Shown here one piece after another: positions 1 through 64,000 of a stretch of DNA of 64,000 nucleotides (position 1 is the first letter of the stretch; each line of letters starts with the position of its first letter). The notes under the pieces are model-generated. The model worked only from the letters and a program-made list of their open reading frames with translations. It ran no database searches and was not told the origin of the DNA. The position numbers were made by a program, and so were the translations under genes. The stretch is taken from the IMG/VR virus record IMGVR_UViG_3300045976_000096, positions 48,423-112,422 of that record; one strand, given 5' to 3'. This DNA comes from a virus.

Positions 1-109
1 ACACCAAGGCTACCCGCTGCCGCTGGCGACGCAATCGTCGAAGAACTTCTTCGGCTGGCGCCAGCACCGCGAACTGGTCGAGCACGAGATTTATCACACC
101 CACAACTAA
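1..109 (+). CDS. C-terminal end of an unidentified protein (partial)
   Basis: An open frame enters from the left edge and stops at TAA 107-109, leaving about 35 residues rich in His, Phe and Tyr. Nothing identifies the family. The next gene starts 12 bases downstream behind AAGGAG at 108-113, so the two are probably co-transcribed. Confidence 0.6.
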   Translation, partial: HQGYPLPLATQSSKNFFGWRQHRELVEHEIYHTHN

Positions 110-121
110 GGAGAAGCACAG

Positions 122-379
122 ATGTTCACTTTTGGCAAGAAAACCACCGCAACCGTCCTGGCGTCGTTCAACCAAACCCTGGCCGACCTGCAGCAGGTGG
201 AGCAGGAGCACGCGATCGAAGCGGAAGCCAAGCGTGTCGAGGCTGACCAGGCGCTCGCCGCCTCGCTGGCCGCCGCCGAAGAAGCGAAGGCCGCACGTAC
301 CGTCGCCGGCCGCATCCAGGCCCTGCTGAACACCGAAGGCATCGCTGACGGCATCGGCGGCGCTGCTCCTGCCCTGTAA
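122..379 (+). CDS. Small alanine-rich coiled-coil protein, unknown function
   Basis: 85 residues. Residues 20-60 are an uninterrupted Ala/Glu/Lys helix with a coiled-coil look (AEAKRVEADQALAASLAAAE). ATG 122 lies 8 bases after AAGGAG and the codon bias (GCC, CTG) is typical of this phage. It follows the partial gene directly and precedes the MazG-like gene. I recognise no family. Confidence 0.75.
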   Translation: MFTFGKKTTATVLASFNQTLADLQQVEQEHAIEAEAKRVEADQALAASLAAAEEAKAARTVAGRIQALLNTEGIADGIGGAAPAL

Positions 380-436
380 GACAAACACCGACCGCGGCGC
401 CGGGCGCCGCACCCACCACAATAACGAAAGCATCAC

Positions 437-1090
437 ATGGACTCGAACACCTATATCGCCAACGCCCTGCGCACCGAGAGCGTGCCGACGCAGCTGGACA
501 TCAATGAAGTGGCGCTGCACGCCATTCTCGAGCTGGCGATCGCCGCCGGCATCCTGGTCGACCAGGCCAAGCGCCGTCTGTACTACAACAGCGCCGCCAA
601 GACCGTCCTGCTGGACAAGGACAAGATGCTGGGCGCGCTGGCCACGCTGCACGGCCTGTCAGGCTTCCTGGGTCACGCGCTGCAAAACGACGAGATGGAC
701 TTCGACACGCGCCTGGAGCCGCAAGCGCTGACCGCCATGACCGAGGGCATGAAGGAGGGCGGCAACTTCCAGCTGGCCAACCTGGACGTGCGCCTGACCC
801 ACGCGGCGCTCGGCTGCTTTACCGAATCGGGCGAACTGCTGGAAGCGATCAAGGCCCAGTACGAGACCGGCATCATCGACCGCGTCAACTTCGGCGAGGA
901 AATCGGCGGTGACATCTCCTGGTATCAAGCCATCGGCATCGACGCGGCCGGTCTTGACCTCGACGACCAGCGTGCCAAAAACATCGAGAAACTGCGCATC
1001 CGGTTCCCGGACAAGTTCAGCTCCGAGAACGCCATCACGCGCGACTTGACTGCGGAACGCGCAGCACTGGAAGGCAAAGCAAGCACTTAA
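437..1090 (+). CDS. MazG-like nucleotide pyrophosphohydrolase
   Basis: 217 residues. The C-terminal two thirds resemble phage MazG-like all-alpha NTP pyrophosphohydrolases: an ESGELLE motif at 130-136 and EEIGGD at 154-159 give the ExxE...ExxD metal-binding pattern, followed by an RFPDKF segment and an ER.ALE end common in phage members. Such enzymes hydrolyse (d)NTPs, or alarmones such as ppGpp, to monophosphates. The N-terminal 110 residues are less conserved. Function is inferred from motifs only. Confidence 0.8.
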   Translation: MDSNTYIANALRTESVPTQLDINEVALHAILELAIAAGILVDQAKRRLYYNSAAKTVLLDKDKMLGALATLHGLSGFLGHALQNDEMDFDTRLEPQALTAMTEGMKEGGNFQLANLDVRLTHAALGCFTESGELLEAIKAQYETGIIDRVNFGEEIGGDISWYQAIGIDAAGLDLDDQRAKNIEKLRIRFPDKFSSENAITRDLTAERAALEGKAST

Positions 1091-1108
1091 CATTGAAGAA
1101 AGATAATT

Positions 1109-1408
1109 ATGGCAAAGAAGAAATTCCCAATCACGATGTTCCAGGTCACGCCCAGCATGAACATCAAGGAAGTCGTCCTGACCGGCAAGGCTATGCGCTC
1201 CGGCTGGGGTGGCACCTACGAAATGACCGGCTATGCGAAGGATGAAAAGGGACGCGAACATTATGTCGCCTCCCTGTTCGACAGCCGTGCCGCCGCGCTG
1301 GAAGCTGCCGAGCGTGCAGTCGTCGATCAGGAAGCGCGCCACAAGAAGGCGGGCGAGAACATCGCCAAGCGGCGCGCCAACCTGGAAAAGGCGAAAGGAG
1401 CCGCATAG
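1109..1408 (+). CDS. Small basic protein, unknown function
   Basis: 99 residues with a Lys/Arg-rich C-terminal helix (about residues 65-97) after a beta-rich first half. It lies between the MazG-like and P-loop kinase genes with an 18-base gap upstream, and AAGGAG at 1395-1400, near its 3' end, probably serves the next gene. No family recognised. Confidence 0.7.
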   Translation: MAKKKFPITMFQVTPSMNIKEVVLTGKAMRSGWGGTYEMTGYAKDEKGREHYVASLFDSRAAALEAAERAVVDQEARHKKAGENIAKRRANLEKAKGAA

Positions 1409-1409
1409 C

Positions 1410-2045
1410 ATGATTGGCATTGTCGGCCCGCATCGATGTGGGAAATCAACACTGGCAAGGGCGTACGCGGACAAGAACGGCGCGACCTTCGTCGAGACTT
1501 CGGTCTCGGCGATGTTCAAGGATATGGGCTACAGCCCGTCCGGCACCTTCGACTTCGCGACGCGCCTGACCATCCAGGAGGAGATCCTCAAACGCATCGA
1601 CGTGGTCTACGCCGGCGTCAAGCCGGGCAGCTTTGCGATTACCGATCGCACGCCGCTGGACCTTCTTGGCTACACGATGGCCGAGGCGGCGGGCGACGCG
1701 GTGCCGGCCGCCCTGCAGGACCGCTTCGAGCAGTACGTCACCGACTGCTTCGATGTCCTGAACAAGCGCTTCTCGATGGTGGTCCTGGTCCAGCCCGGCA
1801 TCCCGCTGGTCGAAGCCGAGGGCAAGGCGGCGCTGAACCGCGCCTACATCGAGCACCTGTCGGCGATCATGTTCGGCCTGATGATGGGTGAACGTACGAA
1901 GTGCGCGCGCTTCTACATCCGGCGCCTGATGCTGGACCTGGACGAGCGCGTCGCGGCGCTGGAGTCGGCCGCGATGACGACCGAGCATCAGGTGCACCAG
2001 GAAATCAAGACCTACATCAACGCCACCGGCGGGCGGCTGCAGTAG
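1410..2045 (+). CDS. P-loop nucleoside/nucleotide kinase-like ATPase
   Basis: 211 residues when started at ATG 1410, where the protein opens with a beta strand and Walker A loop GPHRCGKST (residues 6-14), as in phage AAA_28-type deoxynucleoside or thymidylate kinases. A DRTPLD segment near residue 81 would be the D-R lid/catalytic region. A longer frame upstream exists but overlaps the preceding gene and lacks a ribosome site. With the MazG-like neighbour it suggests nucleotide-pool metabolism; the substrate cannot be told. Confidence 0.75.
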   Translation: MIGIVGPHRCGKSTLARAYADKNGATFVETSVSAMFKDMGYSPSGTFDFATRLTIQEEILKRIDVVYAGVKPGSFAITDRTPLDLLGYTMAEAAGDAVPAALQDRFEQYVTDCFDVLNKRFSMVVLVQPGIPLVEAEGKAALNRAYIEHLSAIMFGLMMGERTKCARFYIRRLMLDLDERVAALESAAMTTEHQVHQEIKTYINATGGRLQ

Positions 2046-2054
2046 AGGCATGAC

Positions 2055-2105
2055 GTCAGGCTAAGTCACCCATGACTTGTAAGTCCTGACGTTCTTATTC
2101 ATACT
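2055..2105 (+). promoter_or_regulatory. Promoter with AAGTCA-N4-TGACTT operator
   Basis: Perfect palindrome AAGTCA (2063-2068), 4-bp spacer, TGACTT (2073-2078). Its right arm overlaps the -35 TTGTAA (2077-2082); 17 bases on is the -10 CATACT (2100-2105). An outer inverted repeat CGTCAGG (2055-2061) / CCTGACG (2085-2091) extends it. Confidence 0.75.
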
Positions 2106-2110
2106 GTGTA

Positions 2111-2127
2111 TGTCGCGATGTGCGACA
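2111..2127 (+). promoter_or_regulatory. Predicted 5'-terminal mRNA hairpin with GATGT loop
   Basis: TGTCGC / GCGACA stem closing a GATGT loop, five bases after the -10, so it would form the 5' end of the transcript. The same loop with the same or a different stem recurs at 15317, 18031, 27031 and 40269. Confidence 0.6.
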
Positions 2128-2147
2128 GACATTTAGAGAGACGCTCG

Positions 2148-2927
2148 ATGAGCCAAATGAAAACCCAAATCCTGACCGTCACCAAAGAGCTGGCGGATAA
2201 AATGCTCGAGTCCAACACCACGAACCGCGAAGTACGCCCGGCCAACGTGGAGAAGTACGTCAAGATCCTCAAGGCGGGCGAGTGGAAGCTGACCCATCAG
2301 GGAATCGCCTTCGACACCGACGGCAAGCTGGTCGACGGCCAGCACCGCTTGATGGCAATCTCGCAGACCGGCATCGAGGCGACGATGATGGTCACGCACG
2401 GCGTCGACCCGGAGACCTTCATGGTGCTCGATCAGGGCGCGCGCCGTAACGCCGCCGACATTCTGCACCTGAACCCGCGTGTCGCCGAAGTGATCAACCT
2501 GGCGGCGCGCGTGCTGACGCATGAGCAGTCGCCTTCGCCCGCGAGCCTCAAGAAGATGGAAGCGGCGATTCGTCCGATCGTCGAGCGATTGATGGCGAAA
2601 TGCAACCTGAACGCCATCTTCTTCTCGTCGGCGGCCATGAAGCTGGGCGCCGTTTCGCGCGTCCTGCTGGGCGAGGACGAGGATTACGTCTTCAACCTGT
2701 ACGCACAGCTGTGCCGCAGCGAGGTGGACCAGCTGCCGCCGGTGGCCGCCGCGTTGGTCAAGGCGCATCTGCAGGGCCGCACCAGCGCCGTCAACAAGAA
2801 TCAGACGATGGCCCAGGCGCTCTACGTGTTCACCCGCAGCAACGCCAATTTCAAACAGCTGCGCATCGACACGGCCGGCGCCGGCGATGTGATCCGCTTT
2901 GCGATCGCTACCGTGTACGGCCGCTAA
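2148..2927 (+). CDS. ParB/Srx-fold-like phage protein
   Basis: 259 residues from ATG 2148, chosen because it lies past the predicted transcription start and has an AGAGAG ribosome site at 2135-2140. Residues about 15-90 resemble the ParB/sulfiredoxin nucleotide-binding fold: a NREVRPANVEKYVKIL helix, then a GKLVDGQHRLMA motif corresponding to ParB box II (GxxR). The C-terminal half is helical and unassigned. It may act as a regulator or nuclease; it lacks the HTH of a true partition ParB. First gene after a regulated promoter, monocistronic or leading a short unit. Confidence 0.65.
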   Translation: MSQMKTQILTVTKELADKMLESNTTNREVRPANVEKYVKILKAGEWKLTHQGIAFDTDGKLVDGQHRLMAISQTGIEATMMVTHGVDPETFMVLDQGARRNAADILHLNPRVAEVINLAARVLTHEQSPSPASLKKMEAAIRPIVERLMAKCNLNAIFFSSAAMKLGAVSRVLLGEDEDYVFNLYAQLCRSEVDQLPPVAAALVKAHLQGRTSAVNKNQTMAQALYVFTRSNANFKQLRIDTAGAGDVIRFAIATVYGR

Positions 2928-2934
2928 TGTTGCC

Positions 2935-2986
2935 TGGAGCGATCAGTCAGTTATGACTTGTCGCTCCTGATTCGCACCTGTAAGAT
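2935..2986 (+). promoter_or_regulatory. Promoter with AGTCA-N4-TGACT operator
   Basis: AGTCA (2945-2949), 4 bp, TGACT (2954-2958) overlaps -35 TTGTCG (2958-2963); 17-bp spacer; -10 TAAGAT (2981-2986). Again embedded in larger arms, GGAGCGA (2935-2941) / TCGCTCC (2961-2967), whose sequence differs from the arms at 2055. Confidence 0.7.
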
Positions 2987-3004
2987 GGTGCTTGTTACAA
3001 CTAC

Positions 3005-3016
3005 GCGCATGTGCGC
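3005..3016 (+). promoter_or_regulatory. Leader hairpin GCGC-ATGT-GCGC
   Basis: Short stem GCGC/GCGC with ATGT loop between the promoter and ATG 3028. It resembles the GATGT-loop leader hairpins but is one loop base shorter, so membership is tentative. Confidence 0.4.
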
Positions 3017-3027
3017 AGGGATGATCA

Positions 3028-3450
3028 ATGAGCGCCGTACCCGATCTTCGCGAGGAACTCGACCGTAAGTCGATGGAGACCATCGAATTCCTGTACACCG
3101 GACTGGACAATGGCAAGCTGACGCTGCCCCAGTTCTCGACCGGCCTGGACACCCTGTTCATGGCGGTTGCCGGTCTTGTCGACAAGGAAATTGTCGACTT
3201 CGTCAGCAACGGCAGCCTGATCGTTGCCAACGCCCCGGACCAGTTCTGCGCCAAGCGCGCGTTCCTGAACCCGGTCCAGACCGTCGCGCTGTGCCGCAAG
3301 CTGGGCGGCGACACCTTTACCGTGGACGTCTATCAGGGCGGCCACCTCGTCAAGCAGGAGCGCAAGGAATACCTGCTGGCCAAGCAGGCGACTGACGCCA
3401 TGAACACCCTTGCCGGCCGATTGCTGGCGGCGGGCTATATCGAAATTTAA
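3028..3450 (+). CDS. Hypothetical protein, 140 aa
   Basis: Acidic N-terminal half (residues 1-60, helical), beta-rich centre, helical C-terminus ending RLLAAGYIEI. Start ATG 3028 follows AGGGATGA. It is transcribed from the operator-bearing promoter at 2935-2986 and is followed after 12 bases by the next gene behind AGGAGG. I recognise no domain. Confidence 0.75.
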   Translation: MSAVPDLREELDRKSMETIEFLYTGLDNGKLTLPQFSTGLDTLFMAVAGLVDKEIVDFVSNGSLIVANAPDQFCAKRAFLNPVQTVALCRKLGGDTFTVDVYQGGHLVKQERKEYLLAKQATDAMNTLAGRLLAAGYIEI

Positions 3451-3462
3451 TCAGGAGGAAAT

Positions 3463-4284
3463 ATGGCAAATAACAAGAATGCCGCCCACCCTATCGGACA
3501 GGTATCGCCCGCTATCGAACAGGCTGCGCCGGCCGGCTGGGCGAGCCGTCGAGTAGACAATGGCGAGTTCGGCAGTTGGCTGCACGCATCGAAGGAAGCC
3601 GCCGAGCGACACAGCGCGAACAACGGGCCAGCGGCACCGAAGTATGAACACGTTCCCGTCTACGCCGCCCCTGCCGCTGTCTCGCCTGCCGACGCGACGG
3701 GGAAAGCTACCGACCTGACTGACGCCGAGTTCCTGTCGAAGCGCCTCGCCCGCGTGGCAAGGGCGGCTGGCGTCAAGATACCCGAAGGCCCGCACGAGTT
3801 CATCGCTGGGGTGGCTGGGACGATTCTGGGCGAAATCGCGCGCAAGCTCGAATCCGCAACGGGGAAAGCCGACGATGCCAGTGCGGGCGGCGCGGAGCCT
3901 GAAGGTTGGCGTGAGTTCATCGAGAACATCGCAACGCCGTATAGCGAGCCAGTAAACAGCATGGTTGCCTATCGTGACCTGGCATCCCGACAGGAACACA
4001 TGCGCGATTTACGGGCCGCTGCCGCCGCACTGCTGACCAGCCACTCCCCCGCCACCAGCGCGTCTGCCGCGATGGACGCGACGCACGAGGCAATCCAGCG
4101 CGCGTGCCGTGATCTGCCCGACGACTACGAAATCTCCATTGAGCTTGAACGCGGCTCGGGGTGCGTCATGTGGCACGAACGCGGCGGCGACTGGAATGCA
4201 ATCGAGGGCGAAGGCTACCTCTGCGACGACATCCACAAGGCCATCGATTCGGCAATGGCGGCAAGCCGCAAGGGCACCAAATAA
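3463..4284 (+). CDS. Hypothetical protein, 273 aa
   Basis: Starts at ATG 3463 behind AGGAGGAAA (3453-3461). The N-terminus contains an AGWASRRVDNGEFGSW segment (residues 24-39) of a type found in small early proteins of temperate phages; the middle is Ala-rich and low-complexity; the last 70 residues look like a small alpha/beta domain ending DIHKAIDSAMAASRKG. Codon use is slightly more mixed than neighbours. Function unknown. Confidence 0.7.
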   Translation: MANNKNAAHPIGQVSPAIEQAAPAGWASRRVDNGEFGSWLHASKEAAERHSANNGPAAPKYEHVPVYAAPAAVSPADATGKATDLTDAEFLSKRLARVARAAGVKIPEGPHEFIAGVAGTILGEIARKLESATGKADDASAGGAEPEGWREFIENIATPYSEPVNSMVAYRDLASRQEHMRDLRAAAAALLTSHSPATSASAAMDATHEAIQRACRDLPDDYEISIELERGSGCVMWHERGGDWNAIEGEGYLCDDIHKAIDSAMAASRKGTK

Positions 4285-4308
4285 TTTTATTTAACCAAGG
4301 AGGAAAAC

Positions 4309-4551
4309 ATGAGCATCAGCAAAGACTTGAGCGTTGCCGTATTTGGCCGCGCCGGCACCGGCAAGAGCACGGTCGCCATCATCATCGCCGACGCCCTGAA
4401 GGCGGCCGGCATCAACGTTACCGTGCGCGACGAGGACACGCATCCCGAGGCGCTGGTGAACAATCAGGAATCGCGCCTGACGGTGTTGAAGGACCGCCTG
4501 AACGGCGACACCGTCGAAATCATGCAGGTTCAGCTGCCGCGGAGGACTTGA
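4309..4551 (+). CDS. Small P-loop protein
   Basis: 80 residues with a clear Walker A, GRAGTGKST (residues 13-21), after a beta strand, but no visible Walker B. Much shorter than a full P-loop kinase (about 160-200 aa), so it is a minimal nucleotide-binding protein or a remnant. Strong ribosome site AAGGAGGAAA at 4297-4306. GGAGGA at 4541-4546, inside its 3' end, serves the next gene. Confidence 0.65.
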   Translation: MSISKDLSVAVFGRAGTGKSTVAIIIADALKAAGINVTVRDEDTHPEALVNNQESRLTVLKDRLNGDTVEIMQVQLPRRT

Positions 4552-4552
4552 C

Positions 4553-5164
4553 ATGCCGACCGGATACACGCACGCGCTGACCGAGCGCGACCTGAGCTTC
4601 CAGGAATACGCACTGACCTGCGCGCGCGCCTTTGGCGCCTTCGTTCATATGCGCGACGAGCCGCTCGGCGCGCCGCTGCGCCCAGACACCGTCACGTCAT
4701 ACTACGACGACAAGCTGACCGAAGCCAAAGCCGACCTGGACAAGTTCCAGCACATGTCGCTGGAAGATGCGCGCGTCCTGTACAACGCCGAACGTGCCGA
4801 ACGGCGCACGCGTGCCGAGCAGCGCATCGAGGAAATGAAGGTGATCGAGGCGCGCTATCGCGCGCTCAAGGAAAAGATCGACGCCTGGGCGCCGCCGACA
4901 CCGGAACACCAGAGCCTCAAGCGCTTCATGCTGGAGCAGTTGATGGTATCGGCCAGCGATTACGACTCGTCCTATTACGCGGAAGACGCCGCCCTGGCGC
5001 CGACCGTGACCGACGCCGAAGCGAGCGAATGGGTGCAGGAAAAGATCCGGGCCGCCATCAAGCAGATTGGCTACTGCAGCGACCAGCGTCGCAAGGAGCA
5101 GGAGCGCGTCGACCAGCGCAACGAATGGGCGCGCCAACTGCAGGAGTCGTTGAAAGATGGATAA
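4553..5164 (+). CDS. Conserved siphophage protein (MPTGYT family), unknown function
   Basis: 203 residues opening MPTGYTHAL and containing LTCARAFGAFVHMRDEP (residues 22-38). I recognise this N-terminal pattern from widespread tailed-phage early proteins of unknown function. The middle (60-110) is a charged helix. The ribosome site is inside the preceding gene, and the 3' end overlaps the next gene by 8 bases, so expression is coupled on both sides. Confidence 0.75.
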   Translation: MPTGYTHALTERDLSFQEYALTCARAFGAFVHMRDEPLGAPLRPDTVTSYYDDKLTEAKADLDKFQHMSLEDARVLYNAERAERRTRAEQRIEEMKVIEARYRALKEKIDAWAPPTPEHQSLKRFMLEQLMVSASDYDSSYYAEDAALAPTVTDAEASEWVQEKIRAAIKQIGYCSDQRRKEQERVDQRNEWARQLQESLKDG

Positions 5165-5708
5165 AAAGGTTGAGCTGAAGGATTTCGTCGGCAAGGAGTT
5201 CGACCTGACGGCGGTCTCCACCGCCGAGGTCGTCGCCAACGATAAATATGGCGACTTCGCAAACGCCAGCACCATCACCTTCACGCTCGATGGCGTGACG
5301 TATCAGGCGGTGGAAGACCCGAGCGACGGCTACCGGTCCTCGCTTCGGGAAATCTTCATCTGCGACACGGAACCGGCAAACCGGTTTCCAGCCCAGCGCG
5401 TGAAGGCGACGTGGAAGGAGCCGGGTTCTTACGACAACGACACGGTCGAATTCCGTTCGGTCGCCTCGGACCTGATCGTGATGGAAGTCGGCACCGACCA
5501 TGTGAATGACTATTATCCATGCTTCGTCAGCAATTTCGAGCCGAAGAACATGGACATCAACCGCACGGACGACATCCGGCAGAAGATCGCGATGGAGGAA
5601 GCCAAGCGACTCGAGGACGAACGGCATGCCCAAGATGTGCGGGACAAGCTGAACGCCAAAGCAAAGCTGGACGCGCAGCGCGACGACGCAGGCTGGGGCA
5701 CCTTTTGA
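5157..5708 (+). CDS. Hypothetical protein, 183 aa
   Basis: Overlaps the upstream gene by 8 bases. The first 130 residues look beta-rich; the last 45 are a charged helix (IRQKIAMEEAKRLEDERHAQ). A terminator hairpin follows 9 bases after the stop, closing the unit that began near 4297. No family recognised. Confidence 0.75.
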   Translation: MDKKVELKDFVGKEFDLTAVSTAEVVANDKYGDFANASTITFTLDGVTYQAVEDPSDGYRSSLREIFICDTEPANRFPAQRVKATWKEPGSYDNDTVEFRSVASDLIVMEVGTDHVNDYYPCFVSNFEPKNMDINRTDDIRQKIAMEEAKRLEDERHAQDVRDKLNAKAKLDAQRDDAGWGTF

Positions 5709-5716
5709 CTTATCAG

Positions 5717-5738
5717 CCGGGCTGAACGCCCGGTTTTT
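5717..5738 (+). terminator. Intrinsic terminator
   Basis: CCGGGC, 5-nt loop, GCCCGG followed by TTTTT. It lies immediately upstream of the -10 at 5743, so the terminator occupies the -35 region of the next promoter. Confidence 0.8.
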
Positions 5739-5742
5739 GCTC

Positions 5743-5768
5743 TATAATGTGTAAGTCAGCAATGACTT
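5743..5768 (+). promoter_or_regulatory. -10 box followed by AAGTCA-gcaa-TGACTT operator
   Basis: TATAAT at 5743-5748 with the perfect palindrome 5753-5768 exactly over the expected transcription start. No TTGACA-like -35 is visible, so activation or a weak promoter is possible. Confidence 0.7.
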
Positions 5769-5788
5769 TTAATATAAACGAGGACAAC

Positions 5789-6322
5789 ATGACGCGAACC
5801 ATCCCGCAACTCGGCCATATCGTGCGCGACGCCACGACCGGCTTTACCGGCACTGCCACCCAGTACATCGAAATGCTGTCCGGCACCGTGCAGCTGGCGG
5901 TGCAGCCGATGCTGCCCGAAGGCTCCACCCACACCGGCGACGCGCTGGCGATTCCGACCGCGCTCTCCATCGACCTGCCGCAGCTGGACTACGTCAGCGC
6001 CGGCATCGCCAGCCGCGTGATCGCGCCGGCGCCGCAGACCATCAGGCTGGGCGAGGAAGTCGAGGACATCGTGACGGGCCTGCGCGGCATCACCGTGCAG
6101 CGCTCGACCTTCATCAACGGCTGCGTCTACTACAACGTGCAGCCGAAGCAGACCGCCAAGCAGAAGGAAGAAGGCACGTTCAGCGATACCGGCTTCGTCG
6201 CGGCGCAGCGCCTGGAAGTCGTCGGCGACGGCGTGGCGGCCAAGATGGCGCCGGCAACCGCGGCCCCGGCCGCCAAGCGCCCCGGCGGCCCGACCACCCG
6301 CGCACAGCGTCCGGGCTGCTGA
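5789..6322 (+). CDS. Protein with two tandem SH3-like repeats, unknown function
   Basis: 177 residues from ATG 5789 (an earlier in-frame start lies inside the operator). Residues 8-40 (GHIVRDATTGFTGTATQYIE...VQLAVQP) and 87-120 (GEEVEDIVTGLRGITVQRST...VYYNVQP) are clear copies of one beta-barrel-like unit. The C-terminus is Ala/Pro-rich and disordered. The stop overlaps the next start (TGATG), so the genes are coupled. Binding partner unknown. Confidence 0.75.
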   Translation: MTRTIPQLGHIVRDATTGFTGTATQYIEMLSGTVQLAVQPMLPEGSTHTGDALAIPTALSIDLPQLDYVSAGIASRVIAPAPQTIRLGEEVEDIVTGLRGITVQRSTFINGCVYYNVQPKQTAKQKEEGTFSDTGFVAAQRLEVVGDGVAAKMAPATAAPAAKRPGGPTTRAQRPGC

Positions 6323-6672
6323 TGAAGACCCTGCACATTCCGCCGCTCGGCACCGAACTGACCCTGGCGGCCGACTGGACCTTCACCCTGTACGACGAGC
6401 ACCGCAACAGCGCCTTGTTCGCCGGCTTGAAGCTCAAGTTTCCGGTCGACGCCAGGGGTCATCGCCAGTGCTGGGGCGCCAACATGCTCAGCGTGCCGGC
6501 GACGCTCCCGGCCGGCACCGTGCTGACCGTGCGCCGCTACTACATCCGGCTGGGCCAGGGCGCGTTCGACAGCGTCACCTTCTCGGCCCGGATCGGCAAG
6601 AAGTCGCACCGCTTCTGGGTCAAGCTGGCGGACGCGAACCGCATCCAGCTGGCCGACGAGGAGGCGGCATGA
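6322..6672 (+). CDS. Hypothetical protein, 116 aa
   Basis: Start overlaps the upstream stop (TGATG at 6320-6324) and its own stop overlaps the next start (ATGA). Beta-rich composition with alternating hydrophobic residues, e.g. LTVRRYYIRLGQGAFDSVTF. No recognised family. Confidence 0.75.
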   Translation: MKTLHIPPLGTELTLAADWTFTLYDEHRNSALFAGLKLKFPVDARGHRQCWGANMLSVPATLPAGTVLTVRRYYIRLGQGAFDSVTFSARIGKKSHRFWVKLADANRIQLADEEAA

Positions 6673-6923
6673 TCCGCGGTGCCTGGGAAGGCTTCAAGGC
6701 CGGTGTGCGCTGGTGCGTCACCACCTGGCCGTTCGGCTACCTGTGCGACTTCGAGTGGGGCCATCAGGGCCGCATCCGGGTCACGAAGGACTTGTGGGTG
6801 ATCGTCGGCGACAAGGGCGGCGGCACCGACGCGCTGCCGATCACCTTCTGCTCGCCGCAGCTGATCGCCCGCGTCGAGGAAGAACTGACGGGCCGCTGGT
6901 ACGCGCCAACGACCAAGAACTGA
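6669..6923 (+). CDS. Hypothetical protein, 84 aa
   Basis: ATG 6669 in a GGAGGCGGCATGA junction, so translation is coupled. The first 30 residues are Trp/Phe-rich and could be membrane-proximal, but no clear transmembrane segment is present. Last gene of the 5789 unit. Confidence 0.65.
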   Translation: MIRGAWEGFKAGVRWCVTTWPFGYLCDFEWGHQGRIRVTKDLWVIVGDKGGGTDALPITFCSPQLIARVEEELTGRWYAPTTKN

Positions 6924-6951
6924 ATCCGCGCACGCTCCAGATATGGGCGTG

Positions 6952-6988
6952 CATAATACCACCATGACAACAACGTCATGACTGACTT
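6952..6988 (+). promoter_or_regulatory. Promoter -10 with ACGTCA-N4-TGACTT operator
   Basis: Probable -10 CATAAT 6952-6957; palindrome ACGTCA-tgac-TGACTT at 6973-6988 in the leader of the AAA ATPase gene. The -35 is not obvious. Confidence 0.55.
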
Positions 6989-7009
6989 ACTTAACCACAT
7001 GGAGAAAAT

Positions 7010-8158
7010 ATGTCCGAAACCATTCTGCAATCGAAGGCGGTGTTCTTCCGCGACGGCAACGACTTCACGATCGGCGACCGCGAGAACCTGCAAATGTCCG
7101 ACACGCTGCCGGTCGGCACCTACCGCCTGGATGCGGACATGCAGCGCGGCCTGTTCCTGACCAAGATCGAGAACATGACGACGCCGGCCAAGCTGTACGG
7201 TCACACCCGCGAGCAGGCCGAGCGCATCCTGGCCACGTTCAAGGATCGCCCGTACACCACCGGCGCCCTGCTGTCGGGCACCGCCGGCTCGGGCAAGACC
7301 ATGCTGTCCATGCTGATTTCGCAGATGGGCCTGCAGCAGGACTACATCACCATCGTGGTCAACCAGCGCCTGGTCGGCGAACAAGTGAATGCCTTCCTGA
7401 CCCAGATCAAGCAGCCGGCGATCATCCTGTTCGACGAGTTCGAGAAGATTTTCGACGCCGAAAGCCAGAACAAACTGCTGACGCTGCTGGACGGCTCGTT
7501 CAAGTCCAAGAAGCTGTACATCCTGACCGTGAACGACACGACCAAGGTCAACCGCTACATGACCAACCGGCCCGGTCGCCTGTTCTACGCGCTGGAATTC
7601 CGCGGTCTGGACAAGGACTTCATCAAGGAGTACTGCGACGACAAGCTGATCAACAAGGCCAACACGCTCGGCGTGATCATGGCGTCGCAATTCTTCTGGG
7701 AATTCTCCTTCGACATGCTGCAGGCGCTCGTCGAGGAAATGAACCGCTACAACGAGAACGCCACCCAGGCCATGAAGATGCTGAACATGCGCCCGCTGAA
7801 CTCGTCCTCGGGCACGTACGAAGTCCACCTGTACCACAATGGCAAGGAACTGAATGTGCGCAAGGGCCACGACACGACCATTGACGGCACGCCGATGGCC
7901 AAAGCGGAGCAGGAATACCAGCTGGACCTGTACCCGCCTGTCTACCGCGACAAGGACGGCAGCGCCGACTACTCCGGCAAGCAGGTCAAGGAAAACGACC
8001 TCAAGGAGCACATGTCCATCGTGATCGACAACGACAAGATGATCAAATACGACATGGACAAGGACGTGTTCATCTACAACACCGAGCACGACGGCTATCA
8101 GGTCCACTTCAAGCGCGTGAAGGCCCGCTCCACCTACTACAACTACGACGCCCTCTAA
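7010..8158 (+). CDS. AAA+ ATPase
   Basis: 382 residues. Walker A GTAGSGKT (90-97) and Walker B IILFDEFEK (138-146), followed by VNDTTKVNRYMTNRPGR (about 185-201) carrying sensor-1 Asn and arginine-finger-like Arg residues. This is a compact AAA+ module of the type phages use as helicase loaders, remodelling factors or disaggregases. The C-terminal 110 residues are beta-rich and family-specific. It is the first gene after an operator-bearing promoter, with the XRE-like gene downstream. Confidence 0.8.
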   Translation: MSETILQSKAVFFRDGNDFTIGDRENLQMSDTLPVGTYRLDADMQRGLFLTKIENMTTPAKLYGHTREQAERILATFKDRPYTTGALLSGTAGSGKTMLSMLISQMGLQQDYITIVVNQRLVGEQVNAFLTQIKQPAIILFDEFEKIFDAESQNKLLTLLDGSFKSKKLYILTVNDTTKVNRYMTNRPGRLFYALEFRGLDKDFIKEYCDDKLINKANTLGVIMASQFFWEFSFDMLQALVEEMNRYNENATQAMKMLNMRPLNSSSGTYEVHLYHNGKELNVRKGHDTTIDGTPMAKAEQEYQLDLYPPVYRDKDGSADYSGKQVKENDLKEHMSIVIDNDKMIKYDMDKDVFIYNTEHDGYQVHFKRVKARSTYYNYDAL

Positions 8159-8168
8159 CAACCCGCAA

Positions 8169-8188
8169 GGGCCGGCCCACGCCGGCCC
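8169..8188 (+). other. Perfect GC hairpin between genes
   Basis: GGGCCGGC / GCCGGCCC, 8-bp stem with a 4-nt loop, no T-run. It could be a weak terminator or an mRNA-stabilising or processing hairpin between the ATPase and XRE-like genes. Confidence 0.5.
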
Positions 8189-8214
8189 ACCCTCAACCTC
8201 AACTAGGAACCACG

Positions 8215-8529
8215 ATGTCCGACAATACCGTCACCGAAAAAGCCGAGACCTACAACCCGAATCACCTGCTGGACGTCCTGCTGGCCAAGATGCAGCTGAA
8301 AAACGACGCCGCGCTGTCGCGCATGCTGGAAGTGGCGCCGCCGGTGATCAGCAAGATTCGCCACAACAAGCTGCCAGTCGGCGCCAGCCTGCTGCTGCGC
8401 ATGCACGAAGTCACCGGCATTTCCGTGCGCGACCTGCGCGACCTGATGGGCGACCGCCGCCAGAAGTACCGCCTGTCCGACGCGCAGGGCAAGCCGAAGA
8501 CCACCGAATCCACCACCAACCAGGAGTAA
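8215..8529 (+). CDS. XRE-like helix-turn-helix DNA-binding protein
   Basis: 104 residues. Residues 28-80 follow the lambda-repressor-like HTH pattern: AALSRMLEVAPPVISKIRH gives helix-turn-recognition helix, then a GASLLLRMHEVTG helix and LRDLMGDRR. Short single-domain members are common in Burkholderiales phages and replicons. It is the clearest candidate in the window for the protein reading the AAGTCA-N4-TGACTT palindromes, but that link is inference only; the N-terminal arm and C-terminal tail are disordered. Confidence 0.75.
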   Translation: MSDNTVTEKAETYNPNHLLDVLLAKMQLKNDAALSRMLEVAPPVISKIRHNKLPVGASLLLRMHEVTGISVRDLRDLMGDRRQKYRLSDAQGKPKTTESTTNQE

Positions 8530-8532
8530 TCC

Positions 8533-8940
8533 ATGAGCAAAGTCATCATGTACAAGGCGAACGACGGTTCGCTGCACGAAACCCAGAAGGCGTGCGACGC
8601 CAAGAACATCGAACTGCGCACCGCGCCGCTGGTCGAGGAATTCGTCAACAGCCTGACCGCCGGCTCTGTCGGCGTAACCGCCGACAGCGGTCATGTCTAC
8701 ATCGACCTTGCCAACCTGCCGGACTTCCTGGTCGCGCATGCCGATGTTCTGCGCGCGCTGCTGAACCGCGCCGTGCAGCCGGCGGGTCGCCCGCGCAAGC
8801 CGCGTGATCCGAACACGCCGAAGGCGCAGCGCAAACCGCGCGCCAAGAAGACCGATGCGCCGCCGGCCCCGGTCGATACGCCCGCACCCGCCGGCGGCAT
8901 CGACGACGTCCTCAAGGATCTGGGCGGCGATGCGGCCTAG
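8533..8940 (+). CDS. Small protein with basic AT-hook-like tail
   Basis: 135 residues; the N-terminal 85 form a compact domain, then AGRPRKPRDPN and KAQRKPRAKK give an Arg/Pro/Lys-rich tail with a GRP core like an AT-hook or H-NS-type C-terminus. This suggests nucleic-acid binding. It follows the XRE-like gene by 3 bases and overlaps the next small gene. Confidence 0.7.
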   Translation: MSKVIMYKANDGSLHETQKACDAKNIELRTAPLVEEFVNSLTAGSVGVTADSGHVYIDLANLPDFLVAHADVLRALLNRAVQPAGRPRKPRDPNTPKAQRKPRAKKTDAPPAPVDTPAPAGGIDDVLKDLGGDAA

Positions 8941-9097
8941 TGACGGCGGCAAGGGCGACGACCGTCGTCCCGAGGACAATGAGCGCTATCGGCAGAACCA
9001 CGACCGGGTCGACTGGTCGAAGAAGGTGCCGCCAGCGCCACCCAAGCCCCAGGCGTGCTCCCGCTGGCCATTCGATGTCCGCAGGATCGACGAATAG
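8930..9097 (+). CDS. Conserved small phage protein (GGKGDxRRP)
   Basis: 55 residues starting at ATG 8930 inside the previous gene. The N-terminal GGKGDDRRPEDNERYRQN followed by a DW.KK segment matches a very common small phage protein of unknown function that begins GGKGDxxRP. Short but convincing because of this motif and the coupled start. Confidence 0.75.
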   Translation: MRPSDGGKGDDRRPEDNERYRQNHDRVDWSKKVPPAPPKPQACSRWPFDVRRIDE

Positions 9098-9124
9098 CCG
9101 GTCCCGCATCCTGACATAGCTTGG

Positions 9125-9158
9125 TATCATGTGCGTCAGTCAGCAATGACCGACGCAC
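9125..9158 (+). promoter_or_regulatory. -10 box followed by extended operator hairpin
   Basis: TATCAT (9125-9130) then a near-perfect 28-bp palindrome 9131-9158 with arms GTGCGTC/GACGCAC around AGTCA-gcaa-TGACC. TTTTCATTT follows, so the RNA form resembles an intrinsic terminator at the very start of the transcript. Confidence 0.65.
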
Positions 9159-9176
9159 TTTTCATTTGAGGACAAC

Positions 9177-9464
9177 ATGGAAGACAAAAGTAAATCACCA
9201 ATTAAATCCGGGTGGCGCGGCGACCTGAATGGCTATGTTGAAAATTGCGACAATACGCATGTTGCGGTGTCGGAGATTACGCTGAAACTGGATGGCGGCA
9301 CCGCCTGGGCATTGTGCAATCTGCTGACCGATAGCCAGGTCGAAAACCACCCAATGCTGGAAAAGCACCAGCGTGAAAAGATGTCCACTCTTGGCGCCGC
9401 GCTGGGTCGCTTGATCGACCACGGCGCCGCAAACAACGGCAAACGCGAGGTTATCAAACCATGA
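9177..9464 (+). CDS. Hypothetical protein, 95 aa
   Basis: Starts at ATG 9177 behind GAGGACA. N-terminal beta-rich half, helical C-terminal half (MLEKHQREKMSTLGAALGRL). Its stop overlaps the exonuclease start (ATGA), so the two are coupled. No family recognised. Confidence 0.75.
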   Translation: MEDKSKSPIKSGWRGDLNGYVENCDNTHVAVSEITLKLDGGTAWALCNLLTDSQVENHPMLEKHQREKMSTLGAALGRLIDHGAANNGKREVIKP

Positions 9465-10024
9465 CCTTCCTGATCAACGGCATCGATACCGAAACCACCG
9501 GCGTCGACCAGCCCAAAGGCGACCGCATCATCGAGGTCGCGATCCTGACCTTCGATTTCGCCACTCGCAAGATGGTGGACCGCTACGTGCAGCGGATTGA
9601 CCCCGAGCGTCCCATCGCCGCGGCCGCCCAGGCGGTACACGGCATTTCCTACAGCGACCTCGTCGGCCAGCCGAAATGGGAAGACGTGGCGCCCGAGGTT
9701 GGTCGCCGGCTGGACGCGGCGCCGCTGGCGATCGCGCACAACATGGATTTCGACGGCCCCTTCATCGCCGGCGAAATGGTGCGCGTGGGCCTGCCGCCGC
9801 CGAATCCGGTCGCCTTCTGCACCATGCGGAACGGGCGCTGGGCGACGTTCGACGGGAAAAGCCCGAAGCTGCAGGAATTGGCGTTCAGTCTTGGCGTCAA
9901 TTATGATCCGAAGCTCGCACACGCCGCCGAGTATGATGTTGCAATTATGATGGCGTGCTTCTTCCGCGCATACGATCGTGGCTTTTTCAAGCTGCCGGAA
10001 TCCCTTCTGGCGAAAGCAGCATGA
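9461..10024 (+). CDS. DnaQ-like 3'-5' exonuclease (DEDDh)
   Basis: 187 residues with the DEDDh exonuclease motifs: DTETTG (9-14, Exo I), AHNMDFD (92-98, Exo II) and H154...D159 (Exo III, HAAEYD). The family trims 3' ends of DNA or RNA, as in proofreading subunits and RNase T-like enzymes; phage versions act in replication, repair or host RNA turnover. No polymerase is nearby. Its last 24 codons are partly duplicated at 10910-10977, past the inserted homing endonuclease. Confidence 0.88.
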   Translation: MTFLINGIDTETTGVDQPKGDRIIEVAILTFDFATRKMVDRYVQRIDPERPIAAAAQAVHGISYSDLVGQPKWEDVAPEVGRRLDAAPLAIAHNMDFDGPFIAGEMVRVGLPPPNPVAFCTMRNGRWATFDGKSPKLQELAFSLGVNYDPKLAHAAEYDVAIMMACFFRAYDRGFFKLPESLLAKAA

Positions 10025-10779
10025 TCCCGGCGCAGCCTGGCATTTATGCCATCGTGAACCTGACCAACGGCCGGCACTATGTCGGCAGCGCCATCAACAT
10101 CAGAAAACGCAAGGCTGTCCACCTATGCGAGCTACGTAAGGGTAAGCACGATAACTCCAAACTGCAGCGCGCTTTCAACAAGTACGGCGAAGCCGAATTC
10201 AGGTTCGATGTGTTGGAGCTGGTAGCGGACACCACGCTGCTGATCGAGCGCGAGCAGTTCTGGATGGATTCAACCAGGCCCTTCTACAATATCCTGCGCG
10301 TCGCCGGCAGCTCGCTTGGTCGAAAGGCGACCGACGAAACCAAGGCGAAGATCGCGGCTAAAGCCCGTGGCAGGAAGTGCAATTTCACTGCCGAACATCG
10401 AGCGAACATCAGTAGGGCGACCAAGGGCAAGCGTCACGGACCACTGTCGGAAGCGCACCGGGCGCAGATCAGCGAGGTCCAAAAAGCCCGCTGGACCGAT
10501 GAAGAACGACAGCGGTATGGCGAGCGCGCAGCGACGCTATTTCTCGGCAAGGAGCACACCGAGGAGACCAAGCAGGCGCTGCGTGACGTCAAGGCGGTCT
10601 ACGACTACCTGATTACGGCGCCGGATGGCACCGAGCACCGGACCAACAGCATGACGAAGTTCTGCGCCGACCATCCCGAACTGCATGCCTGCGCCATGAT
10701 GCGGGTCGCGCACGGCAAGCAGAAGGCGCACAAGGGATGGACGGTCATAGCCACGCACAAGCCTGGCACCGTCGCGTAA
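10021..10779 (+). CDS. GIY-YIG homing endonuclease with NUMOD-type repeats (1)
   Basis: 252 residues from ATG 10021, which overlaps the exonuclease stop. GIY at 7-9 and HYVGSA (19-24) are the GIY-YIG core, with Arg28 and Glu83 as likely catalytic residues. Residues 100-200 hold several K-A-x-DETKAKIA / EHRANIS / EETKQALR helices typical of NUMOD3 DNA-binding modules. Freestanding; it lies between the exonuclease and a gene that was probably its original neighbour. Confidence 0.9.
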   Translation: MIPAQPGIYAIVNLTNGRHYVGSAINIRKRKAVHLCELRKGKHDNSKLQRAFNKYGEAEFRFDVLELVADTTLLIEREQFWMDSTRPFYNILRVAGSSLGRKATDETKAKIAAKARGRKCNFTAEHRANISRATKGKRHGPLSEAHRAQISEVQKARWTDEERQRYGERAATLFLGKEHTEETKQALRDVKAVYDYLITAPDGTEHRTNSMTKFCADHPELHACAMMRVAHGKQKAHKGWTVIATHKPGTVA

Positions 10780-10812
10780 GATGGTGTCAGTTACACAACA
10801 GGGAGAAAGAGC

Positions 10813-10977
10813 ATGACGAGAAAGCCAAAGCTGACCGGCTGGAAGGACGATCGAGCGCGCACTGACGACGCCGGTCGAAACGAAGAAAAGGAAGAAAACA
10901 TGAAGATGACTGAATGCTTCTGGCGCGGCCTGGATCGTGGCTTCTATCAGCTGCCGGAATCAAGGAGGGCAGCATGA
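10813..10977 (+). CDS. Chimeric 54-aa ORF: TGWKDD start fused to exonuclease tail
   Basis: Too short to be obvious but clearly mosaic. Residues 1-13 (MTRKPKLTGWKDD) match the start of the protein at 11248 (MAQQPKMTGWKDD); residues 33-54 (ECFWRGLDRGFYQLPES...AA) match the exonuclease C-terminus (ACFFRAYDRGFFKLPES...AA). GGGAGAAAG upstream supplies a ribosome site. Its 3' end carries AAGGAGG for the next gene. Probably a recombination scar of endonuclease insertion that keeps downstream translation running. Confidence 0.6.
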   Translation: MTRKPKLTGWKDDRARTDDAGRNEEKEENMKMTECFWRGLDRGFYQLPESRRAA

Positions 10978-11171
10978 TCGAAGCGCCGGTACTCAAAACG
11001 GCCAACGATTTCGACCACGCTGTTCTGGTCTGGGACGCGATGACCGACGTCGTCGGCGATGACGAAAGTCACCCGCTGTTTCCGATGATGATCCTGCTGA
11101 TGGAAAGTATCGGCGCATGGGAAAAGGCAGACCCGGAAGTGCAGACTTTCCTGAACAGCGAAGGCAAATGA
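10974..11171 (+). CDS. Small acidic protein, HigA-antitoxin-N-terminus-like
   Basis: 65 residues, start ATG 10974 behind AAGGAGG (10962-10968). The pattern (DFDHAVLVWDAM ... HPLFPMMILLMESIGAWE) resembles the helical N-terminal region of HigA-type antitoxins, which precedes their HTH, but no HTH is present. The AGCATGATC junction at its start is identical to that at the homing endonuclease start, suggesting it originally followed the exonuclease directly. Confidence 0.6.
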   Translation: MIEAPVLKTANDFDHAVLVWDAMTDVVGDDESHPLFPMMILLMESIGAWEKADPEVQTFLNSEGK

Positions 11172-11247
11172 TCGTCGCCAGCTGAATCATCCGAACGGGC
11201 GCCGCGTGCGCCCGTTCATACTTGAGACTCAACAAAGGGAGAAATAC

Positions 11248-11514
11248 ATGGCGCAACAACCAAAAATGACCGGCTGGAAGGACGATCCACCACCGATGGT
11301 GGGCGAATATAACGCCAGTACCTGCTACGACAGGGACGTGCTGCGCTGGTGGAATGGCCGCACTTGGTCATCGCCGTACTGGCCGCACTGGGAAGATTGC
11401 CAGAAGCGCATTCGTCGTCGCATGGCGGCCCAGTCCAACATCAGCATCAAGTGGCGCGGCCTGGTCGAGAAGCCGGACTATCCATTCCCGCCCGGTCCAC
11501 TGGAGAAGCCGTGA
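11248..11514 (+). CDS. Trp-rich small protein, tandem family member 1
   Basis: 88 residues; start ATG 11248 behind AAAGGGAGAAA. It shares with the next two genes a pattern of P-x-x-G-E/V-Y/H, then R/K..WNG..W and a late W-G motif, here GEYNAS, RWWNGRTW and WRGLVEKP. The three genes overlap by ATGA/TGATG and look like tandem duplicates. Function unknown. Confidence 0.75.
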   Translation: MAQQPKMTGWKDDPPPMVGEYNASTCYDRDVLRWWNGRTWSSPYWPHWEDCQKRIRRRMAAQSNISIKWRGLVEKPDYPFPPGPLEKP

Positions 11515-11759
11515 TGACGCGCACCACCGAAACACAATATTTCGACCCCGAAGTCAAGCCGGCCGTGGACGGCGTCTACAAGGTCAAGCACGACATCTGG
11601 TGGGGTGGCACGCGGTTCTCGCTGTGGAAGAACAGCCAATGGCACTTTGCAAGCAGTTCGCCGGATATCGCCGAACGCGAGACAATGCGTAGCATCCTGC
11701 TGTACGAGCGCGGCTTCGAGGGCTGGTGCGGCGTGATCGAGAAGCCGGAGTGGGCATGA
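11514..11759 (+). CDS. Trp-rich small protein, tandem family member 2
   Basis: 81 residues; TGATG overlap with member 1. DGVYKVK, WWGGTRFSLW and GWCGVIEKPEW align with the GEYNAS, WNGRTW and WRGLVEKP motifs of the upstream paralog. A compact beta-rich fold is likely. Function unknown. Confidence 0.75.
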   Translation: MTRTTETQYFDPEVKPAVDGVYKVKHDIWWGGTRFSLWKNSQWHFASSSPDIAERETMRSILLYERGFEGWCGVIEKPEWA

Positions 11760-11980
11760 GCGAGTGGGCGGTCAGCGGCACGCCGGCGATCGGCGTACAC
11801 GAAACGGCGGTGGCCTACAGCGACGTCATCAAGCCCCGGCGCAAGCGCTACCAGCACTGGAACGGCCGCTTCTGGGGCGCCATCGGCACCACCCCGGAAC
11901 AGGCTCGCGCATACCGCGACGAGCCAACCCAATATCTGCCCGCGTACTGGCGGGCCATCGAGGAGGAAGTATTCGCATGA
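11756..11980 (+). CDS. Trp-rich small protein, tandem family member 3
   Basis: 74 residues; ATGA overlap with member 2. IGVHETA, QHWNGRFWGAIG and YLPAYWRAIEE keep the spacing of the shared family pattern although the ends have diverged. Its stop overlaps the next start (GCATGA). Confidence 0.75.
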   Translation: MSEWAVSGTPAIGVHETAVAYSDVIKPRRKRYQHWNGRFWGAIGTTPEQARAYRDEPTQYLPAYWRAIEEEVFA

Positions 11981-12327
11981 AACTGAACTGCAAAGTCGGC
12001 GACCTGGCCTACGTGAAGACGTCGAAGAAGACGCCGGAACTGGTCGGACGCGTCGTCGTGGTCGTGCGCGCGGCGAACGAAACGGAAGAAATCTGCGGCA
12101 TCAAGGGGCGCTTGCCGAACCGGCCCGGCGACCAGTGGTGGATCATTCGCTCGGCGGTCGATGGTGAAAGCCTGCCGGCCCACATGCCACATGTCGATGG
12201 CCCGATCATCAAGATCATGCTGCCGGAGCGCCCGGTGCTGGATAGCCAGCTGCGTCCGATCAGGGACGGCGAAGGTCCGGACGAAACGATGGTGTGGAAG
12301 CGCCGCGAAGACAAGGTGACGGCATGA
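11977..12327 (+). CDS. Small SH3/KOW-like phage protein
   Basis: 116 residues beginning KLNCKVGDLAYVK...VGRVVVVV, a pattern seen in small early phage proteins whose first strands resemble an SH3/KOW barrel. Coupled at both ends by ATGA overlaps. No catalytic motif; function unknown. Confidence 0.75.
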   Translation: MKLNCKVGDLAYVKTSKKTPELVGRVVVVVRAANETEEICGIKGRLPNRPGDQWWIIRSAVDGESLPAHMPHVDGPIIKIMLPERPVLDSQLRPIRDGEGPDETMVWKRREDKVTA

Positions 12328-12797
12328 GCGAGCGCGCCCCGATCTGCCCGTACTGTGGCCGGCCATCCAAGCTCGTCACCGGCGCCGCCATCTACACGCC
12401 CTGCCCGCCCGACCTCCTGGCGCGCTACTTCTGGCGATGCGATCCGTGCGACGCCCACGTGGGCTGCCACCGCGCCAACAACGGCATGCGCCAGACCTTC
12501 AACGACGGCAAGGTGCCGCTCGGGCGCCTGGCCAACCCCGAACTGCGCATGTGGAAGGGTAACGCGCATGCCGTGTTCGACGGTTACTGGCAACGCCGGC
12601 TCGACGCCGAGATTCGGTCGCGCGGCGGCCACGCGCCCAAGGGCATCAAGCAGCGCCACCGCACCGAAGCCTACAAGCGCCTGGCGCAAGACCTCAAGAT
12701 CGAGCAGGACCAGTGCCACATCGGCATGTTCGATGTGGATATGTGCAAACGTGTGGTGCGCGTCGTGCGTGCCTGGACAGGAGACAACCCGATATGA
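12324..12797 (+). CDS. Zinc-finger protein, DUF3268-like
   Basis: 157 residues. CPYCG (8-12) and CDPCDAHVGCH (38-48) form a Cys/His cluster; PLGRLANPELRMWK, AHAVFD..W, YKRLAQDLKI and CHIGMFD follow in the order I recognise from the phage zinc-finger-containing DUF3268 family. The biochemical role of that family is not known to me. Coupled to both neighbours by overlapping start and stop codons. Confidence 0.8.
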   Translation: MSERAPICPYCGRPSKLVTGAAIYTPCPPDLLARYFWRCDPCDAHVGCHRANNGMRQTFNDGKVPLGRLANPELRMWKGNAHAVFDGYWQRRLDAEIRSRGGHAPKGIKQRHRTEAYKRLAQDLKIEQDQCHIGMFDVDMCKRVVRVVRAWTGDNPI

Positions 12798-13267
12798 AGA
12801 TCGACCTTCCCAAACTGCCTGAACTGAACGGCGGCGGCTATTCCGCCGACGCCCTGGCCCGGATGCTGACCGACTACGCCGAGAAGGCGGTGCGGCTGGA
12901 GCGCGAAAGGCTGCTCGGCCCGGCGGTCGACGAGCCGGTCGACCTGACCCAGGCGAAGCGCCTGATCGTCCAGTTGCGCGGGCGGGTGGCCGACCTGAAC
13001 GCCGCCCTGGCCGCGCCGATCAACCTGAACTCGCGCGCCAGCGTCACGCTGTCGGCCAATGGCGCCGAAGTGTTCAACGCCTACTACGACCGCCTGTACG
13101 CGCTGATGCCGCCGGCGGCCCAGGAATACAAGCCGGCGCGCGCCGCAGCCGGCCATGTGCATGAGGACCAGTTGTGGAGCATCCTGCAGATTTTCGGGCC
13201 GAACATCATCATGGGCATGGCTTCGCCGTTCGATCCGAATGGCATCACGATCCTCAAGCGCGTGTAG
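12794..13267 (+). CDS. Hypothetical protein, 157 aa
   Basis: N-terminal helix-rich region with a leucine/arginine coiled-coil-like stretch (LARMLTDYAEKAVRLERERL, residues 21-40) and a conserved-looking C-terminus. ATGA overlap with the zinc-finger gene. Final gene before the promoter region at 13294. Confidence 0.75.
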   Translation: MKIDLPKLPELNGGGYSADALARMLTDYAEKAVRLERERLLGPAVDEPVDLTQAKRLIVQLRGRVADLNAALAAPINLNSRASVTLSANGAEVFNAYYDRLYALMPPAAQEYKPARAAAGHVHEDQLWSILQIFGPNIIMGMASPFDPNGITILKRV

Positions 13268-13293
13268 GCGCGCTGCGCGGCGGGTGCGCGTTG

Positions 13294-13336
13294 GCCACAC
13301 CAGCGCCGCATGCCCGCTGCGATAATGCATTCATCG
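13294..13336 (+). promoter_or_regulatory. Promoter of the CCAC/CGCC class with CGAT..ATCG symmetry
   Basis: GCCACACCAG (13294-13303) precedes a 17-bp spacer starting CGCCGCA and the -10 GATAAT (13321-13326). The -10 lies in CGAT-N9-ATCG (13320-13336), a 17-bp arrangement also seen at 21105 and 22145. Confidence 0.6.
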
Positions 13337-13359
13337 ACAACAACCCAAAAGGGAAAATC

Positions 13360-13572
13360 ATGCAGCAGACCACCCGCGCGGCCCAGCCCGCCACGCCCAT
13401 CACCGACCCGAGCTTCGCTTACGTGTCGTCGGCGGCGACCGACATCACGGCGACCCTCAAGCGCTTCGGCTGGACCGAGCCGGATCGCGAACGCCAGCGC
13501 GCCACCAAGCGCCGCCTGAACCCGATTGACGAGACGGGCCTGGGCGAGCAGCTGGTCGACGCGCGCCTGTAA
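13360..13572 (+). CDS. Conserved small phage protein (DPSFxYVxxAxTDI)
   Basis: 70 residues; start ATG 13360 behind AAAAGGGAAAA. The DPSFAYVSSAATDITATLKR segment (residues 16-35) matches a motif I recognise from small phage proteins of the form D.(S/A)F.YV.A..TD...TF.R. Function unknown; usually located in early regions. Confidence 0.75.
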   Translation: MQQTTRAAQPATPITDPSFAYVSSAATDITATLKRFGWTEPDRERQRATKRRLNPIDETGLGEQLVDARL

Positions 13573-13575
13573 CGG

Positions 13576-13589
13576 TCAGTCACAACTGA
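13576..13589 (+). promoter_or_regulatory. TCAGT-N4-ACTGA palindrome in leader
   Basis: TCAGT-caca-ACTGA directly upstream of ATG 13599. The same arrangement lies next to -10 boxes at 32400-32417 and 50561-50574, so this may be a variant operator. Confidence 0.4.
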
Positions 13590-13598
13590 GAGAGCAAC

Positions 13599-14045
13599 AT
13601 GGCAACAGTCTTATACCTGGACCACGACGGCAACCGGATCAGCCTTGAGCAGTACAAGGCGCATCAGGCCGACCCGACCTACACGCAGGTACACGCCTAC
13701 GACAACGGTCGTGTGCGCGCCGTCGTGACCTGGATCGGCCGCATCGTCGACCCCGGCTCGACCTTCCCGGACTACTACAAGCTGTTCAAGGTGGAAGTCT
13801 GGAACTACACCGAGGGCGGCGAGCTGGCGAAAGATCCTGGCTATCCGAAATTCTTCCCGACCAGGGACAAGGCGGTCGAGGAATACAACTTCTTCGTCGC
13901 GCGCTGGAGCGAATCCGAGCTGGATGACGAGGGGCAGCTGATCGAGGCGGGCAACACCCTGACACCTCCGCCACCACCCAACCCGGACGCGCCAAGCTCG
14001 GCGCCGCCGGCCGACGACGACATTGCAGGAGTAGGAGCATGGTAA
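13599..14045 (+). CDS. Hypothetical protein, 148 aa
   Basis: Beta-rich globular part (1-108) followed by a proline-rich acidic tail (TPPPPPNPDAPSSAPP). The start follows GAGAGAGCA. The 3' end carries AGGAGTAGGAG, the ribosome site of the next gene, which overlaps by 7 bases. No family recognised. Confidence 0.75.
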   Translation: MATVLYLDHDGNRISLEQYKAHQADPTYTQVHAYDNGRVRAVVTWIGRIVDPGSTFPDYYKLFKVEVWNYTEGGELAKDPGYPKFFPTRDKAVEEYNFFVARWSESELDDEGQLIEAGNTLTPPPPPNPDAPSSAPPADDDIAGVGAW

Positions 14046-14380
14046 GCAAATCGATCAAGGATAGCGACATCCTGAAGGAGGCGCGCAAGCACATCGAGCA
14101 GGACAAGTACATCGTCCTGTGCGTGGCGATCAGAAATTCATTCAGGTACTGCGGCGTCATCGAGCGCCACGCCAAGCTGATCGCCTGGATCGAGAAGATG
14201 CTCGGCCCGCACTTCTACTACTCGCACTGGCTGAAGGCAAACCATCCGGCCTTCTACCACAAACAGTACCGCAAGTGGAAGATGGGTGGCCGCTGCGGCT
14301 CGCCCTGGAAGGAAGGCCGGCTCGCCTGGCTCGACTGGATGATCGCCGAGTGCGAAAGGGAGGAGACCCAGCATGGCTAA
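14039..14380 (+). CDS. Hypothetical phage protein, 113 aa, Trp/Lys-rich
   Basis: ATG 14039 overlaps the previous gene. The HYSHW-type and YRKWKMGGR basic/aromatic segments and a helical C-terminus resemble small early phage proteins but I know no function. The last codons include GGGAGGAG for the next gene. Confidence 0.75.
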   Translation: MVSKSIKDSDILKEARKHIEQDKYIVLCVAIRNSFRYCGVIERHAKLIAWIEKMLGPHFYYSHWLKANHPAFYHKQYRKWKMGGRCGSPWKEGRLAWLDWMIAECEREETQHG

Positions 14381-14594
14381 GAAGGCGAACTACTCGGCGT
14401 CGAAGCGTATCAACGACGTCATCGTGGCCCTGATCCGGGCGGGCTGGGAATACCTCGGACGCAACAAGCATTCGCGCGTGCGCAGCCCGGACGGCAAGAC
14501 CACGATCACGGTGCCATTCAAGATGAGCGACCACCGCGCGGAGCTGAACTGGATCAGCCAGCTTCGCCGCATGGGTGTGGAGGTGCCAGCATGA
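14373..14594 (+). CDS. HicA-like small protein
   Basis: 73 residues with the layout of HicA mRNA interferases, which have a dsRNA-binding-like fold: an N-terminal helix, then GWEYLGRNKHSRVRSPDGKT (residues 25-44), where NKHS would correspond to the catalytic-His G-S-H segment, then a C-terminal helix LNWISQLRRMG. No HicB antitoxin is adjacent, so it may be a standalone RNA-binding protein. Overlaps the upstream gene by 8 bases. Confidence 0.6.
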   Translation: MAKKANYSASKRINDVIVALIRAGWEYLGRNKHSRVRSPDGKTTITVPFKMSDHRAELNWISQLRRMGVEVPA

Positions 14595-14989
14595 GCAAGG
14601 AACTGCAGAAGATCCTGAAACCGGGCGACCAGATCATCGCCATCGAGGACGCCCGGTTCCCGGCGCATATCTCGAAGGAGCGCCACTACTCCCAGCGCAT
14701 CGGCGACATCCTGATGGTGAACAACCCGAGGGCCTGGTCGAACAGCGTCGGCGGCACCCACCTGAACGGCCATTCGTACGACGGCCGGCCCTCCATCGGA
14801 CTGGGTGGATTGCTGAATATCGGCACCTTCCGCATGGCCACGCCGGACGATCCCGGCTTCATGGCCACACGCGCGCAGTGGGCGGACATCCGCGACGCCG
14901 AGATTCGTCGGCTGCGTGACATGAACTTCGTGCTCGGCGCATGTCTGCTCACCTGCATCGGTCTGGTCATCCTTCCCTGCCTTCGCTGA
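14591..14989 (+). CDS. Hypothetical protein with C-terminal membrane helix
   Basis: 132 residues; soluble part 1-108, then a hydrophobic segment NFVLGACLLTCIGLVILPCL (112-131), so probably a C-tail-anchored membrane protein. ATGA overlap upstream. A strong terminator follows directly, closing the 13599 operon. Confidence 0.7.
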   Translation: MSKELQKILKPGDQIIAIEDARFPAHISKERHYSQRIGDILMVNNPRAWSNSVGGTHLNGHSYDGRPSIGLGGLLNIGTFRMATPDDPGFMATRAQWADIRDAEIRRLRDMNFVLGACLLTCIGLVILPCLR

Positions 14990-15018
14990 AGGTGGCGCCT
15001 GCGGGCGCCTTTTCTTTC
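14990..15018 (+). terminator. Intrinsic terminator
   Basis: GGCGCC, 4-nt loop, GGCGCC followed by TTTTCTTT, immediately after the stop of the preceding gene. Confidence 0.8.
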
Positions 15019-15305
15019 GGCCCGGCGCCGCCTTGGCGATCCTCGGCGCTGACGCGGACCACTGCAGCCATCCTGACCCGCGCCGCACATGGCGTGATAC
15101 GCGCGGGCGCGCATTTTCATCTACCCGCCTGCCCGGCCCAGGCAACGTGCAGCGCCGACCTGGCCCCGCCGCGAAACCCGCTATGCACGCCTGATCTGGA
15201 CCCGTAAAGTTCACCCATCGACGCAGCGTACAGAGCGCAGCGAACGACGCAGCAAGGGCAGCGCAGCGGGCCACGAAATTGTCCCTATCGCCATACACCG
15301 ACCTG
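15019..15305. other. Non-coding stretch, about 290 bases
   Basis: GC-rich, no convincing reading frame. It contains many short GCGC/CGCAGC words, including a CGCAGC-rich patch at 15224-15270, and a possible -35-like TTGTCC near 15280. I see no RNA gene in it. Confidence 0.5.
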
Positions 15306-15333
15306 CATACTTGACCTGTCGCGATGTGCGACA
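15306..15333 (+). promoter_or_regulatory. -10 box CATACT and GATGT-loop 5' hairpin
   Basis: CATACT (15306-15311), 5 bases, then TGTCGC-GATGT-GCGACA (15317-15333), the same arrangement as at 2100-2127. No AAGTCA operator is present here. Confidence 0.6.
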
Positions 15334-15360
15334 CCACCAAACCTTTTTATGGAGTTTGAC

Positions 15361-16428
15361 ATGGCAGCGAAAAAGAACAAAGCGACGGACGGCAACCTGA
15401 ACGTGGCGAGCGACACCGTCGCGGGGCCGGAAGACGCGGTGCTGGCGGGGCTGCTCGAAGAACTGGAAGTGGCCGATCCGACCGTGCAGCCCGACGGCGC
15501 GAGCGGCGACGAAATCCTGGAAATCGAACCCGATGCCTCAGCGGTGGGTGTCGCCGACGAACTGATCGGCGAGGTGAGCGCGCAAGCCGCCGACACCGTG
15601 GTCGCCCTGAATGCCGAAGTCGACGCCGACGACACCGACACCCCGGTCGCCGACGTGGTCATCGGCCAGCCCGAAGCGTTCGCCGCAGCTGACGACGCCG
15701 GCATCGACTCCCTGCTCGACGACGTGGCGGGCGAACTGCACGCCGATGGCGCCGCCCAACCCGACGCCGACCCGCTCGATTCCCTGCTCGAGGATGTCGC
15801 CAGCGACGCCGCGCGCATCGAAGCCAAGCAAAAGCTCTACGCGGAACAGGAAGCGCCCGCTGCCGCCGGCGAGGGCGACACGCCGCAGGAGGCCGCACCG
15901 GGCAAGAAGGGCGGCAAGAAGAAGGACGCGGCGCCGAAAGAGCCGAAGGCACCCGCTCCGTCCAAGGTGACGCACAAGCGCGGCGACCTGCTGCTCGCCA
16001 AGCTGGGCGCGAAGGTCGGCGACTACCTCGTATTCGATGCCGATCCCGCCATCAACGACATGAAGCGCGACGCCTTCATCGAGCGCATGAACGACAACAA
16101 GGCGATCGCCGACAAGGTGCGCGACAAGATCCTGATGCTCATGACGTGGATGGCCAACGGCCGCGCGCCGAGCGAACTGAACGAGGTTCTGCGCCGGGCG
16201 TTCACGGTCCTGCACGAACAGGGCGAACTCACCAGCGGAGATAAAGGCAATCTCCAGCTCAATCTTCTGGAGAAGCCGTACTCGATCGGGACTAGCCGGA
16301 GCCAGGCTTCGCAAATCTTCATGCTCTTGCCTGAACTCGACATGGTTGTAAAAACCAAAGGCAAGATGGTGCCGAATCCCAACAGTGTCATGCTCCAGGC
16401 GGTAAATCATCAGCTCGGACTGGTATAA
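15361..16428 (+). CDS. Conserved phage protein with acidic disordered N-terminus
   Basis: 355 residues from ATG 15361, preferred over 15349 because GGAG at 15351-15354 is correctly spaced. Residues 1-175 are Asp/Ala/Glu-rich and disordered; 176-205 is Lys/Pro-rich; 205-355 is a conserved-looking folded domain (HKRGDLLLAKLGAKVGDYLV ... TWMANGRAPSELNEVLRRAF ... EKPYSIGTSRSQASQIFML). The C-terminal domain seems familiar from phages of high-GC hosts but I cannot assign a role; an early DNA-associated function is possible. Confidence 0.75.
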   Translation: MAAKKNKATDGNLNVASDTVAGPEDAVLAGLLEELEVADPTVQPDGASGDEILEIEPDASAVGVADELIGEVSAQAADTVVALNAEVDADDTDTPVADVVIGQPEAFAAADDAGIDSLLDDVAGELHADGAAQPDADPLDSLLEDVASDAARIEAKQKLYAEQEAPAAAGEGDTPQEAAPGKKGGKKKDAAPKEPKAPAPSKVTHKRGDLLLAKLGAKVGDYLVFDADPAINDMKRDAFIERMNDNKAIADKVRDKILMLMTWMANGRAPSELNEVLRRAFTVLHEQGELTSGDKGNLQLNLLEKPYSIGTSRSQASQIFMLLPELDMVVKTKGKMVPNPNSVMLQAVNHQLGLV

Positions 16429-16474
16429 GGCGAGGGCGGGCCTCGCGCCCGCCCAAATAAGTCACGAAGGACTG

Positions 16475-16503
16475 TTGACACGGACTCGGCGGCATCCTAC
16501 GAT
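16475..16503 (+). promoter_or_regulatory. Consensus-like promoter upstream of homing endonuclease 2
   Basis: TTGACA (16475-16480), 17-bp spacer, TACGAT (16498-16503). No palindrome, so this gene seems outside the operator network. Confidence 0.7.
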
Positions 16504-16530
16504 AGGGTTTTACTTTCTAGGAACAGCAAG

Positions 16531-17409
16531 ATGACAAGTGGCGTCTACTCCATCACCAACACCGTCAGCGGCAAACGGTACATTGGTAGCTCGCAGAAGA
16601 TCGCGACACGCTGGCGCATCCACCGTAACGATCTGCGAAACGGCAAGCACCACAGCCGGCATCTGCAGCACGCCTGGAACCTGGATGGCGAGGATGCCTT
16701 CGTATTTGAAATCCTGCTCGAGTGTGGCGTCGACGATCTGTTACGTGAGGAGCAGCGACTGATGGATGAAAGGCGCGCAAGGGAAGGCAACCACGGCTAC
16801 AACACGGCACCCGTTGCTGGCTCCCGTCGTGGTGTTCCGCATTCGCCCGAGGTGCGCGCCAGGATGAGTGAGAAGGCACGCGCTCGCCCGCCAATGAAGG
16901 ATGAACATCGCAAGGCGCTATCTGCCGCACTGCGTAAGGCACGATCGGAGGGTCGTCTGTTCACCGACGAGCATCGACGCAAGATTTCGGAGTCACTCAC
17001 CGGAAGGCAGTATTCGGATGAAACCCGCGCGAAGATCGGCGCCGCCGGCCGCGGTCGTCCGGTATCGGACGAAACGAAGGAGAAGCTGCGTGCCGCCTTG
17101 AAGGGCAAGCCGCTCTCCGACGAGAACTACCAGCGGCTCTTGGAGCGCAGCCGCACGACCAATGTGATCACGCCTGAAATTCGAGCCAAGATGGTCGAAT
17201 CGCGCAAGGCAACACTGGCCGCCAGGCGCAAGGAGGTCGCCGCACAAATCATCGCGCTCAAGGAGGAAGGGCTGTCGTTCTCCAAGATCGCGAAGCGTCT
17301 CACCGAGGATAAGGTGCCGACGCTGAATAGCAGGAAAGAAGGCGCGGAGCCAAGCTATAACTGGTTTCCCGCCATTGTTATCAAAATCTATAACGAGGCA
17401 ACACCATGA
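16531..17409 (+). CDS. GIY-YIG homing endonuclease with NUMOD-type repeats (2)
   Basis: 292 residues. GVYSITNTVSGKRYIGSS (4-21) is the GIY-YIG core (here GVY...RYIG), with Arg27 and Glu73 likely catalytic. NUMOD3-like helices (SPEVRARMSEKA, DEHRRKISESL, SDETRAKIGAA, SDETKEKLRAAL) repeat through 105-200, then a helix-turn-helix-like LKEEGLSFSKIAKRL at 248-262. It has its own TTGACA promoter, and its stop overlaps the next gene start (ATGA). Confidence 0.9.
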   Translation: MTSGVYSITNTVSGKRYIGSSQKIATRWRIHRNDLRNGKHHSRHLQHAWNLDGEDAFVFEILLECGVDDLLREEQRLMDERRAREGNHGYNTAPVAGSRRGVPHSPEVRARMSEKARARPPMKDEHRKALSAALRKARSEGRLFTDEHRRKISESLTGRQYSDETRAKIGAAGRGRPVSDETKEKLRAALKGKPLSDENYQRLLERSRTTNVITPEIRAKMVESRKATLAARRKEVAAQIIALKEEGLSFSKIAKRLTEDKVPTLNSRKEGAEPSYNWFPAIVIKIYNEATP

Positions 17410-17747
17410 ACGACAAACTGAAGGCATTACCGGACGACGCGCTGGTTCGCCTCAAGGAGCAGGTGGACGAGGAATTCAAGCGCCGGCGCAACCACCTGTT
17501 CGCCATCGGCAAGCACGCCACCTTCTTCTCGGAGCGGTATGGGCGCGAAGTGCGCATCCTGATCACCGGGCGCGGCCCGAAGAACCTCGTCGGCTTCGAG
17601 TGCGACGAGTACGGCAACAAGGTCGGCCCGCAATGGCGCTGCCACCCCAGCGCGCTGACGCCGGTGCTGCCGAAACCGAAGCCCGTCGCGCCGACGGTGG
17701 GCGTGGGCCGCGACGCGCCCGCGTCGGCAATGGCGGGATCGTTTTAA
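17406..17747 (+). CDS. Hypothetical protein, 113 aa
   Basis: Coupled to the homing endonuclease by an ATGA overlap. The N-terminal helix is charged (DDALVRLKEQVDEEFKRRRN), the centre (42-80) beta-rich and the tail Pro/Ala-rich. A terminator follows. No family recognised. Confidence 0.7.
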   Translation: MNDKLKALPDDALVRLKEQVDEEFKRRRNHLFAIGKHATFFSERYGREVRILITGRGPKNLVGFECDEYGNKVGPQWRCHPSALTPVLPKPKPVAPTVGVGRDAPASAMAGSF

Positions 17748-17751
17748 GGAA

Positions 17752-17774
17752 GGGCGCCGCGGGCGCCTTTTCTT
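17752..17774 (+). terminator. Intrinsic terminator
   Basis: GGGCGCC / GGGCGCC-type GC stem followed by TTTTCTT right after the stop of the 113-aa gene. Confidence 0.75.
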
Positions 17775-17980
17775 CGCGCCGGCCAAGCGCCTAGGACCGG
17801 GCCGCGATACTGGGCACCCAGCGTGCGCGTCGCCCGCGCACGACCCGCGCATGCCTGCCCACAGAACGCGCTGTACGCGCTTGGATCAGTCCCGCCCATA
17901 CCCGCGCACCAGTCGCGCATCCGGCCGCCCAGAACGCGCGCTATGCGTTTCGCGGCAATGGGCATTGGCTGTTCGGCTAT
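17775..17980. other. Non-coding stretch with short repeats
   Basis: No credible gene. It carries CCTAGG at 17790 and the words AGAACGCGC near 17872 and 17930 with GCGCTTGGAT (17878-17887); AGAACGCGC and GCGCTTGGAT recur in the intergenic region at 23688-23710. These repeated words suggest a shared cis element of unknown role. Confidence 0.45.
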
Positions 17981-18046
17981 AAGTCAGCCCTGACTTGCAG
18001 GCGAGTGGCAGGACGACGTACCATTCTGTTGTCGCGATGTGCGACG
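17981..18046 (+). promoter_or_regulatory. Operator, promoter and GATGT-loop hairpin
   Basis: AAGTCA-gccc-TGACTT (17981-17996) overlaps -35 TTGCAG (17995-18000); -10 TACCAT (18019-18024, 18-bp spacer); hairpin GTCGC-GATGT-GCGAC at 18031-18045. Operator and GATGT-loop hairpin occur together here. Confidence 0.7.
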
Positions 18047-18062
18047 CAACCGGGAAATCCAA

Positions 18063-18368
18063 ATGTCGAATTTCACAACACCCGCCGACGCGGGCGCGGG
18101 CTTCCGCACCCGCCTGACCATCTTCAACGCCGACGTGCATGTCAGCTTCCACGTCGCGCGCGACGGCTCGGGCCTGGGCAAGATGGTGGTGATGCCGCTG
18201 AATCGCGTGGGCGGCACGGTGTACTACTGCAATCTGCGCCAGCAGAACCACTACGCCAATGAGGTCAACTACCGCCTGCTCAACGACGAGGGTTTGTCGA
18301 GCGCTTCCTACGAGGGCATTGTCGCCTGGCTCGACACGCACGAAGCGCTGGTCAAGGAGAGGGCGTGA
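18063..18368 (+). CDS. Hypothetical protein, 101 aa
   Basis: First gene of an operator-controlled unit; start ATG 18063 follows GGGAAATCCAA. Beta-rich N-terminus, helical C-terminus. Its stop overlaps the next ATG. No family recognised. Confidence 0.72.
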   Translation: MSNFTTPADAGAGFRTRLTIFNADVHVSFHVARDGSGLGKMVVMPLNRVGGTVYYCNLRQQNHYANEVNYRLLNDEGLSSASYEGIVAWLDTHEALVKERA

Positions 18369-18814
18369 TGGGCAAGATCCACGAGCGCTTCAAGAGCCAG
18401 GCGACGCGCCAGCACACGATCATGGTGGACGCACGCGTGGCCCAGGCGGCCGCCAACCAGAAACCCGACACCGCGCGCCGCATGAGCGTCTTCATGGCCG
18501 ACCTCGACCGCGTGCGCGCCGACCGTACGCTCGATACCGCGGCGCGCCACTTCACGATGGATCGCCTGGCCGAGGAGGCGCGGGCGCTGGGTCTCAAGGG
18601 TCGCTGGAACCTGCTGTGCAACCGGGCCCAGTGCCTGCGCACGCCGGCGACGTGGTACAACCGCGGCAGCTACGCCTTTTACTGCGCCGACTGCGCGCGC
18701 GACCTGAGCGCCGACCGGTTCAACCGGCGCGAAGCCGAGAGACTGTTTGGCGGGTCGCTGTGCATCAACATCGGCAGTGCCGAAGAAGCAGCCGAGCTGC
18801 ACGTAATGCCATGA
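18368..18814 (+). CDS. Cys-rich probable zinc-binding phage protein
   Basis: 148 residues from ATG 18368 (TGATG overlap with the upstream stop). A long helical N-terminal half, then CNRAQCLRTPATWYN...YAFYCADCARDLS (about residues 84-117) giving CxxxxC...CxxC, a likely zinc site. Similar Cys patterns occur in small phage proteins of unknown function. Confidence 0.75.
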   Translation: MGKIHERFKSQATRQHTIMVDARVAQAAANQKPDTARRMSVFMADLDRVRADRTLDTAARHFTMDRLAEEARALGLKGRWNLLCNRAQCLRTPATWYNRGSYAFYCADCARDLSADRFNRREAERLFGGSLCINIGSAEEAAELHVMP

Positions 18815-19068
18815 TCACGCCATTTCCGTACCCGGTGGGCCACAAGGTCCGCCGCCTGACCGAAAAGCCGAAGCTGTACCGCGGCTGGACGATCTACGCC
18901 TACCAGACATGGTGTCAGCAGTACGGTGCCGCGCACGGCGAGTGGCACGACCTGGCGCTGGCGTGCAAGACAGGCGCGCCGGTGATCGCCGGCGTGGGCG
19001 ACCTGTACAAGGCAATCGACCAGGCGGTCGAGACGGGCCAGCCACCCGCCGCACTCTGGGCGTCATAA
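18811..19068 (+). CDS. Hypothetical protein, 85 aa
   Basis: ATGA overlap with the upstream gene. It contains a RGWTIYAYQTWCQQYG segment (24-39) and an amphipathic C-terminal helix. Single-domain, function unknown. Confidence 0.7.
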   Translation: MITPFPYPVGHKVRRLTEKPKLYRGWTIYAYQTWCQQYGAAHGEWHDLALACKTGAPVIAGVGDLYKAIDQAVETGQPPAALWAS

Positions 19069-19103
19069 TAGCTTTACCGCAACAACGTAATAAGGGAACA
19101 ACG

Positions 19104-19373
19104 ATGGACGACAATATCAAGTGGCGCGATTTCACGCGCACGCACAAGGCGATCGGGCAGTTCAAGGCGACGCAGGGTCAGCGCAACGGCTTGTGGAACA
19201 CGGTCGAATGCATCGCCGACATCGAGAAAGCGGACGCCGCCGAGCGCGCCGCGCTGCAGCTGGTGCAGGACGCCTTTTACCAGGATACGGCCGACATCAA
19301 CCGCCTGGACGACTGCCGGCTCCTGCAAGTGCAAGACATCATCCACATGACCGACTGGAAGGCACCGGCATGA
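19104..19373 (+). CDS. Hypothetical protein, 89 aa
   Basis: Helical throughout, start ATG 19104 behind AAGGGAACAA. Its stop overlaps the start of the kinase-like gene (GCATGA), suggesting coupled synthesis. Confidence 0.72.
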   Translation: MDDNIKWRDFTRTHKAIGQFKATQGQRNGLWNTVECIADIEKADAAERAALQLVQDAFYQDTADINRLDDCRLLQVQDIIHMTDWKAPA

Positions 19374-19999
19374 GCGCGTTCCTGAACCTCACCGATCCGG
19401 GCGTGCGCGCCGCGCTGCGTCACCCGGCCCTGGCCGGCAAGAAGCGCATCGGGCGCGGCGGCTTCTGCGCCGTGTACGACAACGGCGACACGGTCCTGAA
19501 ACTCACCGCCGACGGCGTCGCGCACGACTTCGCGGCGTCTGCGTGGCGCCCGCAGGGCGAGCACTTCCCGCGTCTGGTCGACAGTCACTTCTGCATCGGC
19601 GAAACCAGCGGCGGCGATCTGCTCTACCTGTACGAGGCGGAAAAGCTGCAGCCGATCGGCCGCGACAGCCTGTACCACATCAAGAAGGCGGTCAAGGATC
19701 TGAACGTGAAGGTTGGCGCGACCTACGCCAATCAAGAGTTCAGAGGCCACAACACCGAGGTTTACAACAGCAGCCGCGCGTGCGAGGAATTGGCCCAGAA
19801 CGTGTCGCTGCCGGATACCATGCGCGACGCATTCAGCCAGCTGGCCACGTTCATCGCCAGCTGGAATGCCGCGCTCGACTTCCACAGCAAGAATGTCATG
19901 CTGCGCGGCGACACCATCGTCCTGAACGACCCGATCGTCGGCGCCGACGCCATCAAGAAATACCGCGACTTGAACCGGAAGAACCGGTTCGGCTACTGA
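19370..19999 (+). CDS. Small protein-kinase-like protein
   Basis: 209 residues with the hallmarks of a reduced kinase fold: Gly-rich loop GRGGFCAVY (28-36), VLK with candidate ATP-binding Lys44, a catalytic-loop-like LDFHSKNVML (169-178; D170, N175, cf. DxHxxN of APH-type kinases) and LNDP with Asp187 in the DFG position. Shorter than typical kinases (about 250 aa or more), so the C-lobe is trimmed. Phage kinases often modify host proteins; the target here is unknown. Confidence 0.7.
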   Translation: MSAFLNLTDPGVRAALRHPALAGKKRIGRGGFCAVYDNGDTVLKLTADGVAHDFAASAWRPQGEHFPRLVDSHFCIGETSGGDLLYLYEAEKLQPIGRDSLYHIKKAVKDLNVKVGATYANQEFRGHNTEVYNSSRACEELAQNVSLPDTMRDAFSQLATFIASWNAALDFHSKNVMLRGDTIVLNDPIVGADAIKKYRDLNRKNRFGY

Positions 20000-20006
20000 G
20001 GGCACC

Positions 20007-20264
20007 ATGAAGATACTCGCCAAGCTGTACCTGCCGCCTGGCCCGCACAAGACCGGCGAAATGCATCTGTTCGAGGACAGCATGTATGCGGCGCGTGACC
20101 GCGTCGCCGCCAGTCTTGCGCTGATCGACTGGATGACGGAAGAAAACTGGTGCGTATGCTCCGGCGCGCTGGACGCGCCGCGCATCCTGCACTACCGCAT
20201 GAAGAAGGGCGACGACACCGCCTACTTCACACTTCGCAATTTGGATCACGTTTGGGAGGAATAA
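20007..20264 (+). CDS. Hypothetical protein, 85 aa
   Basis: Starts 7 bases after the kinase-like gene, behind GAGGGCACC. Its stop overlaps the next ATG (TAATG). No recognisable domain. Confidence 0.7.
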   Translation: MKILAKLYLPPGPHKTGEMHLFEDSMYAARDRVAASLALIDWMTEENWCVCSGALDAPRILHYRMKKGDDTAYFTLRNLDHVWEE

Positions 20265-20464
20265 TGCAGATCATCATCACCGAGCACATCAGGAAACCCG
20301 GACGCGGCTGGCTGCGCGGCCGCCAGGCACCCGCCACCGACCCGCACTGGAGCGCGGGCGACAAGCTGTGGATCAACCAGCTGGTCGAATCCGGCGACAC
20401 CGTCCTGACCGTGGGCGACACCATGTACCAGGCCCAGCTGGTGCGCGGCGAGGTGGCGTCATGA
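20264..20464 (+). CDS. Hypothetical protein, 66 aa
   Basis: ATG 20264 behind GGGAGGAATA. Beta-strand-rich; the C-terminal part (GDKLWINQLVESGDTVLTVG) looks like a small barrel. Stop overlaps the next start. Confidence 0.68.
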   Translation: MQIIITEHIRKPGRGWLRGRQAPATDPHWSAGDKLWINQLVESGDTVLTVGDTMYQAQLVRGEVAS

Positions 20465-20655
20465 GCGCCGCGCCGATGACCCAGACCGACTACGTGGCGA
20501 TGGATGGCGGCTGCTGCCCGTTTTGCGGCGGCACCGACATCGTCGGCGGCGTGATCACGATCGCGGAAGGCGCGGCGCACCAGGAGGTCGGCTGCAACGA
20601 ATGCGACCGCGAGTGGAACGACACCTACAAGCTGACCGGCTACCAGGAGATATGA
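20461..20655 (+). CDS. Lar-like zinc-ribbon protein
   Basis: 64 residues with CCPFCGGTDI (18-27) and GCNECDREW (43-51), a CxxC...CxxC zinc ribbon resembling the Lar restriction-alleviation family common in prophages. Lar proteins relieve type I restriction; whether this one does cannot be told from sequence alone. Confidence 0.65.
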   Translation: MSAAPMTQTDYVAMDGGCCPFCGGTDIVGGVITIAEGAAHQEVGCNECDREWNDTYKLTGYQEI

Positions 20656-20694
20656 TGGCGGGAAGTCTGAAGCCCGCGCGCGGCGCGCGCCAGC

Positions 20695-21075
20695 ATGCCC
20701 ATCGAGGCGATCGAGGTCGGCGAGGACATCGTCGGCTGCGGTTACTGCGGCGGGCAGCTGCTGCTGATCGAAATGATGCCGGACGGCCACCACGAAATCT
20801 GCAACGACTGCGGACAGCACTACCATGTGACGGACGAAGGCGAGAGTGCCGAGGACATCACAGCGGCGTTGGCCGCCGACATCGAAATCGTGGACGACGC
20901 CACCGGCGAGGTGGTCGGCACCACCGCGCCCGGCATGACCCACCCGTCCGAGCTGGACCGCCTGCTGCAGGAGCTGGGCGGCGAGGTGCCGATGGCCAGC
21001 GCCGCGGACCTGAACCACCTGTTCGGCATCAAGGACAAGCCCTGCCCGTATGGCGACGAGTTTGGCTCATTCTGA
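20695..21075 (+). CDS. Zinc-ribbon protein with acidic C-terminus
   Basis: 126 residues. CGYCGG (15-20) and CNDCG (36-40) form a zinc ribbon; the rest is acidic and helical. It follows the Lar-like gene, with which it shares ribbon architecture. Start ATG 20695 lacks a strong ribosome site, so the exact start is uncertain. Confidence 0.65.
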   Translation: MPIEAIEVGEDIVGCGYCGGQLLLIEMMPDGHHEICNDCGQHYHVTDEGESAEDITAALAADIEIVDDATGEVVGTTAPGMTHPSELDRLLQELGGEVPMASAADLNHLFGIKDKPCPYGDEFGSF

Positions 21076-21078
21076 CGC

Positions 21079-21121
21079 GCCGCGCACACGCCGCAGTTGC
21101 GCAACGATAATAACTACATCG
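21079..21121 (+). promoter_or_regulatory. Promoter of the CGCC class with CGAT..ATCG symmetry
   Basis: CGCACA then a 17-bp spacer beginning CGCCGCA, -10 GATAAT (21106-21111), inside CGAT-N9-ATCG (21105-21121). A further inverted repeat ATCGC/GCGAT follows at 21118-21133. Confidence 0.55.
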
Positions 21122-21156
21122 CAAGTTCGCGATGACACGAAAGGGAGAAGGACAAA

Positions 21157-21420
21157 ATGTTAACGGCGCAGATTCACGACGTCACGCTCGGCAAGTACGA
21201 CATGCCGCAGATTCACTTCAGCCTGCACGACGGCGAGGACACCGGCATGGTGTCGTTCGAGGACACGATCGGGTTGGCGCATGCGACCTTCCTGATCGAG
21301 CACTCGATCGTCACCGCCAACAACGCCTACGGCCGCATGCTCAACGCCTTCATCGGTGCCGATCACCCGCAGGGCCTGGTTGGCCAGGAATTCATCGATG
21401 TCGAGGAGAACGAGGAATGA
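21157..21420 (+). CDS. Hypothetical protein, 87 aa
   Basis: Start ATG 21157 behind AAGGGAGAAGG. Compact alpha/beta-looking sequence, acidic C-terminus (DVEENEE) whose GAGGAG also serves the next gene, which overlaps by ATGA. No family recognised. Confidence 0.72.
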   Translation: MLTAQIHDVTLGKYDMPQIHFSLHDGEDTGMVSFEDTIGLAHATFLIEHSIVTANNAYGRMLNAFIGADHPQGLVGQEFIDVEENEE

Positions 21421-21677
21421 AAACCATCGAATGCAAGCGCGTCGACCTGTGGGACGGCGGCGAGCGGCACAACTTCGGCTACCGGGTCAACATCGGCGTG
21501 CCGGACGGACTGATCGAACTGCGCGATCCGCATTGCAACATCACGAAGGAAGTGATCACCGTTTTTGACAGCCTCGCCGAAGTCGACGACAACAGCGTCG
21601 CCAAGCTGCGCAAGAGCGCCTGGAACAAGCTGACCCCGCAGGAACGCCAAGCCCTGAACATGAAGGAGCCGACATGA
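21417..21677 (+). CDS. Hypothetical protein, 86 aa
   Basis: Coupled to the previous gene by ATGA. N-terminal beta-rich, C-terminal helical (VAKLRKSAWNKLTPQERQAL). Function unknown. Confidence 0.72.
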   Translation: MKTIECKRVDLWDGGERHNFGYRVNIGVPDGLIELRDPHCNITKEVITVFDSLAEVDDNSVAKLRKSAWNKLTPQERQALNMKEPT

Positions 21678-22102
21678 GCCGCCACACCATCGCCATCACC
21701 ATCGACAGTCCCGCCGACATGAGCGCAAACCAGGCGACCGCGTTTGTCGCCGGCGCGATCGACACTGTGCGTGGCAACTACCTTGCCATGCAGCGCACCG
21801 GCATGCTGAACGGCAGCGCCGACAAGTTCGCCGAGAACCTCGGCGGCAGCGTGATCGTCACGGCGCTGCAAAGTCCGATGCGCGCCAAATTCGCGCTGGA
21901 GGTTGGCGCGGAACTGCAGAACGACATCGCCAAGCTAATCGAGGAAAAGGACGGCATGCTGCCGGCGCCGGCCCGCGGCCTGGCGCAGGACATCATCGAC
22001 ATCGTGATGCGCAGCCAGCTGGTTCACCCGGAAGCGCGCGCGCTGTACGAAGTGATGCCGGACACGGCCGGCTCGGTGCCGCGAACCCAGAAGGCGGACT
22101 GA
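21674..22102 (+). CDS. Hypothetical protein, 142 aa
   Basis: ATGA overlap upstream, start behind GAAGGAG. Mostly helical; no motif recognised. Followed by a promoter region rather than a terminator. Confidence 0.72.
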   Translation: MSRHTIAITIDSPADMSANQATAFVAGAIDTVRGNYLAMQRTGMLNGSADKFAENLGGSVIVTALQSPMRAKFALEVGAELQNDIAKLIEEKDGMLPAPARGLAQDIIDIVMRSQLVHPEARALYEVMPDTAGSVPRTQKAD

Positions 22103-22122
22103 AACCCAGCCTCGTTGCCAAA

Positions 22123-22161
22123 TTGCACTGCCTGTGTTGCGTTGCGATAATGACTCTATCG
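22123..22161 (+). promoter_or_regulatory. Promoter with CGAT..ATCG symmetry
   Basis: -35 TTGCAC (22123-22128), 17-bp spacer, -10 GATAAT (22146-22151) within CGAT-N9-ATCG (22145-22161). Outer words GCGTTG/CAACGC add symmetry. Confidence 0.65.
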
Positions 22162-22194
22162 ACACAACGCGCACAGCGCAGAAAGGGAAACATC

Positions 22195-22494
22195 ATGCAG
22201 CAAGTCAAGACCTTATTTCCGCCCGCCAGCCTGCAGCGCGACGCCTGGTTCGGGTACGCGCCGCAGCTGGTCGCCGCCTACCGCGCCGGCCAGTACCGCG
22301 CCGGTCCCGCCTTCTACACCCGCAAGGCGGGCGAGGACGCGGTCGAGGAAGCGTTCGACCTGTCCAACAACCCGTCGCGCCAGGACGAGCGCGACCTCGT
22401 GTTCGGCGACCACCGCAGCGTTTCGGTTGGCGACATCGTGGAGGTGGGTAGTGATGCCTACCTGTGCAAATCCTCGGGCTGGGAGAAACTGTGA
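22195..22494 (+). CDS. Hypothetical early phage protein, 99 aa
   Basis: Start ATG 22195 behind GAAAGGGAAA. The C-terminal VGDIVEVGSDAYLCKSSGW resembles small phage proteins ending GD.VEV...Y.C...GW. Stop overlaps the next ATG (TGATG). Confidence 0.72.
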   Translation: MQQVKTLFPPASLQRDAWFGYAPQLVAAYRAGQYRAGPAFYTRKAGEDAVEEAFDLSNNPSRQDERDLVFGDHRSVSVGDIVEVGSDAYLCKSSGWEKL

Positions 22495-22811
22495 TGCTGT
22501 GGATGATCACCGGCGACAAACTGCACAGGGACGGCCCGAACCTGATCGGCCGCTGCGGCGACGACCTGTGCGCGAGCCTGGGCGACATTCGCGTGCCGCC
22601 CACCCGGCAGCCCGGCATCAAGGCGGACTGCAACTACGATTTCCGTCTGCTCGATGGCGACGGCGAGCATTGCTTCACCGGCGTGTGCAAGGATCTCGAC
22701 GACCAGGATGGCGACGCCGCCTTCGAGCCGCTCGACATGTTCATGCACGGCTTCGGCGTGGTGGAAATGCAGTACCGGAAGAAAGGCGAGAAAGAATGGA
22801 AAACACTGTGA
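22494..22811 (+). CDS. Hypothetical protein, 105 aa
   Basis: TGATG overlap upstream; overlaps the next gene by 16 bases. Asp-rich middle (DGDGEHCFTGVCKDLDDQDGD) that could bind metal, but no defined motif. Confidence 0.72.
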   Translation: MLWMITGDKLHRDGPNLIGRCGDDLCASLGDIRVPPTRQPGIKADCNYDFRLLDGDGEHCFTGVCKDLDDQDGDAAFEPLDMFMHGFGVVEMQYRKKGEKEWKTL

Positions 22812-23044
22812 ACCCCGCCGAGCGCATCACCGACACCATGCTGCAGGCAGCGCTCGGCGTCGACGACCTCGACGAGGCGATCGGCACCATCATGGAGCAG
22901 GTCGGCATTACCGATGGCGGCATCGCCGGGATGGTATTCTCGGGCGCCTACAACCACGACTGGTGGCGCGAAGCTGACCGTCAGGACCGCTTGTGGAAGC
23001 TGTGCGAGTGGCGCGACTACGAACAGACGCTCGCCTGCATTTAA
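22796..23044 (+). CDS. Hypothetical protein, 82 aa
   Basis: ATG 22796 behind AAGGCGAGAAAG within the previous gene. Helical, ending in an aromatic segment YNHDWWREADRQDRLWKLCE. No family recognised. Confidence 0.72.
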   Translation: MENTVNPAERITDTMLQAALGVDDLDEAIGTIMEQVGITDGGIAGMVFSGAYNHDWWREADRQDRLWKLCEWRDYEQTLACI

Positions 23045-23099
23045 CGGATTTTTACAATGACCGGCATACCGCCGGTCACTTTACCAAGAGGAAGTGAAG

Positions 23100-23483
23100 A
23101 TGTGCCAAACTGAAAACAAAACCCCGGCCCTGTCGCTGGAAGCGAACCTGCTGGCTGCCCTGCTGGGTCGCGGCATCGCCCTCGACGTGGCCCAGGCGGC
23201 GACCAAGGACGTGATCACCACCTTCGCCAACAGCGAGGTGGCGCACCCGTGCTGGGCCGATCAGGTGCGCGGCATTGCGCCGGCGGAGAGCATCGAGGAA
23301 AAAGAGACCACCCAGGCCAGCATCGACCCGGACGGCACGATGGAGCTGTTTCCCGGCGTACGCGTGCAAGTCGTGCGCATCGGCGAGGACGACAAGCCGG
23401 AAGACGTCACTGCCGGCATGCCAGAGAGCCTGAAGGCGGTGTTGCGCGGCATTGCCACGACGCTGGAGGCGCGCCGCAAGTAA
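23100..23483 (+). CDS. Hypothetical protein, 127 aa
   Basis: ATG 23100 chosen because AAGAGGAAG (23085-23093) is correctly spaced; an in-frame GTG at 23094 is less likely. Helical ends with a beta-rich acidic middle. Followed by a terminator. Confidence 0.72.
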   Translation: MCQTENKTPALSLEANLLAALLGRGIALDVAQAATKDVITTFANSEVAHPCWADQVRGIAPAESIEEKETTQASIDPDGTMELFPGVRVQVVRIGEDDKPEDVTAGMPESLKAVLRGIATTLEARRK

Positions 23484-23510
23484 CCCACAGACAACTTGAC
23501 ACTTAGGCAA

Positions 23511-23537
23511 GAAAAGCAGGCTTCACGCCTGCTTTTT
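23511..23537 (+). terminator. Intrinsic terminator
   Basis: AAAAGCAGGC, 5-nt loop, GCCTGCTTTTT, 28 bases after the preceding stop. Confidence 0.85.
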
Positions 23538-23859
23538 GCGTGATAAAATCCCTCCTAGGAAAAGTTCTTTGAAATCAAGGACTTACGCCAATCTTATTGC
23601 GGAGTAAGTGCGGGCCTAACGCTGAACTCCTGCAACCACAAACCAGCACAGCAGGTCAGCACGCGCGACACCGTCGGAAAGGGCATCAGAACGCGCTACA
23701 AGCGCTTGGATTGACCCGGTTGATACCCGCACACCACCCAGCGCAAAAACGTCTCAAAAGCCCGATTTTGCGTTTTCAGGCTTGACCATTGCCGGGCACA
23801 ATCCGCGCACCGGGCGCTACACTTGCGTATCGAGTACTCAACCATACGAGGAGAGCAGG
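23538..23859. other. Non-coding stretch with repeated words and a promoter
   Basis: No convincing gene. Holds CCTAGG (23554), the words AGAACGCGC and GCGCTTGGAT shared with 17872-17887, TTGACC near 23783 and a likely -10 TACACT near 23818 before the palindrome GAGTACTC and the next gene. Confidence 0.5.
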
Positions 23860-24138
23860 ATGAACGGCTACCGGGTAGCGAACGACATGGAGTACAAGCT
23901 GTACCAGGAGATTACCGGCCCGAGCGTGGCCATGATGGAGAACGGTGCCGGCATGCGGGAACTGGAGCGGGCGGTGAAAATCGCGGAAGCCCGGCTCGAG
24001 CGCCTCGGCATGGTGACGACCCAGGCGGGCCTGCTGGTGCGCGACGACCAGGACATCTTGGATACCGACGACCTGACCGCCGCGGCAGCACGACTGAAGA
24101 TGTTCGACATCCTCAACAGGGTCATGCAGGCTCCCTAA
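23860..24138 (+). CDS. Hypothetical protein, 92 aa
   Basis: Start ATG 23860 behind GAGGAGAGCAGG. Helical, with MRELERAVKIAEARLERLGM forming an amphipathic helix in the middle. Stands alone between two non-coding stretches. Confidence 0.7.
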   Translation: MNGYRVANDMEYKLYQEITGPSVAMMENGAGMRELERAVKIAEARLERLGMVTTQAGLLVRDDQDILDTDDLTAAAARLKMFDILNRVMQAP

Positions 24139-24275
24139 GAACGCGACCTACCGGCGCAAGGAAATTATAGCCCGGATTGCAATCGACGCAACTTATCGCG
24201 CCGCAACGCTTCCGAAAATAATTGTTTAAGCTGTAGAAGTATGAAATACCTATAGAAAGCAGAGGAGAGTGATAA

Positions 24276-24581
24276 GTGAACGCACCGGCCCCAAGTCCAC
24301 GCCCGCCGCTACATTTCATCGTGTGGCGCGTGACCTACAGCAGCGGCAGGACCACCGTCTCGGCGATCGACAAGAACCAGTTCGAGGCGCACATGGAGGA
24401 AAGCCCCGACTACCTCGACGGCTCGGCCTGTGTGAAAGCAATCAGCATCGCCGAGGCGGAAGACCTCGCGCGTGATCCGAACCTGTGGGAACCGATCCCG
24501 GCCCACGTAATCGAACAGGCACAAGAGCAACACCGGCAAGCAAAACTCGCGGCCAAGGCCCATTACCCGGCCGCATGGTAA
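24276..24581 (+). CDS. Hypothetical protein, 101 aa (GTG start)
   Basis: GTG 24276 is the likely start; GAGGAGAG lies upstream at 24262-24269, and a GATAAGT word of the kind repeated at 40.3-40.6 kb ends at the start codon. A/C-rich, T-poor codon use differs from most neighbours. No family recognised. Confidence 0.62.
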   Translation: MNAPAPSPRPPLHFIVWRVTYSSGRTTVSAIDKNQFEAHMEESPDYLDGSACVKAISIAEAEDLARDPNLWEPIPAHVIEQAQEQHRQAKLAAKAHYPAAW

Positions 24582-24612
24582 GCGAAACCACCAGGCCACA
24601 ACAAGGAAAACC

Positions 24613-24978
24613 ATGAAACCCGAATACGAACAGGCCTTGAAGGAAGTCGCCGACCTGCACAACGAAATGTACCGGATGCGGCGGCAAGCGGACAACAAGC
24701 TGCGGCAACTCGTCAACGACCTCGTCAAGGAAGACAACCCGCACACGATCATGGAAATGCTCAGGAAGATCCCACCAGGCCCATACCGCATGGAACTGAG
24801 CATTCACCACGCCGACCGGCTTCAGGACAAGAACTACCGGCACCGCAGCGAACAGGCAGCAATCAACCTGCCCAACGCACGCACGCAATGGAACAACGCA
24901 GTGAAAGGACTGCTGCACGGCACACCAAACGGCATCATGACCACATACACGGGAGGAACAGGAACACCACGACGGTAG
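24613..24978 (+). CDS. Hypothetical helical protein, 121 aa
   Basis: Start ATG 24613 behind AAGGAAAACC. The first 60 residues form a charged helix (LKEVADLHNEMYRMRRQADN). Coding strand is strikingly T-poor and A/C-rich like its upstream neighbour. Function unknown. Confidence 0.68.
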   Translation: MKPEYEQALKEVADLHNEMYRMRRQADNKLRQLVNDLVKEDNPHTIMEMLRKIPPGPYRMELSIHHADRLQDKNYRHRSEQAAINLPNARTQWNNAVKGLLHGTPNGIMTTYTGGTGTPRR

Positions 24979-25162
24979 ACAGACATCATGACCACCATAC
25001 CGGTCCTCACATACACATCACATGCCTGTGTAGAGACAAGGATTGCATGGGCACATGGAAGGATCGCCTGGCGACGTATTGCCTCCTTCAATCCACCCGC
25101 AATCCCGGCTTTCCTTCCGTTCTCCCTATGAGAACACCCCGTTGCCAAGGCGGTAGCGGGTA

Positions 25163-25178
25163 TGTTTCACGTGAAACA
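25163..25178. other. parS centromere-like site 1
   Basis: TGTTTCACGTGAAACA, an exact match to the bacterial chromosomal parS consensus recognised by ParB. An identical 16-mer is at 29126-29141. No ParB with the required HTH is encoded in the window, so host ParB would be the likely reader. Confidence 0.85.
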
Positions 25179-25181
25179 TCG

Positions 25182-25277
25182 CTATAAGGATCGATCCTCG
25201 GCCCGCCTTGGCCCTATAAGAACGCGGCTTTCATCCTATAAGGACACTCTTATACTTTGACCCGAAATCCTATAAGG
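25182..25277. repeat. CCTATAAGG palindrome cluster
   Basis: CTATAAGG at 25182, CCTATAAG at 25213, and CCTATAAGG at 25235 and 25269, directly to the right of parS. The same word occurs once more at 32389 next to a minus-strand promoter. Confidence 0.6.
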
Positions 25278-25283
25278 ATGGGG

Positions 25284-25313
25284 TTGCGCCTAGGCGAAAA
25301 CGACTCTTATACA
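25284..25313 (+). promoter_or_regulatory. Promoter-like element in gene-free DNA
   Basis: TTGCGC (25284-25289), 18-bp spacer, TATACA (25308-25313). No gene follows for 260 bases, so it could make a non-coding RNA. Confidence 0.4.
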
Positions 25314-25514
25314 TTATATCGCGACAGCAAACGGCAGCTGCGGCGACGGGTAATCCGAAGTTTCGCGCGGGCGCGCGGAAGGGCCAAGGATCGCCTAGGA
25401 ACCCACCCGGCCACGGCGTGCCGAGGCTTTCCTAGGCCCAGGGAGCGGACGATGCCTGCGGTGCGCCAAGGATTTCCTAGGCCCTCGCCTGGTCGGTGAG
25501 ACGGGCGTGAACGA

Positions 25515-25547
25515 GCCACCCACGCGCCGCACCTGCGCGGTCATACT
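25515..25547 (+). promoter_or_regulatory. CCAC/CGCC-class promoter
   Basis: GCCACCCACG, then a 17-bp spacer beginning CGCCGCACCTGCG and -10 CATACT (25542-25547). Closely similar to 26989-27021. Confidence 0.6.
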
Positions 25548-25579
25548 ACGTTCTCACCAACCACACATGAAAGCACAGC

Positions 25580-25870
25580 ATGACCCTCTTACACATCACC
25601 ACGGGCGCCGAGACCGAAACCGAAGGCACGATGGTTGTCGTCTTCAACGTCACCGAGAACGGTAAGCCTTACGCCCAGATCGCGACCGAGTCCAACAATG
25701 ACGACCAGTGGGCCAAGATGCAGGTCACGCTCGCCGCGGGCGTCTACGTCGATCCGCTGTGGGTGCAGGTCGAAGCGATGAAGGCGGTGTACGACGTCCT
25801 GAACCGCGACGGGTACAGCACCTTCGCCGACCTGTTCGCCGAGGTCGGGCACATCGTCTTCGAGATGTAA
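25580..25870 (+). CDS. Hypothetical protein, 96 aa
   Basis: Driven by the promoter at 25515. Beta-rich first half, helical second half (VQVEAMKAVYDVLNRDGYST). Start ATG 25580 follows GAAAGCACAGC. No family recognised. Confidence 0.7.
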   Translation: MTLLHITTGAETETEGTMVVVFNVTENGKPYAQIATESNNDDQWAKMQVTLAAGVYVDPLWVQVEAMKAVYDVLNRDGYSTFADLFAEVGHIVFEM

Positions 25871-25963
25871 GGCGATCACACCGGTTCGCACCGGTGTTTG
25901 TCTCCCAGGCCATGCCAAGGCTTGCCAAGGCTTGCCGGCCACCCTTGAGGACGCTGCGAACAA

Positions 25964-25996
25964 GCCACCCACCCGCCTGTGTCGGGTGGGCATAAT
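25964..25996 (+). promoter_or_regulatory. CCAC/CGCC-class promoter
   Basis: GCCACCCACC, spacer beginning CGCC, -10 CATAAT (25991-25996). The spacer holds a CCACCC.../GGGTGG inverted repeat. Confidence 0.55.
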
Positions 25997-26029
25997 GGTG
26001 TTTCTTCAACGACACATGAAAGGGACATC

Positions 26030-26374
26030 ATGCACCATGTACAGGCCACCATCACCCATTACAGCAATGCCCAGGCGCGCAACCAAGCTGTCGGCTTATC
26101 GGCCTTGCGCGCGCTTGCGCACGACCCGGCCTGCAAATTCTACGCGCACGACGGGAACGACTACCTGATCGTCGAGACCGAGCTTGCGGGCGCGCCTCTG
26201 TACACCTTGATCGTGCTGACCAACCTGATCGACATCGGCGCGCACAACGGGATGCAGAAAGTCGAGACCGGCCTGGGCGACGTCATCGCGCTGTTCAGCA
26301 CAGGCATCTACCACGAAGCGCTTGCTGAGGCGCTGCAGATCATGAAAGACGATGCAGGCCTGCACGACGAATAA
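26030..26374 (+). CDS. Hypothetical protein, 114 aa
   Basis: Start ATG 26030 behind GAAAGGGACA. Alpha/beta-looking: two beta strands (DYLIVETEL, LYTLIVLTNLIDI) and helices at both ends. Single gene between two promoters of the same class. Confidence 0.7.
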   Translation: MHHVQATITHYSNAQARNQAVGLSALRALAHDPACKFYAHDGNDYLIVETELAGAPLYTLIVLTNLIDIGAHNGMQKVETGLGDVIALFSTGIYHEALAEALQIMKDDAGLHDE

Positions 26375-26390
26375 AGTACAAGGCGGTTGT

Positions 26391-26510
26391 GAGGCCCAGT
26401 GCTGACCTGGGCCTCGAAACGCTGACCTAAAATTGCCTAGGCGACAATGGGTCCGCACGCCAACGCTGACCCAATGCTGACCGGCGTGCTGAAGGAAGGC
26501 TGACCTGGGC
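26391..26510. repeat. GCTGACC direct repeats and hairpin
   Basis: GAGGCCCA/TGGGCCTC hairpin (26391-26415) plus five GCTGACC words (near 26401, 26421, 26465, 26476, 26500) within 110 bases of non-coding DNA. Role unknown. Confidence 0.5.
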
Positions 26511-26541
26511 CACGCACACGCCTCACCTGGCTTGCGACAAT
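26509..26541 (+). promoter_or_regulatory. CCAC/CGCC-class promoter
   Basis: GCCACGCACA, 17-bp spacer beginning CGCCTCACCTG, -10 GACAAT (26536-26541). Confidence 0.5.
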
Positions 26542-26573
26542 GGGTCTTCACCAACCACACAGCAGAGGTTTTC

Positions 26574-26801
26574 ATGTCCAAGTTCTACAACTTCCGTCCC
26601 GAAACCATCAACGGCGTGACCATCCCGGCCGGCACCGCCTTACGCGACCTTGGCGACGGCGCCATGCCCCAGATGCTCCGCTTTGAATTGCCGACCAGCC
26701 TGCACCACTGCGGCATGCGCCACATCGACCTGTATCCACATCAGGTCGGTGACAGCGCCTTGTATGACGAGTTCGCGGCAGCGATGCGCGACCGGCCGTA
26801 A
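26574..26801 (+). CDS. Hypothetical protein, 75 aa
   Basis: Start ATG 26574 behind GCAGAGG. Short acidic/aromatic protein with no known motif. A hairpin terminator follows. Confidence 0.68.
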   Translation: MSKFYNFRPETINGVTIPAGTALRDLGDGAMPQMLRFELPTSLHHCGMRHIDLYPHQVGDSALYDEFAAAMRDRP

Positions 26802-26810
26802 CAAGCCACA

Positions 26811-26834
26811 GGCGCCCACCAGGCGCCTTTTGTA
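26811..26834 (+). terminator. Intrinsic terminator
   Basis: GGCGC...GCGCC stem followed by TTTTGTATT after the 75-aa gene. Confidence 0.65.
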
Positions 26835-26988
26835 TTGACCGGGCCACGCCAAGGCTTTCCTAGGCCGTTACGAGGCCGTACGCCGGCCACCAGGCGCAAG
26901 CCAGGCCACCAGGCTTGCCGAGGCCACAGCCAGGCCATAGGCCGTGCGGCGGGCGCGGGATGGACACGGGTATGGATGATGTGACCGG

Positions 26989-27045
26989 GCCAGCCACCCG
27001 CCGCAGCTGCGTCGTCATACTGTGGTCTCTGCTGCGATGTGCAGC
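26989..27045 (+). promoter_or_regulatory. CCAC/CGCC-class promoter with GATGT-loop hairpin
   Basis: GCCAGCCACC, spacer starting CGCCGCAGCTGCG, -10 CATACT (27016-27021), then hairpin GCTGC-GATGT-GCAGC (27031-27045). The stem differs from the TGTCGC stems elsewhere while loop and closing C-G pair are kept. Confidence 0.65.
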
Positions 27046-27068
27046 GCAACCCACCCTAGAAAGAGACC

Positions 27069-27263
27069 ATGAGCACCTTACTGACCTGCCTCGCGACCCT
27101 GATGCACGCCCAGCGCACCCGTACCGTACCGGCATGCGTCGACGTGCGTGAAAGCACCCATCTGGTCCTGTGCAACGACAGCGGGCGCGTGCTGGGCCTG
27201 CAGCGCAGTGTCACTATGCAGGGCCGCACCTTCTCCGCCGCCATCGAGCAGGTGATCGCATGA
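27069..27263 (+). CDS. Hypothetical protein, 64 aa
   Basis: Start ATG 27069 behind GAAAGAGACC. Small beta-rich protein. Its stop overlaps the next start (GCATGA). Confidence 0.65.
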   Translation: MSTLLTCLATLMHAQRTRTVPACVDVRESTHLVLCNDSGRVLGLQRSVTMQGRTFSAAIEQVIA

Positions 27264-27436
27264 ACGGCTACAGCCTCACCGACTTCGACCCGACCCCGCG
27301 CCTGTTCTACTCGCAGCGCGCCAGGGTATGCCACGGTTACACGTTCTGCCAAGGTCCGTTCGTGACAGACGACTTCGGCAACAGCGTGCGGGTCAGCAAC
27401 GACAGCCTGACGCACTACCTGCGCCAGAGCCATTAA
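27260..27436 (+). CDS. Hypothetical protein, 58 aa
   Basis: ATGA-coupled to the preceding gene and closed by a terminator 20 bases after the stop. Aromatic-rich (YSLTDFDPTPRLFYS). No family recognised. Confidence 0.62.
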   Translation: MNGYSLTDFDPTPRLFYSQRARVCHGYTFCQGPFVTDDFGNSVRVSNDSLTHYLRQSH

Positions 27437-27456
27437 GCCAGCCGCATAGCCACATC

Positions 27457-27482
27457 AAGGGCGCCGACCGGGCGCCCTTTAT
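27457..27482 (+). terminator. Intrinsic terminator
   Basis: AAGGGCGC...GCGCCCTT stem followed by TATATT; the end of the left plus-strand block. Confidence 0.75.
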
Positions 27483-27675
27483 ATTGCGCCACCCAGTTGC
27501 CAAGGAAGCGCCTGTCACTGCGCTGCAGGAACACCATGCGAGCACGCCTTGGCAACGCCAGCCGCGGCGAAGGTATTCCGTGGACGTTCCGCTTTCAACG
27601 CCAGCTGCGGCGACGTCATATGCAGGATTTGTCGCGCCGCCCTCGCGCCTTGGCATGCCGGTCGCGACAGAGGAT
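27483..27675. other. Non-coding DNA left of the iteron array
   Basis: No convincing gene. Two GCAGCTGCGGCGAC-like words lie near 27600 and, in similar form, near 25331. An open frame crosses it into the repeats but has no ribosome site. Confidence 0.4.
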
Positions 27676-27885
27676 GATTCACATGCGAACCATTCACATG
27701 CTAATAGTTCGTAACCTAACCATTTGCGTGCTAATGATTCGCATACACATAGTTCGCATACGAACCATTCACATGCTAATGATTCGTATGCTAATCGTTC
27801 ACATGCTAATCGTTCGCGTGCTAATGATTCGTATGCTAATCGTTCGCATGTGAACAGTTGACGTATCAACAGTTGAATACGCAAG
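27676..27885. repeat. Iteron array: fourteen 15-bp units
   Basis: Fourteen contiguous 15-bp units with consensus close to CGTTCGCATGCTAAT. The first 13 keep the pattern closely; units 12-14 drift at the right edge. Units 6 (GTTCG-CATA-CGAAC) and 13 (GTTGA-CGTA-TCAAC) are perfect palindromes, so each unit is probably a degenerate dimeric binding site. A 15-bp palindrome AACCCGA-A-TCGGGTT follows at 27887-27901. Typical of replication or partition iterons. Confidence 0.85.
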
Positions 27886-27976
27886 TAACCCGAATCGGGT
27901 TTAGCTCACCTGTGACTGACCTTGTCAATAGGTCATTGACCAATGCACAAACAAATTTCTTGCGCAAGCTGTGCAT

Positions 27977-28005
27977 TTGTACAGTAAAAACCACTCTTGT
28001 ATAAG
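27977..28005 (+). promoter_or_regulatory. Sigma70-like promoter
   Basis: TTGTAC (27977-27982), 17-bp spacer, TATAAG (28000-28005). Confidence 0.6.
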
Positions 28006-28231
28006 ACATGGTCAAACTGACAATTTTAACGCTTGTAAGTCATTGATTTTAAAGCGAACCCTCTAGGTTCAACGAACAGACAGGTCCCGGTATGGTTCTA
28101 TCAACAAAGGGAAAAACCTCACCACGGGCTTAAAAAGGGCATTTGCGGGCATATATTTTTGCGTGATGTTTTTGTGCGTCTACATGACATCAGAATCTAA
28201 TTTCACGCATAAAAAAAATCACGCAAAAGTA

Positions 28232-28260
28232 TTGACCTGGCAATTTTCGATCTGTATAGT
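28232..28260 (+). promoter_or_regulatory. Strong sigma70-like promoter
   Basis: TTGACC (28232-28237), 17-bp spacer, TATAGT (28255-28260), preceded by the inverted repeat at 28158-28229. It would transcribe the gene at 28411 with a 145-base leader. Confidence 0.7.
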
Positions 28261-28410
28261 TCTATTCATGCACTGACGAACACAACGATTCGCAGCGCTG
28301 CGCAAGCAAGTGGTTACATAACCCGCGCGCCCGGTACTGTGGTTCGCTCTCGCAGATACTGACCGGGCAAACAAAATACTCTTTCACAACATTATATAAA
28401 GGTAACTATC

Positions 28411-29097
28411 ATGGGTAAGCAATTGAAAGCTGCAACTATCGTTAACAAACTGGGCGCAGCAGTCGCACAGCGCGTGCAAGCGCTGAAAGACAACGAGACG
28501 CACGTCGCGACCGAGTTTAAGGGCATCTTAGCGTGCTACGCGCCCGACGGTAACAATCGCGGTTCGTTCGAGCGTGCAATCGAAAGCGTGAAAGATCAGA
28601 TCGATTTTGACTTCTTAATCAAGATCATCGGTAAGCACGCAGAAACGGGCAAGAACGACCCGAACTATGTGCAAGCAAAAACGATTGTGAAAATCAATCG
28701 CTTGCTATTCGGTCTCGCAACGAAAGACATGCGCGCGCTCGACAACCATTCGCGCTCGTTGATCGTGAATGCAACGCTGAATGGTAAGCTCTCTAGCAAA
28801 GCAGCGTTCGCAACGCTGGTACGTGTTCAATGGGGGGAAGAGATCGAAGAAGCGCTGCGCGAGCGTAACAACTACAGCGCGGGTACGGGTTCGACGCAAC
28901 TCTCTAGCACAAAAGAAATGATGCGCGTTTTGGGATTAAGCGACAACCCGAAGGGCACGAAAAACGCAGACTTCGCTTTCACCGACGAAGCTCGTACGCT
29001 ACTGTGCGAACGGTTCGCGCGTCTCGCAGAACTGGTCAAGACCGCTGACAAGATCGATGCAGAGCTTGACGCAGCAATCGAAGAAGCAGCAGAGTAA
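28411..29097 (+). CDS. Unknown protein of codon-shifted island, 228 aa
   Basis: Starts at ATG 28411 behind AAAGG. Predominantly helical and charged, with no motif I recognise; C-terminal coiled-coil-like LVKTADKIDAELDAAIEEAAE (21 residues from about 208). Codon use is unlike the rest of the phage: Ala is mainly GCA, with more AAA, GAA and TTA/TTG. It sits next to iterons and a parS, so a replication or segregation role is conceivable, but there is no sequence proof. Confidence 0.7.
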   Translation: MGKQLKAATIVNKLGAAVAQRVQALKDNETHVATEFKGILACYAPDGNNRGSFERAIESVKDQIDFDFLIKIIGKHAETGKNDPNYVQAKTIVKINRLLFGLATKDMRALDNHSRSLIVNATLNGKLSSKAAFATLVRVQWGEEIEEALRERNNYSAGTGSTQLSSTKEMMRVLGLSDNPKGTKNADFAFTDEARTLLCERFARLAELVKTADKIDAELDAAIEEAAE

Positions 29098-29101
29098 ATC
29101 A

Positions 29102-29126
29102 CAAGGGCGCACTACGGTGCGCCCTT
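29102..29126 (+). terminator. Intrinsic terminator abutting parS 2
   Basis: AAGGGCGC...GCGCCCTT hairpin followed by GTTT; its 3' arm runs directly into the parS at 29126. Confidence 0.7.
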
Positions 29127-29141
29127 GTTTCACGTGAAACA
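29126..29141. other. parS centromere-like site 2
   Basis: TGTTTCACGTGAAACA, identical over all 16 bases to the site at 25163. Lies between a terminator and the next small gene. Confidence 0.85.
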
Positions 29142-29156
29142 CACAAGGGAAACATC

Positions 29157-29330
29157 ATGCACAAGATCGAAGAATACGACGAGCAAAGCGACGAATTCAC
29201 GGTGCGCGCACCTGACGGGACGCGTTATTTCGCTAACGCAGAAACACTCGCGCATATGCTGAATCATTACGACGAACCGAGCGCGTTTCTTGGTATGCAG
29301 TTCACTACAACCATTAAGGTGCAAGCATGA
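29157..29330 (+). CDS. Small acidic protein, 57 aa, codon-shifted island
   Basis: ATG 29157 behind AAGGGAAAC; 57 residues starting MHKIEEYDEQSDEFTVRAPD. Its stop overlaps the next start (GCATGA), supporting reality despite the length. Shares the GCA/GAA-biased codon use of the island. No family recognised. Confidence 0.65.
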   Translation: MHKIEEYDEQSDEFTVRAPDGTRYFANAETLAHMLNHYDEPSAFLGMQFTTTIKVQA

Positions 29331-29593
29331 AAAGCGAATATCTGAAACAGCAGCGCGCGACGCGCAACGACGAGATCACGCTGTGCGTCGTCGCGCTGCT
29401 GTGTGTCGTGCTGTGCATGGGCGTGCTGATTAACGCAGCAATTGAGAGTGAACAGCGCGCAGCGCAGCGCGCGAGCGACGCACGGTTAGCGCGTACGGGT
29501 TCGCGCTTATGCTTGCAAGACGGTCGCACGATTGACCAAATGCGGTTTGACGAACCCGTACGCGCGATGTCTGCGCGTTGGTGCAAACGTTAA
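29327..29593 (+). CDS. Single-pass membrane protein, 88 aa
   Basis: ATGA-coupled. Basic N-terminus (KQQRATRN), hydrophobic helix at about 17-40 (ITLCVVALLCVVLCMGVLIN), then a charged helix and a Cys-containing tail: N-in/C-out topology. A spanin-like or other envelope role is possible, but no lysis genes are recognisable nearby. Confidence 0.68.
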   Translation: MKSEYLKQQRATRNDEITLCVVALLCVVLCMGVLINAAIESEQRAAQRASDARLARTGSRLCLQDGRTIDQMRFDEPVRAMSARWCKR

Positions 29594-29603
29594 GGGGAAA
29601 GAC

Positions 29604-29831
29604 ATGACTGACTTAGAAAAAGCAATGCAAGAGTTCGCAGCGCGTAACGGTGTGACGCAATGCGCACCCGTCACGAGCGCGAAGCAAGCAAACGAGCTTG
29701 CGAAAGCGCGACGCGTCGAACAGCGCGAACGCGAACGTGCAGAACGCGCTGCGCGCTGCGCAGAACAGAACGCAGAGAACGCGCGCTATGATCGCGAAGG
29801 TGTGTGGTACGTGGGCGGGTTCGCATCGTAG
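29604..29831 (+). CDS. Small Arg/Glu-rich helical protein, 75 aa
   Basis: Start ATG 29604 behind AAGGGGAAAG. Highly charged helix (AKARRVEQRERERAERAARC). Last gene of the island; the island ends at a strong hairpin 17 bases downstream. Confidence 0.65.
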   Translation: MTDLEKAMQEFAARNGVTQCAPVTSAKQANELAKARRVEQRERERAERAARCAEQNAENARYDREGVWYVGGFAS

Positions 29832-29847
29832 CACATACGCAACAGTA

Positions 29848-29874
29848 GCACGCACCGCTTGACACGGTGCGTGC
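29848..29874. terminator. 10-bp perfect hairpin between converging gene blocks
   Basis: GCACGCACCG, 7-nt loop, CGGTGCGTGC, with no clear T-run on either side. Lies between plus-strand genes ending at 29831 and minus-strand genes ending at 30052. Confidence 0.5.
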
Positions 29875-30051
29875 GATATGCGATGTCTTAGAAAAATTTT
29901 CAACCCGAGGAGGCCCTGCCTTCCTCGACTTCCGGTCTCCGAACACCCTTCCTTACAGAATCCTGGGCGGCCGCAAAAGCCAATCCTTATACATCCAAGA
30001 TCCAAACATCCACGATCCAGGATTCCACATTTCCCCACTTATCCCCGCAAT

Positions 30052-30456
30052 TCACCAGTTATCCACAATCCCCTTGGGCCGATCCTTCGACGCCAGGCGC
30101 GAGCCATCGAAACGCCCGGCCGGCGCTGCCGCGCCTCGCCGGGGTACGTCCTGCGCGCGTGGAATGATTGCCGCCTGAATGAACAGAGGCTGGACCTCCC
30201 ATTCTGCTTTCGACTCGAATGACCGGTTGCCGCTTGGGACCAGCGCCAGGTAATTTTCCCACGACAGGTCGCGATCCTTCTGCAGGGCCAGGCACTTGCC
30301 GACCAGCTCCTTGATGATGCGCTTTTGCTCTAACGGCCAGACGCCATCCCACCTATGGGCAGGCATGTCGCCGTTCTCCTGCTCGCCCAGCTGACGCCGA
30401 AGGTACAGGTAGTCCTCGTAGTTCGGGAAGGACAGGATTTTCGCCAGGTCTCTCAC
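30052..30456 (-). CDS. Member of a tandem small-protein family (last gene of the chain)
   Basis: 134 residues from GTG 30456, which overlaps the upstream stop (GTGA) and has GGAGGTGA just before it inside the upstream gene. Residues 11-22 (PNYEDYLYLRRQ) match the YxxY start shared by the small genes upstream; the remainder (RWDGVWPLEQKRIIKELVGK) matches their central W-helix. It has a longer basic C-terminus. Function unknown. Confidence 0.68.
   Translation of the reverse strand: MRDLAKILSFPNYEDYLYLRRQLGEQENGDMPAHRWDGVWPLEQKRIIKELVGKCLALQKDRDLSWENYLALVPSGNRSFESKAEWEVQPLFIQAAIIPRAQDVPRRGAAAPAGRFDGSRLASKDRPKGIVDNW
30059..30067. other. DnaA-box match
   Basis: TTATCCACA, identical to the classical DnaA box, with TTATCCCCG (30039-30047) and TTATACATC (29987-29995) nearby as weaker matches. 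Near the end of the minus-strand block. Confidence 0.4.
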
Positions 30457-30656
30457 CAGATCACCTCCACGACGGTTTGCGGCCTGTCCGAGCCGGCGGC
30501 GCCTTGCGTTCTCGGGGTGCGCCGCACTTCCTCGCGCAGCTCCTCCATCATGTCCATCCGTGCTTTCAGGGGCATGGCGCGCCAGACGGCCTCTGAAATC
30601 GGCTCGTACTTGAGCGCCAGCGACAGCTCCACGTAGCGCTGGTAGGTGTTCACCAT
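30453..30656 (-). CDS. Tandem family member with VEVIW C-terminus
   Basis: 67 residues. YQRYVELSLAL (5-15) and AVWRAMPLKARMDMMEEL are the family core; the protein ends QTVVEVIW, encoded by DNA containing the ribosome site of the next gene (GTGGAGGTGATC). Start ATG overlaps the previous stop (ATGGTGA). Confidence 0.7.
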   Translation of the reverse strand: MVNTYQRYVELSLALKYEPISEAVWRAMPLKARMDMMEELREEVRRTPRTQGAAGSDRPQTVVEVIW

Positions 30657-30871
30657 ACGACGTCCACCGGGGTTTGCGGTTGATCGCCCTTCGGTTGGGC
30701 GGTGGCGCGCGCACGGTCGCGCATGACGCGCTGCTGGTGCTGTAGAACGTTGATCGTGATCTTGCGCATGATGGGCTTCATGTCGGTCCAGGCGTTGGCA
30801 TCGATGCAGACTTCGTTGTCGAAGTGCCCGGCCAGCCAGGTGCGCATGTAGTCGTCGTAGGAGATGTTCAC
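30650..30871 (-). CDS. Tandem family member with VDVVW C-terminus
   Basis: 73 residues from GTG 30871. SYDDYMRTWLAGH (4-16), then NAWTDMKPIMRKI, a K/R-rich helix and the shared end QTPVDVVW. GTG overlaps the upstream stop (TGGTGA). Confidence 0.68.
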   Translation of the reverse strand: MNISYDDYMRTWLAGHFDNEVCIDANAWTDMKPIMRKITINVLQHQQRVMRDRARATAQPKGDQPQTPVDVVW

Positions 30872-31056
30872 CAGTGGTCTCCGCCAAAACGTTCCAGTTC
30901 CTTGTTGCGTCGGTCGACGGCAGCCTGCATCTGGGCCACCATGCTCTCCTGCGCCTTCTGATCACAGCCATTCCAGACGTGCTCTGCAATAAGGCCGAAA
31001 TCGTCGTCGAACCCGGCTTCCACGCGCAGTCGGCGGTAGCGCTGGTACAGGCTCAT
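30868..31056 (-). CDS. Tandem family member with GGDHW C-terminus
   Basis: 62 residues. LYQRYRRLRVEAGF (3-16) and HVWNGCDQKAQESMVAQM are the family core; the end FGGDHW is encoded by GGCGGAGACCACTGGTGA, again carrying the next gene's ribosome site and start. Confidence 0.68.
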   Translation of the reverse strand: MSLYQRYRRLRVEAGFDDDFGLIAEHVWNGCDQKAQESMVAQMQAAVDRRNKELERFGGDHW

Positions 31057-31244
31057 GCGTCACCCCGCTGCCAGGCGATGAAGTCCTCGGTGCCGTCGGC
31101 AAAGCCGCGCTCCCAGGCCTCGACCAGCACGGGTGTAGTGTACGGACAGGCCGGCACTTCCGTGACCAGTTCGTAGCGCCCGGTGCGCCAGCCGGCATCG
31201 AGACCGTCGGCATAAGCGTCGGCGTCAGCGGTCCACTTCACCAT
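31053..31244 (-). CDS. Hypothetical protein in the minus-strand chain, 63 aa
   Basis: Starts MVKW at ATG 31244 overlapping the previous stop, ends QRGDA with an ATGA overlap. Repeated DAYADGLDAGW-type acidic/aromatic segments (also EAWERGFADGTEDFIAW) suggest an internal duplication. Not an obvious YxxY paralog. Confidence 0.65.
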   Translation of the reverse strand: MVKWTADADAYADGLDAGWRTGRYELVTEVPACPYTTPVLVEAWERGFADGTEDFIAWQRGDA

Positions 31245-31582
31245 ACCACCTCCACCGTGGTCTTCGGCGTGTCGCCCTTGCCGGTAAGCCGGTCAATCTC
31301 GTCCTGCGACGCCTCGCGCCACTCGCCGGCGCGCACGCTGGTGTCGATCGTCACGGTGGTATAGGTGATGTGCGGCACGGCACGCCCATCCCGGAACATC
31401 AGTCGCCCGGTATGGGTATCGTGACCCGGCTCGAAGTCGATGCAGATGGCGCGCAAGGTGTCGCGCCAGGTGCCGTGCGGACCCTGCACGAAGTAGCGTT
31501 TCATCACGTTCTTGCGCTGGCCACTGTCGTCGGCAGGCCTGCCGGCGCCGGCCACGCCGAGCCAGTCGATATTCGTCACCAT
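31238..31582 (-). CDS. Hypothetical protein with VEVVW C-terminus, 114 aa
   Basis: From ATG 31582 (MVTNIDW). The core KRYFVQG...AICIDFEPG...RLMFRDGRAV resembles the 107-aa protein at 31776 (KRVFMLPG...HIEFDFGEG...DGSVAV), so the two are probably paralogs. Ends KTTVEVVW, encoding GTGGAGGTGGTATGG, the next gene's ribosome site and start. Confidence 0.68.
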   Translation of the reverse strand: MVTNIDWLGVAGAGRPADDSGQRKNVMKRYFVQGPHGTWRDTLRAICIDFEPGHDTHTGRLMFRDGRAVPHITYTTVTIDTSVRAGEWREASQDEIDRLTGKGDTPKTTVEVVW

Positions 31583-31782
31583 GCGTCCACCCCGTCGGTC
31601 TTGGGTTTGTCGCCTCTTGGTGTGCCGGGGTCGACCTGGGCCTGCTTGGCCAGCGCCACGATGACGTTGCGGCGTTCCTCCTCGGGAACCAGATCGTTCC
31701 AGATCTCGTACGTGGCGGGCCTGTCCGCGCGCTTGGCCAGCCGGCACAGGCGCAGGTAGTTGTCGTAGCTGGTGTCTACCAT
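31576..31782 (-). CDS. Tandem family member with GVDAW C-terminus
   Basis: 68 residues. SYDNYLRLCRLAK (5-17) and EIWNDLVPEEERRNVIVALA carry the YxxY and W-helix core; the end KTDGVDAW overlaps the next start (GCATGGTGA). Confidence 0.7.
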   Translation of the reverse strand: MVDTSYDNYLRLCRLAKRADRPATYEIWNDLVPEEERRNVIVALAKQAQVDPGTPRGDKPKTDGVDAW

Positions 31783-32099
31783 GCTCCGCCCTCCACTTCG
31801 GTTTGCGGCACGTCGGGCAGACGCACGCGCGCGCCGGCCGCCATCTTCAGCTGGTACTCGCTCGGCTCGAAGTAGGCGTTTTCGTTGTTAGGCTCCTGCA
31901 GCACCTCGATCATGGTGCCGGATTCGACGTGGCTCATCACGTCCTTGAAGCTCCACGGGCAGTGTACGGCGACGCTGCCATCGTGCTTGATGCCGCGCCG
32001 CGTCGTGATCGCGCCTTCTCCTTCGCCGAAGTCGAACTCGATGTGGTGAATGCGGTCGTTGATCGGCTTGGCGCCTGGCAGCATGAACACGCGCTTCAT
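31776..32099 (-). CDS. Hypothetical protein with VEGGAW C-terminus, 107 aa
   Basis: ATG 32099 overlaps the stop of the RHH-like gene. Beta-rich; paralogous to the protein at 31238-31582. Ends QTEVEGGAW, encoding GTGGAGGGCGGAGCATGG, the ribosome site and start of the next gene. Confidence 0.7.
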   Translation of the reverse strand: MKRVFMLPGAKPINDRIHHIEFDFGEGEGAITTRRGIKHDGSVAVHCPWSFKDVMSHVESGTMIEVLQEPNNENAYFEPSEYQLKMAAGARVRLPDVPQTEVEGGAW

Positions 32100-32377
32100 G
32101 GCGTCACCAGCGCCTCGACCTGGGCCAGCGCCTCGGGCGGCAGCGTGCGCAGCTTGGCGGCAAGCTCGCGCGCGCGGGTGCGGGCATCCAGCTTGTGCTG
32201 GCGCCGGGCCGCGAAGATGTGGTCGACATTGTCCAGTCCGCCGATGATGTCGAGCATGACCTCGATCGCCTCGCCCTGCGTCAGCTTGTGGGTCTTGGCC
32301 AGCTGGTTCAGATGCTCGCGCGCTTCGGCGCTCAGGTCGATGGTGTAGCGCGGGCGCGCCGGGTTGGTGGTGCCCAT
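32096..32377 (-). CDS. Ribbon-helix-helix-like DNA-binding protein
   Basis: 93 residues. RPRYTIDLSAEAREHLNQLA (9-28) followed by KLTQGEAIEVMLDII (31-45) fits the strand-helix-helix of RHH/Arc-type regulators; the C-terminal half is helical. First gene of the minus-strand chain behind its own promoter and operator, so it may autoregulate; it is a second candidate for the palindrome-binding protein. Confidence 0.68.
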   Translation of the reverse strand: MGTTNPARPRYTIDLSAEAREHLNQLAKTHKLTQGEAIEVMLDIIGGLDNVDHIFAARRQHKLDARTRARELAAKLRTLPPEALAQVEALVTP

Positions 32378-32399
32378 GTTGTTTTCTCCCTATAAGGTT

Positions 32400-32417
32400 C
32401 AGTGACAACTGATTATA
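32400..32417 (-). promoter_or_regulatory. -10 box with TCAGT-N4-ACTGA palindrome
   Basis: On the minus strand TATAAT (32417-32412) is followed directly by TCAGT-tgtc-ACTGA. A GATAAGT word lies upstream at 32436-32430. Confidence 0.55.
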
Positions 32418-32440
32418 ACGCACGCGCAAACTTATCACGC

Positions 32441-32463
32441 AAAAAAAGCGCCCCGAAGGGCGC
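32441..32463 (-). terminator. Intrinsic terminator with TTCG loop
   Basis: Minus strand GCGCCC-TTCG-GGGCGC followed by TTTTTTT; ends the membrane-protein gene at 32490. Confidence 0.85.
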
Positions 32464-32489
32464 TTGAAAGGCACTACATGGGAAAGGAG

Positions 32490-32693
32490 TCAGGCGATGT
32501 CGGCGGTGAAACCGATCGGCTTCGAGTCGTCATCGTCGTCGCCGCCCTGCACCATGAAGCGGGGCAGCTCGGGGCCGTGCGCGTCCATCTGCAGAAAGGT
32601 CAGCGCCAAGAGCGCCAGCGGGTTCTGCAGCCAGACGACCACGGCCAGGATGGCCAGGACAATCATAACATTAACGGCCAGGGTGGATTTCAT
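32490..32693 (-). CDS. Small N-terminally anchored membrane protein, 67 aa
   Basis: From ATG 32693. Hydrophobic segment LAVNVMIVLAILAVVVWLQN (5-24) with further hydrophobic residues to about 34, then an acidic tail (GGDDDDDS). Own promoter and operator upstream, terminator downstream, so a monocistronic gene. Function unknown; holin or superinfection roles cannot be distinguished. Confidence 0.68.
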   Translation of the reverse strand: MKSTLAVNVMIVLAILAVVVWLQNPLALLALTFLQMDAHGPELPRFMVQGGDDDDDSKPIGFTADIA

Positions 32694-32707
32694 GATGGTC
32701 CTTGGAT

Positions 32708-32753
32708 AAGTCAGCGGTGAACCAACGGTAACACGCCGGCGCCGGCTGCGCAA
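32708..32753 (-). promoter_or_regulatory. Promoter and half-conserved operator
   Basis: Minus strand -35 TTGCGC (32753-32748), 17-bp spacer, -10 TACCGT (32730-32725), then the palindrome with plus-strand sequence AAGTCA-gcgg-TGAACC (32708-32723), one arm perfect. Confidence 0.6.
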
Positions 32754-32756
32754 CCC

Positions 32757-34496
32757 CTACGCGGCCGTCATCAAGACGGGAAAGCCCAGCGCCGCCAGGT
32801 CCACATCGCGCCCGTGCTCGTGGATGAAGCGGTCGAACCCGGCAGTCTCCTTGATGATGCTCTGGCGCTGCTTGGCGTGCAGTTTCAGATGGTCGTTAAA
32901 GTCGTCGGCGAAGTCGGTCACGAAACACAGGTTCGGCCCCTTCTTTTTCGCCCGCAGGCCGCGCCCGATGCGCTGCCTGAGCGCCACCTCGGCCTTGCCG
33001 CCGCCGGCCAGGCAGACATGGCCCACGGCCGGCACGTCCACGCCCACGTCGAGGATCGTGGTGCCGATCAGGACGTCGATGTCGCCGGCGGCCAGGCGCG
33101 CAAGCGCGCGCTTCCGCTCGTCCTGGTCGTTCTCGCCGCGGATGAAGCACACGCGCAGGCCGGCCGCGCGCATGGCGGCTTCCAGCACGTCGCCATGCTT
33201 GGTCTGCTGGATCAGAACCATCGAGGTCAGGCCGTGGCGCGCGAACATGCTGCAGCGGTCCACGATGATGTCGTTGCGGTATTCGTTCTCGACGATGCCG
33301 ATCCGGTACGCGCTCTGCCAGCCGGTGCCGCGAAACAGCTTGGCCGGCTTGTGGCGCAGCTGGATGAAGGTGAAGTGCGGCTGCGCCAGGATGCCGCGGT
33401 CGATCAGCATTTCCTCGCTGATCTTGATGGCGATCGGGCCGGAGCACGCCATCAGGCGCATGTTCGATTCCTGGTCGCCCTTCATGAACGGCGTGCCGGT
33501 CAGCGCCAGGCGGTAATAGGCGTTCTTGCAGTGTTTCAGGATCTGGTAGTAGCTCTCGCCCGACGCCTCGTGCGCTTCTTCGAGAATCACGAGACCGAAA
33601 CGCTCCAGCAGGGCAATTACGCGCGCGCGCTCGCGCATATGTTCGTTCACCTTCACCGCGGCATCGGCGCGCAGGCTGGCCGCGATCTTCTTGCGCTCGA
33701 TTTCCTGGTTTTGCTCGAATTCCTTGAGCAGGCGACGCTTTTCCGCCGGCGGCGTGCGCAATAAACCGAGCTTCGTCTCGTATTCCTTGTAGTCCTTGAG
33801 TTCTTTCTTGACGCGCGCGTCCATCATTTTTTCGAGTTCGCCCTCGACGGTCTTCTCCTCGACGCGCGCGGCGAGCGTCTGCACCATGCCGACGCAGATT
33901 TTGCGCACCGCGCGCCCGCCGCCCGCCGTCTCGTGCCCGAACTGGCCGTCGCCCAGCACGGAGCAGGCGGTGCCCATTTCCTCGAACGCGTCCTTCATCT
34001 GGTACATCAGGATGCCGCGCGTGGTCAGGAACAGGGTCGGCAGGTTGATCGAAGCGTAGGCCATGCGCGCGATGCGGCTCTTGCCGCCGCCAGTGGCCAC
34101 GCGCGCGATGATCTGGCCGTGCTTGCGCAACTGCTTGACCACCTCCGGCTGGTAGTCGTAGCGCGGATCGTAGCCGAACGAGTCGATGTCGGGACGCTCC
34201 GGCCCCTGCGGCTCGGGCAGGGGGCGCTTGACGTGGCGCACCTGATAGCCTTGCGCGCGCAGCTTGGCCGAGACGTAATGCACGAAGCCGGCCGGGAAGG
34301 TGCCGGCGCGAAAGTCCAGGAACGAGCTGCGGCCATCCCAGTTGCCCTTCTTGAAGGACATGACGTGCTCGGCGCCGGCAACCGCGTACGAGAGAATCTC
34401 CTGGACCGCCAGCTTGACCACCCGGTCGGGGTCGTGCAACTTGGCGATGACGGCGTTACTGGCGATTGTGATTGTAAGGCTCATTGCGCTTGCCAT
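32757..34496 (-). CDS. SF2 DEAD/DEAH-type DNA helicase
   Basis: 579 residues. Motif I ATGGGKS (134-140), motif II EEAH (306-309), motif III LTGTP (332-336) and motif VI RQRIGRGLR (507-515) in order: a phage superfamily 2 helicase like T4 UvsW or T5 D10. A long charged insertion (about 205-295) lies between motifs Ia and II. Such helicases remodel forks and recombination intermediates. Start ATG 34496 behind AAGAGAA; expressed from the minus-strand promoter at 34516-34544. Confidence 0.88.
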   Translation of the reverse strand: MASAMSLTITIASNAVIAKLHDPDRVVKLAVQEILSYAVAGAEHVMSFKKGNWDGRSSFLDFRAGTFPAGFVHYVSAKLRAQGYQVRHVKRPLPEPQGPERPDIDSFGYDPRYDYQPEVVKQLRKHGQIIARVATGGGKSRIARMAYASINLPTLFLTTRGILMYQMKDAFEEMGTACSVLGDGQFGHETAGGGRAVRKICVGMVQTLAARVEEKTVEGELEKMMDARVKKELKDYKEYETKLGLLRTPPAEKRRLLKEFEQNQEIERKKIAASLRADAAVKVNEHMRERARVIALLERFGLVILEEAHEASGESYYQILKHCKNAYYRLALTGTPFMKGDQESNMRLMACSGPIAIKISEEMLIDRGILAQPHFTFIQLRHKPAKLFRGTGWQSAYRIGIVENEYRNDIIVDRCSMFARHGLTSMVLIQQTKHGDVLEAAMRAAGLRVCFIRGENDQDERKRALARLAAGDIDVLIGTTILDVGVDVPAVGHVCLAGGGKAEVALRQRIGRGLRAKKKGPNLCFVTDFADDFNDHLKLHAKQRQSIIKETAGFDRFIHEHGRDVDLAALGFPVLMTAA

Positions 34497-34515
34497 TTCT
34501 CTTAGGAAGGAATAA

Positions 34516-34544
34516 AGTATAAGTCACGACTGACTTATCCGCAA
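34516..34544 (-). promoter_or_regulatory. Promoter with operator in its spacer, divergent region
   Basis: Minus strand -35 TTGCGG (34544-34539), 17-bp spacer, -10 TATACT (34521-34516). The spacer is the longest operator copy, ATAAGTCA-cgac-TGACTTAT (34519-34538). The plus-strand gene at 34556 starts 18 bases to the right, so one site could control both directions. Confidence 0.75.
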
Positions 34545-34555
34545 TCTCTCTGCAC

Positions 34556-35206
34556 ATGCCCACCACTCTCCTGCAGGACATCGACCCCCGGCTGCTGCAG
34601 CCGAACCCCTGGAACACGAACGTCGTGTCGCCTGACAACGAAGCCAAGATCGACGCCTCGGTCAAGCGTCTCGGCATGTTCAAACCCATCATCGTGCGCA
34701 CCCTCCCTGACGGCACCCTGCAAATTCTCGGCGGCGCGCACCGGCGCGATTCCGCGATCCGCCTGCACATGACCACCGTCCCGGTGATCAACCTCGGCAT
34801 CATCGACGACAAGAAAGCCAAGGAAGTCGGTATCGTCGACAACGGCCGCTACGGCGAAGACGACACGCTGGGCCTGGCCGAATTGCTGGAATCGCTGGGT
34901 TCGCCCGGCGAGCTGGCCGAATTCATGCCGTTCACGAACGCGGATTTCGAGTCGATCTTCGCTTCAAGCAATATAGCACTCGACGAGCTGGATTTGCCCG
35001 ACGAATCCGGTTCGCCGGCACCGTCGCCTGCAACCAAGCCTGCCCAGACCCACGTCGTCATGCGCTTCAAGGTGCCACTGGGCGACGACGGCATGATCGC
35101 CGACGCCATCGCGCAGGTGCAGAAGCAGCAGGGCTTCACCGACGAGGACGCGCTGTCCAACGCCGGCAACGCCCTGGTCCACATCTTCAAGAGGGCGGGG
35201 TACTGA
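34556..35206 (+). CDS. ParB-N (ParB/Srx-fold) domain protein
   Basis: 216 residues. LQPNPWNTN..., then SVKRLGMFKPIIVRT and GGAHRRDSAIRL (60-71, ParB box II) define a ParB-N/sulfiredoxin fold, followed by VPVINL and VDNGRYGED like methylase-associated ParB domains. No HTH, so it is not a canonical partition protein. A basic/acidic linker leads to a C-terminal helical part. No ribosome site precedes ATG 34556. Begins the plus-strand operon containing the Acb2-like and GNAT genes. Confidence 0.78.
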   Translation: MPTTLLQDIDPRLLQPNPWNTNVVSPDNEAKIDASVKRLGMFKPIIVRTLPDGTLQILGGAHRRDSAIRLHMTTVPVINLGIIDDKKAKEVGIVDNGRYGEDDTLGLAELLESLGSPGELAEFMPFTNADFESIFASSNIALDELDLPDESGSPAPSPATKPAQTHVVMRFKVPLGDDGMIADAIAQVQKQQGFTDEDALSNAGNALVHIFKRAGY

Positions 35207-35207
35207 C

Positions 35208-35375
35208 ATGCCCAAGGCCCGCTTTGAATTCTGTGACGCCTGCGTCAACAGCGAAATTCCCTACGAGTGCGTGACCTGCAAGGACGGCAGCAAGTTCGAG
35301 GCGGCCGACGCCGTCGAGGAGCTGACCGTCCACGAGCTGCGCATGATGACCATCCCCACCGAAGACGACGAATAA
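35208..35375 (+). CDS. Small zinc-ribbon protein, 55 aa
   Basis: ATG 35208, two bases after the previous stop. FCDACVNSEIPYECVTCKDG (8-27) gives two CxxC pairs, a compact zinc ribbon. Its stop overlaps the next start (TAATG). Too short to be listed by simple length cut-offs but well supported by coupling and motif. Confidence 0.7.
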   Translation: MPKARFEFCDACVNSEIPYECVTCKDGSKFEAADAVEELTVHELRMMTIPTEDDE

Positions 35376-35674
35376 TGGACAACCAACACAGAAAAATTCG
35401 TGGCTACCGCGAGCTGTCGCAGGCTGAAATCGACCTGATGAACAAGATCAAGGAACAAGGCCTGGCCCTGGCAGCGCTGATCACCGAGGTCCAGCTGCAC
35501 CACAAGGCCCAGCGCGCGGCGTGCACCCAGACGCCGACTGCCGCCGGCGACGAGCAAGAGCAGGAGCGCCTGCGCCTGGCCGAGCCGGAGCGCTGGGCCT
35601 CGATTGGCCGCACCCACTTCCAGGAAGGTCTGATGGCCTTGACGCGCAGCGTGGCGCAGCCGGGGTTCTTCTGA
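35375..35674 (+). CDS. acb2: Acb2-like anti-CBASS cyclic-oligonucleotide sponge
   Basis: 99 residues. KIRGYRELSQAEIDLMNKIK (7-26) and RWASIGRTHFQEGLMAL (73-89) followed by TRSVAQPGFF match what I recall of the Acb2/Vs.4 family (K.GYR.L...E..LMN.IK ... W..I...H.Q.G.MAL.R.VAQP). Acb2 forms helical hexamers that bind cyclic di- and trinucleotides and block CBASS signalling. The linker (42-65) is variable, as in relatives. Starts in a TAATG overlap; the following gene is coupled by TGATG. Confidence 0.85.
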   Translation: MDNQHRKIRGYRELSQAEIDLMNKIKEQGLALAALITEVQLHHKAQRAACTQTPTAAGDEQEQERLRLAEPERWASIGRTHFQEGLMALTRSVAQPGFF

Positions 35675-35796
35675 TGACGCCCGCTGACGTATTCGTCTGG
35701 ACCTGCACGATCACGACATGCTGCCTGGTTGTCGGGGCCGGCGTGGGCCTGCTGGCGCTTGGCTTTAACGCGCTCGAAAAGGAGATTTTCAAATGA
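35674..35796 (+). CDS. Small membrane protein, 40 aa
   Basis: ATG 35674 (TGATG overlap). One hydrophobic helix, VFVWTCTITTCCLVVGAGVG (6-25) continuing to about 31, then a charged end LEKEIFK. The 3' end carries AAAAGGAG as ribosome site for the next gene. Function unknown. Confidence 0.62.
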   Translation: MTPADVFVWTCTITTCCLVVGAGVGLLALGFNALEKEIFK

Positions 35797-35975
35797 TCGC
35801 CTGGTGGATTCTACCGCTGGCCATCAGCGTGTCCTGCCTGCTTACGATCGCCTGGTGGTGTGACGAGAACATGCCCTACCGCAGCCTGATGGCGGCCGTC
35901 GCAGTATTCCTCGCCATCGTGCCGAACGCCATCGTCTGGGTGTTTGCCTTCCTGATTTCCCGAATGATGCCATGA
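35793..35975 (+). CDS. Two-helix membrane protein, 60 aa
   Basis: ATGA overlap upstream and downstream. Two hydrophobic helices (3-22 and 33-57) with a short polar turn (CDENMPYR): the size and topology of a class II holin or small phage membrane protein. No endolysin is adjacent, so a lysis role is only a possibility. Confidence 0.62.
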   Translation: MIAWWILPLAISVSCLLTIAWWCDENMPYRSLMAAVAVFLAIVPNAIVWVFAFLISRMMP

Positions 35976-36619
35976 CCGACCACAACATCCAGATGTGGGA
36001 CACCTCCCGTCCCAAACCCTACGCGCTGAACGCCAAGATTCACGACGACGCGCAGGTGACGAAGATCGCCGCCTCGATCCAGAAGTTCGGTTGGCGCGGC
36101 AATCCCATCGTCGTCGACGAGAACGAGGTGATCCTGGCCGGCCACGGCCGCCGCCTGGCCGCCCTGAAGCTGGGCCTGAAGCAGGTGCCGGTGGTCCAGA
36201 TGAAGGACATGACCGAGGACGAGAAGCGCGCGTATCGTCTGGCCGACAACCGCGTCGCCATCTCGAACCTGGACGCCGACATCCTGGCTCAGGAAATCGA
36301 GGGCCTGGACTTCGACCTGAACGAGTTCTTCGACGCCAAGGAAATCAGCTTCGTCACCGCCGACCTCGGCACCCTGAACGAAAGCGCCTTCGTGGCCGAC
36401 CTGGACGCGGAAATCGACGCCCAGAGCGCCGAGACGACGGCAACGATCGCCGCGGCCGCCGACAAGCCGGTGCCGGTCGCCAAGGCGCTCGGCTTCAAGA
36501 CCATCAAGGGGGCCGACGAACGGGCCGTGGCGCGCTTCATGGCCACGATCGAGGCCGACACCGGCAAGACCGGCGTCGACGCCTTCATGGCCTTCGTACG
36601 TAGCGTGGTGGGCAAATGA
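35972..36619 (+). CDS. ParB-N domain protein of DNA-modification type
   Basis: 215 residues. AASIQKFGWRGNPIVVDENE (31-50), VILAGHGRRLAALKLGLKQV (51-70) and KRAYRLADNRVA form the ParB-N plus ADNR segment typical of domains fused to phage DNA methylases; here no methylase follows and the C-terminus (150-215) is unassigned. With the ABC ATPase and GNAT genes downstream it looks like one part of a base-modification system. Overlaps the preceding and following genes by ATGA. Confidence 0.78.
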   Translation: MTDHNIQMWDTSRPKPYALNAKIHDDAQVTKIAASIQKFGWRGNPIVVDENEVILAGHGRRLAALKLGLKQVPVVQMKDMTEDEKRAYRLADNRVAISNLDADILAQEIEGLDFDLNEFFDAKEISFVTADLGTLNESAFVADLDAEIDAQSAETTATIAAAADKPVPVAKALGFKTIKGADERAVARFMATIEADTGKTGVDAFMAFVRSVVGK

Positions 36620-36777
36620 GGGACGACGTCTGCTTCTGGATTGCCCGCCATCTGCCGCGGCGCCTGGTGTACTGGTGCGCGGTGCGTCTGATGGCGCATG
36701 GCGCCGCCGCCAACCCGACCCGCGAAGTGCCGGCGATGACCGGCATCGACTACCTGATGGCTTGGAGGAAGCGATGA
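36616..36777 (+). CDS. Conserved small phage protein, 53 aa
   Basis: ATG 36616 overlaps the ParB-N stop. LVYWCAVRLMAHGAA...VPAMTGIDYLMAWRKR follows a small phage protein pattern (L.YWC..R..A...VP.....D....W). 3' end carries TGGAGGAAG for the next gene. Function unknown. Confidence 0.68.
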   Translation: MRDDVCFWIARHLPRRLVYWCAVRLMAHGAAANPTREVPAMTGIDYLMAWRKR

Positions 36778-36956
36778 CCGAGCTGAAACGCGGCCGCCTG
36801 ACCATCAGGGGCAACCAGACCACGAAGGGCTTCGGCTGCCACTGCAGTGGCCCGGCCTACGGCACCGAGTTCTGCCTGTGCGAACTGGCCCGGATGCAGG
36901 CCGAGCAGGAGGAGCGCGGTGACGATGACGACGATTACGAGGATCGCAAGAAATGA
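36774..36956 (+). CDS. Small Cys-rich protein, 60 aa
   Basis: ATGA-coupled. GCHCSGPAYGTEFCLCELAR (21-40) supplies four Cys and one His, a likely zinc site; acidic C-terminus (GDDDDDYED). Immediately precedes and overlaps the ABC ATPase gene. Confidence 0.68.
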   Translation: MTELKRGRLTIRGNQTTKGFGCHCSGPAYGTEFCLCELARMQAEQEERGDDDDDYEDRKK

Positions 36957-37609
36957 CCACTTTTACCATCGACAAGCGCTTCCACACGACCGTGGAGCGC
37001 ACCGACCGCGTGCTGGAAATCGCCGAAGCGTTCGGCCTGGGCCTGGACGACAAGGAATTCGTCGTGTTCGACCAGCAGCCGATCGACATCGAGCAGGGTG
37101 ACGTCGTCTACGTGACGGGCCAGTCGGGCGCCGGCAAATCCACCGTGCTGCGCGAGCTGGCGGCCCAGATGCAGGCCGCCGGCCTGGCCGTGACCGACAT
37201 CGACGCCATCCCGCTGCTGGACAAGCCGCTGATCGACCAGATCGGCAAGACCACCCAGGAGGCGCTGAACTTCCTGTCGATCGCCGGCCTGAATGACGCC
37301 TACCTGTTCATCAGGAAGCCGGCCGAGCTGTCCGACGGCCAGCGCTACCGCTTCCGCCTGGCCAAGCTGATCGAGTCGGGCGCGCGCGTCTGGGTCGCCG
37401 ACGAGTTCCTGGCCGTGCTCGACCGCACCACCGCCAAGGTGATCGCGTTCAACCTGCAAAAGACCGCGAGAAAGACCGGCGCCACCCTGATCGTGGCCAC
37501 CACCCACACCGACATGGTCGACGACCTGGCGCCCAACCTTTACGTGGAGAAGCGTTACAGGGAAAAGATCCAGATCATTCGCGCGCCAGAGGGCATGAAG
37601 AATGTCTAA
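36953..37609 (+). CDS. ABC-family ATPase
   Basis: 218 residues: Walker A GQSGAGKST (56-64), signature LSDGQ (126-130), Walker B VWVADEF (146-152) and H-loop His195. It lacks transporter partners; instead it resembles the ATPase half of proteins in which an ABC domain is fused to a GNAT domain, and a matching GNAT gene lies at 38993. The C-terminal RAPEGMKN is repeated at the end of the inserted endonuclease gene downstream. Confidence 0.82.
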   Translation: MTTFTIDKRFHTTVERTDRVLEIAEAFGLGLDDKEFVVFDQQPIDIEQGDVVYVTGQSGAGKSTVLRELAAQMQAAGLAVTDIDAIPLLDKPLIDQIGKTTQEALNFLSIAGLNDAYLFIRKPAELSDGQRYRFRLAKLIESGARVWVADEFLAVLDRTTAKVIAFNLQKTARKTGATLIVATTHTDMVDDLAPNLYVEKRYREKIQIIRAPEGMKNV

Positions 37610-38159
37610 GGCGGGCATCTACCGGATCAGCAACCGCGAGAACGGCAAGTTCTATGTCGGCAGCGCGGTCAACCTGGAAAAGCGGTTCTACCTGCACCGC
37701 AACCAGCTCGACCTCGGCAAGCACCGGAACAGCCACCTGCAGCGCGCCTGGGACAAGCACGGCGCCGACGCCTTCGACTTTACGGTCCTGCAGTACGTCG
37801 AGGACAAGACGCAGCTGGTGGCGATCGAGCAGAACTGGATCGACACCCTGCGCGCTACCGAGCTCGGCTACAACATCTGCAAGGTGGCTAACAGCCGCCT
37901 GGGTGTGAAGGCCAGCGACGAGACCAAGGCGCGCATGTCGGCGGCAATGGCCGGGAAGACGCACACCGAAGAGACCCGAAAGAAAATGTCGGCCGCCAAG
38001 GCCGGCGTACCGAAACCACCACGATCGGCTGAGCATCGCGAAAAGCTCGGCGCCGTCCACCGCGGCAAGATCGTGTCCGAAGAAACGCGCGCAAAGCTGC
38101 GCGCCGCGCGAGCTGCACGCGAAGCACGTCGCGCACCCGAAGGAATGAAGAATGCATAA
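37602..38159 (+). CDS. GIY-YIG homing endonuclease (3)
   Basis: 185 residues. GIYRISNRENGKFYVGSAVN (5-24), Arg28 and Glu74 form the nuclease core; NUMOD3-like helices (SDETKARMSAAM, TEETRKKMSAAK, EETRAKLRAA) follow. It starts inside the end of the ABC gene and ends with the same RAPEGMKN peptide and DNA as that gene, so it carries a copy of the junction it interrupts and preserves the ribosome site of the thioredoxin gene. Confidence 0.9.
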   Translation: MSKAGIYRISNRENGKFYVGSAVNLEKRFYLHRNQLDLGKHRNSHLQRAWDKHGADAFDFTVLQYVEDKTQLVAIEQNWIDTLRATELGYNICKVANSRLGVKASDETKARMSAAMAGKTHTEETRKKMSAAKAGVPKPPRSAEHREKLGAVHRGKIVSEETRAKLRAARAAREARRAPEGMKNA

Positions 38160-38472
38160 CACCCACAACACCGCCTTTTTCGACGACGTGCTGAAGGCAT
38201 CCTACGCCGCGCCGGTCGTGGTCATGTTCCACGCCAGCTGGTGCGGCCCGTGCCGCGGCATGAAGCCGCTGGTCGAGGCCATGGCGGCCGAACTGGGCTT
38301 CACCCTGGTCGGCGTTGACGCCGGCGAGCAGCGCGACCTGGCTGCCATGGAAGGCGTGCGCGGCGTGCCGACCATCATCGTCTACAGAAACGCGGTCGCG
38401 GTCGGTCAGCCCTCGGTCGGCGGCAAGACCGAAGCCCAGCTGCGCAGCTTCCTGGCTGCGGCGGGGGTATGA
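38152..38472 (+). CDS. Thioredoxin-like protein
   Basis: 106 residues with the catalytic WCGPC (30-34) and cis-proline segment GVPTII (70-75). Full-length thioredoxin fold. In phages it may serve ribonucleotide reduction, polymerase processivity or redox of a partner enzyme. Here it lies between ABC and GNAT genes, so it could support a radical or Cys-dependent modification enzyme. Start is preserved behind GAAGGAATGAAGA. Confidence 0.9.
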   Translation: MHNTHNTAFFDDVLKASYAAPVVVMFHASWCGPCRGMKPLVEAMAAELGFTLVGVDAGEQRDLAAMEGVRGVPTIIVYRNAVAVGQPSVGGKTEAQLRSFLAAAGV

Positions 38473-38534
38473 CCATGTTCCATACGCTCGCACACAAGCA
38501 GACCCGCCCGGTCGACACCAAGGAGAAGAAATGA
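38469..38534 (+). CDS. Possible 21-aa peptide
   Basis: ATG 38469 overlaps the thioredoxin stop (ATGA), ends TGA 38532-38534 overlapping the next ATG, and contains AAGGAGAAG as the next ribosome site. Either a real coupled micropeptide (MTMFHTLAHKQTRPV...) or a translation bridge. Confidence 0.4.
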   Translation: MTMFHTLAHKQTRPVDTKEKK

Positions 38535-38884
38535 CCGCCGACAATTTCGTCCACTGGCTGCAGGGCTTTTTCGACTGCATGGACGGCAAGCCGCTGCTGC
38601 CGGCCGACGTGGCCAAGATCCAGATGAAGATGGCCGAGATCGACAGCAAGCCGAGCCAGCACGTCAGCTTCCCGCCCGGTATCCGCGGCCTGGGCACCGG
38701 CGGGCCGGTCGCCACCGACCTGCTGTACCGGGGCGGCACCGTCGGCGTACCGTTCTCCACCTCGCGCGCACACCCGACCGACCCGAACATCGCCCTGTGC
38801 AGCTCCGGCGTCAGCGGCAGCCTGGTCGCCGCCGGCACGCTGGACGCATCCGCCGTGACCGCCTCGCGCGAGGTGGCGCAATGA
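38531..38884 (+). CDS. Conserved phage protein (FVxWLQGFF family)
   Basis: 117 residues opening DNFVHWLQGFFDCM with a following LLPADVAKIQMKMAEI helix, the pattern of a widespread small phage protein (xFVxWLxGFxE....L...Q...I...L). The C-terminal half is Gly/Ser-rich and probably disordered. ATGA overlaps at both ends. Confidence 0.72.
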   Translation: MTADNFVHWLQGFFDCMDGKPLLPADVAKIQMKMAEIDSKPSQHVSFPPGIRGLGTGGPVATDLLYRGGTVGVPFSTSRAHPTDPNIALCSSGVSGSLVAAGTLDASAVTASREVAQ

Positions 38885-38931
38885 GCTGGATGGCCATCCT
38901 GATGATCATCTTCGGCGGAGGCAAGAAGTGA
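38881..38931 (+). CDS. Possible 16-aa hydrophobic peptide
   Basis: ATGA overlap with the previous gene; encodes MSWMAILMIIFGGGKK, with CGGAGG near its 3' end positioned for a GTG start at 38928. Length alone makes it uncertain. Confidence 0.4.
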   Translation: MSWMAILMIIFGGGKK

Positions 38932-38996
38932 ATACCGGCCTTCTAATTTTGGTGATTTTAGCAATCATGATCTGGTTTTTGAGGGGTCGCAAATGA
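38928..38996 (+). CDS. Possible 22-aa membrane peptide
   Basis: GTG start, single hydrophobic helix (GLLILVILAIMIWFLRGRK), stop overlapping the GNAT start (ATGA). Locally AT-rich. Could be a leader that couples translation to the GNAT gene. Confidence 0.4.
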   Translation: MNTGLLILVILAIMIWFLRGRK

Positions 38997-39970
38997 CGAC
39001 CATCATCGACAACGCGGACGTGCGCATCGTGCGCCGCGCCATGCCTGCCAACCACACGCTGTCGCTTCTGGACCGCATCTACGTCGAGCGCGGCACCAAG
39101 GCGGACTGGGATCTGCTGCACGAGCTGCACTACAAGGCCGAGCGTCTCGGGATCGGCCCGAAAATCTACCGCTGCGTGCTCGATGGCCAGGTGATCGGCG
39201 TGGGTGTGATGACGGTGCCGAAAATGCTGCTTTCGGGCCGCAACGAGGCCATGCCGCACATGCGTCCCAACGTGGACGGGCGCGACACGCGCCTGATCAA
39301 CCGCACACGCGCGCTGTGGCTCAACGCGCACGCCTGCACCAACAGCCGCCTGGTGCTGGACACGATGTACCGCGGCGCCGGCATCGCGTACCGCATGCAG
39401 AACCTCATGATGCGCATGACCGGCTGCCGCTACGTCGAATTCCAGTCGTCGATGAGCAAATTCAACCCGTTCGCGGCGAAGGCCGGCATGCGCTTCACGA
39501 AACCCAAGCGCAGCTCCAACTACGAGAAGGGCCTGGCCTTTTTCCAGCGCTGGTTCGAGAGCGTGCCGATGGATTATGTCGGCATCAAGGCGGAAATCGA
39601 CGCCATGCCGCCGGCGGTACAGACAAAGTGCATCGCCGAGATGCGCAAGTTCTACTACACCTGCTCGTCGATGGAGAAATCCGGCGACAACCGCGCCAAT
39701 GGCACCACGCGCGTCGACGCGATGGCGGTCGGCTACCTCTTGAAAAGCCTGCAGCAGCTCGTGCTGGCCAGTCCGCTGTACGGGATTTTCGAGAACCCCG
39801 ATTTCTGCCACCCGCTGCCAGCGCGCCTGCCGCTGGTCGCGTTCGACAATCAATCCCTCGGGTCGCCACTCGATTTGGAAGCCGCCTACGTGCAAATGGG
39901 CCGCATTCCGGTCGTCGACGACCTGACCAACCCGGAAGACGAAGATGCACCTGACAGCCAAGCAGATTGA
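38993..39970 (+). CDS. GNAT-fold protein of putative DNA-modification system
   Basis: 325 residues. GQVIGVGVMTVP (65-76), SRLVLDTMYRGAGIAYRM (118-135) and MSKFNPFAAKAGM (154-166) are the beta4, acyl-CoA-loop and C-terminal features of the GNAT domain found fused to ABC ATPases. LHYKAERLGIGPK (45-57) recalls the HYS..P segment of Mom-like DNA-modifying GNATs. I infer nucleic-acid base modification with the ParB-N and ABC genes upstream; the chemistry is unknown. C-terminal 100 residues unassigned. Confidence 0.72.
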   Translation: MTTIIDNADVRIVRRAMPANHTLSLLDRIYVERGTKADWDLLHELHYKAERLGIGPKIYRCVLDGQVIGVGVMTVPKMLLSGRNEAMPHMRPNVDGRDTRLINRTRALWLNAHACTNSRLVLDTMYRGAGIAYRMQNLMMRMTGCRYVEFQSSMSKFNPFAAKAGMRFTKPKRSSNYEKGLAFFQRWFESVPMDYVGIKAEIDAMPPAVQTKCIAEMRKFYYTCSSMEKSGDNRANGTTRVDAMAVGYLLKSLQQLVLASPLYGIFENPDFCHPLPARLPLVAFDNQSLGSPLDLEAAYVQMGRIPVVDDLTNPEDEDAPDSQAD

Positions 39971-40265
39971 ACTTTTGCGCGTGATCGGCGCCGGCGGGCC
40001 GGATGGTTCGTGCGACCTGGACGAAATTCTCGCCAACGTGCGCTACCAGACCACCAAGGCCAGCCTGCAGTTCTCGATCCGCGCGCTGGTCAACCACGGC
40101 CTGATCGAAAAGCTGGCGGTCGAGAAGCGCCGCGGGCGCCAGCGCCGGCCGATCGGCCTGACGGAAATGGGTCGCGCACTGGCCGGCACCGGCAAGAAGT
40201 CCGAAGCCGCGGTGTTGGTCGCGCCCGAGGATGACTTTCTGGACGAAATCATCGAGTTGTCATAA
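39945..40265 (+). CDS. Winged-helix DNA-binding protein
   Basis: 106 residues overlapping the GNAT gene by 26 bases. LTAKQIELLRVIGAGG, then LQFSIRALVNHGLIEKLA and KRRGRQRRPIGLTEMGRAL follow the helix-helix-wing pattern of MarR/PadR-like regulators. Last gene before the packaging region; a candidate regulator of late genes. Confidence 0.72.
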   Translation: MHLTAKQIELLRVIGAGGPDGSCDLDEILANVRYQTTKASLQFSIRALVNHGLIEKLAVEKRRGRQRRPIGLTEMGRALAGTGKKSEAAVLVAPEDDFLDEIIELS

Positions 40266-40296
40266 TGGGTACGTTTTTACGATGTGAAAAACGTAC
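40261..40296 (+). promoter_or_regulatory. -10 box with long GATGT-loop hairpin
   Basis: CATAAT (40261-40266), then GTACGTTTTT (40269-40278), a bulged A, a C-G pair closing GATGT, and AAAAACGTAC (40287-40296). Same loop as the early hairpins with a completely different stem. Confidence 0.6.
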
Positions 40297-40648
40297 TCAG
40301 GATGACAACACTCCCGCGACTTATCTCACGCAGGATTTTGCGGGCGATAAGTACCAAAAGTTACCCGCTTCCGCGCGAGATAAGTACCAAAAGTTACTCC
40401 ATTCCGCGGTTTCTGCGTGAGATAAGTCGCCAAAAACAGTGGAAAAACGATGCTTTTTGGAACTTATCATTTCCCGGATGAAACTTATCACTCGGGGTCT
40501 CTTCTATAAAGTATTTAATACTTATAGAGAGTAAGAAGTAAGAAGTAAAAAGTATTTCGGAAAATCCGCGGAGTGATAAGTTTCCCGGATGCAATGATAA
40601 GTCCGGGCGCGGAAGGATCGCGGAATGGAAAACCTGCGGCCCGAAAAT
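40297..40648. repeat. GATAAGT-box region, candidate packaging (cos/pac) site
   Basis: Eight GATAAGT boxes in both orientations (40319r, 40346, 40379, 40421, 40462r, 40483r, 40575, 40596). A 19-bp direct repeat GATAAGTACCAAAAGTTAC is at 40346 and 40379. The arms 40462-40493 and 40571-40602 mirror each other in their outer 10 bases yet keep TTTCCCGGATG in the same direction. An AT-rich hairpin lies in the middle (40504-40527). Position immediately before the small terminase gene suits terminase binding sites. Confidence 0.65.
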
Positions 40649-40691
40649 AAGTCATCACTGACTTGACACCGGACCCCGGACGGGTTACAGT
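40649..40691 (+). promoter_or_regulatory. Late promoter with operator on -35
   Basis: AAGTCA-tcac-TGACTT (40649-40664) runs into -35 TTGACA (40663-40668); 17-bp spacer; -10 TACAGT (40686-40691). One of the best promoters in the window. Confidence 0.8.
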
Positions 40692-40710
40692 GCGTCCATA
40701 TTGTTCTCCA

Positions 40711-40743
40711 ATGGGCGCCCTTCTCCCAGCGCCCATTTTTTTT
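40711..40743 (+). terminator. Intrinsic terminator inside the terminase leader
   Basis: ATGGGCGC, 10-nt loop, GCGCCCAT followed by eight T. It lies downstream of the promoter at 40663-40691 and upstream of the first codon at 40763, so full-length transcripts must read through it. Confidence 0.75.
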
Positions 40744-40762
40744 GCCTTGAAGGAATAGAACA

Positions 40763-41410
40763 GTGACAGCAGCACCGAAGACCACGAAACACCGCCTGTC
40801 CGCGAAGCAGTGGGCCGAGGCGGAAGCGCTCTGGGAGAGCGGCACCGTCACGTACGAAGACCTGATGAAGAAGTTCGGCCTGGCCCAGTCCAGCTTCGAG
40901 CGCCACTTCAAGAAGACCGGCACGGTCAAGGGTGCGCGCGCCGCCGCCATCAAGGCGAAGGTCGACGAGAAGCTGGCTACGGCCGCGATCGACGAAGCCA
41001 CCGTCATCGCCGCCCGCATCAAGGAGACCAAGGAGCAGCACTACACGATGTCGGCCAACCTGTCCAAGCTGGCCTACGCGGAAATCCTGCAGGCGAAGAA
41101 GGACGGGCACCCGGTCGCGGTGGCGCTAAACAACCTGAAAGCCCTCGACAAGGCGATGGACGTGCTGGCCAAGGGTCGCGCCGAGCGTTACGCGATCCTC
41201 GGTCTGGACCGCCCGGACGCCGTCAACCCGGACGAGCTGCCGGAACTGGTCATTTCCGAACTGACCGCGGAGCAGATCGAGGAGCTGCGCAAACGCGACG
41301 AGGCGGACCTGGACGAGGTGCCGACCGGCGCCAACCAGAACGCGGTGCAGGCGGACGAGGTCGATGACGACCTCGAGGACGACGGCGACGCCGTGGTCGA
41401 GGAGTCCTGA
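40763..41410 (+). CDS. Terminase small subunit
   Basis: 215 residues from GTG 40763 behind AAGGAATAG. N-terminal HTH-like region KQWAEAEALWESGTVTYEDL...GLAQSSFERHF (15-48) for DNA recognition, a helical oligomerisation middle and an acidic C-terminus (QADEVDDDLEDDGDAV) likely to contact the large subunit. Directly precedes the large terminase gene. Confidence 0.8.
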   Translation: MTAAPKTTKHRLSAKQWAEAEALWESGTVTYEDLMKKFGLAQSSFERHFKKTGTVKGARAAAIKAKVDEKLATAAIDEATVIAARIKETKEQHYTMSANLSKLAYAEILQAKKDGHPVAVALNNLKALDKAMDVLAKGRAERYAILGLDRPDAVNPDELPELVISELTAEQIEELRKRDEADLDEVPTGANQNAVQADEVDDDLEDDGDAVVEES

Positions 41411-42675
41411 TGGCCGGCAAGGCGTCGCTCAAGCTGCACCCGAAGCAGATGATGGTGTACCGCTGCGAGAAGCGCTTTCGCGTGGTGGTCGCCGGTCGCC
41501 GCTGGGGCAAAACGGCGCTGTCGCGCGTCCTGATTATCACCCGCGCCAGGAAACGCAAGAGCAAAATCTGGTACGTCGCGCCGACCTACAAGATGGCCAA
41601 GCAGATCATGTGGAACGATCTGCTGGAAGCCGTGCCAAAGCGCTGGATCAGGAAGGTCAACGAGACGCGCCTGGAAATCACCCTCGTCAACGGCACCATC
41701 ATCGAGCTGAAAGGCGCCGACAAGGGCGACTCGCTGCGCGGCGTGGGCGTGGACTTCCTGGTGCTGGACGAATTCCAGGACATCGACCCCGAGACCTGGA
41801 CCAAGGTCTTGCGTCCGACCCTGGCCGACCGCCAGGGTCACGCGATCTTCATCGGCACGCCCAAGGCCTACAACTACCTGTACACGCTGTACCAGTACGG
41901 CCAGCGCGGCGACATCTACCTCGACGAGAACGGCCGCGAGCGCAAGAACCAGTGGGCGTCGTGGCAGTTTCCGACCATGACCTCGCCCTTCATTCCGCTG
42001 TCGGAAATCGAGGCGGCCAAGCAGGACATGGACGAGAAATCGTTCAACCAGGAGTTCAACGCCTCCTTCGAGACCATGAGCGGCCGGGTCTACTACCCGT
42101 TCGACCGCATGGAGCACGTCGGCAGCTACCCGTTCAATCCAAAGCTGCCGATCTGGGTCGGCATGGACTTCAACATCGACCCGATGTCCACCGTGATCTA
42201 CCAGCCGCAGAAGAACGGCGAGCTGTGGGCGGTGGATGAAATCGTGCTGTTTTCGTCCAACACCGAGGAAATCTGCGAGGAGCTGGAAAAGCGCTACTGG
42301 CGCCATCTGGTCCAGATCGTGATGTATCCCGACCCCGCCGGCGGCCAGCGCCAGCACGCGCGCGGCGAGACCGACCTCGATATCCTGCGCGAGAAAGGCT
42401 TCAAGCGCATCAAGTACCGCAAGAAGCACCCGGCCGTGGCCGACCGCGTCAACGCCGTGAACCGCATGCTGAAAGCGGCCGACGGCACCATCCGGCTGCG
42501 CGTGGACGAGAAGTGCAAGCATTTCATCAACGCCCTGGAGCAGACCATCTACAAGCCAGGCTCGCGCGACGTCGACAAGACCGGCGGCACCGAACACAGC
42601 GCCGACGCCGGCGGTTACTGCATCGAGCTGGAATTCCCGGTGCGTAAGGTGGAAATCGGCGGCATGTCGCGATAG
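41410..42675 (+). CDS. terL: Terminase large subunit
   Basis: 421 residues. Walker A AGRRWGKT (28-35), adenine/motif region SKIWYVAPTYKMAK, Walker B FLVLDE (116-121) with catalytic Glu121, and the RNase-H-like nuclease acidic residues near GMDFNIDP (251-258), YPDPAG (306-311) and HSADA close to the C-terminus. Pumps DNA into the prohead and cuts it. Overlaps the small subunit gene by one base. Confidence 0.93.
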   Translation: MAGKASLKLHPKQMMVYRCEKRFRVVVAGRRWGKTALSRVLIITRARKRKSKIWYVAPTYKMAKQIMWNDLLEAVPKRWIRKVNETRLEITLVNGTIIELKGADKGDSLRGVGVDFLVLDEFQDIDPETWTKVLRPTLADRQGHAIFIGTPKAYNYLYTLYQYGQRGDIYLDENGRERKNQWASWQFPTMTSPFIPLSEIEAAKQDMDEKSFNQEFNASFETMSGRVYYPFDRMEHVGSYPFNPKLPIWVGMDFNIDPMSTVIYQPQKNGELWAVDEIVLFSSNTEEICEELEKRYWRHLVQIVMYPDPAGGQRQHARGETDLDILREKGFKRIKYRKKHPAVADRVNAVNRMLKAADGTIRLRVDEKCKHFINALEQTIYKPGSRDVDKTGGTEHSADAGGYCIELEFPVRKVEIGGMSR

Positions 42676-42677
42676 GC

Positions 42678-42707
42678 TTGACATATAAGTCACCACTGAA
42701 TTACCAT
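42678..42707 (+). promoter_or_regulatory. Promoter with operator in spacer; very short leader
   Basis: TTGACA (42678-42683), 17-bp spacer containing AAGTCA-ccac-TGAATT (42687-42702), -10 TTACCA/TACCAT (42701-42707). The predicted start point is within a few bases of ATG 42717. Confidence 0.65.
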
Positions 42708-42716
42708 CGGAATCCT

Positions 42717-44345
42717 ATGAGCACAGACCTGCAGATCACCAAGCCCGGCGCCACCGGCGTCATCGACCCGAAGGACGAAAGCAACTTCGCCGTGCCGGTG
42801 ATGACGGACGACCAGAAGCGCCTGCGCGCGCTGATCACCCGCCGCCATCCCGAGTATTCGGACAAGATGAAGCACTGGGAATTCCTGTGCGCCACCTACG
42901 AGGGTGGCCGCGACTGGTTCAAGGCTGGCAACATCTTCCGCTACATCAAGGAAGGCGACGGCGAGTATCGCGACCGCGTGGCGCGCTGCTACCGCTTCAA
43001 CCACTCGCGCGAGGTGGTCGACCTGCTCAACAAGTACCTGTTCAAGCAGAACATCACCCGCAGCACCGACGCCCCGGAAAGCGTCAAAGCATTCTGGGAC
43101 AAGTCCACCAAGAACGGGCTGGGGATTCGTGACTTCGTGCGCCAGGCGGGCAAGAAAGCGTCGGTATCGGGCCGGATCGGGGTCGTGATCGACAACAACG
43201 CGCAGGGTGACGTCGTCACCAAGGCGGACGAGAAGGAAGCTGGCGTGCGCACCTACGGCTACATCGTCAGTCCGACCCAACTGCTCGACTACGACTTCGA
43301 CGAAGACGGCGACCTGAACTGGATTCTCATCCAGGAAGTCGCGCGCGACGCCGCCGATCCGTTCACCTCCAGTGGCGCGCAGGTCGAGCGCTACCGCCTG
43401 TGGGACAAGCAGACCTGGCGCCTGTTCGAGGAGCGCCAGATCGGCCGCAGCGGCAAGACTCGCGTGGTCGAGATCGCCAACGGCGAGCATGGCCTGGGCG
43501 AAGTCCCGGTGATCCTGCACGACCACATCATCAGCGACGAGGACTACGCGCCGCAGGCCCTGATCGACGACATCGCCTACCTGGACCGCGCGGTCGCGAA
43601 CTACCTGTCCAACCTGGACGCGATCATCCAGGACCAGACCTTCTCGCAGCTGGCCATGCCGGCGCAGAACGTGCTGCCGGGCGAGGACAACTACAACAAG
43701 CTCTTGGAAATGGGCACCAAGCGCATCTTCCTGTACGACGGCGAAGGCGGCGCGCAGCCGTTCTACCTGTCGCCGGACCCGAAGCAGGCCCAGATGATCC
43801 TGGCGGTCATCAACAAGATCATCAACGAGATTTACCACACCGTCGGCCTGGCCGGCGAGCGCACCAAGCAGGACAACGCGCTCGGCATCGACAACAGCTC
43901 CGGTGTGGCCAAGGCGTATGACTTCGAGCGCGTCAACGCGCTGCTGCAAGCGAAAGCGGACAGCCTGGAAGTGCTCGAGAACCGGATCGTCCGGCTGGTC
44001 GCGCTGTGGAATGGCGAGGAGAACAAGGTCGACAAGCCCCTGGTTTCGTACCCGGACAACTTCGACACCCGCGGCCTCTACGACGAATTCGACATCGCGG
44101 CCCGCCTGATGCTGGTCGATGCGCCGAAGGAAGTGCGTCAGCACCAGATGGAAATGGTCATCGACAAGCTGTTCCCGCAGCTGGCCGAGGATCTGAAGAC
44201 CAAGATGCTCGACGCGCTCAAGGACTGGCCGGTAGACCCGGTCGAGCAGGCCGCCGCGATGGCACAAGCCACCGCCCCTGACCAGGCCGCGCTCCAGAAG
44301 GGCGCGGCCAAGCAGACGGCCGGCGAAACACTGAGCAACAACTAA
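42717..44345 (+). CDS. Portal protein
   Basis: 542 residues from ATG 42717; an in-frame earlier start would lie within the promoter. Position after terL, size, and features such as DRVARCYRFNHSREVVDLLN (near 85-104), GRIGVVIDNN and a long helical C-terminus with a Gln/Ala-rich tail fit a portal that forms the dodecameric DNA channel. No ribosome site precedes it, so a near-leaderless start is likely. Confidence 0.85.
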   Translation: MSTDLQITKPGATGVIDPKDESNFAVPVMTDDQKRLRALITRRHPEYSDKMKHWEFLCATYEGGRDWFKAGNIFRYIKEGDGEYRDRVARCYRFNHSREVVDLLNKYLFKQNITRSTDAPESVKAFWDKSTKNGLGIRDFVRQAGKKASVSGRIGVVIDNNAQGDVVTKADEKEAGVRTYGYIVSPTQLLDYDFDEDGDLNWILIQEVARDAADPFTSSGAQVERYRLWDKQTWRLFEERQIGRSGKTRVVEIANGEHGLGEVPVILHDHIISDEDYAPQALIDDIAYLDRAVANYLSNLDAIIQDQTFSQLAMPAQNVLPGEDNYNKLLEMGTKRIFLYDGEGGAQPFYLSPDPKQAQMILAVINKIINEIYHTVGLAGERTKQDNALGIDNSSGVAKAYDFERVNALLQAKADSLEVLENRIVRLVALWNGEENKVDKPLVSYPDNFDTRGLYDEFDIAARLMLVDAPKEVRQHQMEMVIDKLFPQLAEDLKTKMLDALKDWPVDPVEQAAAMAQATAPDQAALQKGAAKQTAGETLSNN

Positions 44346-44426
44346 CCCACCCGTGGCGCCCAGCGAACCGGCGCCACACAACCACCACCCACTGATGGCC
44401 GAGAGATAGGCCCGAAAGGTAAAACG

Positions 44427-45308
44427 ATGCACCCGAAATACTGGAAATTCCCTGGCGCGGCATACCGTGACGCAGCAACCGGCGACGAGGGCGGCAAGTC
44501 CGCGGGCGGCTCCGGCGGCAACGAGCCGAGCGACGCGGACAAGGCTGCGGCCGAAAAAGCTGCTGCCGAAAAGGCCGCCGCTGACGCCGCGGCGGCCGCC
44601 GGCAAGCCGACCGACGCGGAAGCCAAGCTGCTCAAGGAAGTCATGCAGAAGAAGGAAGCCCTGAAGGCGCTCGAAGCCGAGGCCGCAGCCGCCAAGGCGC
44701 GCCTGGCCGAATTCGACGGCGTCGACCCGGCCGAAATCAAGAAGCTGCTGGCCGAGCGCAAGAGCGCCGAGGAAGCGGCGCTGGCCGCCAAGGGCGACTT
44801 CGAGACGCTGAAGGCGCGTATGGCCGAGGAGCACACCAAGGTCACGTCCAGCCTGTCCGACCAGATCAAGGCGCTGCAGGAACAGCTGGCCGCCAAGGAC
44901 CGCGTGGTCGACGAGCTGTCGATCGGCAACCAGTTCGGGCAGTCGCAGTACATCACCAAGGAGCTGACCCTGACCCCGGCCAAGGCGCGCGCCCTGTATG
45001 GCGCCCACTTCGACCTGGAAGACGGCAAGGTGGTCGGCTACGACAAGCCGCGCGGCGCCGCCGGCCGCGCGCCGCTGGTCGACCAGCGCGGCGACGCGCT
45101 GCCGTTCGAGCAGGCGATGGCGCGCATCATCGAAGCGGACCCGGACAAGGATTCGCTGCTGCGCTCGAAGGTCAAGCCCGGCGCCGGCAGCCAGTCGGCC
45201 ACCAGCGCCAAGCCGGTCGACGCCAGTCGCTCGACCAACCTGGAACCGTCGGCCAAGATCGCGGCCGGCCTGGCCAGCCTGAATCTGCTGGGACAGGCGC
45301 CACTGTAA
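44427..45308 (+). CDS. Scaffold-like head assembly protein
   Basis: 293 residues. Low-complexity Ala/Lys/Glu coiled coil (30-170) followed by a less repetitive C-terminal region; position between portal and capsid genes is that of a scaffold. No protease motif is visible. The C-terminus (SAKIAAGLASLNLLGQAPL) is a likely capsid-binding helix. Confidence 0.82.
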   Translation: MHPKYWKFPGAAYRDAATGDEGGKSAGGSGGNEPSDADKAAAEKAAAEKAAADAAAAAGKPTDAEAKLLKEVMQKKEALKALEAEAAAAKARLAEFDGVDPAEIKKLLAERKSAEEAALAAKGDFETLKARMAEEHTKVTSSLSDQIKALQEQLAAKDRVVDELSIGNQFGQSQYITKELTLTPAKARALYGAHFDLEDGKVVGYDKPRGAAGRAPLVDQRGDALPFEQAMARIIEADPDKDSLLRSKVKPGAGSQSATSAKPVDASRSTNLEPSAKIAAGLASLNLLGQAPL

Positions 45309-45323
45309 GGCCGAGTCGTGAGT

Positions 45324-45366
45324 AAGTCACCGGTGACTTGACAATTTCCTCAAAATAGGATATTGT
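45324..45366 (+). promoter_or_regulatory. Capsid promoter with operator on -35
   Basis: AAGTCA-ccgg-TGACTT (45324-45339) overlaps TTGACA (45338-45343); 17-bp spacer; TATTGT (45361-45366). An 80-base leader follows before ATG 45446. Confidence 0.8.
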
Positions 45367-45445
45367 CTCGCCTCAACCGGTGACTAGAGCGACTTAGGCC
45401 CGAGTAACGAAACTCACTTTTTCTTTCTCTTTAAGGAATCGAAGA

Positions 45446-46378
45446 ATGCCTTTGCTGCGCACCGAAGCCGAGGGTTTGAGCAACAACCAGCTCATCTCCG
45501 GCGTCATCGACGAAATCATCGACCGCGATGATATGTTCGCCATCCTGCCTTTCGTTCGTACCGAAGGCAAGGCGTACATGTACAACCGCGAAAAGACCAA
45601 TGCCGGCGCCGACTGGCTCGACCCGAACGATCCGATCAATGAATCGGCATCGACCTTCCAGGAAGTCGTGGCGAAGCTGCGCATCCTGGCTGGCGACGTG
45701 GACATCGACAAGTTCCTGCAGGCGACCATGAGCGACACCAACAACCAGATGGCGACCCAGATCGCCAAAAAGGCCAAGGGTGTTGCGCGCGCGTTTCATA
45801 TCGCGATGGCCACCGGCGATTCGACCGTGGACCCGAAGGTGTTCGACGGTCTGCCGAAACTGCTGGCTGACGCGCAAGCCTACTCGGCCACGGCCGGCGG
45901 CTCGCAGATCGTCTCGGCTGGCGCCAATGGCAATCCGCTGACGCTGACGATGCTGGACGAACTGTGCGACGCGGTGCCGAACGGCGCCGACGTCATCGTG
46001 ATGCGTCGCGGCACGATCCGCGCCTTCCGCGCCCTGCTGCGCGCCACCTACGGCACCGACGCCGTGATGCAGCAGCTGGAGAACTTCGGTCGCCCGATGC
46101 TGACCCACAACGGCATCCCGGTCATCATGAACGAGTTCCTGGCCGGTAACGAGACCAAGGGTTCCAACAACAACACCTGCTCGGTCTACGCGCTGCGCCT
46201 GAACGAGACGGACGGTCTGCACGGCCTGTACGGCGGCGACAACGCCGGCATCGTGGTCGAGAACATCGGCACGGTGCAAAACAAGGACGCGACGCGCATC
46301 CGTCTGAAGTGGTACACCGGCATGGCCCTGAAGTCGACCCGCTCGATTGCCGGCCTGCAAGGCGTCACCAACATCTAA
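45446..46378 (+). CDS. Major capsid protein
   Basis: 310 residues, codon bias strong. Place, size and pattern (N-terminal helix, MATQIAKKAKGVARAFHIAM helix, VIVMRRGTIRAFRALLRATY, IPVIMNEFL, final KSTRSIAGLQGVTNI) fit an HK97-fold capsid of the kind without an N-terminal delta domain. It has its own strong promoter and a terminator downstream, as expected for a highly expressed structural gene. Confidence 0.88.
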   Translation: MPLLRTEAEGLSNNQLISGVIDEIIDRDDMFAILPFVRTEGKAYMYNREKTNAGADWLDPNDPINESASTFQEVVAKLRILAGDVDIDKFLQATMSDTNNQMATQIAKKAKGVARAFHIAMATGDSTVDPKVFDGLPKLLADAQAYSATAGGSQIVSAGANGNPLTLTMLDELCDAVPNGADVIVMRRGTIRAFRALLRATYGTDAVMQQLENFGRPMLTHNGIPVIMNEFLAGNETKGSNNNTCSVYALRLNETDGLHGLYGGDNAGIVVENIGTVQNKDATRIRLKWYTGMALKSTRSIAGLQGVTNI

Positions 46379-46381
46379 TCG

Positions 46382-46410
46382 TTGCGACTCAGTCACGACT
46401 GATTTAGAAT
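46382..46410 (+). promoter_or_regulatory. Promoter with operator in spacer
   Basis: TTGCGA (46382-46387), 17-bp spacer containing AGTCA-cgac-TGATT (46391-46404), -10 TAGAAT (46405-46410). Confidence 0.7.
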
Positions 46411-46414
46411 GAAA

Positions 46415-46437
46415 GGCGGGCTTCGGCCCGCCTTTTT
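46415..46437 (+). terminator. Intrinsic terminator with TTCG loop
   Basis: GGCGGGC-TTCG-GCCCGCC then TTTTT. The promoter just upstream would start transcription within its 5' arm, so upstream transcripts stop here while new ones escape. Confidence 0.85.
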
Positions 46438-46455
46438 CACATTCAAGGACCGAAC

Positions 46456-46908
46456 ATGAAAATCCGCCTGACCCAACCGGGTTATGAATCCTTCACCGGC
46501 CAGATGGGCACGGTGTTCTTCGAGAACGGCCTGTCGACGACCGATGTGCGCCCGAACGACGCCGTGCGCATGGCCGCCCAGTTCCTGTGCGAATGGGAGG
46601 ACGGCAGTACCGCCAGCGTGGCCCAGTCGATCCTGGACCACTCGCATGCGACCGTCCACACGATCGGCGTGGCGCAGAACGCCGACCAGGCCTTGTCCGC
46701 CGAAACCGCGTACGCGGCCCGGCTGGCCGGCGCCGAACTGCAGCCGGATGGCACGGAAGCTCCGGCGCACCGCTATACCGAGGACGAGCTGGCCGCGGTG
46801 GCCGACAAGGATGGCATCAAAGGTCTGCGCGCCATCGCCGACCCGCTCGGCATCAAGGGCAACGCGATCGCCGAGCTGATTCGCGCCATTCTGGCCAGGC
46901 AGGAGTAA
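46456..46908 (+). CDS. Small head-associated protein with C-terminal HeH/SAP-like motif
   Basis: 150 residues. The C-terminal DELAAVADKDGIKGLRAIAD (110-129) followed by PLGIKGNAIAELIRAILARQ has the strand-poor helix-extended loop-helix repeat common at the ends of small phage head proteins. Lies directly after the capsid gene. Confidence 0.72.
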   Translation: MKIRLTQPGYESFTGQMGTVFFENGLSTTDVRPNDAVRMAAQFLCEWEDGSTASVAQSILDHSHATVHTIGVAQNADQALSAETAYAARLAGAELQPDGTEAPAHRYTEDELAAVADKDGIKGLRAIADPLGIKGNAIAELIRAILARQE

Positions 46909-46911
46909 TCG

Positions 46912-47754
46912 ATGAACGTGTTCTCCGCCGGCACCGACGTGACGATGTATGTGCCGCTCCAGGACGCCAGCGGCAACCTGCTGAACGTCACGGCGGTTCA
47001 GTACCGCGTGGTCGATCAGAATGGCAGCGAACTGGTTGCCAGTACGGCGCTGGATGCCTTCGCGCCTGGCAGTGAGACCGCCGACATCACCGTGCCGGCG
47101 GAGAGCAACGTTCTGGCGGCCGGCAGCGCGCGCGATCTGCGCGCCATCGAGCTGACCTGCGTCATCGACGACGTCAACACGATCGTCCTGCATGCGGCCT
47201 ACGCCATCCAGGTGGCCGACGCGCTGGTGGTCGGCGTCAACTCGTTCGCCACCTTCGTTCAGGCCCACTTCGCGGCGCTGTCGATCCCCGCCCTGGACGC
47301 CTGGAAGGCCGCGTCCGAGCAGGAACAGACCGAGGCCCTGATCGAGGCCAGGTCGCACATCGTCCGGCTCAACTTCGCGCCGCTCAACAGCAACATCAAC
47401 TGGGGCCAGGACAGCCTGAACTTCATCCCCGAGGGCGCGTACGACACCAACTACATCGGCAGCTCGGACATGTTCATGTTCAACGGCAGCCTGGAATTGC
47501 TGCGCCCGGACCAGTTCGCGAAACTGCCGTCGCGCTTCATCGAGGCGCTGATCAAGGCCCAGGTGGCCGAGGCCGATTACATCCTGGGTGGTGGCGACAT
47601 CGAGAAGAAGCGCCAGGATGGTCTGATCATGGACAACATCGGCGAGTCGCGCCAGAGTTTCAGGCAGGGCAAGCCGCTGCAGTTGCCGGTGTGCCGCAAG
47701 GCGCTCGGCTACCTATCCTACTTCGTCACCTTCAAACAACGCATCGGCCGATAA
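46912..47754 (+). CDS. Head-tail connector (adaptor)-like protein
   Basis: 280 residues. N-terminal 100 residues are beta-sandwich-like (VPLQDASGNLLNVTAVQYRV); from about 115 on, a helical adaptor-like domain follows (LDAWKAASEQEQTEALIEAR, then NFIPEGAYD and GLIMDNIGESRQSFR), resembling DNA-completion/adaptor proteins that sit on the portal. The fusion of an Ig-like and an adaptor part is notable. Confidence 0.7.
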   Translation: MNVFSAGTDVTMYVPLQDASGNLLNVTAVQYRVVDQNGSELVASTALDAFAPGSETADITVPAESNVLAAGSARDLRAIELTCVIDDVNTIVLHAAYAIQVADALVVGVNSFATFVQAHFAALSIPALDAWKAASEQEQTEALIEARSHIVRLNFAPLNSNINWGQDSLNFIPEGAYDTNYIGSSDMFMFNGSLELLRPDQFAKLPSRFIEALIKAQVAEADYILGGGDIEKKRQDGLIMDNIGESRQSFRQGKPLQLPVCRKALGYLSYFVTFKQRIGR

Positions 47755-48413
47755 TGGAATACGACCGTTTCGCATCCAGCCTGCGCGCCGACTATGCCGG
47801 CTTCGCCGCCAACCTCGTCGCCCGCTACCTGGCCGCAGCCGCCGCCGGGCGCGGGATCGAAGCGGTTTCCGGGTTTCGCGTACAGGGTCTCGCGGACATC
47901 AGCGCGCTCTTGGGGCGCGCCATCGCGCGCACCAACGACTACCTCGCCCCGCTGGGCGCGGCGACCATCACCGACGCGCGCGAGAAGCCCTTCCTGAATC
48001 AGCTGCGCCAGATCGCGCTCAAGAACCTGAACGACCTGATCGTGAAACTCATGGGCGGCGCCGGTCGCATGGCCGACGTCTTCAACCGGCCGGCGGGCGC
48101 CGTCGGCCTGCTGCTGCAAAAGAAGCTGGAAGCGCCGCCGCGCCTGCTTGTCCGCGACCGCGCCGGCCGCGCCTGGCAAGCCGAGACGTTCGTGGCCAGC
48201 CTGGCGCGCGATTTTGCCTACCAGAGCTACCTGGACAGCGTGATCGAGCGCCTGGACGCCGCCGGCGTCGACATGGTGCAGGTGGTCTACCCGGACCCGA
48301 CCCACGAGCACCACGGCATGCCACTCAGGCTCGACGAGGTCGGCCTGATCCGCAAGACCATCTTCCATCCGAATTCCAACGCCACGCTGGTGCCCTATGT
48401 TCAAGCCGAATAA
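47754..48413 (+). CDS. Minor head protein, unknown role
   Basis: 219 residues, TAATG overlap upstream. Strongly helical with an Ala/Arg-rich N-terminus and a C-terminal MVQVVYPDPTHEHHGMPLRL segment that could bind metal. It lies in the connector block, overlapping the next gene by 17 bases. I cannot assign a specific structural role. Confidence 0.7.
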   Translation: MEYDRFASSLRADYAGFAANLVARYLAAAAAGRGIEAVSGFRVQGLADISALLGRAIARTNDYLAPLGAATITDAREKPFLNQLRQIALKNLNDLIVKLMGGAGRMADVFNRPAGAVGLLLQKKLEAPPRLLVRDRAGRAWQAETFVASLARDFAYQSYLDSVIERLDAAGVDMVQVVYPDPTHEHHGMPLRLDEVGLIRKTIFHPNSNATLVPYVQAE

Positions 48414-48747
48414 GACCTGCCGCATCCAGCTCGCCTCGGGCAAGAACGACGTGTTCGGCCAGCCGATTCCCGGCCCGTTCGTGACCGAGCGCTGCGCCAT
48501 CGTCAAGCTGGAAGTGTCGAATGAAAAATCCAGCGTGCGCGCCGATTCGTCAGCCACACGCGGCAACGCGATCGAGGAGGAGGTCACGTCGGTGATCCTT
48601 CTGGCCCCGACCACGCGCGCCAACAAGAACGACATCATCGACGTGGCGGGCGTCAAGCTGCGCGTCGTCTTCAAGCACCCGCGCTTCGACGTCGGCGGCC
48701 GTCTGGACCACTACGAGGTGCGCGCAACCATGTGGAGTCAAGAATGA
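48397..48747 (+). CDS. Head closure/connector-like protein
   Basis: 116 residues, beta-rich (RCAIVKLEVSNEKSS...VTSVILLAP...VAGVKLRVVF...HYEVRATMW), in the usual position and size of the head-tail stopper. Assigned from gene order and composition rather than a defined motif. Confidence 0.65.
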   Translation: MFKPNKTCRIQLASGKNDVFGQPIPGPFVTERCAIVKLEVSNEKSSVRADSSATRGNAIEEEVTSVILLAPTTRANKNDIIDVAGVKLRVVFKHPRFDVGGRLDHYEVRATMWSQE

Positions 48748-49133
48748 ACGTCATGCCGCTGGCGAACCTGCTGGAAGGCGCGGGCCTGGCCAAGAAGGGC
48801 GAGACCCTGTTCGTCAACATGCTGCCGGCCGAGGCCAGGCAGGCGGTGCTGCTGAGAAGTCCACTGAATGGCACGCCGATCGACTACGAGCTGCCAGGCT
48901 ACTTCCACGCCCAGTTCACCGTCGTGGTCAGGACGCCGGCTGCCGACTACGAGGCCGGCCTGGAGCTGATCGACAGCGTCACGCAGGCCCTGACCCTGTC
49001 GGAAGCGCAGGTCGAGAACCAGTTCTACAACTACTGCCGCCCGAAAACGCTGCCCGTCACCTTCCCGCTGTCCAAGGGCAACCTGCTGGAAACCTCGATC
49101 CAGTTCGAGGCGAACTACGTGGAGTCGCCGTGA
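48744..49133 (+). CDS. Tail terminator-like protein
   Basis: 129 residues, ATGA overlap upstream. NLLEGAGLAKKGETLFVNM then GYFHAQFTVVVRT and SIQFEANYVE: the alpha/beta layout of phage tail-terminator or minor capsid proteins, in the expected place before the gp10-like gene. Confidence 0.65.
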   Translation: MNVMPLANLLEGAGLAKKGETLFVNMLPAEARQAVLLRSPLNGTPIDYELPGYFHAQFTVVVRTPAADYEAGLELIDSVTQALTLSEAQVENQFYNYCRPKTLPVTFPLSKGNLLETSIQFEANYVESP

Positions 49134-49606
49134 CCCTCGTCGTCGAAGGCATCCTTGGCGTCGAGCAGATGCTCCTGAACCTGGATACGCAGGGCCGAAA
49201 GCGCGTGGTCAAAAGCCTGTATGCCCAGGCGCTCAAGCTGCGCGACCTGGCCAGGAAGTTCGCCCCGGTCGACGATGGCAACCTGGAAAAGGCCATCCTG
49301 ATTCATCCCGAGAGACTGGAGGGCGCGATCCGCGATGAGCGCGGCCGCTTCGCGCGCCAGGAAATCGAGGTCTACATCGACATGGAGATGCCGGTCCCGG
49401 AGCGCCCCGGCAAGACGGTCGGCGACTATGCCTACGTGGTGCACGAGCATGTCACGCCCTACGGCCCCAAGAATCTCGGCCCGCTATCCGAGCTGAAGCA
49501 GGCCGGCCAGAGTGAAATCGTCGGCGGTGGCTTTCTCGAGCGCGCCGCCGAGGAAATCGAGGAGCAACTCGACGATGTTCTGCTGGACATTCTTCACGAC
49601 TTGTAG
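49130..49606 (+). CDS. HK97 gp10-like tail completion protein
   Basis: 158 residues from GTG 49130 (GTGA overlap). LKLRDLARKFAPVDDGNLEK (35-54) is the ARxxAPvdtGxL pattern of the HK97 gp10 family, and YAYVVHEHVTPYGP matches its Y..vvE.G segment. Needed for joining tail to head in that family. Confidence 0.78.
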   Translation: MTLVVEGILGVEQMLLNLDTQGRKRVVKSLYAQALKLRDLARKFAPVDDGNLEKAILIHPERLEGAIRDERGRFARQEIEVYIDMEMPVPERPGKTVGDYAYVVHEHVTPYGPKNLGPLSELKQAGQSEIVGGGFLERAAEEIEEQLDDVLLDILHDL

Positions 49607-49632
49607 TATTAGCCAAATGGACTGAACTGTGG

Positions 49633-49661
49633 TATAGTCGCCGCTCAGTCATGACTGACTT
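49633..49661 (+). promoter_or_regulatory. Tail-tube promoter with operator at start point
   Basis: -10 TATAGT (49633-49638) and AGTCA-tgac-TGACTT (49647-49661) across the expected start. No strong -35. Confidence 0.65.
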
Positions 49662-49666
49662 ATTCC

Positions 49667-49681
49667 CCTTTGCAAAGGAGC
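49667..49681 (+). promoter_or_regulatory. Palindrome overlapping the ribosome site
   Basis: CCTTTGCAAAGG (49667-49678) contains most of the AAAGGAG ribosome site of the major tail gene, so local folding could modulate its translation. Confidence 0.45.
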
Positions 49682-49686
49682 TGTAA

Positions 49687-50559
49687 ATGGCAAGTAACAC
49701 CAAGAACGTCAAGCTGGGCGTGTGCAAGGTGATCTACGACGGCGTGGATCTCGGCTACACCCAGGGCGGCGTCGAGGTTTCGGTGAAATCCGAAACCCAC
49801 AAGGTCAATGTCGACCAGTTCGGCAAGACCACGATCAACGAATACATCATGGGGCGCGACGTGACCGCCAAGGCGCCGCTGGCCGAGACGACCATCGACA
49901 ACATGGTCGCGATCATGCCGGGCGCCACGATGTCGACCACGGGCGGCACGGTGGCCACCGGCACCATCACGGTGACGACCAACCCGCTGACCGGCGACAC
50001 CATCATCGTCAACGGCGTGACCCTAACCTTCAAGACCGCGGCCGCGCTGCCGACCGAAGTGACGATCGGCGCCGCCGCCGCCAACACCGCCGCCAACCTG
50101 GCCGCCGTGCTGAACGCCTCGACCCTGCCGGGCCTGGCCGCCGCGTCGTACAGCGCCGCCGCCGCCGTCGTCACCGTCAAGTACGGCAACCAGCTGGTGT
50201 ACGGCACCGCGGGCAACCCGTCGGCCGACGGCAACGCCTTCACGCTGAACGCGGGCACGGCCGGCGCCAAAGTCACCATGTCGGGCGCGACCCTGGCCGG
50301 TGGCGCCGACGCCACCAGCCGCTCGGTGGTCGTGACCTCGGGCACCGGCGTGGACCTGCTGTCGATCGCCAAGGAGCTGCGTCTGCACCCGACCAACAAG
50401 CCGGACACCGACGTGTCGGAAGACTTCGTCATGCCGCTGGCGGCGACCTCGGGCGGCCTGAACTTCGCCTACAAGCTGGAAAACGAGCGTATCTACGACG
50501 TCGAGTTCACCGGCTACCCGGACCCGGTCACTGGCAAGCTGTTCACCGTCGGCGTATAA
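49687..50559 (+). CDS. Major tail (tube) protein with inserted domain
   Basis: 290 residues. The N-terminal 85 (KVIYDGVDLGYTQGGVEVSV...DVTAKAPLAET) and C-terminal 80 residues (LHPTNKPDTDVSEDFVMPLA ... YDVEFTGYPDP) form a typical tube protein; between them (about 88-215) sits a Thr/Ala/Gly-rich beta domain, a common surface decoration. Strong codon bias and own promoter fit a very abundant protein. Confidence 0.85.
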   Translation: MASNTKNVKLGVCKVIYDGVDLGYTQGGVEVSVKSETHKVNVDQFGKTTINEYIMGRDVTAKAPLAETTIDNMVAIMPGATMSTTGGTVATGTITVTTNPLTGDTIIVNGVTLTFKTAAALPTEVTIGAAAANTAANLAAVLNASTLPGLAAASYSAAAAVVTVKYGNQLVYGTAGNPSADGNAFTLNAGTAGAKVTMSGATLAGGADATSRSVVVTSGTGVDLLSIAKELRLHPTNKPDTDVSEDFVMPLAATSGGLNFAYKLENERIYDVEFTGYPDPVTGKLFTVGV

Positions 50560-50576
50560 TTCAGTCACCACTGACT
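50555..50576 (+). promoter_or_regulatory. Promoter with operator directly after -10
   Basis: TATAAT (50555-50560) followed by AGTCA-ccac-TGACT (50563-50576). The -10 overlaps the last codons of the tail-tube gene. Confidence 0.7.
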
Positions 50577-50583
50577 AACCCAA

Positions 50584-50614
50584 GCCAGGCCCGCAGTGAT
50601 GCGGGCCTGCTTTT
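50584..50614 (+). terminator. Intrinsic terminator in chaperone leader
   Basis: AGGCCCGC, 6-nt loop, GCGGGCCT followed by GCTTTTAT. Downstream of the promoter and upstream of GTG 50630. Confidence 0.8.
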
Positions 50615-50629
50615 ATCAAGGACCATCCC

Positions 50630-50953
50630 GTGAAAATCCTGAACCTCGACAAGCTCGACACCAGCACCGGCCGCCAGCTGACCATCGACGGCAAGAATTA
50701 TCCGATCCACTCGATGAGCGTGGAAGACTTCATCGCCACGAGTCGCAAGGTCGACGAAATCATCGAGAAGAACGCCGGCGTGGCCGAGCAGCTGGAATCG
50801 ACCATTGACGCGATTCTGCGTCAGGTGCCGGACCTGTCGCGCGAGAAACTGGCTAAGTTTCCGCCGCAAACGCTGCAGACGATCGTCCAGTTCATCCAGG
50901 GCGAGGACGTCGAGGGCGCCGAGGAAGCCGCGGCCGAGGCAGCGGGAAAGTAG
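50630..50953 (+). CDS. Tail assembly chaperone G-like (upstream frame)
   Basis: 107 residues from GTG 50630 behind AAGGA. Small acidic-tailed helical protein directly before the tape measure and after the tube gene, the place of lambda G. Its last codons contain GGGAAAG (50944-50950), the same slippery heptamer as lambda G-GT, so a share of ribosomes should continue in the -1 frame. Confidence 0.85.
   Translation: MKILNLDKLDTSTGRQLTIDGKNYPIHSMSVEDFIATSRKVDEIIEKNAGVAEQLESTIDAILRQVPDLSREKLAKFPPQTLQTIVQFIQGEDVEGAEEAAAEAAGK
50944..50950 (+). other. Programmed -1 frameshift site GGGAAAG
   Basis: G-GGA-AAG in the reading frame of the upstream gene, one codon before its TAG stop. A -1 shift joins it to the T-like frame ending at 51312. 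Confidence 0.85.
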
Positions 50954-51312
50954 ACGACCCGAAAGTGGAGGAACTCGACTTCGGGTTCTTCTTCTGTCGG
51001 GTCTCCCACTTCTATTCGATGGGTTACGGAGAGGTGATGCGCTTGCCGATTCGTACGTTCTGGCTGATGGCTTCCAACATCGACCGGATCGAAGCCCGCA
51101 AAGACATGCGCGCCATTACCGTCGCCCAGTTCGCCCAGGCGACGCCCGAAGGTGTGCAGCAGTTCCGCGACGCACTGGTGATCGAGGCCGGTTCCATCGT
51201 CAAAATGGACGATACCCCGACCGATCCGCGCGCAGCGAAGCGTGACGATGCCGGTTTCGCCGATTTGCGGCGCATGGCCGGAGAGAGTATTGGATCGCCA
51301 ACAATGAGGTAA
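50952..51312 (+). CDS. Tail assembly chaperone T-like extension (reached by frameshift)
   Basis: The frame continues as VDDPKVEELDFGFFFCRVSH and ends at 51312 with no good independent start (only GTG 50965). ELDFGFFFCRVSHFYSMGYG and RLPIRTFWLMASNIDR are typical of T-domain chaperones (..Y.m...d.....l....fw.....). Product would be a G-T fusion of roughly 225 residues used in tail-length assembly. Confidence 0.82.
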
Positions 51313-51315
51313 GTC

Positions 51316-54300
51316 ATGCCAGTAGGTAAGGAAATCAAAGTCAGTCTGTCGCTCGACGACAGCGGCTTTTCCGTCAAGGTAAAAGGCGCCGGCCAGGCCG
51401 CGCGTGATCTGCAACGCACCCTTGGCGGCCTTGCCGGGCAAACCGACAAGACCGAGGCTGCGGTTGGCGAACTGGCAAGCAGCTTCAAGGGCTTCACCGA
51501 GAATTTTGGAGCCATGCAAAAGCAGCTGGCGGCGTCGGTTGAAACATTGACCGGCGTCGTCACGCGCAGTTTTACCGACATGTCCGCGCGCACGCGCGCA
51601 AGTACGAAAGAAGCCGAGGATTCGGCCACCCGCCAGATCAACGCGCGCGAGCGCGTGCTGCGCAACGAAATCGACACCAACCGCAAGCTGATGGAGTCGC
51701 GTACCAAGATGTACGCTGACCTCAAGCGCGCCGAGAACGACGCTGTCAACCGCGCGCTGGCCGCGAAAAACGCAATCGACGCGCGTCGCGATTCCTACAT
51801 GAAGGCGCCGATCGGCTCGCCCGGCGCCAGCTATTCCAGCTATGCGGCCGACACCGAGGCGCTCCAGAAGGAAGTCGCGCTGCATGAGCGCAACGCCGCC
51901 GTCATTGGCCAGGAGGCTGCCAAGGCAAGTCAGCTGATCGCTGTCATGCGCGAGGAGCAGGCTGTGCGCAATGCCGGCCTGGGCGCGTTGCAGAAGGAAC
52001 GCGAGATGGCCAGCGTCACCGCGGCCATCGCCAAGTCGAACGCCGCCGAGGTTGCGCGCGTCAAGCAAATTGCCGCCGCGCGCGCCGCGCAGGCGGCGAG
52101 AGACGAGCAAAAGGGCGCGGAGGACGCTGCGCGCCTGGCCAAGCAGCTCTCCAACGAGCAGGTCGCCGGCAAGCGCGCCGAGGAGGCGGAAAAAACCCGT
52201 ATCGCCCGCGAGGCGGCGGCTGAACGCGCCCGCATCGCGCGCATGGAGGCGGAGCAGCAGCGCCGCGAAATGAAAGCCGTCGCCGACATGTGGAAGGGCA
52301 TGGCGGCGATGTATTCCGGCGCCAAGATCAGCGGCGGGCTGATAGCCGGCATCAAGGAAGCCGACGATTACGAGCGCGTCATGGAGCGCATGCGCGCCAT
52401 GAACATCGACGGCGCGCAGGGTCAGCGCAACACGCTGGCAATGGCCAAGCGCGTACAGGACGAAAACCCGAACATCTCCAAGACCGAGGCGCTGAAAGTC
52501 ACGCTGGCAACCACTGCCGGCGCGGTCACGACCGATCCGGCCATTGTCGGCCGCGTGGTGCCGGAAATCGCCAAGTTCACCACCGTCATGACCCGCCTGT
52601 TCCCCGAACAGGCGCACAACATCGAGCAGTTCACGCAGAACATGATGGGCGTGATGGAGGCGCGCGGCATCGCCAAAGACCCCGACAAGATGATCGCGGC
52701 GCTTGACAACCTGGCGCGCGCCCTGATTCTCACGCAGGGCAAAATCTCGGTGCAGGATTACGAGACGCTGTCGCGCCGCGGTGGCGCCGGCAATGCGCTG
52801 TTCAAAAACGACGAGTCGATCCTGTACGACGTCGCGGCGGCCAGCCAGCTCAAGTCGATGGGCGGTGGCGGCGGCGGTGGCGCGGGCGGCGTGTCGAGCT
52901 ATGCGACCATGATGCGTCAGGCCTCCAAGCGCGCGCAGGGTGGCGTCATGGAGAAGAAAAGCGCACTGGAAAATCTGGTGGAATTCGGCGTCATCGACAA
53001 GGATGAGCTGATGGCCGCCAACGGCAACAAGCCGATCACCCGCAATGGCAAGACGGTGCCATATGTCGGCGCCGAGAAGGCCGCCGACAACATGACGCTG
53101 TTCGCGATGGAATTCGCGGAAAAGATCAAGGCCAAGCTGGCCAAGCTGCCCGAGTCGGATACCCGCTTCTTCGCCAAGGGCGCCGACCGCAAGGACGACC
53201 TGGTGCAGGCCAAGGCGTACGGCCGCTGGCTTGACCAGTCGATCGGCAACACCAGCGCCAACGAGTTCTACAAGATGTTCGCCACCCACGGCGCGCAGGA
53301 GCGCATTCAGGCCGAGGTGGGCGCGGCCAAGAACGCGGAAAGCTATGGCGAGACCCAGAAAAAGGCGATGGAGTCGTGGGGCCTGGCCACCGACAAGATG
53401 GTCACGTCGGTCAAGAACCTTGGCAACACGATCGGCACGGCCCTGATTCCAGTCCTGCAGCCAGTGGTGGAATGGGTCACGAAGCTGACCGCCGACTTCG
53501 GCAAGTTCCTTGAGGAGAGCAATAACGGCTTGGCCGCGCTGACTGGAATCACGGCCGGCTTCAACGGCGTGATGTTGAGCGTGCGCGGCTTCGCGTCCAT
53601 GTTCGGCGCCCTCGGCCTGACCAAGCTGATCAAGGAACTGATCGGTGTTGGCGGCGGCCTGGGCAGCGCGCTGAAAATCCCGTTCGTGTCACTGGAAAGC
53701 TGGGCCAACTTCAAAATTCTGGTCAGCAACTTTGGCACGGCGATCGGCTCGGTGATGTCGAAAATCCCCGGCGTGGCCTCCGTGATGGGTCTGCTGACCA
53801 AGCACCTTGGCGCCGGCAGCCTGGCGTTCCGCGCCCTGGGCATGAGCGTGAAAAACCTTGGCTCGGTGATGATCGCGTTCGACATCGGCTACATGATCGG
53901 CACCTGGCTGTCGACCGTGAAGGTGGCCGGCGTCACCATCGGCGACCATGTGACCAACATGTTCACCCGAATCGAGGTTGCGCTCAAGCGCCTGATGATG
54001 GGCACCGAAGGCACCATGCTCAAGGTGCGCAACTTCCTGCACATCGACAGCGACGACGAAACCAAGAAGGCTACCGCCGACCTCGAGGCGCGCAAGAAGG
54101 CGCTCGACGAATACGCCAAGTTCATGATCGTCACCGAGGAGGACGTGAACAAGCGCGAGGCTGCCGCCACCGCGAAAGCTGCCGCCGACCGCGAAAAGGC
54201 CGCGGCGAAGGCGCGGATGGAGAAGGAGAAGAATAAGAAGAACGGGGCGCTTGGCGACTCGGGTCAGGATGAAAGCGAAGCCGATACCGGCACCGTCAAC

Positions 54301-56013
54301 ACCAAGGGCCTGTTCAAGGATACCGAGCGGCCGGATCGCGACCCGCTGGGCGCCGCGCTTGCCGCCGCCGAGGGCAAGGTCAACGAGCAGAAGGAAAAGC
54401 TGGGCGCGATCATCGCTGGCGCCGAGACCCTGGATTCGCTGCGACGCCAGGCCGCCGCGCGCATCGAGGGCAAGCGCATGGCGGACGACTACTCCGTTCT
54501 GCACCTGGCCAAGAATCGCCCGGCCGCCGACGACGCGCGCATCACCCAGCTGAAAGAGGCGACGTATCAGGAACTTCTGCTGACCGAGCAGACCAAGGCG
54601 CTCGACTTCGCCAAGCAGCGCGTGGCCGCGTCGACGCAGGAGGCTGATGCCGCAATGCAGCGCGTGGCGGACGCGGGCGCCCCGAAAGAGACCGACGCGT
54701 TCCGCGCGCTGAATCGCGAGCTGGAGCGCGCAGAGGTGCGTCTTGGCGCCGGCGCCCAGTCGTTCGACCGTTGGGCGGCAGCGAAGGCGCGCGCCCTGTT
54801 CGAGCAGTCCCGCGCCGACGCCGGCAACTATACGGCCGACCTGCACCAGTCCAACGACAAGAGCAAGATCGACTTGCAGGACACCGACCGGGAGCGCATC
54901 GAGGCCGAGCTGGCCGTCACGCGCAACCTGGAGGAGCAGAAGTACAAGGTGCGCAGCGATACGCTGGCCAAGAGCGCCAAGGATGCGCGCGACGCCGCAA
55001 TCAAGGAAGCCTACGCCTACGGCCCGCCCACCAAGGCCGCGCTGGAGGAAGTGACCAAGATCGACCGCGAGAACCAGGAAGCGCGCGACGCCCTGGATGC
55101 TGAATACGCCGAGCGTCGCCGCTTGCGCATCCTGGAGGAAGGGCGCGCGCGCGAAACCGCCATGCAGAAGCAGGCGCGCGAATGGAAGGACGTGGGCAAG
55201 CAGATGGACGACGTTGGCGCGCGCGCGGGCGAGAACTTCGTCGGCATGCTGACCTCCTCCCTCGGCACCGGCCGTATCGAGTTCGGCAAGTTCGTCAAGG
55301 ACGTGCTGGCCGACATCGCCAACGTCCAGCTGAAATCCGCCATCGCCGACCCGATGAACGCGATCATCCAGCAGGGCACCGACTGGATCAAGGAAAACCT
55401 GTTCGGCATGACCAAGGACATGAGCGCGGCGACCGCAGCGACAGCCAAGGCTGCGGCGGACACCAACGCGGCTGCGGCGTCGACCACCATGGCCGGCGTC
55501 ATCTACGGCGAGGTGATCCCGGCGCTGCACATGATGACGGCCAAGGCGTCCGGTGGCAGCGTCGGCAGCCTGTTCGGCGGCAGCACCTTCGACTACGCGG
55601 GCGCCGCCGGCGCAGCTGAAGCGAGCACCTCGACCGGTTCCATCGCCGAGTTCATGTTCGCCAACGGCGGCATCATGACCAGCATGGGACCGATGCAGCT
55701 GCGCAAGTACGCCAATGGCGGCGTCGCCAACAGCCCGCAGGTGGCCGTCTACGGCGAAGCCGGCCCGGAAGCCTACGTTCCGCTGCCGGACGGCCGCACG
55801 ATCCCGGTCACGATGAACGTCAAGGGCGCCGGCCAGCAACAGGCGCAGGCGCCGGCGGTGCAGGTCAATGTGATCAACCAGACGTCCAGCTCGGTCAACG
55901 CCAGCCAGGGCCAGCCGCGTTTTGACGGCAAGCAGATGATTCTCGATGTGGTGCTGACGGCGGCATCCCAGCCCGGCACCTTCCGCTCCGGCATGAAAGA
56001 GGCAATGAAATAA
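51316..56013 (+). CDS. Tail tape measure protein
   Basis: 1565 residues; the longest gene but one in the window and placed after the G/T chaperones. Long coiled coils (about 90-340 and 850-1280), a Gly run near 515-525, and hydrophobic helices at about 740-880 (e.g. VMIAFDIGYMIGTWLSTVKV). C-terminal VAVYGEAGPEAYVPLPDGRT is a classic tape-measure end motif. Its length sets tail length; by the usual ratio the tail would be well over 200 nm (inference). Confidence 0.93.
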   Translation: MPVGKEIKVSLSLDDSGFSVKVKGAGQAARDLQRTLGGLAGQTDKTEAAVGELASSFKGFTENFGAMQKQLAASVETLTGVVTRSFTDMSARTRASTKEAEDSATRQINARERVLRNEIDTNRKLMESRTKMYADLKRAENDAVNRALAAKNAIDARRDSYMKAPIGSPGASYSSYAADTEALQKEVALHERNAAVIGQEAAKASQLIAVMREEQAVRNAGLGALQKEREMASVTAAIAKSNAAEVARVKQIAAARAAQAARDEQKGAEDAARLAKQLSNEQVAGKRAEEAEKTRIAREAAAERARIARMEAEQQRREMKAVADMWKGMAAMYSGAKISGGLIAGIKEADDYERVMERMRAMNIDGAQGQRNTLAMAKRVQDENPNISKTEALKVTLATTAGAVTTDPAIVGRVVPEIAKFTTVMTRLFPEQAHNIEQFTQNMMGVMEARGIAKDPDKMIAALDNLARALILTQGKISVQDYETLSRRGGAGNALFKNDESILYDVAAASQLKSMGGGGGGGAGGVSSYATMMRQASKRAQGGVMEKKSALENLVEFGVIDKDELMAANGNKPITRNGKTVPYVGAEKAADNMTLFAMEFAEKIKAKLAKLPESDTRFFAKGADRKDDLVQAKAYGRWLDQSIGNTSANEFYKMFATHGAQERIQAEVGAAKNAESYGETQKKAMESWGLATDKMVTSVKNLGNTIGTALIPVLQPVVEWVTKLTADFGKFLEESNNGLAALTGITAGFNGVMLSVRGFASMFGALGLTKLIKELIGVGGGLGSALKIPFVSLESWANFKILVSNFGTAIGSVMSKIPGVASVMGLLTKHLGAGSLAFRALGMSVKNLGSVMIAFDIGYMIGTWLSTVKVAGVTIGDHVTNMFTRIEVALKRLMMGTEGTMLKVRNFLHIDSDDETKKATADLEARKKALDEYAKFMIVTEEDVNKREAAATAKAAADREKAAAKARMEKEKNKKNGALGDSGQDESEADTGTVNTKGLFKDTERPDRDPLGAALAAAEGKVNEQKEKLGAIIAGAETLDSLRRQAAARIEGKRMADDYSVLHLAKNRPAADDARITQLKEATYQELLLTEQTKALDFAKQRVAASTQEADAAMQRVADAGAPKETDAFRALNRELERAEVRLGAGAQSFDRWAAAKARALFEQSRADAGNYTADLHQSNDKSKIDLQDTDRERIEAELAVTRNLEEQKYKVRSDTLAKSAKDARDAAIKEAYAYGPPTKAALEEVTKIDRENQEARDALDAEYAERRRLRILEEGRARETAMQKQAREWKDVGKQMDDVGARAGENFVGMLTSSLGTGRIEFGKFVKDVLADIANVQLKSAIADPMNAIIQQGTDWIKENLFGMTKDMSAATAATAKAAADTNAAAASTTMAGVIYGEVIPALHMMTAKASGGSVGSLFGGSTFDYAGAAGAAEASTSTGSIAEFMFANGGIMTSMGPMQLRKYANGGVANSPQVAVYGEAGPEAYVPLPDGRTIPVTMNVKGAGQQQAQAPAVQVNVINQTSSSVNASQGQPRFDGKQMILDVVLTAASQPGTFRSGMKEAMK

Positions 56014-56387
56014 TGGCAAATCCGGTATTCCCCACACTGACCCTGGCCCGTGGCGGCCAGGACTCCCAGACCTACAGCGTGCAGCTGGAGGACGTGGCCA
56101 TCAAATCCGAAATGGAGGGCGGCTACGTCGTCTCGCGCGCCAGGCACACGCGCGCGCCCAGAAGGACGTTCAACGTCAACTACAAGGCGATCACCGACGC
56201 CGACAGGAAGACGCTGGAGACCTTCTACGGCACCACCGTGCGCGGCGGCTCGGTGATCTTCGACTGGACCGATCCGATCGATCTGCAGACCTGGCAGGTG
56301 CGCTTCCAGGGTGAATTGACCTTCGACTATGCCGGGGTTGGCGTCAGCAAGTTGTGGGATGTCACCTTCAAGGTCCAGCAGGCCTGA
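56013..56387 (+). CDS. Lambda M-like minor tail protein
   Basis: 124 residues overlapping the tape measure stop by one base. NVNYKAITDADRKTLETFYG and GSVIFDWTDPIDLQTWQVRF match the pattern of minor tail proteins that follow the tape measure in lambda-like phages. Structural part of the tail tip. Confidence 0.78.
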   Translation: MANPVFPTLTLARGGQDSQTYSVQLEDVAIKSEMEGGYVVSRARHTRAPRRTFNVNYKAITDADRKTLETFYGTTVRGGSVIFDWTDPIDLQTWQVRFQGELTFDYAGVGVSKLWDVTFKVQQA

Positions 56388-56417
56388 TTGATAAGTAATC
56401 GGTGACTGATGTATAAT
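56388..56417 (+). promoter_or_regulatory. Promoter and degenerate operator for a leaderless gene
   Basis: -35 TTGATA (56388-56393), 18-bp spacer, TATAAT (56412-56417); AAGTAA-tcgg-TGACT at 56393-56407 lies in the spacer. ATG is only 8 bases after the -10. Confidence 0.7.
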
Positions 56418-56424
56418 CGGCGCC

Positions 56425-57057
56425 ATGACTACTTCCCTCTCCGTTGCCAGCATCATCGAGAAGAACCGGCTGTCGTCCGATGTTCCATGGCTGATCATGC
56501 TCGATGTCGACGTGGTCGACCCCGCCACGCTGGCGGTGGTCGAGACCATGCATCTTGTCCGCAACGTCGACCCGGTCACGTACAACGGCGTCACCTATCA
56601 GCCGGCCTCGTTCGACGTCGAACTCAAGACCAGCGCCGGCGAGCAGTCGACCATCAACCTGTCGATCAGGGATTACACGCTGGCGGTCCAGAAGAAGATG
56701 CAGGACTACGGTGGCGGCGTCGGCTTCAACGTCACCATCATGGTCGTCAACGCCGGCAACCTGACCCAAAGCCCCGAGGTGATCGAATACTTCCAGGTGG
56801 TCGGCGCTGAAACGGCCAACTACGTCTGCTCGTTCACGCTGGGCGCCGAGAACTACATCACCAAGGCGTTCCCGCGCCGGCGCCAGACCAAGGATTTCTG
56901 CCAGTTCCGCTACAAGGGGTCGGAGTGCGGCTACACCGGCCCGCTGCCGTCCTGTGACCTGTCCCTGAAGGGGCCGAACGGCTGCGCCGCGCACAACAAC
57001 ATCATCCACTTCGGCGCCTATCCAGGCATCAACACGCGCGACGTCCGCTATGGCTGA
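56425..57057 (+). CDS. Lambda L-like tail tip protein, probable Fe-S or metal site
   Basis: 210 residues. The C-terminal part has conserved Cys in YVCSFTLG, DFCQFRYKGSECGYTG, SCDLS and GCAAHNN followed by FGAYPGI, as in lambda gpL, whose C-terminal cysteines hold a 4Fe-4S cluster. ATG 56425 coincides with the expected transcript 5' end, so the mRNA is likely leaderless. Confidence 0.85.
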   Translation: MTTSLSVASIIEKNRLSSDVPWLIMLDVDVVDPATLAVVETMHLVRNVDPVTYNGVTYQPASFDVELKTSAGEQSTINLSIRDYTLAVQKKMQDYGGGVGFNVTIMVVNAGNLTQSPEVIEYFQVVGAETANYVCSFTLGAENYITKAFPRRRQTKDFCQFRYKGSECGYTGPLPSCDLSLKGPNGCAAHNNIIHFGAYPGINTRDVRYG

Positions 57058-57430
57058 TTTTTCCGATCTGGTCGGCGTGCCGTTCGCATACGGCGGCCGC
57101 GGCCCCGACGCGCTCGACTGCTATGGGCTGGTGATGGAGTGCGCGCGCCGCGAGGGCGTCGAACTGCCCGACTTCGGGCACTCGAAGGACCAGGCTGAAA
57201 TCATGGCGATGATGGTCGCCAGCCTGCCCCAGTGGCGCCAGATTGAACAACGCCACGGCGCGGTCGCCTTCATGCGCGTGGGTCGCACCACCCACGTCGG
57301 CTATGTGTTCGGCCCCAACCACATGATTCACGCCTGGGAAGACTCGGGTGGCGTCACGATCGTTCGCCTCGCGGACTGGCAGCACCGGATTTTAGGATTC
57401 TATGAGTATGTCGGAAAAGAAGCACCGTAA
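57050..57430 (+). CDS. Lambda K-like NlpC/P60 tail peptidase
   Basis: 126 residues. Catalytic Cys in ALDCYGLVMEC (21-31) and His in TTHVGYVFGP (79-88) give the NlpC/P60 Cys-His pair. This family trims cell-wall peptides at the tail tip during DNA entry. No JAB/MPN domain is fused, unlike lambda K itself. Overlaps L-like and J-like genes. Confidence 0.85.
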   Translation: MADFSDLVGVPFAYGGRGPDALDCYGLVMECARREGVELPDFGHSKDQAEIMAMMVASLPQWRQIEQRHGAVAFMRVGRTTHVGYVFGPNHMIHAWEDSGGVTIVRLADWQHRILGFYEYVGKEAP

Positions 57431-60400
57431 CGGCAGGCGCCGCCCGATGGACGGCACGGCGCGCCCGGTCGCGCGCCGTCACATGATCCCGGTGATTCGC
57501 ATCCTGAACCCGTTCGACGCGCGCCAGCAGGAGCGCACCGAGCTGGTTTGGCGCGCCAAGAGCACCCTTGCCGATTATTTCCCGCTGGTCGAGCGCGAGC
57601 AGGTGGTCGTGTCCGTGTCGGGCCGCATTGTGCAGGCCGAGCAGTTCGGTGTGACCTATCTGGACAAGACCGACAACATCGTGGTGTGCCCGGTTCCGGC
57701 CGGCGGCGGCGGCGGCAAGCAGATTCTTGCGGTCGTGGCTATGATTGCGGTCACGGTCATGGCGCCCTATGCGGCGGCTGCGATCAACAACGGCCTGGGT
57801 ATGGGCCTGGCTGCCGGCTCCACCGGCCTGGCGGCACTGACCGCAGGCGTATCGGTGGCCGGTTCGCTTCTGGTCAACGCCGTCTTTGCTCCGCCCAAGC
57901 CCACCAACAATGTCGGCGACACCAGCTCCTCATATGGCGTGGACGGCGCCAAGAACACTTCGGTCGAAGGCATCCCGGTGCCGGTTTGCTATGGCGAATT
58001 CCGCACCGCCGGCAATATCCTGGGCTTGTACACGACCACTGATGGCGACGACAACCAGACGCTGTACATGCTGATTTCGGCCGGCGAAGGCCCGGTCGCC
58101 TCGATCACCGACATCGAAATCAACGACAATCCGCTGACCGACTACCACGACGTTGAGGTCCAGACCCGCCTGGGCCTGGCCAACCAGACCATCATTCCGT
58201 GGTTCGACGACTCGATTCGCGCCATCAACAAGGGTCAGAAACTCACGACGGACTGGTTTTACAGCACCACCACGGCGGCGGTCGACAAGCTGCGTCTGGA
58301 CTTCACGGCGCCCTCCGGCCTGTGCGAAATCGACACCAAGAGTGGCGACACCAGGAACATCAGCGTCGACCTGGAGGTGGAATACCGCAAGGTCGGTGAT
58401 ACCAACTGGGCGACCCTGCCGCTGCAAACCGATATCGCCTCTTGGGAATACGCGACCTATGACGGTCACACCTGGAGCGGCCCGAGCGGCGACCCGGTCG
58501 ACGACCTGTTCACGCTCACCTATATTCAGGGTTCGGGCGCGGTGATCAGTACCGTCGATGGCGTCAAGGCGGCGCGCTACCCGGTCTACACCAATGGCGT
58601 GACCATGTCCGGCGCCAAGCGCTCGACTGTGCGCCGTTCGTACACCACCAACCAGCTCGACGCGGGCAACTACGAGGTGCGCGTGCGCCGCGTCACCGCC
58701 AAGTCGACCAAGGACAACGTCATCGACGACGTGTACCTGGCAGACATCAACGAAATCACGCTGGAGAACATTTCCTATCCGTACACGGCCCTGCTGGCGC
58801 TCAAGATCAAGATGACCGACCAGCTGTCCGGCCTGCCGACGGTGACGTTCATGAATGGCGGCAAGCTTGTCAGCACCTATGACGGCACCGGCTGGAGCCA
58901 GGATGCCTCGCAGAACCCGGCCTGGGTGACGTGGGACATTCTGACCAACACGCGCTATGGCGCCGCCATGCCGGCCGCGCGTCTGGATCTGGTGGCGTTC
59001 AAGGAATTCGCCGACTACTGCGACGCCAACAGCCTGACCTGGAATGGCCCGATCGAGACTGAAACCAACGTCTGGGACGCCTCCCAGATGGTGCTGCGCG
59101 TTGGCCACAGCCAGATCGTGCCGTTCGGCACGCGCTACACCGTTGTCACCGAAAAGCCGTCGATCCCGGTCATGATGTTCTCTGTGGCGAACATGATCGA
59201 GGGTTCCTACAAGGAGACCTGGCTCAATCGCGCCGACCGCGCCAACGAAATCGACGTCACATTCTTCGACAAGACGGACAAGTACCGGCAGCGCACCATC
59301 AAGGTCTACGATCCGGCCGCGCTGGCCGCCGGCGCGCCCCAGCGTTCCTCCGCCATCACCCTGTATGGCGTGGTCGACTATGACCGCGCCTACCGCGAGG
59401 CCCAGCTCCAGCTGAACCTGAACAATTACATCCTCAAGACCATCAGCTTCGGCGCCCCGCTCGAAGCGATCGCCTGTCGCGTGGGCGATCTGATCTATGT
59501 GCAGACCGACCTGACCGACTGGGCGCAGGCCGGGCGCTTCGAGGCCGGGTCCACCGCGTCGGTGATGAAGCTCGACCGTGCTGTGACGATGACGGCGGGC
59601 AAGAACTACAAGCTGCTGACGCTGCGTGACGCCATTCAGCGCGGCGCCTATACCATCGCCAACGTGATCGGCAACAGCGTGTTCCTGTCCGGCTTCGTGC
59701 CGGGCGCCAGCGTCAAACGCCTGCAGGTCGCCGGCATCGACGTCGGCATCGATAGCACCTTCAGCGGCGGCGTGATCGTGCAGAACAGCGCCGGCCTGGT
59801 CGCCGGCCAGGTCTGCTCGCTGTGGGACACCGACGTGATCGAGGAATACAGCGTCGTCAACGTGCCTGGCAGCGCCACCAGCGTGACCCTGCAGTCGCCC
59901 GCCAGCAGCGCCCCGAGCCAGTTTGGCCAGTGGATGTTCGGCGAAGCCGAGAAGGTCAAGAAACCATTTCGCGTCAAGATGATCACCGGCGACACTGAGT
60001 ACCGCCGCGACATCACCGCCATCGAATACCGCGAGGAGGTCTACGACAACAGCCGCTATGGCAGCAACACGCCGGTGACGCTGGACCCGAGCACGCCGAT
60101 CGGTCCTGTCTCCAGCCTGGCCGTCTACGAGGAAACCTATGTCGCCGGCAGCGAAGTGGTGTCCAGCGTGGTCGCCAGCTGGGCCGCCAGCGCGGTCGGC
60201 CTGTACGCCGGCGCCGACGTCTACGTGCAACGGAACGACGGCCCGGTCGAGAAGCTGACCACCGCCAAGAACCGCACCAGCGCCGTGATCGCGGCCTCGC
60301 GCGGCGATGTGCTGTCGGTGCGCGTGGTCGCCTATGACGTGTTCGGCAAGCGCAGCGCCTACGAGAGCGCGCCGATTGCAAGTTACACCGTGATCGGCGA

Positions 60401-62132
60401 GGCGCCCGGACTGGATGTTGGCAAGGCTACCGGCGCCGAATTCGTCTGGGCCGGGCGCGACTGCAAGATCAACTGGCGCTACAACTCGGTCACGCACAGC
60501 TACGAATTCGGCTCTGAACCGACAGGCGCCGATGCCGGTGCGCTCGATCCGCACTTCAAGGATTACGAGATTCGCGTGTACGAAGCCGACGGCACCACGC
60601 TGCGCCGTACCGAGTACACGACGGACAACAGCTACGTCTACATCTACGACAAGAATTTCTCGGACGGGCTGGCGCGCCGCCTGGTGTTCGAGATTCGCCA
60701 GCGCGACATCTTCAACAACCTCGGCAGCCCGGCGGTCCTGGACGCGTACAACCCGGCGCCGGTTCTGGTCTCGACCTCGGTCACGTCGTCGTTCGAGTCG
60801 GCCGCGTTCTCGTACATCCACTCGGACGATGCGGACTTTGCCGGCGCCAAGCTGTGGATTTCGCAGAACGCCGCCGACTTGAATGGCACGCCGAGCGACA
60901 CCTATCTGGTCTACAGCGGCCCCGATACGTCGTTTGTGGTGCCCGGCCTGATGTTCGCCGCTACCTACTACTACAAGATCGCCGCACTCGACGCCTTCGG
61001 CCCGACCGATCTTGTCGTGAGCGCGATCCAGAGCTTCACCACCACCAACCTGAACGTGAACGCGATCGCCAATGGCGTTCTCGCGGACTCCAAGCTGCTG
61101 CCGGCGCTCAAGACCCGTATCGACCTGATCGACGCCGCGGACACCGTGCCCGGCAGCGTCAACGCGCGCGTCAAGACCGTCAGCGACATGGTCAACGACC
61201 CGACCACCGGCCTGCCGGCGACAACCGCCAAGATCACCGCGATCGAGGACGTGTCGGCCACGTCAGCCTCGACCAACGCCAAGGCGCTGTACCAGCTCAA
61301 GGCCCAGGTCAACGACGCCGTCACCGGCCTGCCAGCAGCCACTGCGGCGATCACGCAGCTCAACAATGTGTCGGCCACGTCGACGTCGGCCGCGGCCCAG
61401 TCGATCTACCAGATCACCAGCCGCCTGAACAATGTGGGTGGCGTCACGATGGAGCAGCAGTTCACGACCAACGCGAACGCCATCAGCGGCCTGTCCGGCC
61501 AGTATTCGCTCAAGATCGACAACAACGGCTACATCGCCGGCTTCGGCCTGTCGTCCAGTTCCAGCATCGCCGACGGCAACACGTCCGAGTTCGTGATCTA
61601 CGCCGACAAGTTCGGCCTGACCATGCCGAGCTACCCGAACGTGCAGCCATTCACGGTCGGCGCTGTGAACGGCGTGCCGCGCGTGATCCTGTCGAACGCC
61701 CTGATCGGCGACGCCTCGATCTCGTCCGCGATGATCGGCGACGCCCAGATCAACACCCTGAAGCTGGCCGGCGAGGCGGTCACGGTGCCAATCGTCGTCA
61801 CCGCGCCGGACCGCCAGCGCAAGGGCGCCGGCGAAGGCACCTGGATCGTGGTCAACGAGGGCTACATGGCGATGCCGCAGGACGGCCTGGCCTACATCCT
61901 GGTCACGAGCGCGCAGGGCTTCGCCAACAACAGCCGCTACTGGTCGATCCGCATCAAGGTCGGTGGCGTCGTCGTGCGCGCGATCATGGGTCGCGTCGCC
62001 AACGACGCCCCGGTGTGCTCGGCGTCGGTCAAGCTGCCGACCGGCACCAGCAAGGTCGAAGTCGAATGGTCGGCCCACCCCGACGTCATCCTCGGCTACA
62101 ACGAAATCTTCATGATGGGCGTTAAGAAATGA
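57402..62132 (+). CDS. Tail tip attachment protein, I-J fusion
   Basis: 1576 residues. Residues 1-165 look like lambda gpI: basic start, beta region, then a Gly/Ala-rich hydrophobic stretch (107-161). From about 180 on it follows gpJ (SVEGIPVPVCYGEFRTAGN; YPYTALLALKI; DYCDANSLTW; fibronectin-like modules after about 900; a coiled stalk near 1200-1340). It forms the central tail fibre hub and carries the host-recognition tip. The gene pair I and J of lambda is thus a single frame here. Confidence 0.88.
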   Translation: MSMSEKKHRNGRRRPMDGTARPVARRHMIPVIRILNPFDARQQERTELVWRAKSTLADYFPLVEREQVVVSVSGRIVQAEQFGVTYLDKTDNIVVCPVPAGGGGGKQILAVVAMIAVTVMAPYAAAAINNGLGMGLAAGSTGLAALTAGVSVAGSLLVNAVFAPPKPTNNVGDTSSSYGVDGAKNTSVEGIPVPVCYGEFRTAGNILGLYTTTDGDDNQTLYMLISAGEGPVASITDIEINDNPLTDYHDVEVQTRLGLANQTIIPWFDDSIRAINKGQKLTTDWFYSTTTAAVDKLRLDFTAPSGLCEIDTKSGDTRNISVDLEVEYRKVGDTNWATLPLQTDIASWEYATYDGHTWSGPSGDPVDDLFTLTYIQGSGAVISTVDGVKAARYPVYTNGVTMSGAKRSTVRRSYTTNQLDAGNYEVRVRRVTAKSTKDNVIDDVYLADINEITLENISYPYTALLALKIKMTDQLSGLPTVTFMNGGKLVSTYDGTGWSQDASQNPAWVTWDILTNTRYGAAMPAARLDLVAFKEFADYCDANSLTWNGPIETETNVWDASQMVLRVGHSQIVPFGTRYTVVTEKPSIPVMMFSVANMIEGSYKETWLNRADRANEIDVTFFDKTDKYRQRTIKVYDPAALAAGAPQRSSAITLYGVVDYDRAYREAQLQLNLNNYILKTISFGAPLEAIACRVGDLIYVQTDLTDWAQAGRFEAGSTASVMKLDRAVTMTAGKNYKLLTLRDAIQRGAYTIANVIGNSVFLSGFVPGASVKRLQVAGIDVGIDSTFSGGVIVQNSAGLVAGQVCSLWDTDVIEEYSVVNVPGSATSVTLQSPASSAPSQFGQWMFGEAEKVKKPFRVKMITGDTEYRRDITAIEYREEVYDNSRYGSNTPVTLDPSTPIGPVSSLAVYEETYVAGSEVVSSVVASWAASAVGLYAGADVYVQRNDGPVEKLTTAKNRTSAVIAASRGDVLSVRVVAYDVFGKRSAYESAPIASYTVIGEAPGLDVGKATGAEFVWAGRDCKINWRYNSVTHSYEFGSEPTGADAGALDPHFKDYEIRVYEADGTTLRRTEYTTDNSYVYIYDKNFSDGLARRLVFEIRQRDIFNNLGSPAVLDAYNPAPVLVSTSVTSSFESAAFSYIHSDDADFAGAKLWISQNAADLNGTPSDTYLVYSGPDTSFVVPGLMFAATYYYKIAALDAFGPTDLVVSAIQSFTTTNLNVNAIANGVLADSKLLPALKTRIDLIDAADTVPGSVNARVKTVSDMVNDPTTGLPATTAKITAIEDVSATSASTNAKALYQLKAQVNDAVTGLPAATAAITQLNNVSATSTSAAAQSIYQITSRLNNVGGVTMEQQFTTNANAISGLSGQYSLKIDNNGYIAGFGLSSSSSIADGNTSEFVIYADKFGLTMPSYPNVQPFTVGAVNGVPRVILSNALIGDASISSAMIGDAQINTLKLAGEAVTVPIVVTAPDRQRKGAGEGTWIVVNEGYMAMPQDGLAYILVTSAQGFANNSRYWSIRIKVGGVVVRAIMGRVANDAPVCSASVKLPTGTSKVEVEWSAHPDVILGYNEIFMMGVKK

Positions 62133-62593
62133 CAATCCAATACACGGTGTACGACACCGCCACCGGCGCCATTCTGCGCACCGGCACCGCGATGACGGAG
62201 GCGTCCGCGCGGCTGCAGGGCAGCTCGCCTGGCACCAACGTGATCATCACCGGCTCGGACCCGGTCACGCAAGTGGTGGACGTCACCGCGATCCCGATCG
62301 GTGGCGACCTGCCCACCAAGGCGCGACCGCCGATCACGGTCAGCGGCACCCAGATCGCCGCCAACAAGACTTCGATCGTGGCCAATGGCGCCGACGCGCT
62401 CACGATCAGCCCGATCCCGAATGGCGCAACCTACCAGATCGACGTCCCGACCGGCGTCGGCATCGACCCGATCGCCAATGGCACCATCGGCGACGGCTCG
62501 CTGACGCTGACGACGACGGTAGCCGGCAGCTATACCGCGACCATCAAATATGGCACCAACCTCGACTTTGTGGTGAACTTCAATGCTGCTTAA
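62129..62593 (+). CDS. Small beta-rich tail fibre-associated protein
   Basis: 154 residues, ATGA overlap with the J-like gene. A first domain of Thr/Val-rich strands (1-60), then an Ig-like segment ITVSGTQIAANKTSIVANGA (69-88) leading to TLTTTVAGSYTATIKYG. Probably a surface-exposed tail or fibre-accessory protein. Confidence 0.72.
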   Translation: MTIQYTVYDTATGAILRTGTAMTEASARLQGSSPGTNVIITGSDPVTQVVDVTAIPIGGDLPTKARPPITVSGTQIAANKTSIVANGADALTISPIPNGATYQIDVPTGVGIDPIANGTIGDGSLTLTTTVAGSYTATIKYGTNLDFVVNFNAA

Positions 62594-64000
62594 TATCCGC
62601 CCCGTTCCGGCGCCGACCCTGAATAACCTGACGGCCACGCCGAGCTTGCGCGCCGTCGTCCTGCTGTGGGATATGCCCACCGACACGACCTATGCCGGCG
62701 CCGAAATCTGGTCCAACTCGACCAACAACGTCGCCACCGCGACCAAGATCGGCACCGTCACGACCAACACCTTCACGGACTCGTCGACCAGCGTCAGCCC
62801 GGTCGCGAACCGCTACTACTGGGTGCGCGCGATCAACGTCTACGGCCGCACCGATGGCGCCTGGTCGAACTCGGCCGTGGCCAAATCTCTGCTGGCGACC
62901 AACCTGGACATTGCCGCCGGCGCCGTGCAGGCGTCGAACCTGTCGGTGGCGGCAATCGATCCGGTGACGGGCCAGCTGGCATCGGGGGCCGTTTCCACGA
63001 CCAAGTTCGCCAGCGGCATCGAGCCAGTGTCGATCGTGTCGGCCTTGCCGGCGACCTCCGGCTATACGGGGCCGAAGGTGGTCATGCTCACGACCGACGG
63101 CAAGCTGTACCGTTACAGCGGCGGCGCGTGGGTGAATGCCACGGCCGCGGCCGACATTTCCGGCACGCTCACCAGCAGCCAGATCGCCTCGGTCGACAGC
63201 TCCAAGCTGGTTGGTGCCCTGACCAGCGCGCAGATCGCATCCATCGATGCGGCCAAGTTGGTCGGCAAGATCACCAGCGCCCAGATCAACACGTTGTCGG
63301 CGACGCAGCTGATTGGCGCACTGACCAGCGCCCAGATCAGTTCCCTGTCGGCGGGCCAGATTACGGGTCAGCTCACCAGCGCCCAGATCGCCTCCCTGCA
63401 GGCAAGCCAGATCACCGGCCAGATCACCAGCAACCAGATCGCCTCGCTGTCTGCCAGCCAGATTGCCGGCACACTGACGAGCGCCCAGATTGCATCGGTC
63501 GACGCCACCAAGTTGATCGGTCAGGTGACGTCAGCTCAGGTGGCGTCGCTCGCCGCCACGCAGATCACCGGCCAGCTGACGGCATCGCAGATCGCGTCGC
63601 TGCAAGCGAGCCAGATCACGGGCACGCTGACCAGCAACCAGATTTCCTCGCTCAATGCGAGCCAGATCGCGGGCGCCCTCACCAGCGCGCAGATCGCGTC
63701 GATGGACGTGACCAAGCTGGTCGGCCAGGTCACGAGCACGCAGATCACCGACAGCGCGATCACGACAGCCAAGCTCGGCGCCGGCGCGGTCACGGCTGCC
63801 AAGATCCTCGCCGGGACGATCACCGGCAACGAAATCGCGGGCACGACGATCACCGCCGCCAATATTCTGGGTCGAACCATCACCGCTGCACAGATCGCCG
63901 CAGGCACGGTAACCGCCAATGAGATTGCAGCGCGTACTATTGCCGCAAACAATATCATTGCTGGAGCTATCACGGGCAATGAGATTGCGGCCAATACCAT
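62583..64000 (+). CDS. Repetitive tail fibre protein (continues beyond window)
   Basis: ATG 62583 overlaps the previous gene; 472 residues are visible and the frame is open to the edge. FN3-like domain (8-105), linker, then eleven consecutive 17-residue repeats (195-381; pattern LTSxQIxSLxAxQIxG, DNA 63165-63725, period 51 bp), then shorter TITAxxIAxGT repeats. Such repeats build a trimeric shaft; the receptor-binding end lies outside the window. Confidence 0.85.
   Translation, partial: MLLNIRPVPAPTLNNLTATPSLRAVVLLWDMPTDTTYAGAEIWSNSTNNVATATKIGTVTTNTFTDSSTSVSPVANRYYWVRAINVYGRTDGAWSNSAVAKSLLATNLDIAAGAVQASNLSVAAIDPVTGQLASGAVSTTKFASGIEPVSIVSALPATSGYTGPKVVMLTTDGKLYRYSGGAWVNATAAADISGTLTSSQIASVDSSKLVGALTSAQIASIDAAKLVGKITSAQINTLSATQLIGALTSAQISSLSAGQITGQLTSAQIASLQASQITGQITSNQIASLSASQIAGTLTSAQIASVDATKLIGQVTSAQVASLAATQITGQLTASQIASLQASQITGTLTSNQISSLNASQIAGALTSAQIASMDVTKLVGQVTSTQITDSAITTAKLGAGAVTAAKILAGTITGNEIAGTTITAANILGRTITAAQIAAGTVTANEIAARTIAANNIIAGAITGNEIAANT
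63165..63725 (+). repeat. Eleven 51-bp coding repeats in fibre gene
   Basis: Each 51-bp unit encodes one 17-residue LTSxQIASLxASQITG-like block. Degenerate at DNA level but exact in length, so selection acts on the protein periodicity; also a likely recombination hot spot for fibre length change. Confidence 0.85.

Follow-up and report, generated by a model that had tools for sequence, protein, structure and literature searches.

A C-terminal aromatic tag shared by unrelated small phage proteins, with a candidate role in docking

The C-terminal tails of bacterial SSB and of T7 gp2.5 have a flexible linker and acidic residues, and their last, aromatic residue (Phe in SSB) docks into partner proteins. 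Among phage proteins, the capsid targeting sequence of the T4 internal proteins is a terminal signal that is N-terminal, is cleaved and serves packaging. Start-associated sequences, known from mycobacteriophages, are non-coding DNA repeats before start codons. The SSB tail and its partner proteins are reviewed in PMC9917605. In McdB, a protein of carboxysome positioning, an invariant C-terminal Trp mediates association with the target, and other aromatic residues complement it gradedly (PMC11321042). In cluster K mycobacteriophages, the start-associated sequences form a motif that recurs at many small genes and carries translation signals (PMC3203893).

The window analysed in this work is a stretch of 64,000 nucleotides, positions 48423-112422 of a 112,422-bp viral contig. 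The terminase, portal and UvsW-like helicase regions of this contig resemble those of Pseudomonas phage nickie and its relatives, Rhizobium phage RHEph10, Stenotrophomonas phage ANB28 and SSU5-like phages. The window contains a chain of tiny genes whose proteins share similar ends, and proteins encoded elsewhere in the window and in the related genomes end in the same way. Sequence comparison leads us to propose, at a probability of roughly 70%, that these ends are a C-terminal docking tag, whose partner would be one co-evolving, most likely phage-encoded core protein.

The chain is located on the minus strand, downstream of the helicase gene. It is preceded by a terminator-like hairpin (32446..32465, minus strand; 2.0 such sites are expected in shuffles of the region) and headed by a 93-aa RHH-like gene without the Trp tail (32096..32377, minus strand; phrog_3203 of unknown function, E 1.6e-6, RHH-like by eye). 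The sequence-only reading had described seven linked small genes; the chain itself stands, but it comprises eight tiny genes, each overlapping the next, from 32099 to 30052, which encode, in this order, proteins of 107, 68, 114, 63, 62, 73, 67 and 134 aa. Trp is the last residue in seven of these proteins. The remaining one, a 63-aa RMF-like protein (31053..31244), ends in ..RGDA; it matches Pfam RMF at E 9.4e-5, below the curated cut-off, and could act on ribosomes.

Paralogy among the chain proteins was assessed by leave-one-out comparison with the tails removed. The five paralogs of the YxxY...W type recognized before were recovered in four cases (E 9e-15 to 2e-4), namely 31576..31782 (tail ..GDKPKTDGVDAW, E 2.8e-5), which overlaps the preceding gene by 7 nt, 30868..31056 (tail ..GGDHW, E 8.6e-15), 30453..30656 (tail ..SDRPQTVVEVIW, E 5.7e-6) and the N-terminal half of the last chain gene, 30052..30456 (tail ..KDRPKGIVDNW, E 2.2e-4), while the fifth, 30650..30871 (tail ..GDQPQTPVDVVW), is marginal (E 0.04). 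The second pair, here called the M family, is weak and becomes supported when relatives are included; it is formed by 31776..32099 (tail ..PDVPQTEVEGGAW, E 0.009) and 31238..31582 (tail ..GDTPKTTVEVVW, E 0.0004), which has an N-terminal extension. The Y-family protein 30868..31056 presents 53% identity to the product of 11402-11590 of contig L031, and its AlphaFold2 model is helical (pLDDT 87.5, about 48 in the last residues); a fold search with this model gave no match (best E 3.5), and the predicted model of the M family was of poor quality. By eye, the last chain gene could plausibly hold a second Y repeat, but the Y profile gave this no support, and a weak match of a Y protein in phage hairong lies on the strand opposite to the genes annotated there and was taken as chance. 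Scans of viral contigs with single M- and Y-family proteins revealed no further locus, and PHROGs and Pfam searches of the tagged proteins found little.

Eight junctions were compared, including the one leading into 32099-31776. Four are 7-nt ATGGTRA overlaps, two are 4-nt GTGA overlaps inside TGGTGA and two are plain ATGA overlaps; the Shine-Dalgarno site is located within the tail codons of the chain genes. The junctions had been called near-identical; the window holds three copies of the strict motif GTGGANGTNRTNTGGTGA, every one of them within the chain (0.12 expected), and the remaining junctions are looser. The last chain gene keeps its Trp though no gene follows on the same strand.

Loci corresponding to the chain were found in relatives by using the helicase as anchor. 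The small genes after the helicase vary in number and family among L002, L004, L018, L027 and L031, in agreement with the gain and loss of cassettes predicted earlier. The loci of L031 and L027 have one M and one Y gene each, L004 and L003 have one Y gene followed by a gene for a putative nucleotide-binding protein (SLOG-like, by eye), L002 has five tandem M paralogs, and L018 has three Y genes; in L002, L004, L018 and L031 this locus likewise begins with a small gene of the 93-aa RHH-like type. The chain is absent from the helicase-anchored loci of more distant relatives. In L031 (13429-14066) and L027 (3344-3996), where the chain is shortened, it is followed downstream by a gene for a PIN-domain protein (E 1.6e-13 in L031) that overlaps a small upstream gene, as in a VapBC-like toxin-antitoxin pair. 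The M-family frame of L027 (2699-3106) does not stop at its expected tail and goes on in a different frame, which looks like a frameshift in this contig. A second tandem array of small genes, on the opposite strand, was observed in L025 (15969-16801, minus strand) and L028 (15131-15918, minus strand), with protein ends ..GYGEVW or ..YGSW and with the junctions TGGTAGATG and TGGTRATG.

The terminal Trp is not restricted to the chain. Apart from the named phages, the contigs come from virus records of metagenomic or isolate origin, and their genes were called with a purpose-written program. In the gene calls of nine related genomes, Trp ends 4-10% of all proteins, against an overall Trp content of 1.1-1.5%, counts that are not independent, since the genomes share ancestry. 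With random internal windows as a control for chance and composition, the excess of Trp ends was significant at p<0.001 in G000-G006, G008, G009 and G015, at p=0.002 in G013 and at p=0.03 in G007; the same control gave no excess in G014 and RHEph10, where Phe is the last residue of the tags. The unrelated phage D3 showed no excess either (1/78). In eight genomes, a terminal Trp was seen on 0 of 224 structural homologs and on 104 of about 1030 products of other genes. The tag is also absent from the conserved replication and recombination proteins that occur in all or nearly all of 15 genomes; some NrdB orthologs end in Trp, in a context of their own.

In total, 180 tagged proteins from 20 genomes or parts of genomes gave 91 clusters, between which homology was undetectable once the tail was set aside; the lineage-specific tag patterns used in this count were chosen after viewing the data, so that the concerted switch between lineages rests mainly on three ortholog families. 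The tails of the window's clade take the forms WGSW, FGSW, VGAW, DAW or D-x-P-x-T...W, and D-x-P-x-T occurs a few residues upstream of the tag in many tagged proteins. G013 presents DNPxWGSW, G014 presents FGAF or FGRF, RHEph10 presents NPxFGRF or FGMF on seven proteins, and ANB28 presents YGGW, YGEW, IGAW or QGSW. In nickie, eight proteins end in G[GST]W[AS] and a ninth in SDWA, and in SSU5 the tail WATW was found on two proteins only. The tagged genes of nickie and RHEph10 terminate at the stops of coding sequences in the deposited annotation. Orthologs with a WGR domain end in WGSW in the window's clade, FGRF in G014 and FGMF in RHEph10; a family located beside a RuvC-like gene ends in FGSW, WGSW, FGAF or FGRF, and the same locus shows WATW in SSU5 and FGGWA in nickie. 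In gene 96 of G014 (84376-84870) the motif occurs twice in the tail, ..NPIFGAFLIPNFGAF, as if a second tag had been appended behind the first.

On the plus strand of the window, tagged proteins outside the chain include 13599..14045 (tail ..DDDIAGVGAW), a family in which 10/10 members end in Trp and which is the third of the ortholog families whose tag switches by lineage (VGAW/AGGWS), and 24276..24581 (tail ..AHYPAAW), with orthologs ending in PEVW or PEAW. Phe variants are present in 5157..5708 (..DDAGWGTF; orthologs end in WGSW), in 17406..17747 (..RDAPASAMAGSF; orthologs end in AGSW, GVRW or GAAW) and in 20695..21075 (..YGDEFGSF), a zinc-ribbon-like protein whose Pfam zinc-ribbon match is below the cut-off. 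Directly 5′ of the gene at 17406 lies a gene for a GIY-YIG/NUMOD3 endonuclease (16531-17409, plus strand), the second of this type in the window. The other, a homing-endonuclease gene (37602-38159, plus strand), is overlapped by an ATP-binding (ABC/AAA-like) gene (36953-37609, plus strand); the two proteins end in ..RAPEGMKNA and ..RAPEGMKNV, respectively, as if the 3′ end of the ATP-binding gene had been duplicated around the insertion. A tandem repeat (27677-27850, period 15/45, 68-78% matches) lies between coding regions. In the close relative G001, a tyrosine recombinase gene (L052:13195-14256; Phage_integrase, E 2.8e-22) suggests a temperate or plasmid-like life style.

The tails are, as judged from orthologs and codons, selected at the protein level. 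Among reciprocal best ortholog pairs below 45% identity, a terminal Trp is kept in 107/153 and a terminal Ala in 136/612; divided by identity, the values are 61/88 and 48/242 below 35%, and 46/65 and 88/370 between 35 and 45%. The Ser of GS[WFY] tails is encoded by AGY in 13 cases and by TCN in 25, and the Arg before the final Phe in RHEph10 by AGA, AGG, CGC or CGG. The linker before the tip is richer in Pro and Glu (Pro 9.2% vs 4.4%), and the tails of many, not all, tagged proteins are acidic.

The shared ends had been explained as a by-product of the ribosome site together with the ATG/GTG-TGA overlap. One part of this account holds, that the tail codons double as a ribosome site where the next gene follows directly: the Gly codon at position -3 is GGA or GGG in 40/49 coupled genes vs 13/31 uncoupled ones, hence a Shine-Dalgarno site is overlaid on the tag where needed. 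In addition, a Trp-ending gene precedes 26/30 of the 7-nt overlaps, as expected if TGG before the stop permits ATGGTGA. As the origin of the ends, however, the account is very improbable, and the uncoupled tagged genes refute it as sole cause. The enrichment extends to most classes of junction: Trp ends were found in 40/732 genes (5.5%) separated from the next one by more than 25 nt, in 19/277 with the next gene at 0-25 nt and in 15/145 (10.3%) at operon ends, where no same-strand gene follows; the values at overlaps are 18/118 for 1 nt, 12/326 for 4 nt and 2/93, near background, for other lengths. The Trp-ending genes use all three stop codons (TAA, TAG and TGA), and orthologs retain the tail at downstream gaps of -7, 15 or 423 nt. 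RHEph10 and G014 have Phe at this position, and no TGGTGA is kept because the tail ends in TTY-stop; the nucleotide junction motif is kept neither in uncoupled genes nor in these Phe lineages. It is the tag that allows the overlap, and not the overlap the tag. Tails could also have spread as DNA, if recombination at repeated gene junctions copied the 3′ end from gene to gene. Tails do look alike within a locus (QTHG[SA]AW three times in L018, GYGEVW in L025/L028) and the arrays expand and contract, but shared tails differ in synonymous codons, with Ser and Arg drawn from both codon boxes, and tags are kept over deep divergence of orthologs, which makes this origin improbable. The related proposal of the sequence-only reading, shuffling of cassettes by recombination at the junctions, is unsupported, since the tail codons vary synonymously and the homology from junction to junction is short.

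Two further explanations grant the peptide a function of another kind. The tag could be a capsid-targeting signal for packaging and ejection, by which small early proteins would enter the host with the DNA. One terminal signal common to unrelated, small and variable proteins fits this explanation, and the T4 internal proteins are a precedent, whose signal differs in its position and cleavage; several tagged proteins, on the other hand, resemble intracellular factors of DNA metabolism (a WGR domain, an ExoX-like C-terminal, the RuvC neighbour), and we regard capsid targeting as unlikely. A degron or protease signal timing the removal of early proteins is considerably less likely still: the C-terminal position and hydrophobic end would suit known C-terminal protease recognition, but the tag is not known to match ssrA-like or ClpX motifs, and strict conservation of a bulky aromatic residue with lineage-wide switches is not expected of a permissive degron.

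Between phage lineages the tails of unrelated proteins change in step, which points to a common docking tag and not to a by-product of gene overlap. Such concerted change would be expected from a receptor that co-evolves with the tag. In the docking-tag model, the tag is a short linear motif: acidic residues typically come first, followed by one residue that is aromatic or small and hydrophobic, by Gly, by Ser/Ala/Thr and, at the very end, by Trp, in whose place some lineages have Phe and nickie has Trp-Ala/Ser. It closes a linker rich in Pro and Glu that follows small domains unrelated to one another, and would bring accessory proteins to one complex; the putative partner is most likely encoded by the phage, as a core protein acting in replication, recombination or host takeover. 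The candidate partners were narrowed to conserved untagged proteins, namely helicase, primase, ligase, CobS/CobT-like, polymerase, SSB-like, RecA-like, exonucleases and RuvC-like, names that rest on position and length in comparison with annotated nickie, SSU5 and RHEph10. The small tagged genes duplicate and turn over in the chain, where TGG beside the stop lets the following gene begin inside ATGGTGA or TGGTGA, and the choice of GGA or GGG for Gly lets the tag codons also act as ribosome site. A broader reading, which we offer tentatively, is an addressing system in which a dedicated phage-encoded receptor would read a tag borne by as much as about a tenth of the proteome. Receptor and tag would co-evolve in each lineage, and new genes that gain the tag would be recruited to the replication or takeover complex. 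As counterpoints, some Trp ends may reflect other contexts, such as NrdB (..GGALEW), the MazE-like antitoxins and the tyrosine recombinase of G001 (..LADKLW), for which a separate constraint may apply, and the EVVW/EVIW ends of the chain are without the GSW form.

No description of such a tag emerged from a search of the open-access literature. In large phages, most accessory genes are without known function; a shared tag specific to each lineage would mark those acting at one place, and could be used as bait to find it. The docking tag would also explain how unrelated small genes join a phage and serve at once, and would give a protein-level cause for an odd and recurrent pattern of gene overlap. 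RHEph10 and nickie, which are named isolates with clear tags, make the idea testable.

Among the known systems, the T4 capsid targeting sequence is alike in being a short terminal address common to unrelated small phage proteins, and the tag described here differs in being C-terminal and absent from structural homologs. In comparison with the start-associated sequences, what is conserved here is the encoded peptide, with a ribosome site overlaid in coupled genes only. McdB provides an analogy, that a single C-terminal Trp, which other aromatic residues can partly replace, can direct a protein to its target, and its graded aromatic replacement resembles the alternation of Trp, Phe and Tyr in the phage tag; McdB differs in being one bacterial protein family with a microcompartment as target and no tag common to unrelated proteins. 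The SSB tail is alike in its terminal aromatic residue, kept here across divergent orthologs (Trp in 107 of 153 pairs below 45% identity). Unlike SSB, the phage's own SSB-like protein (G000 gene 36, ..LLGELPE) is without the tag; and whereas SSB is one tail-bearing protein with many partners, in these phages many unrelated proteins bear the tail.
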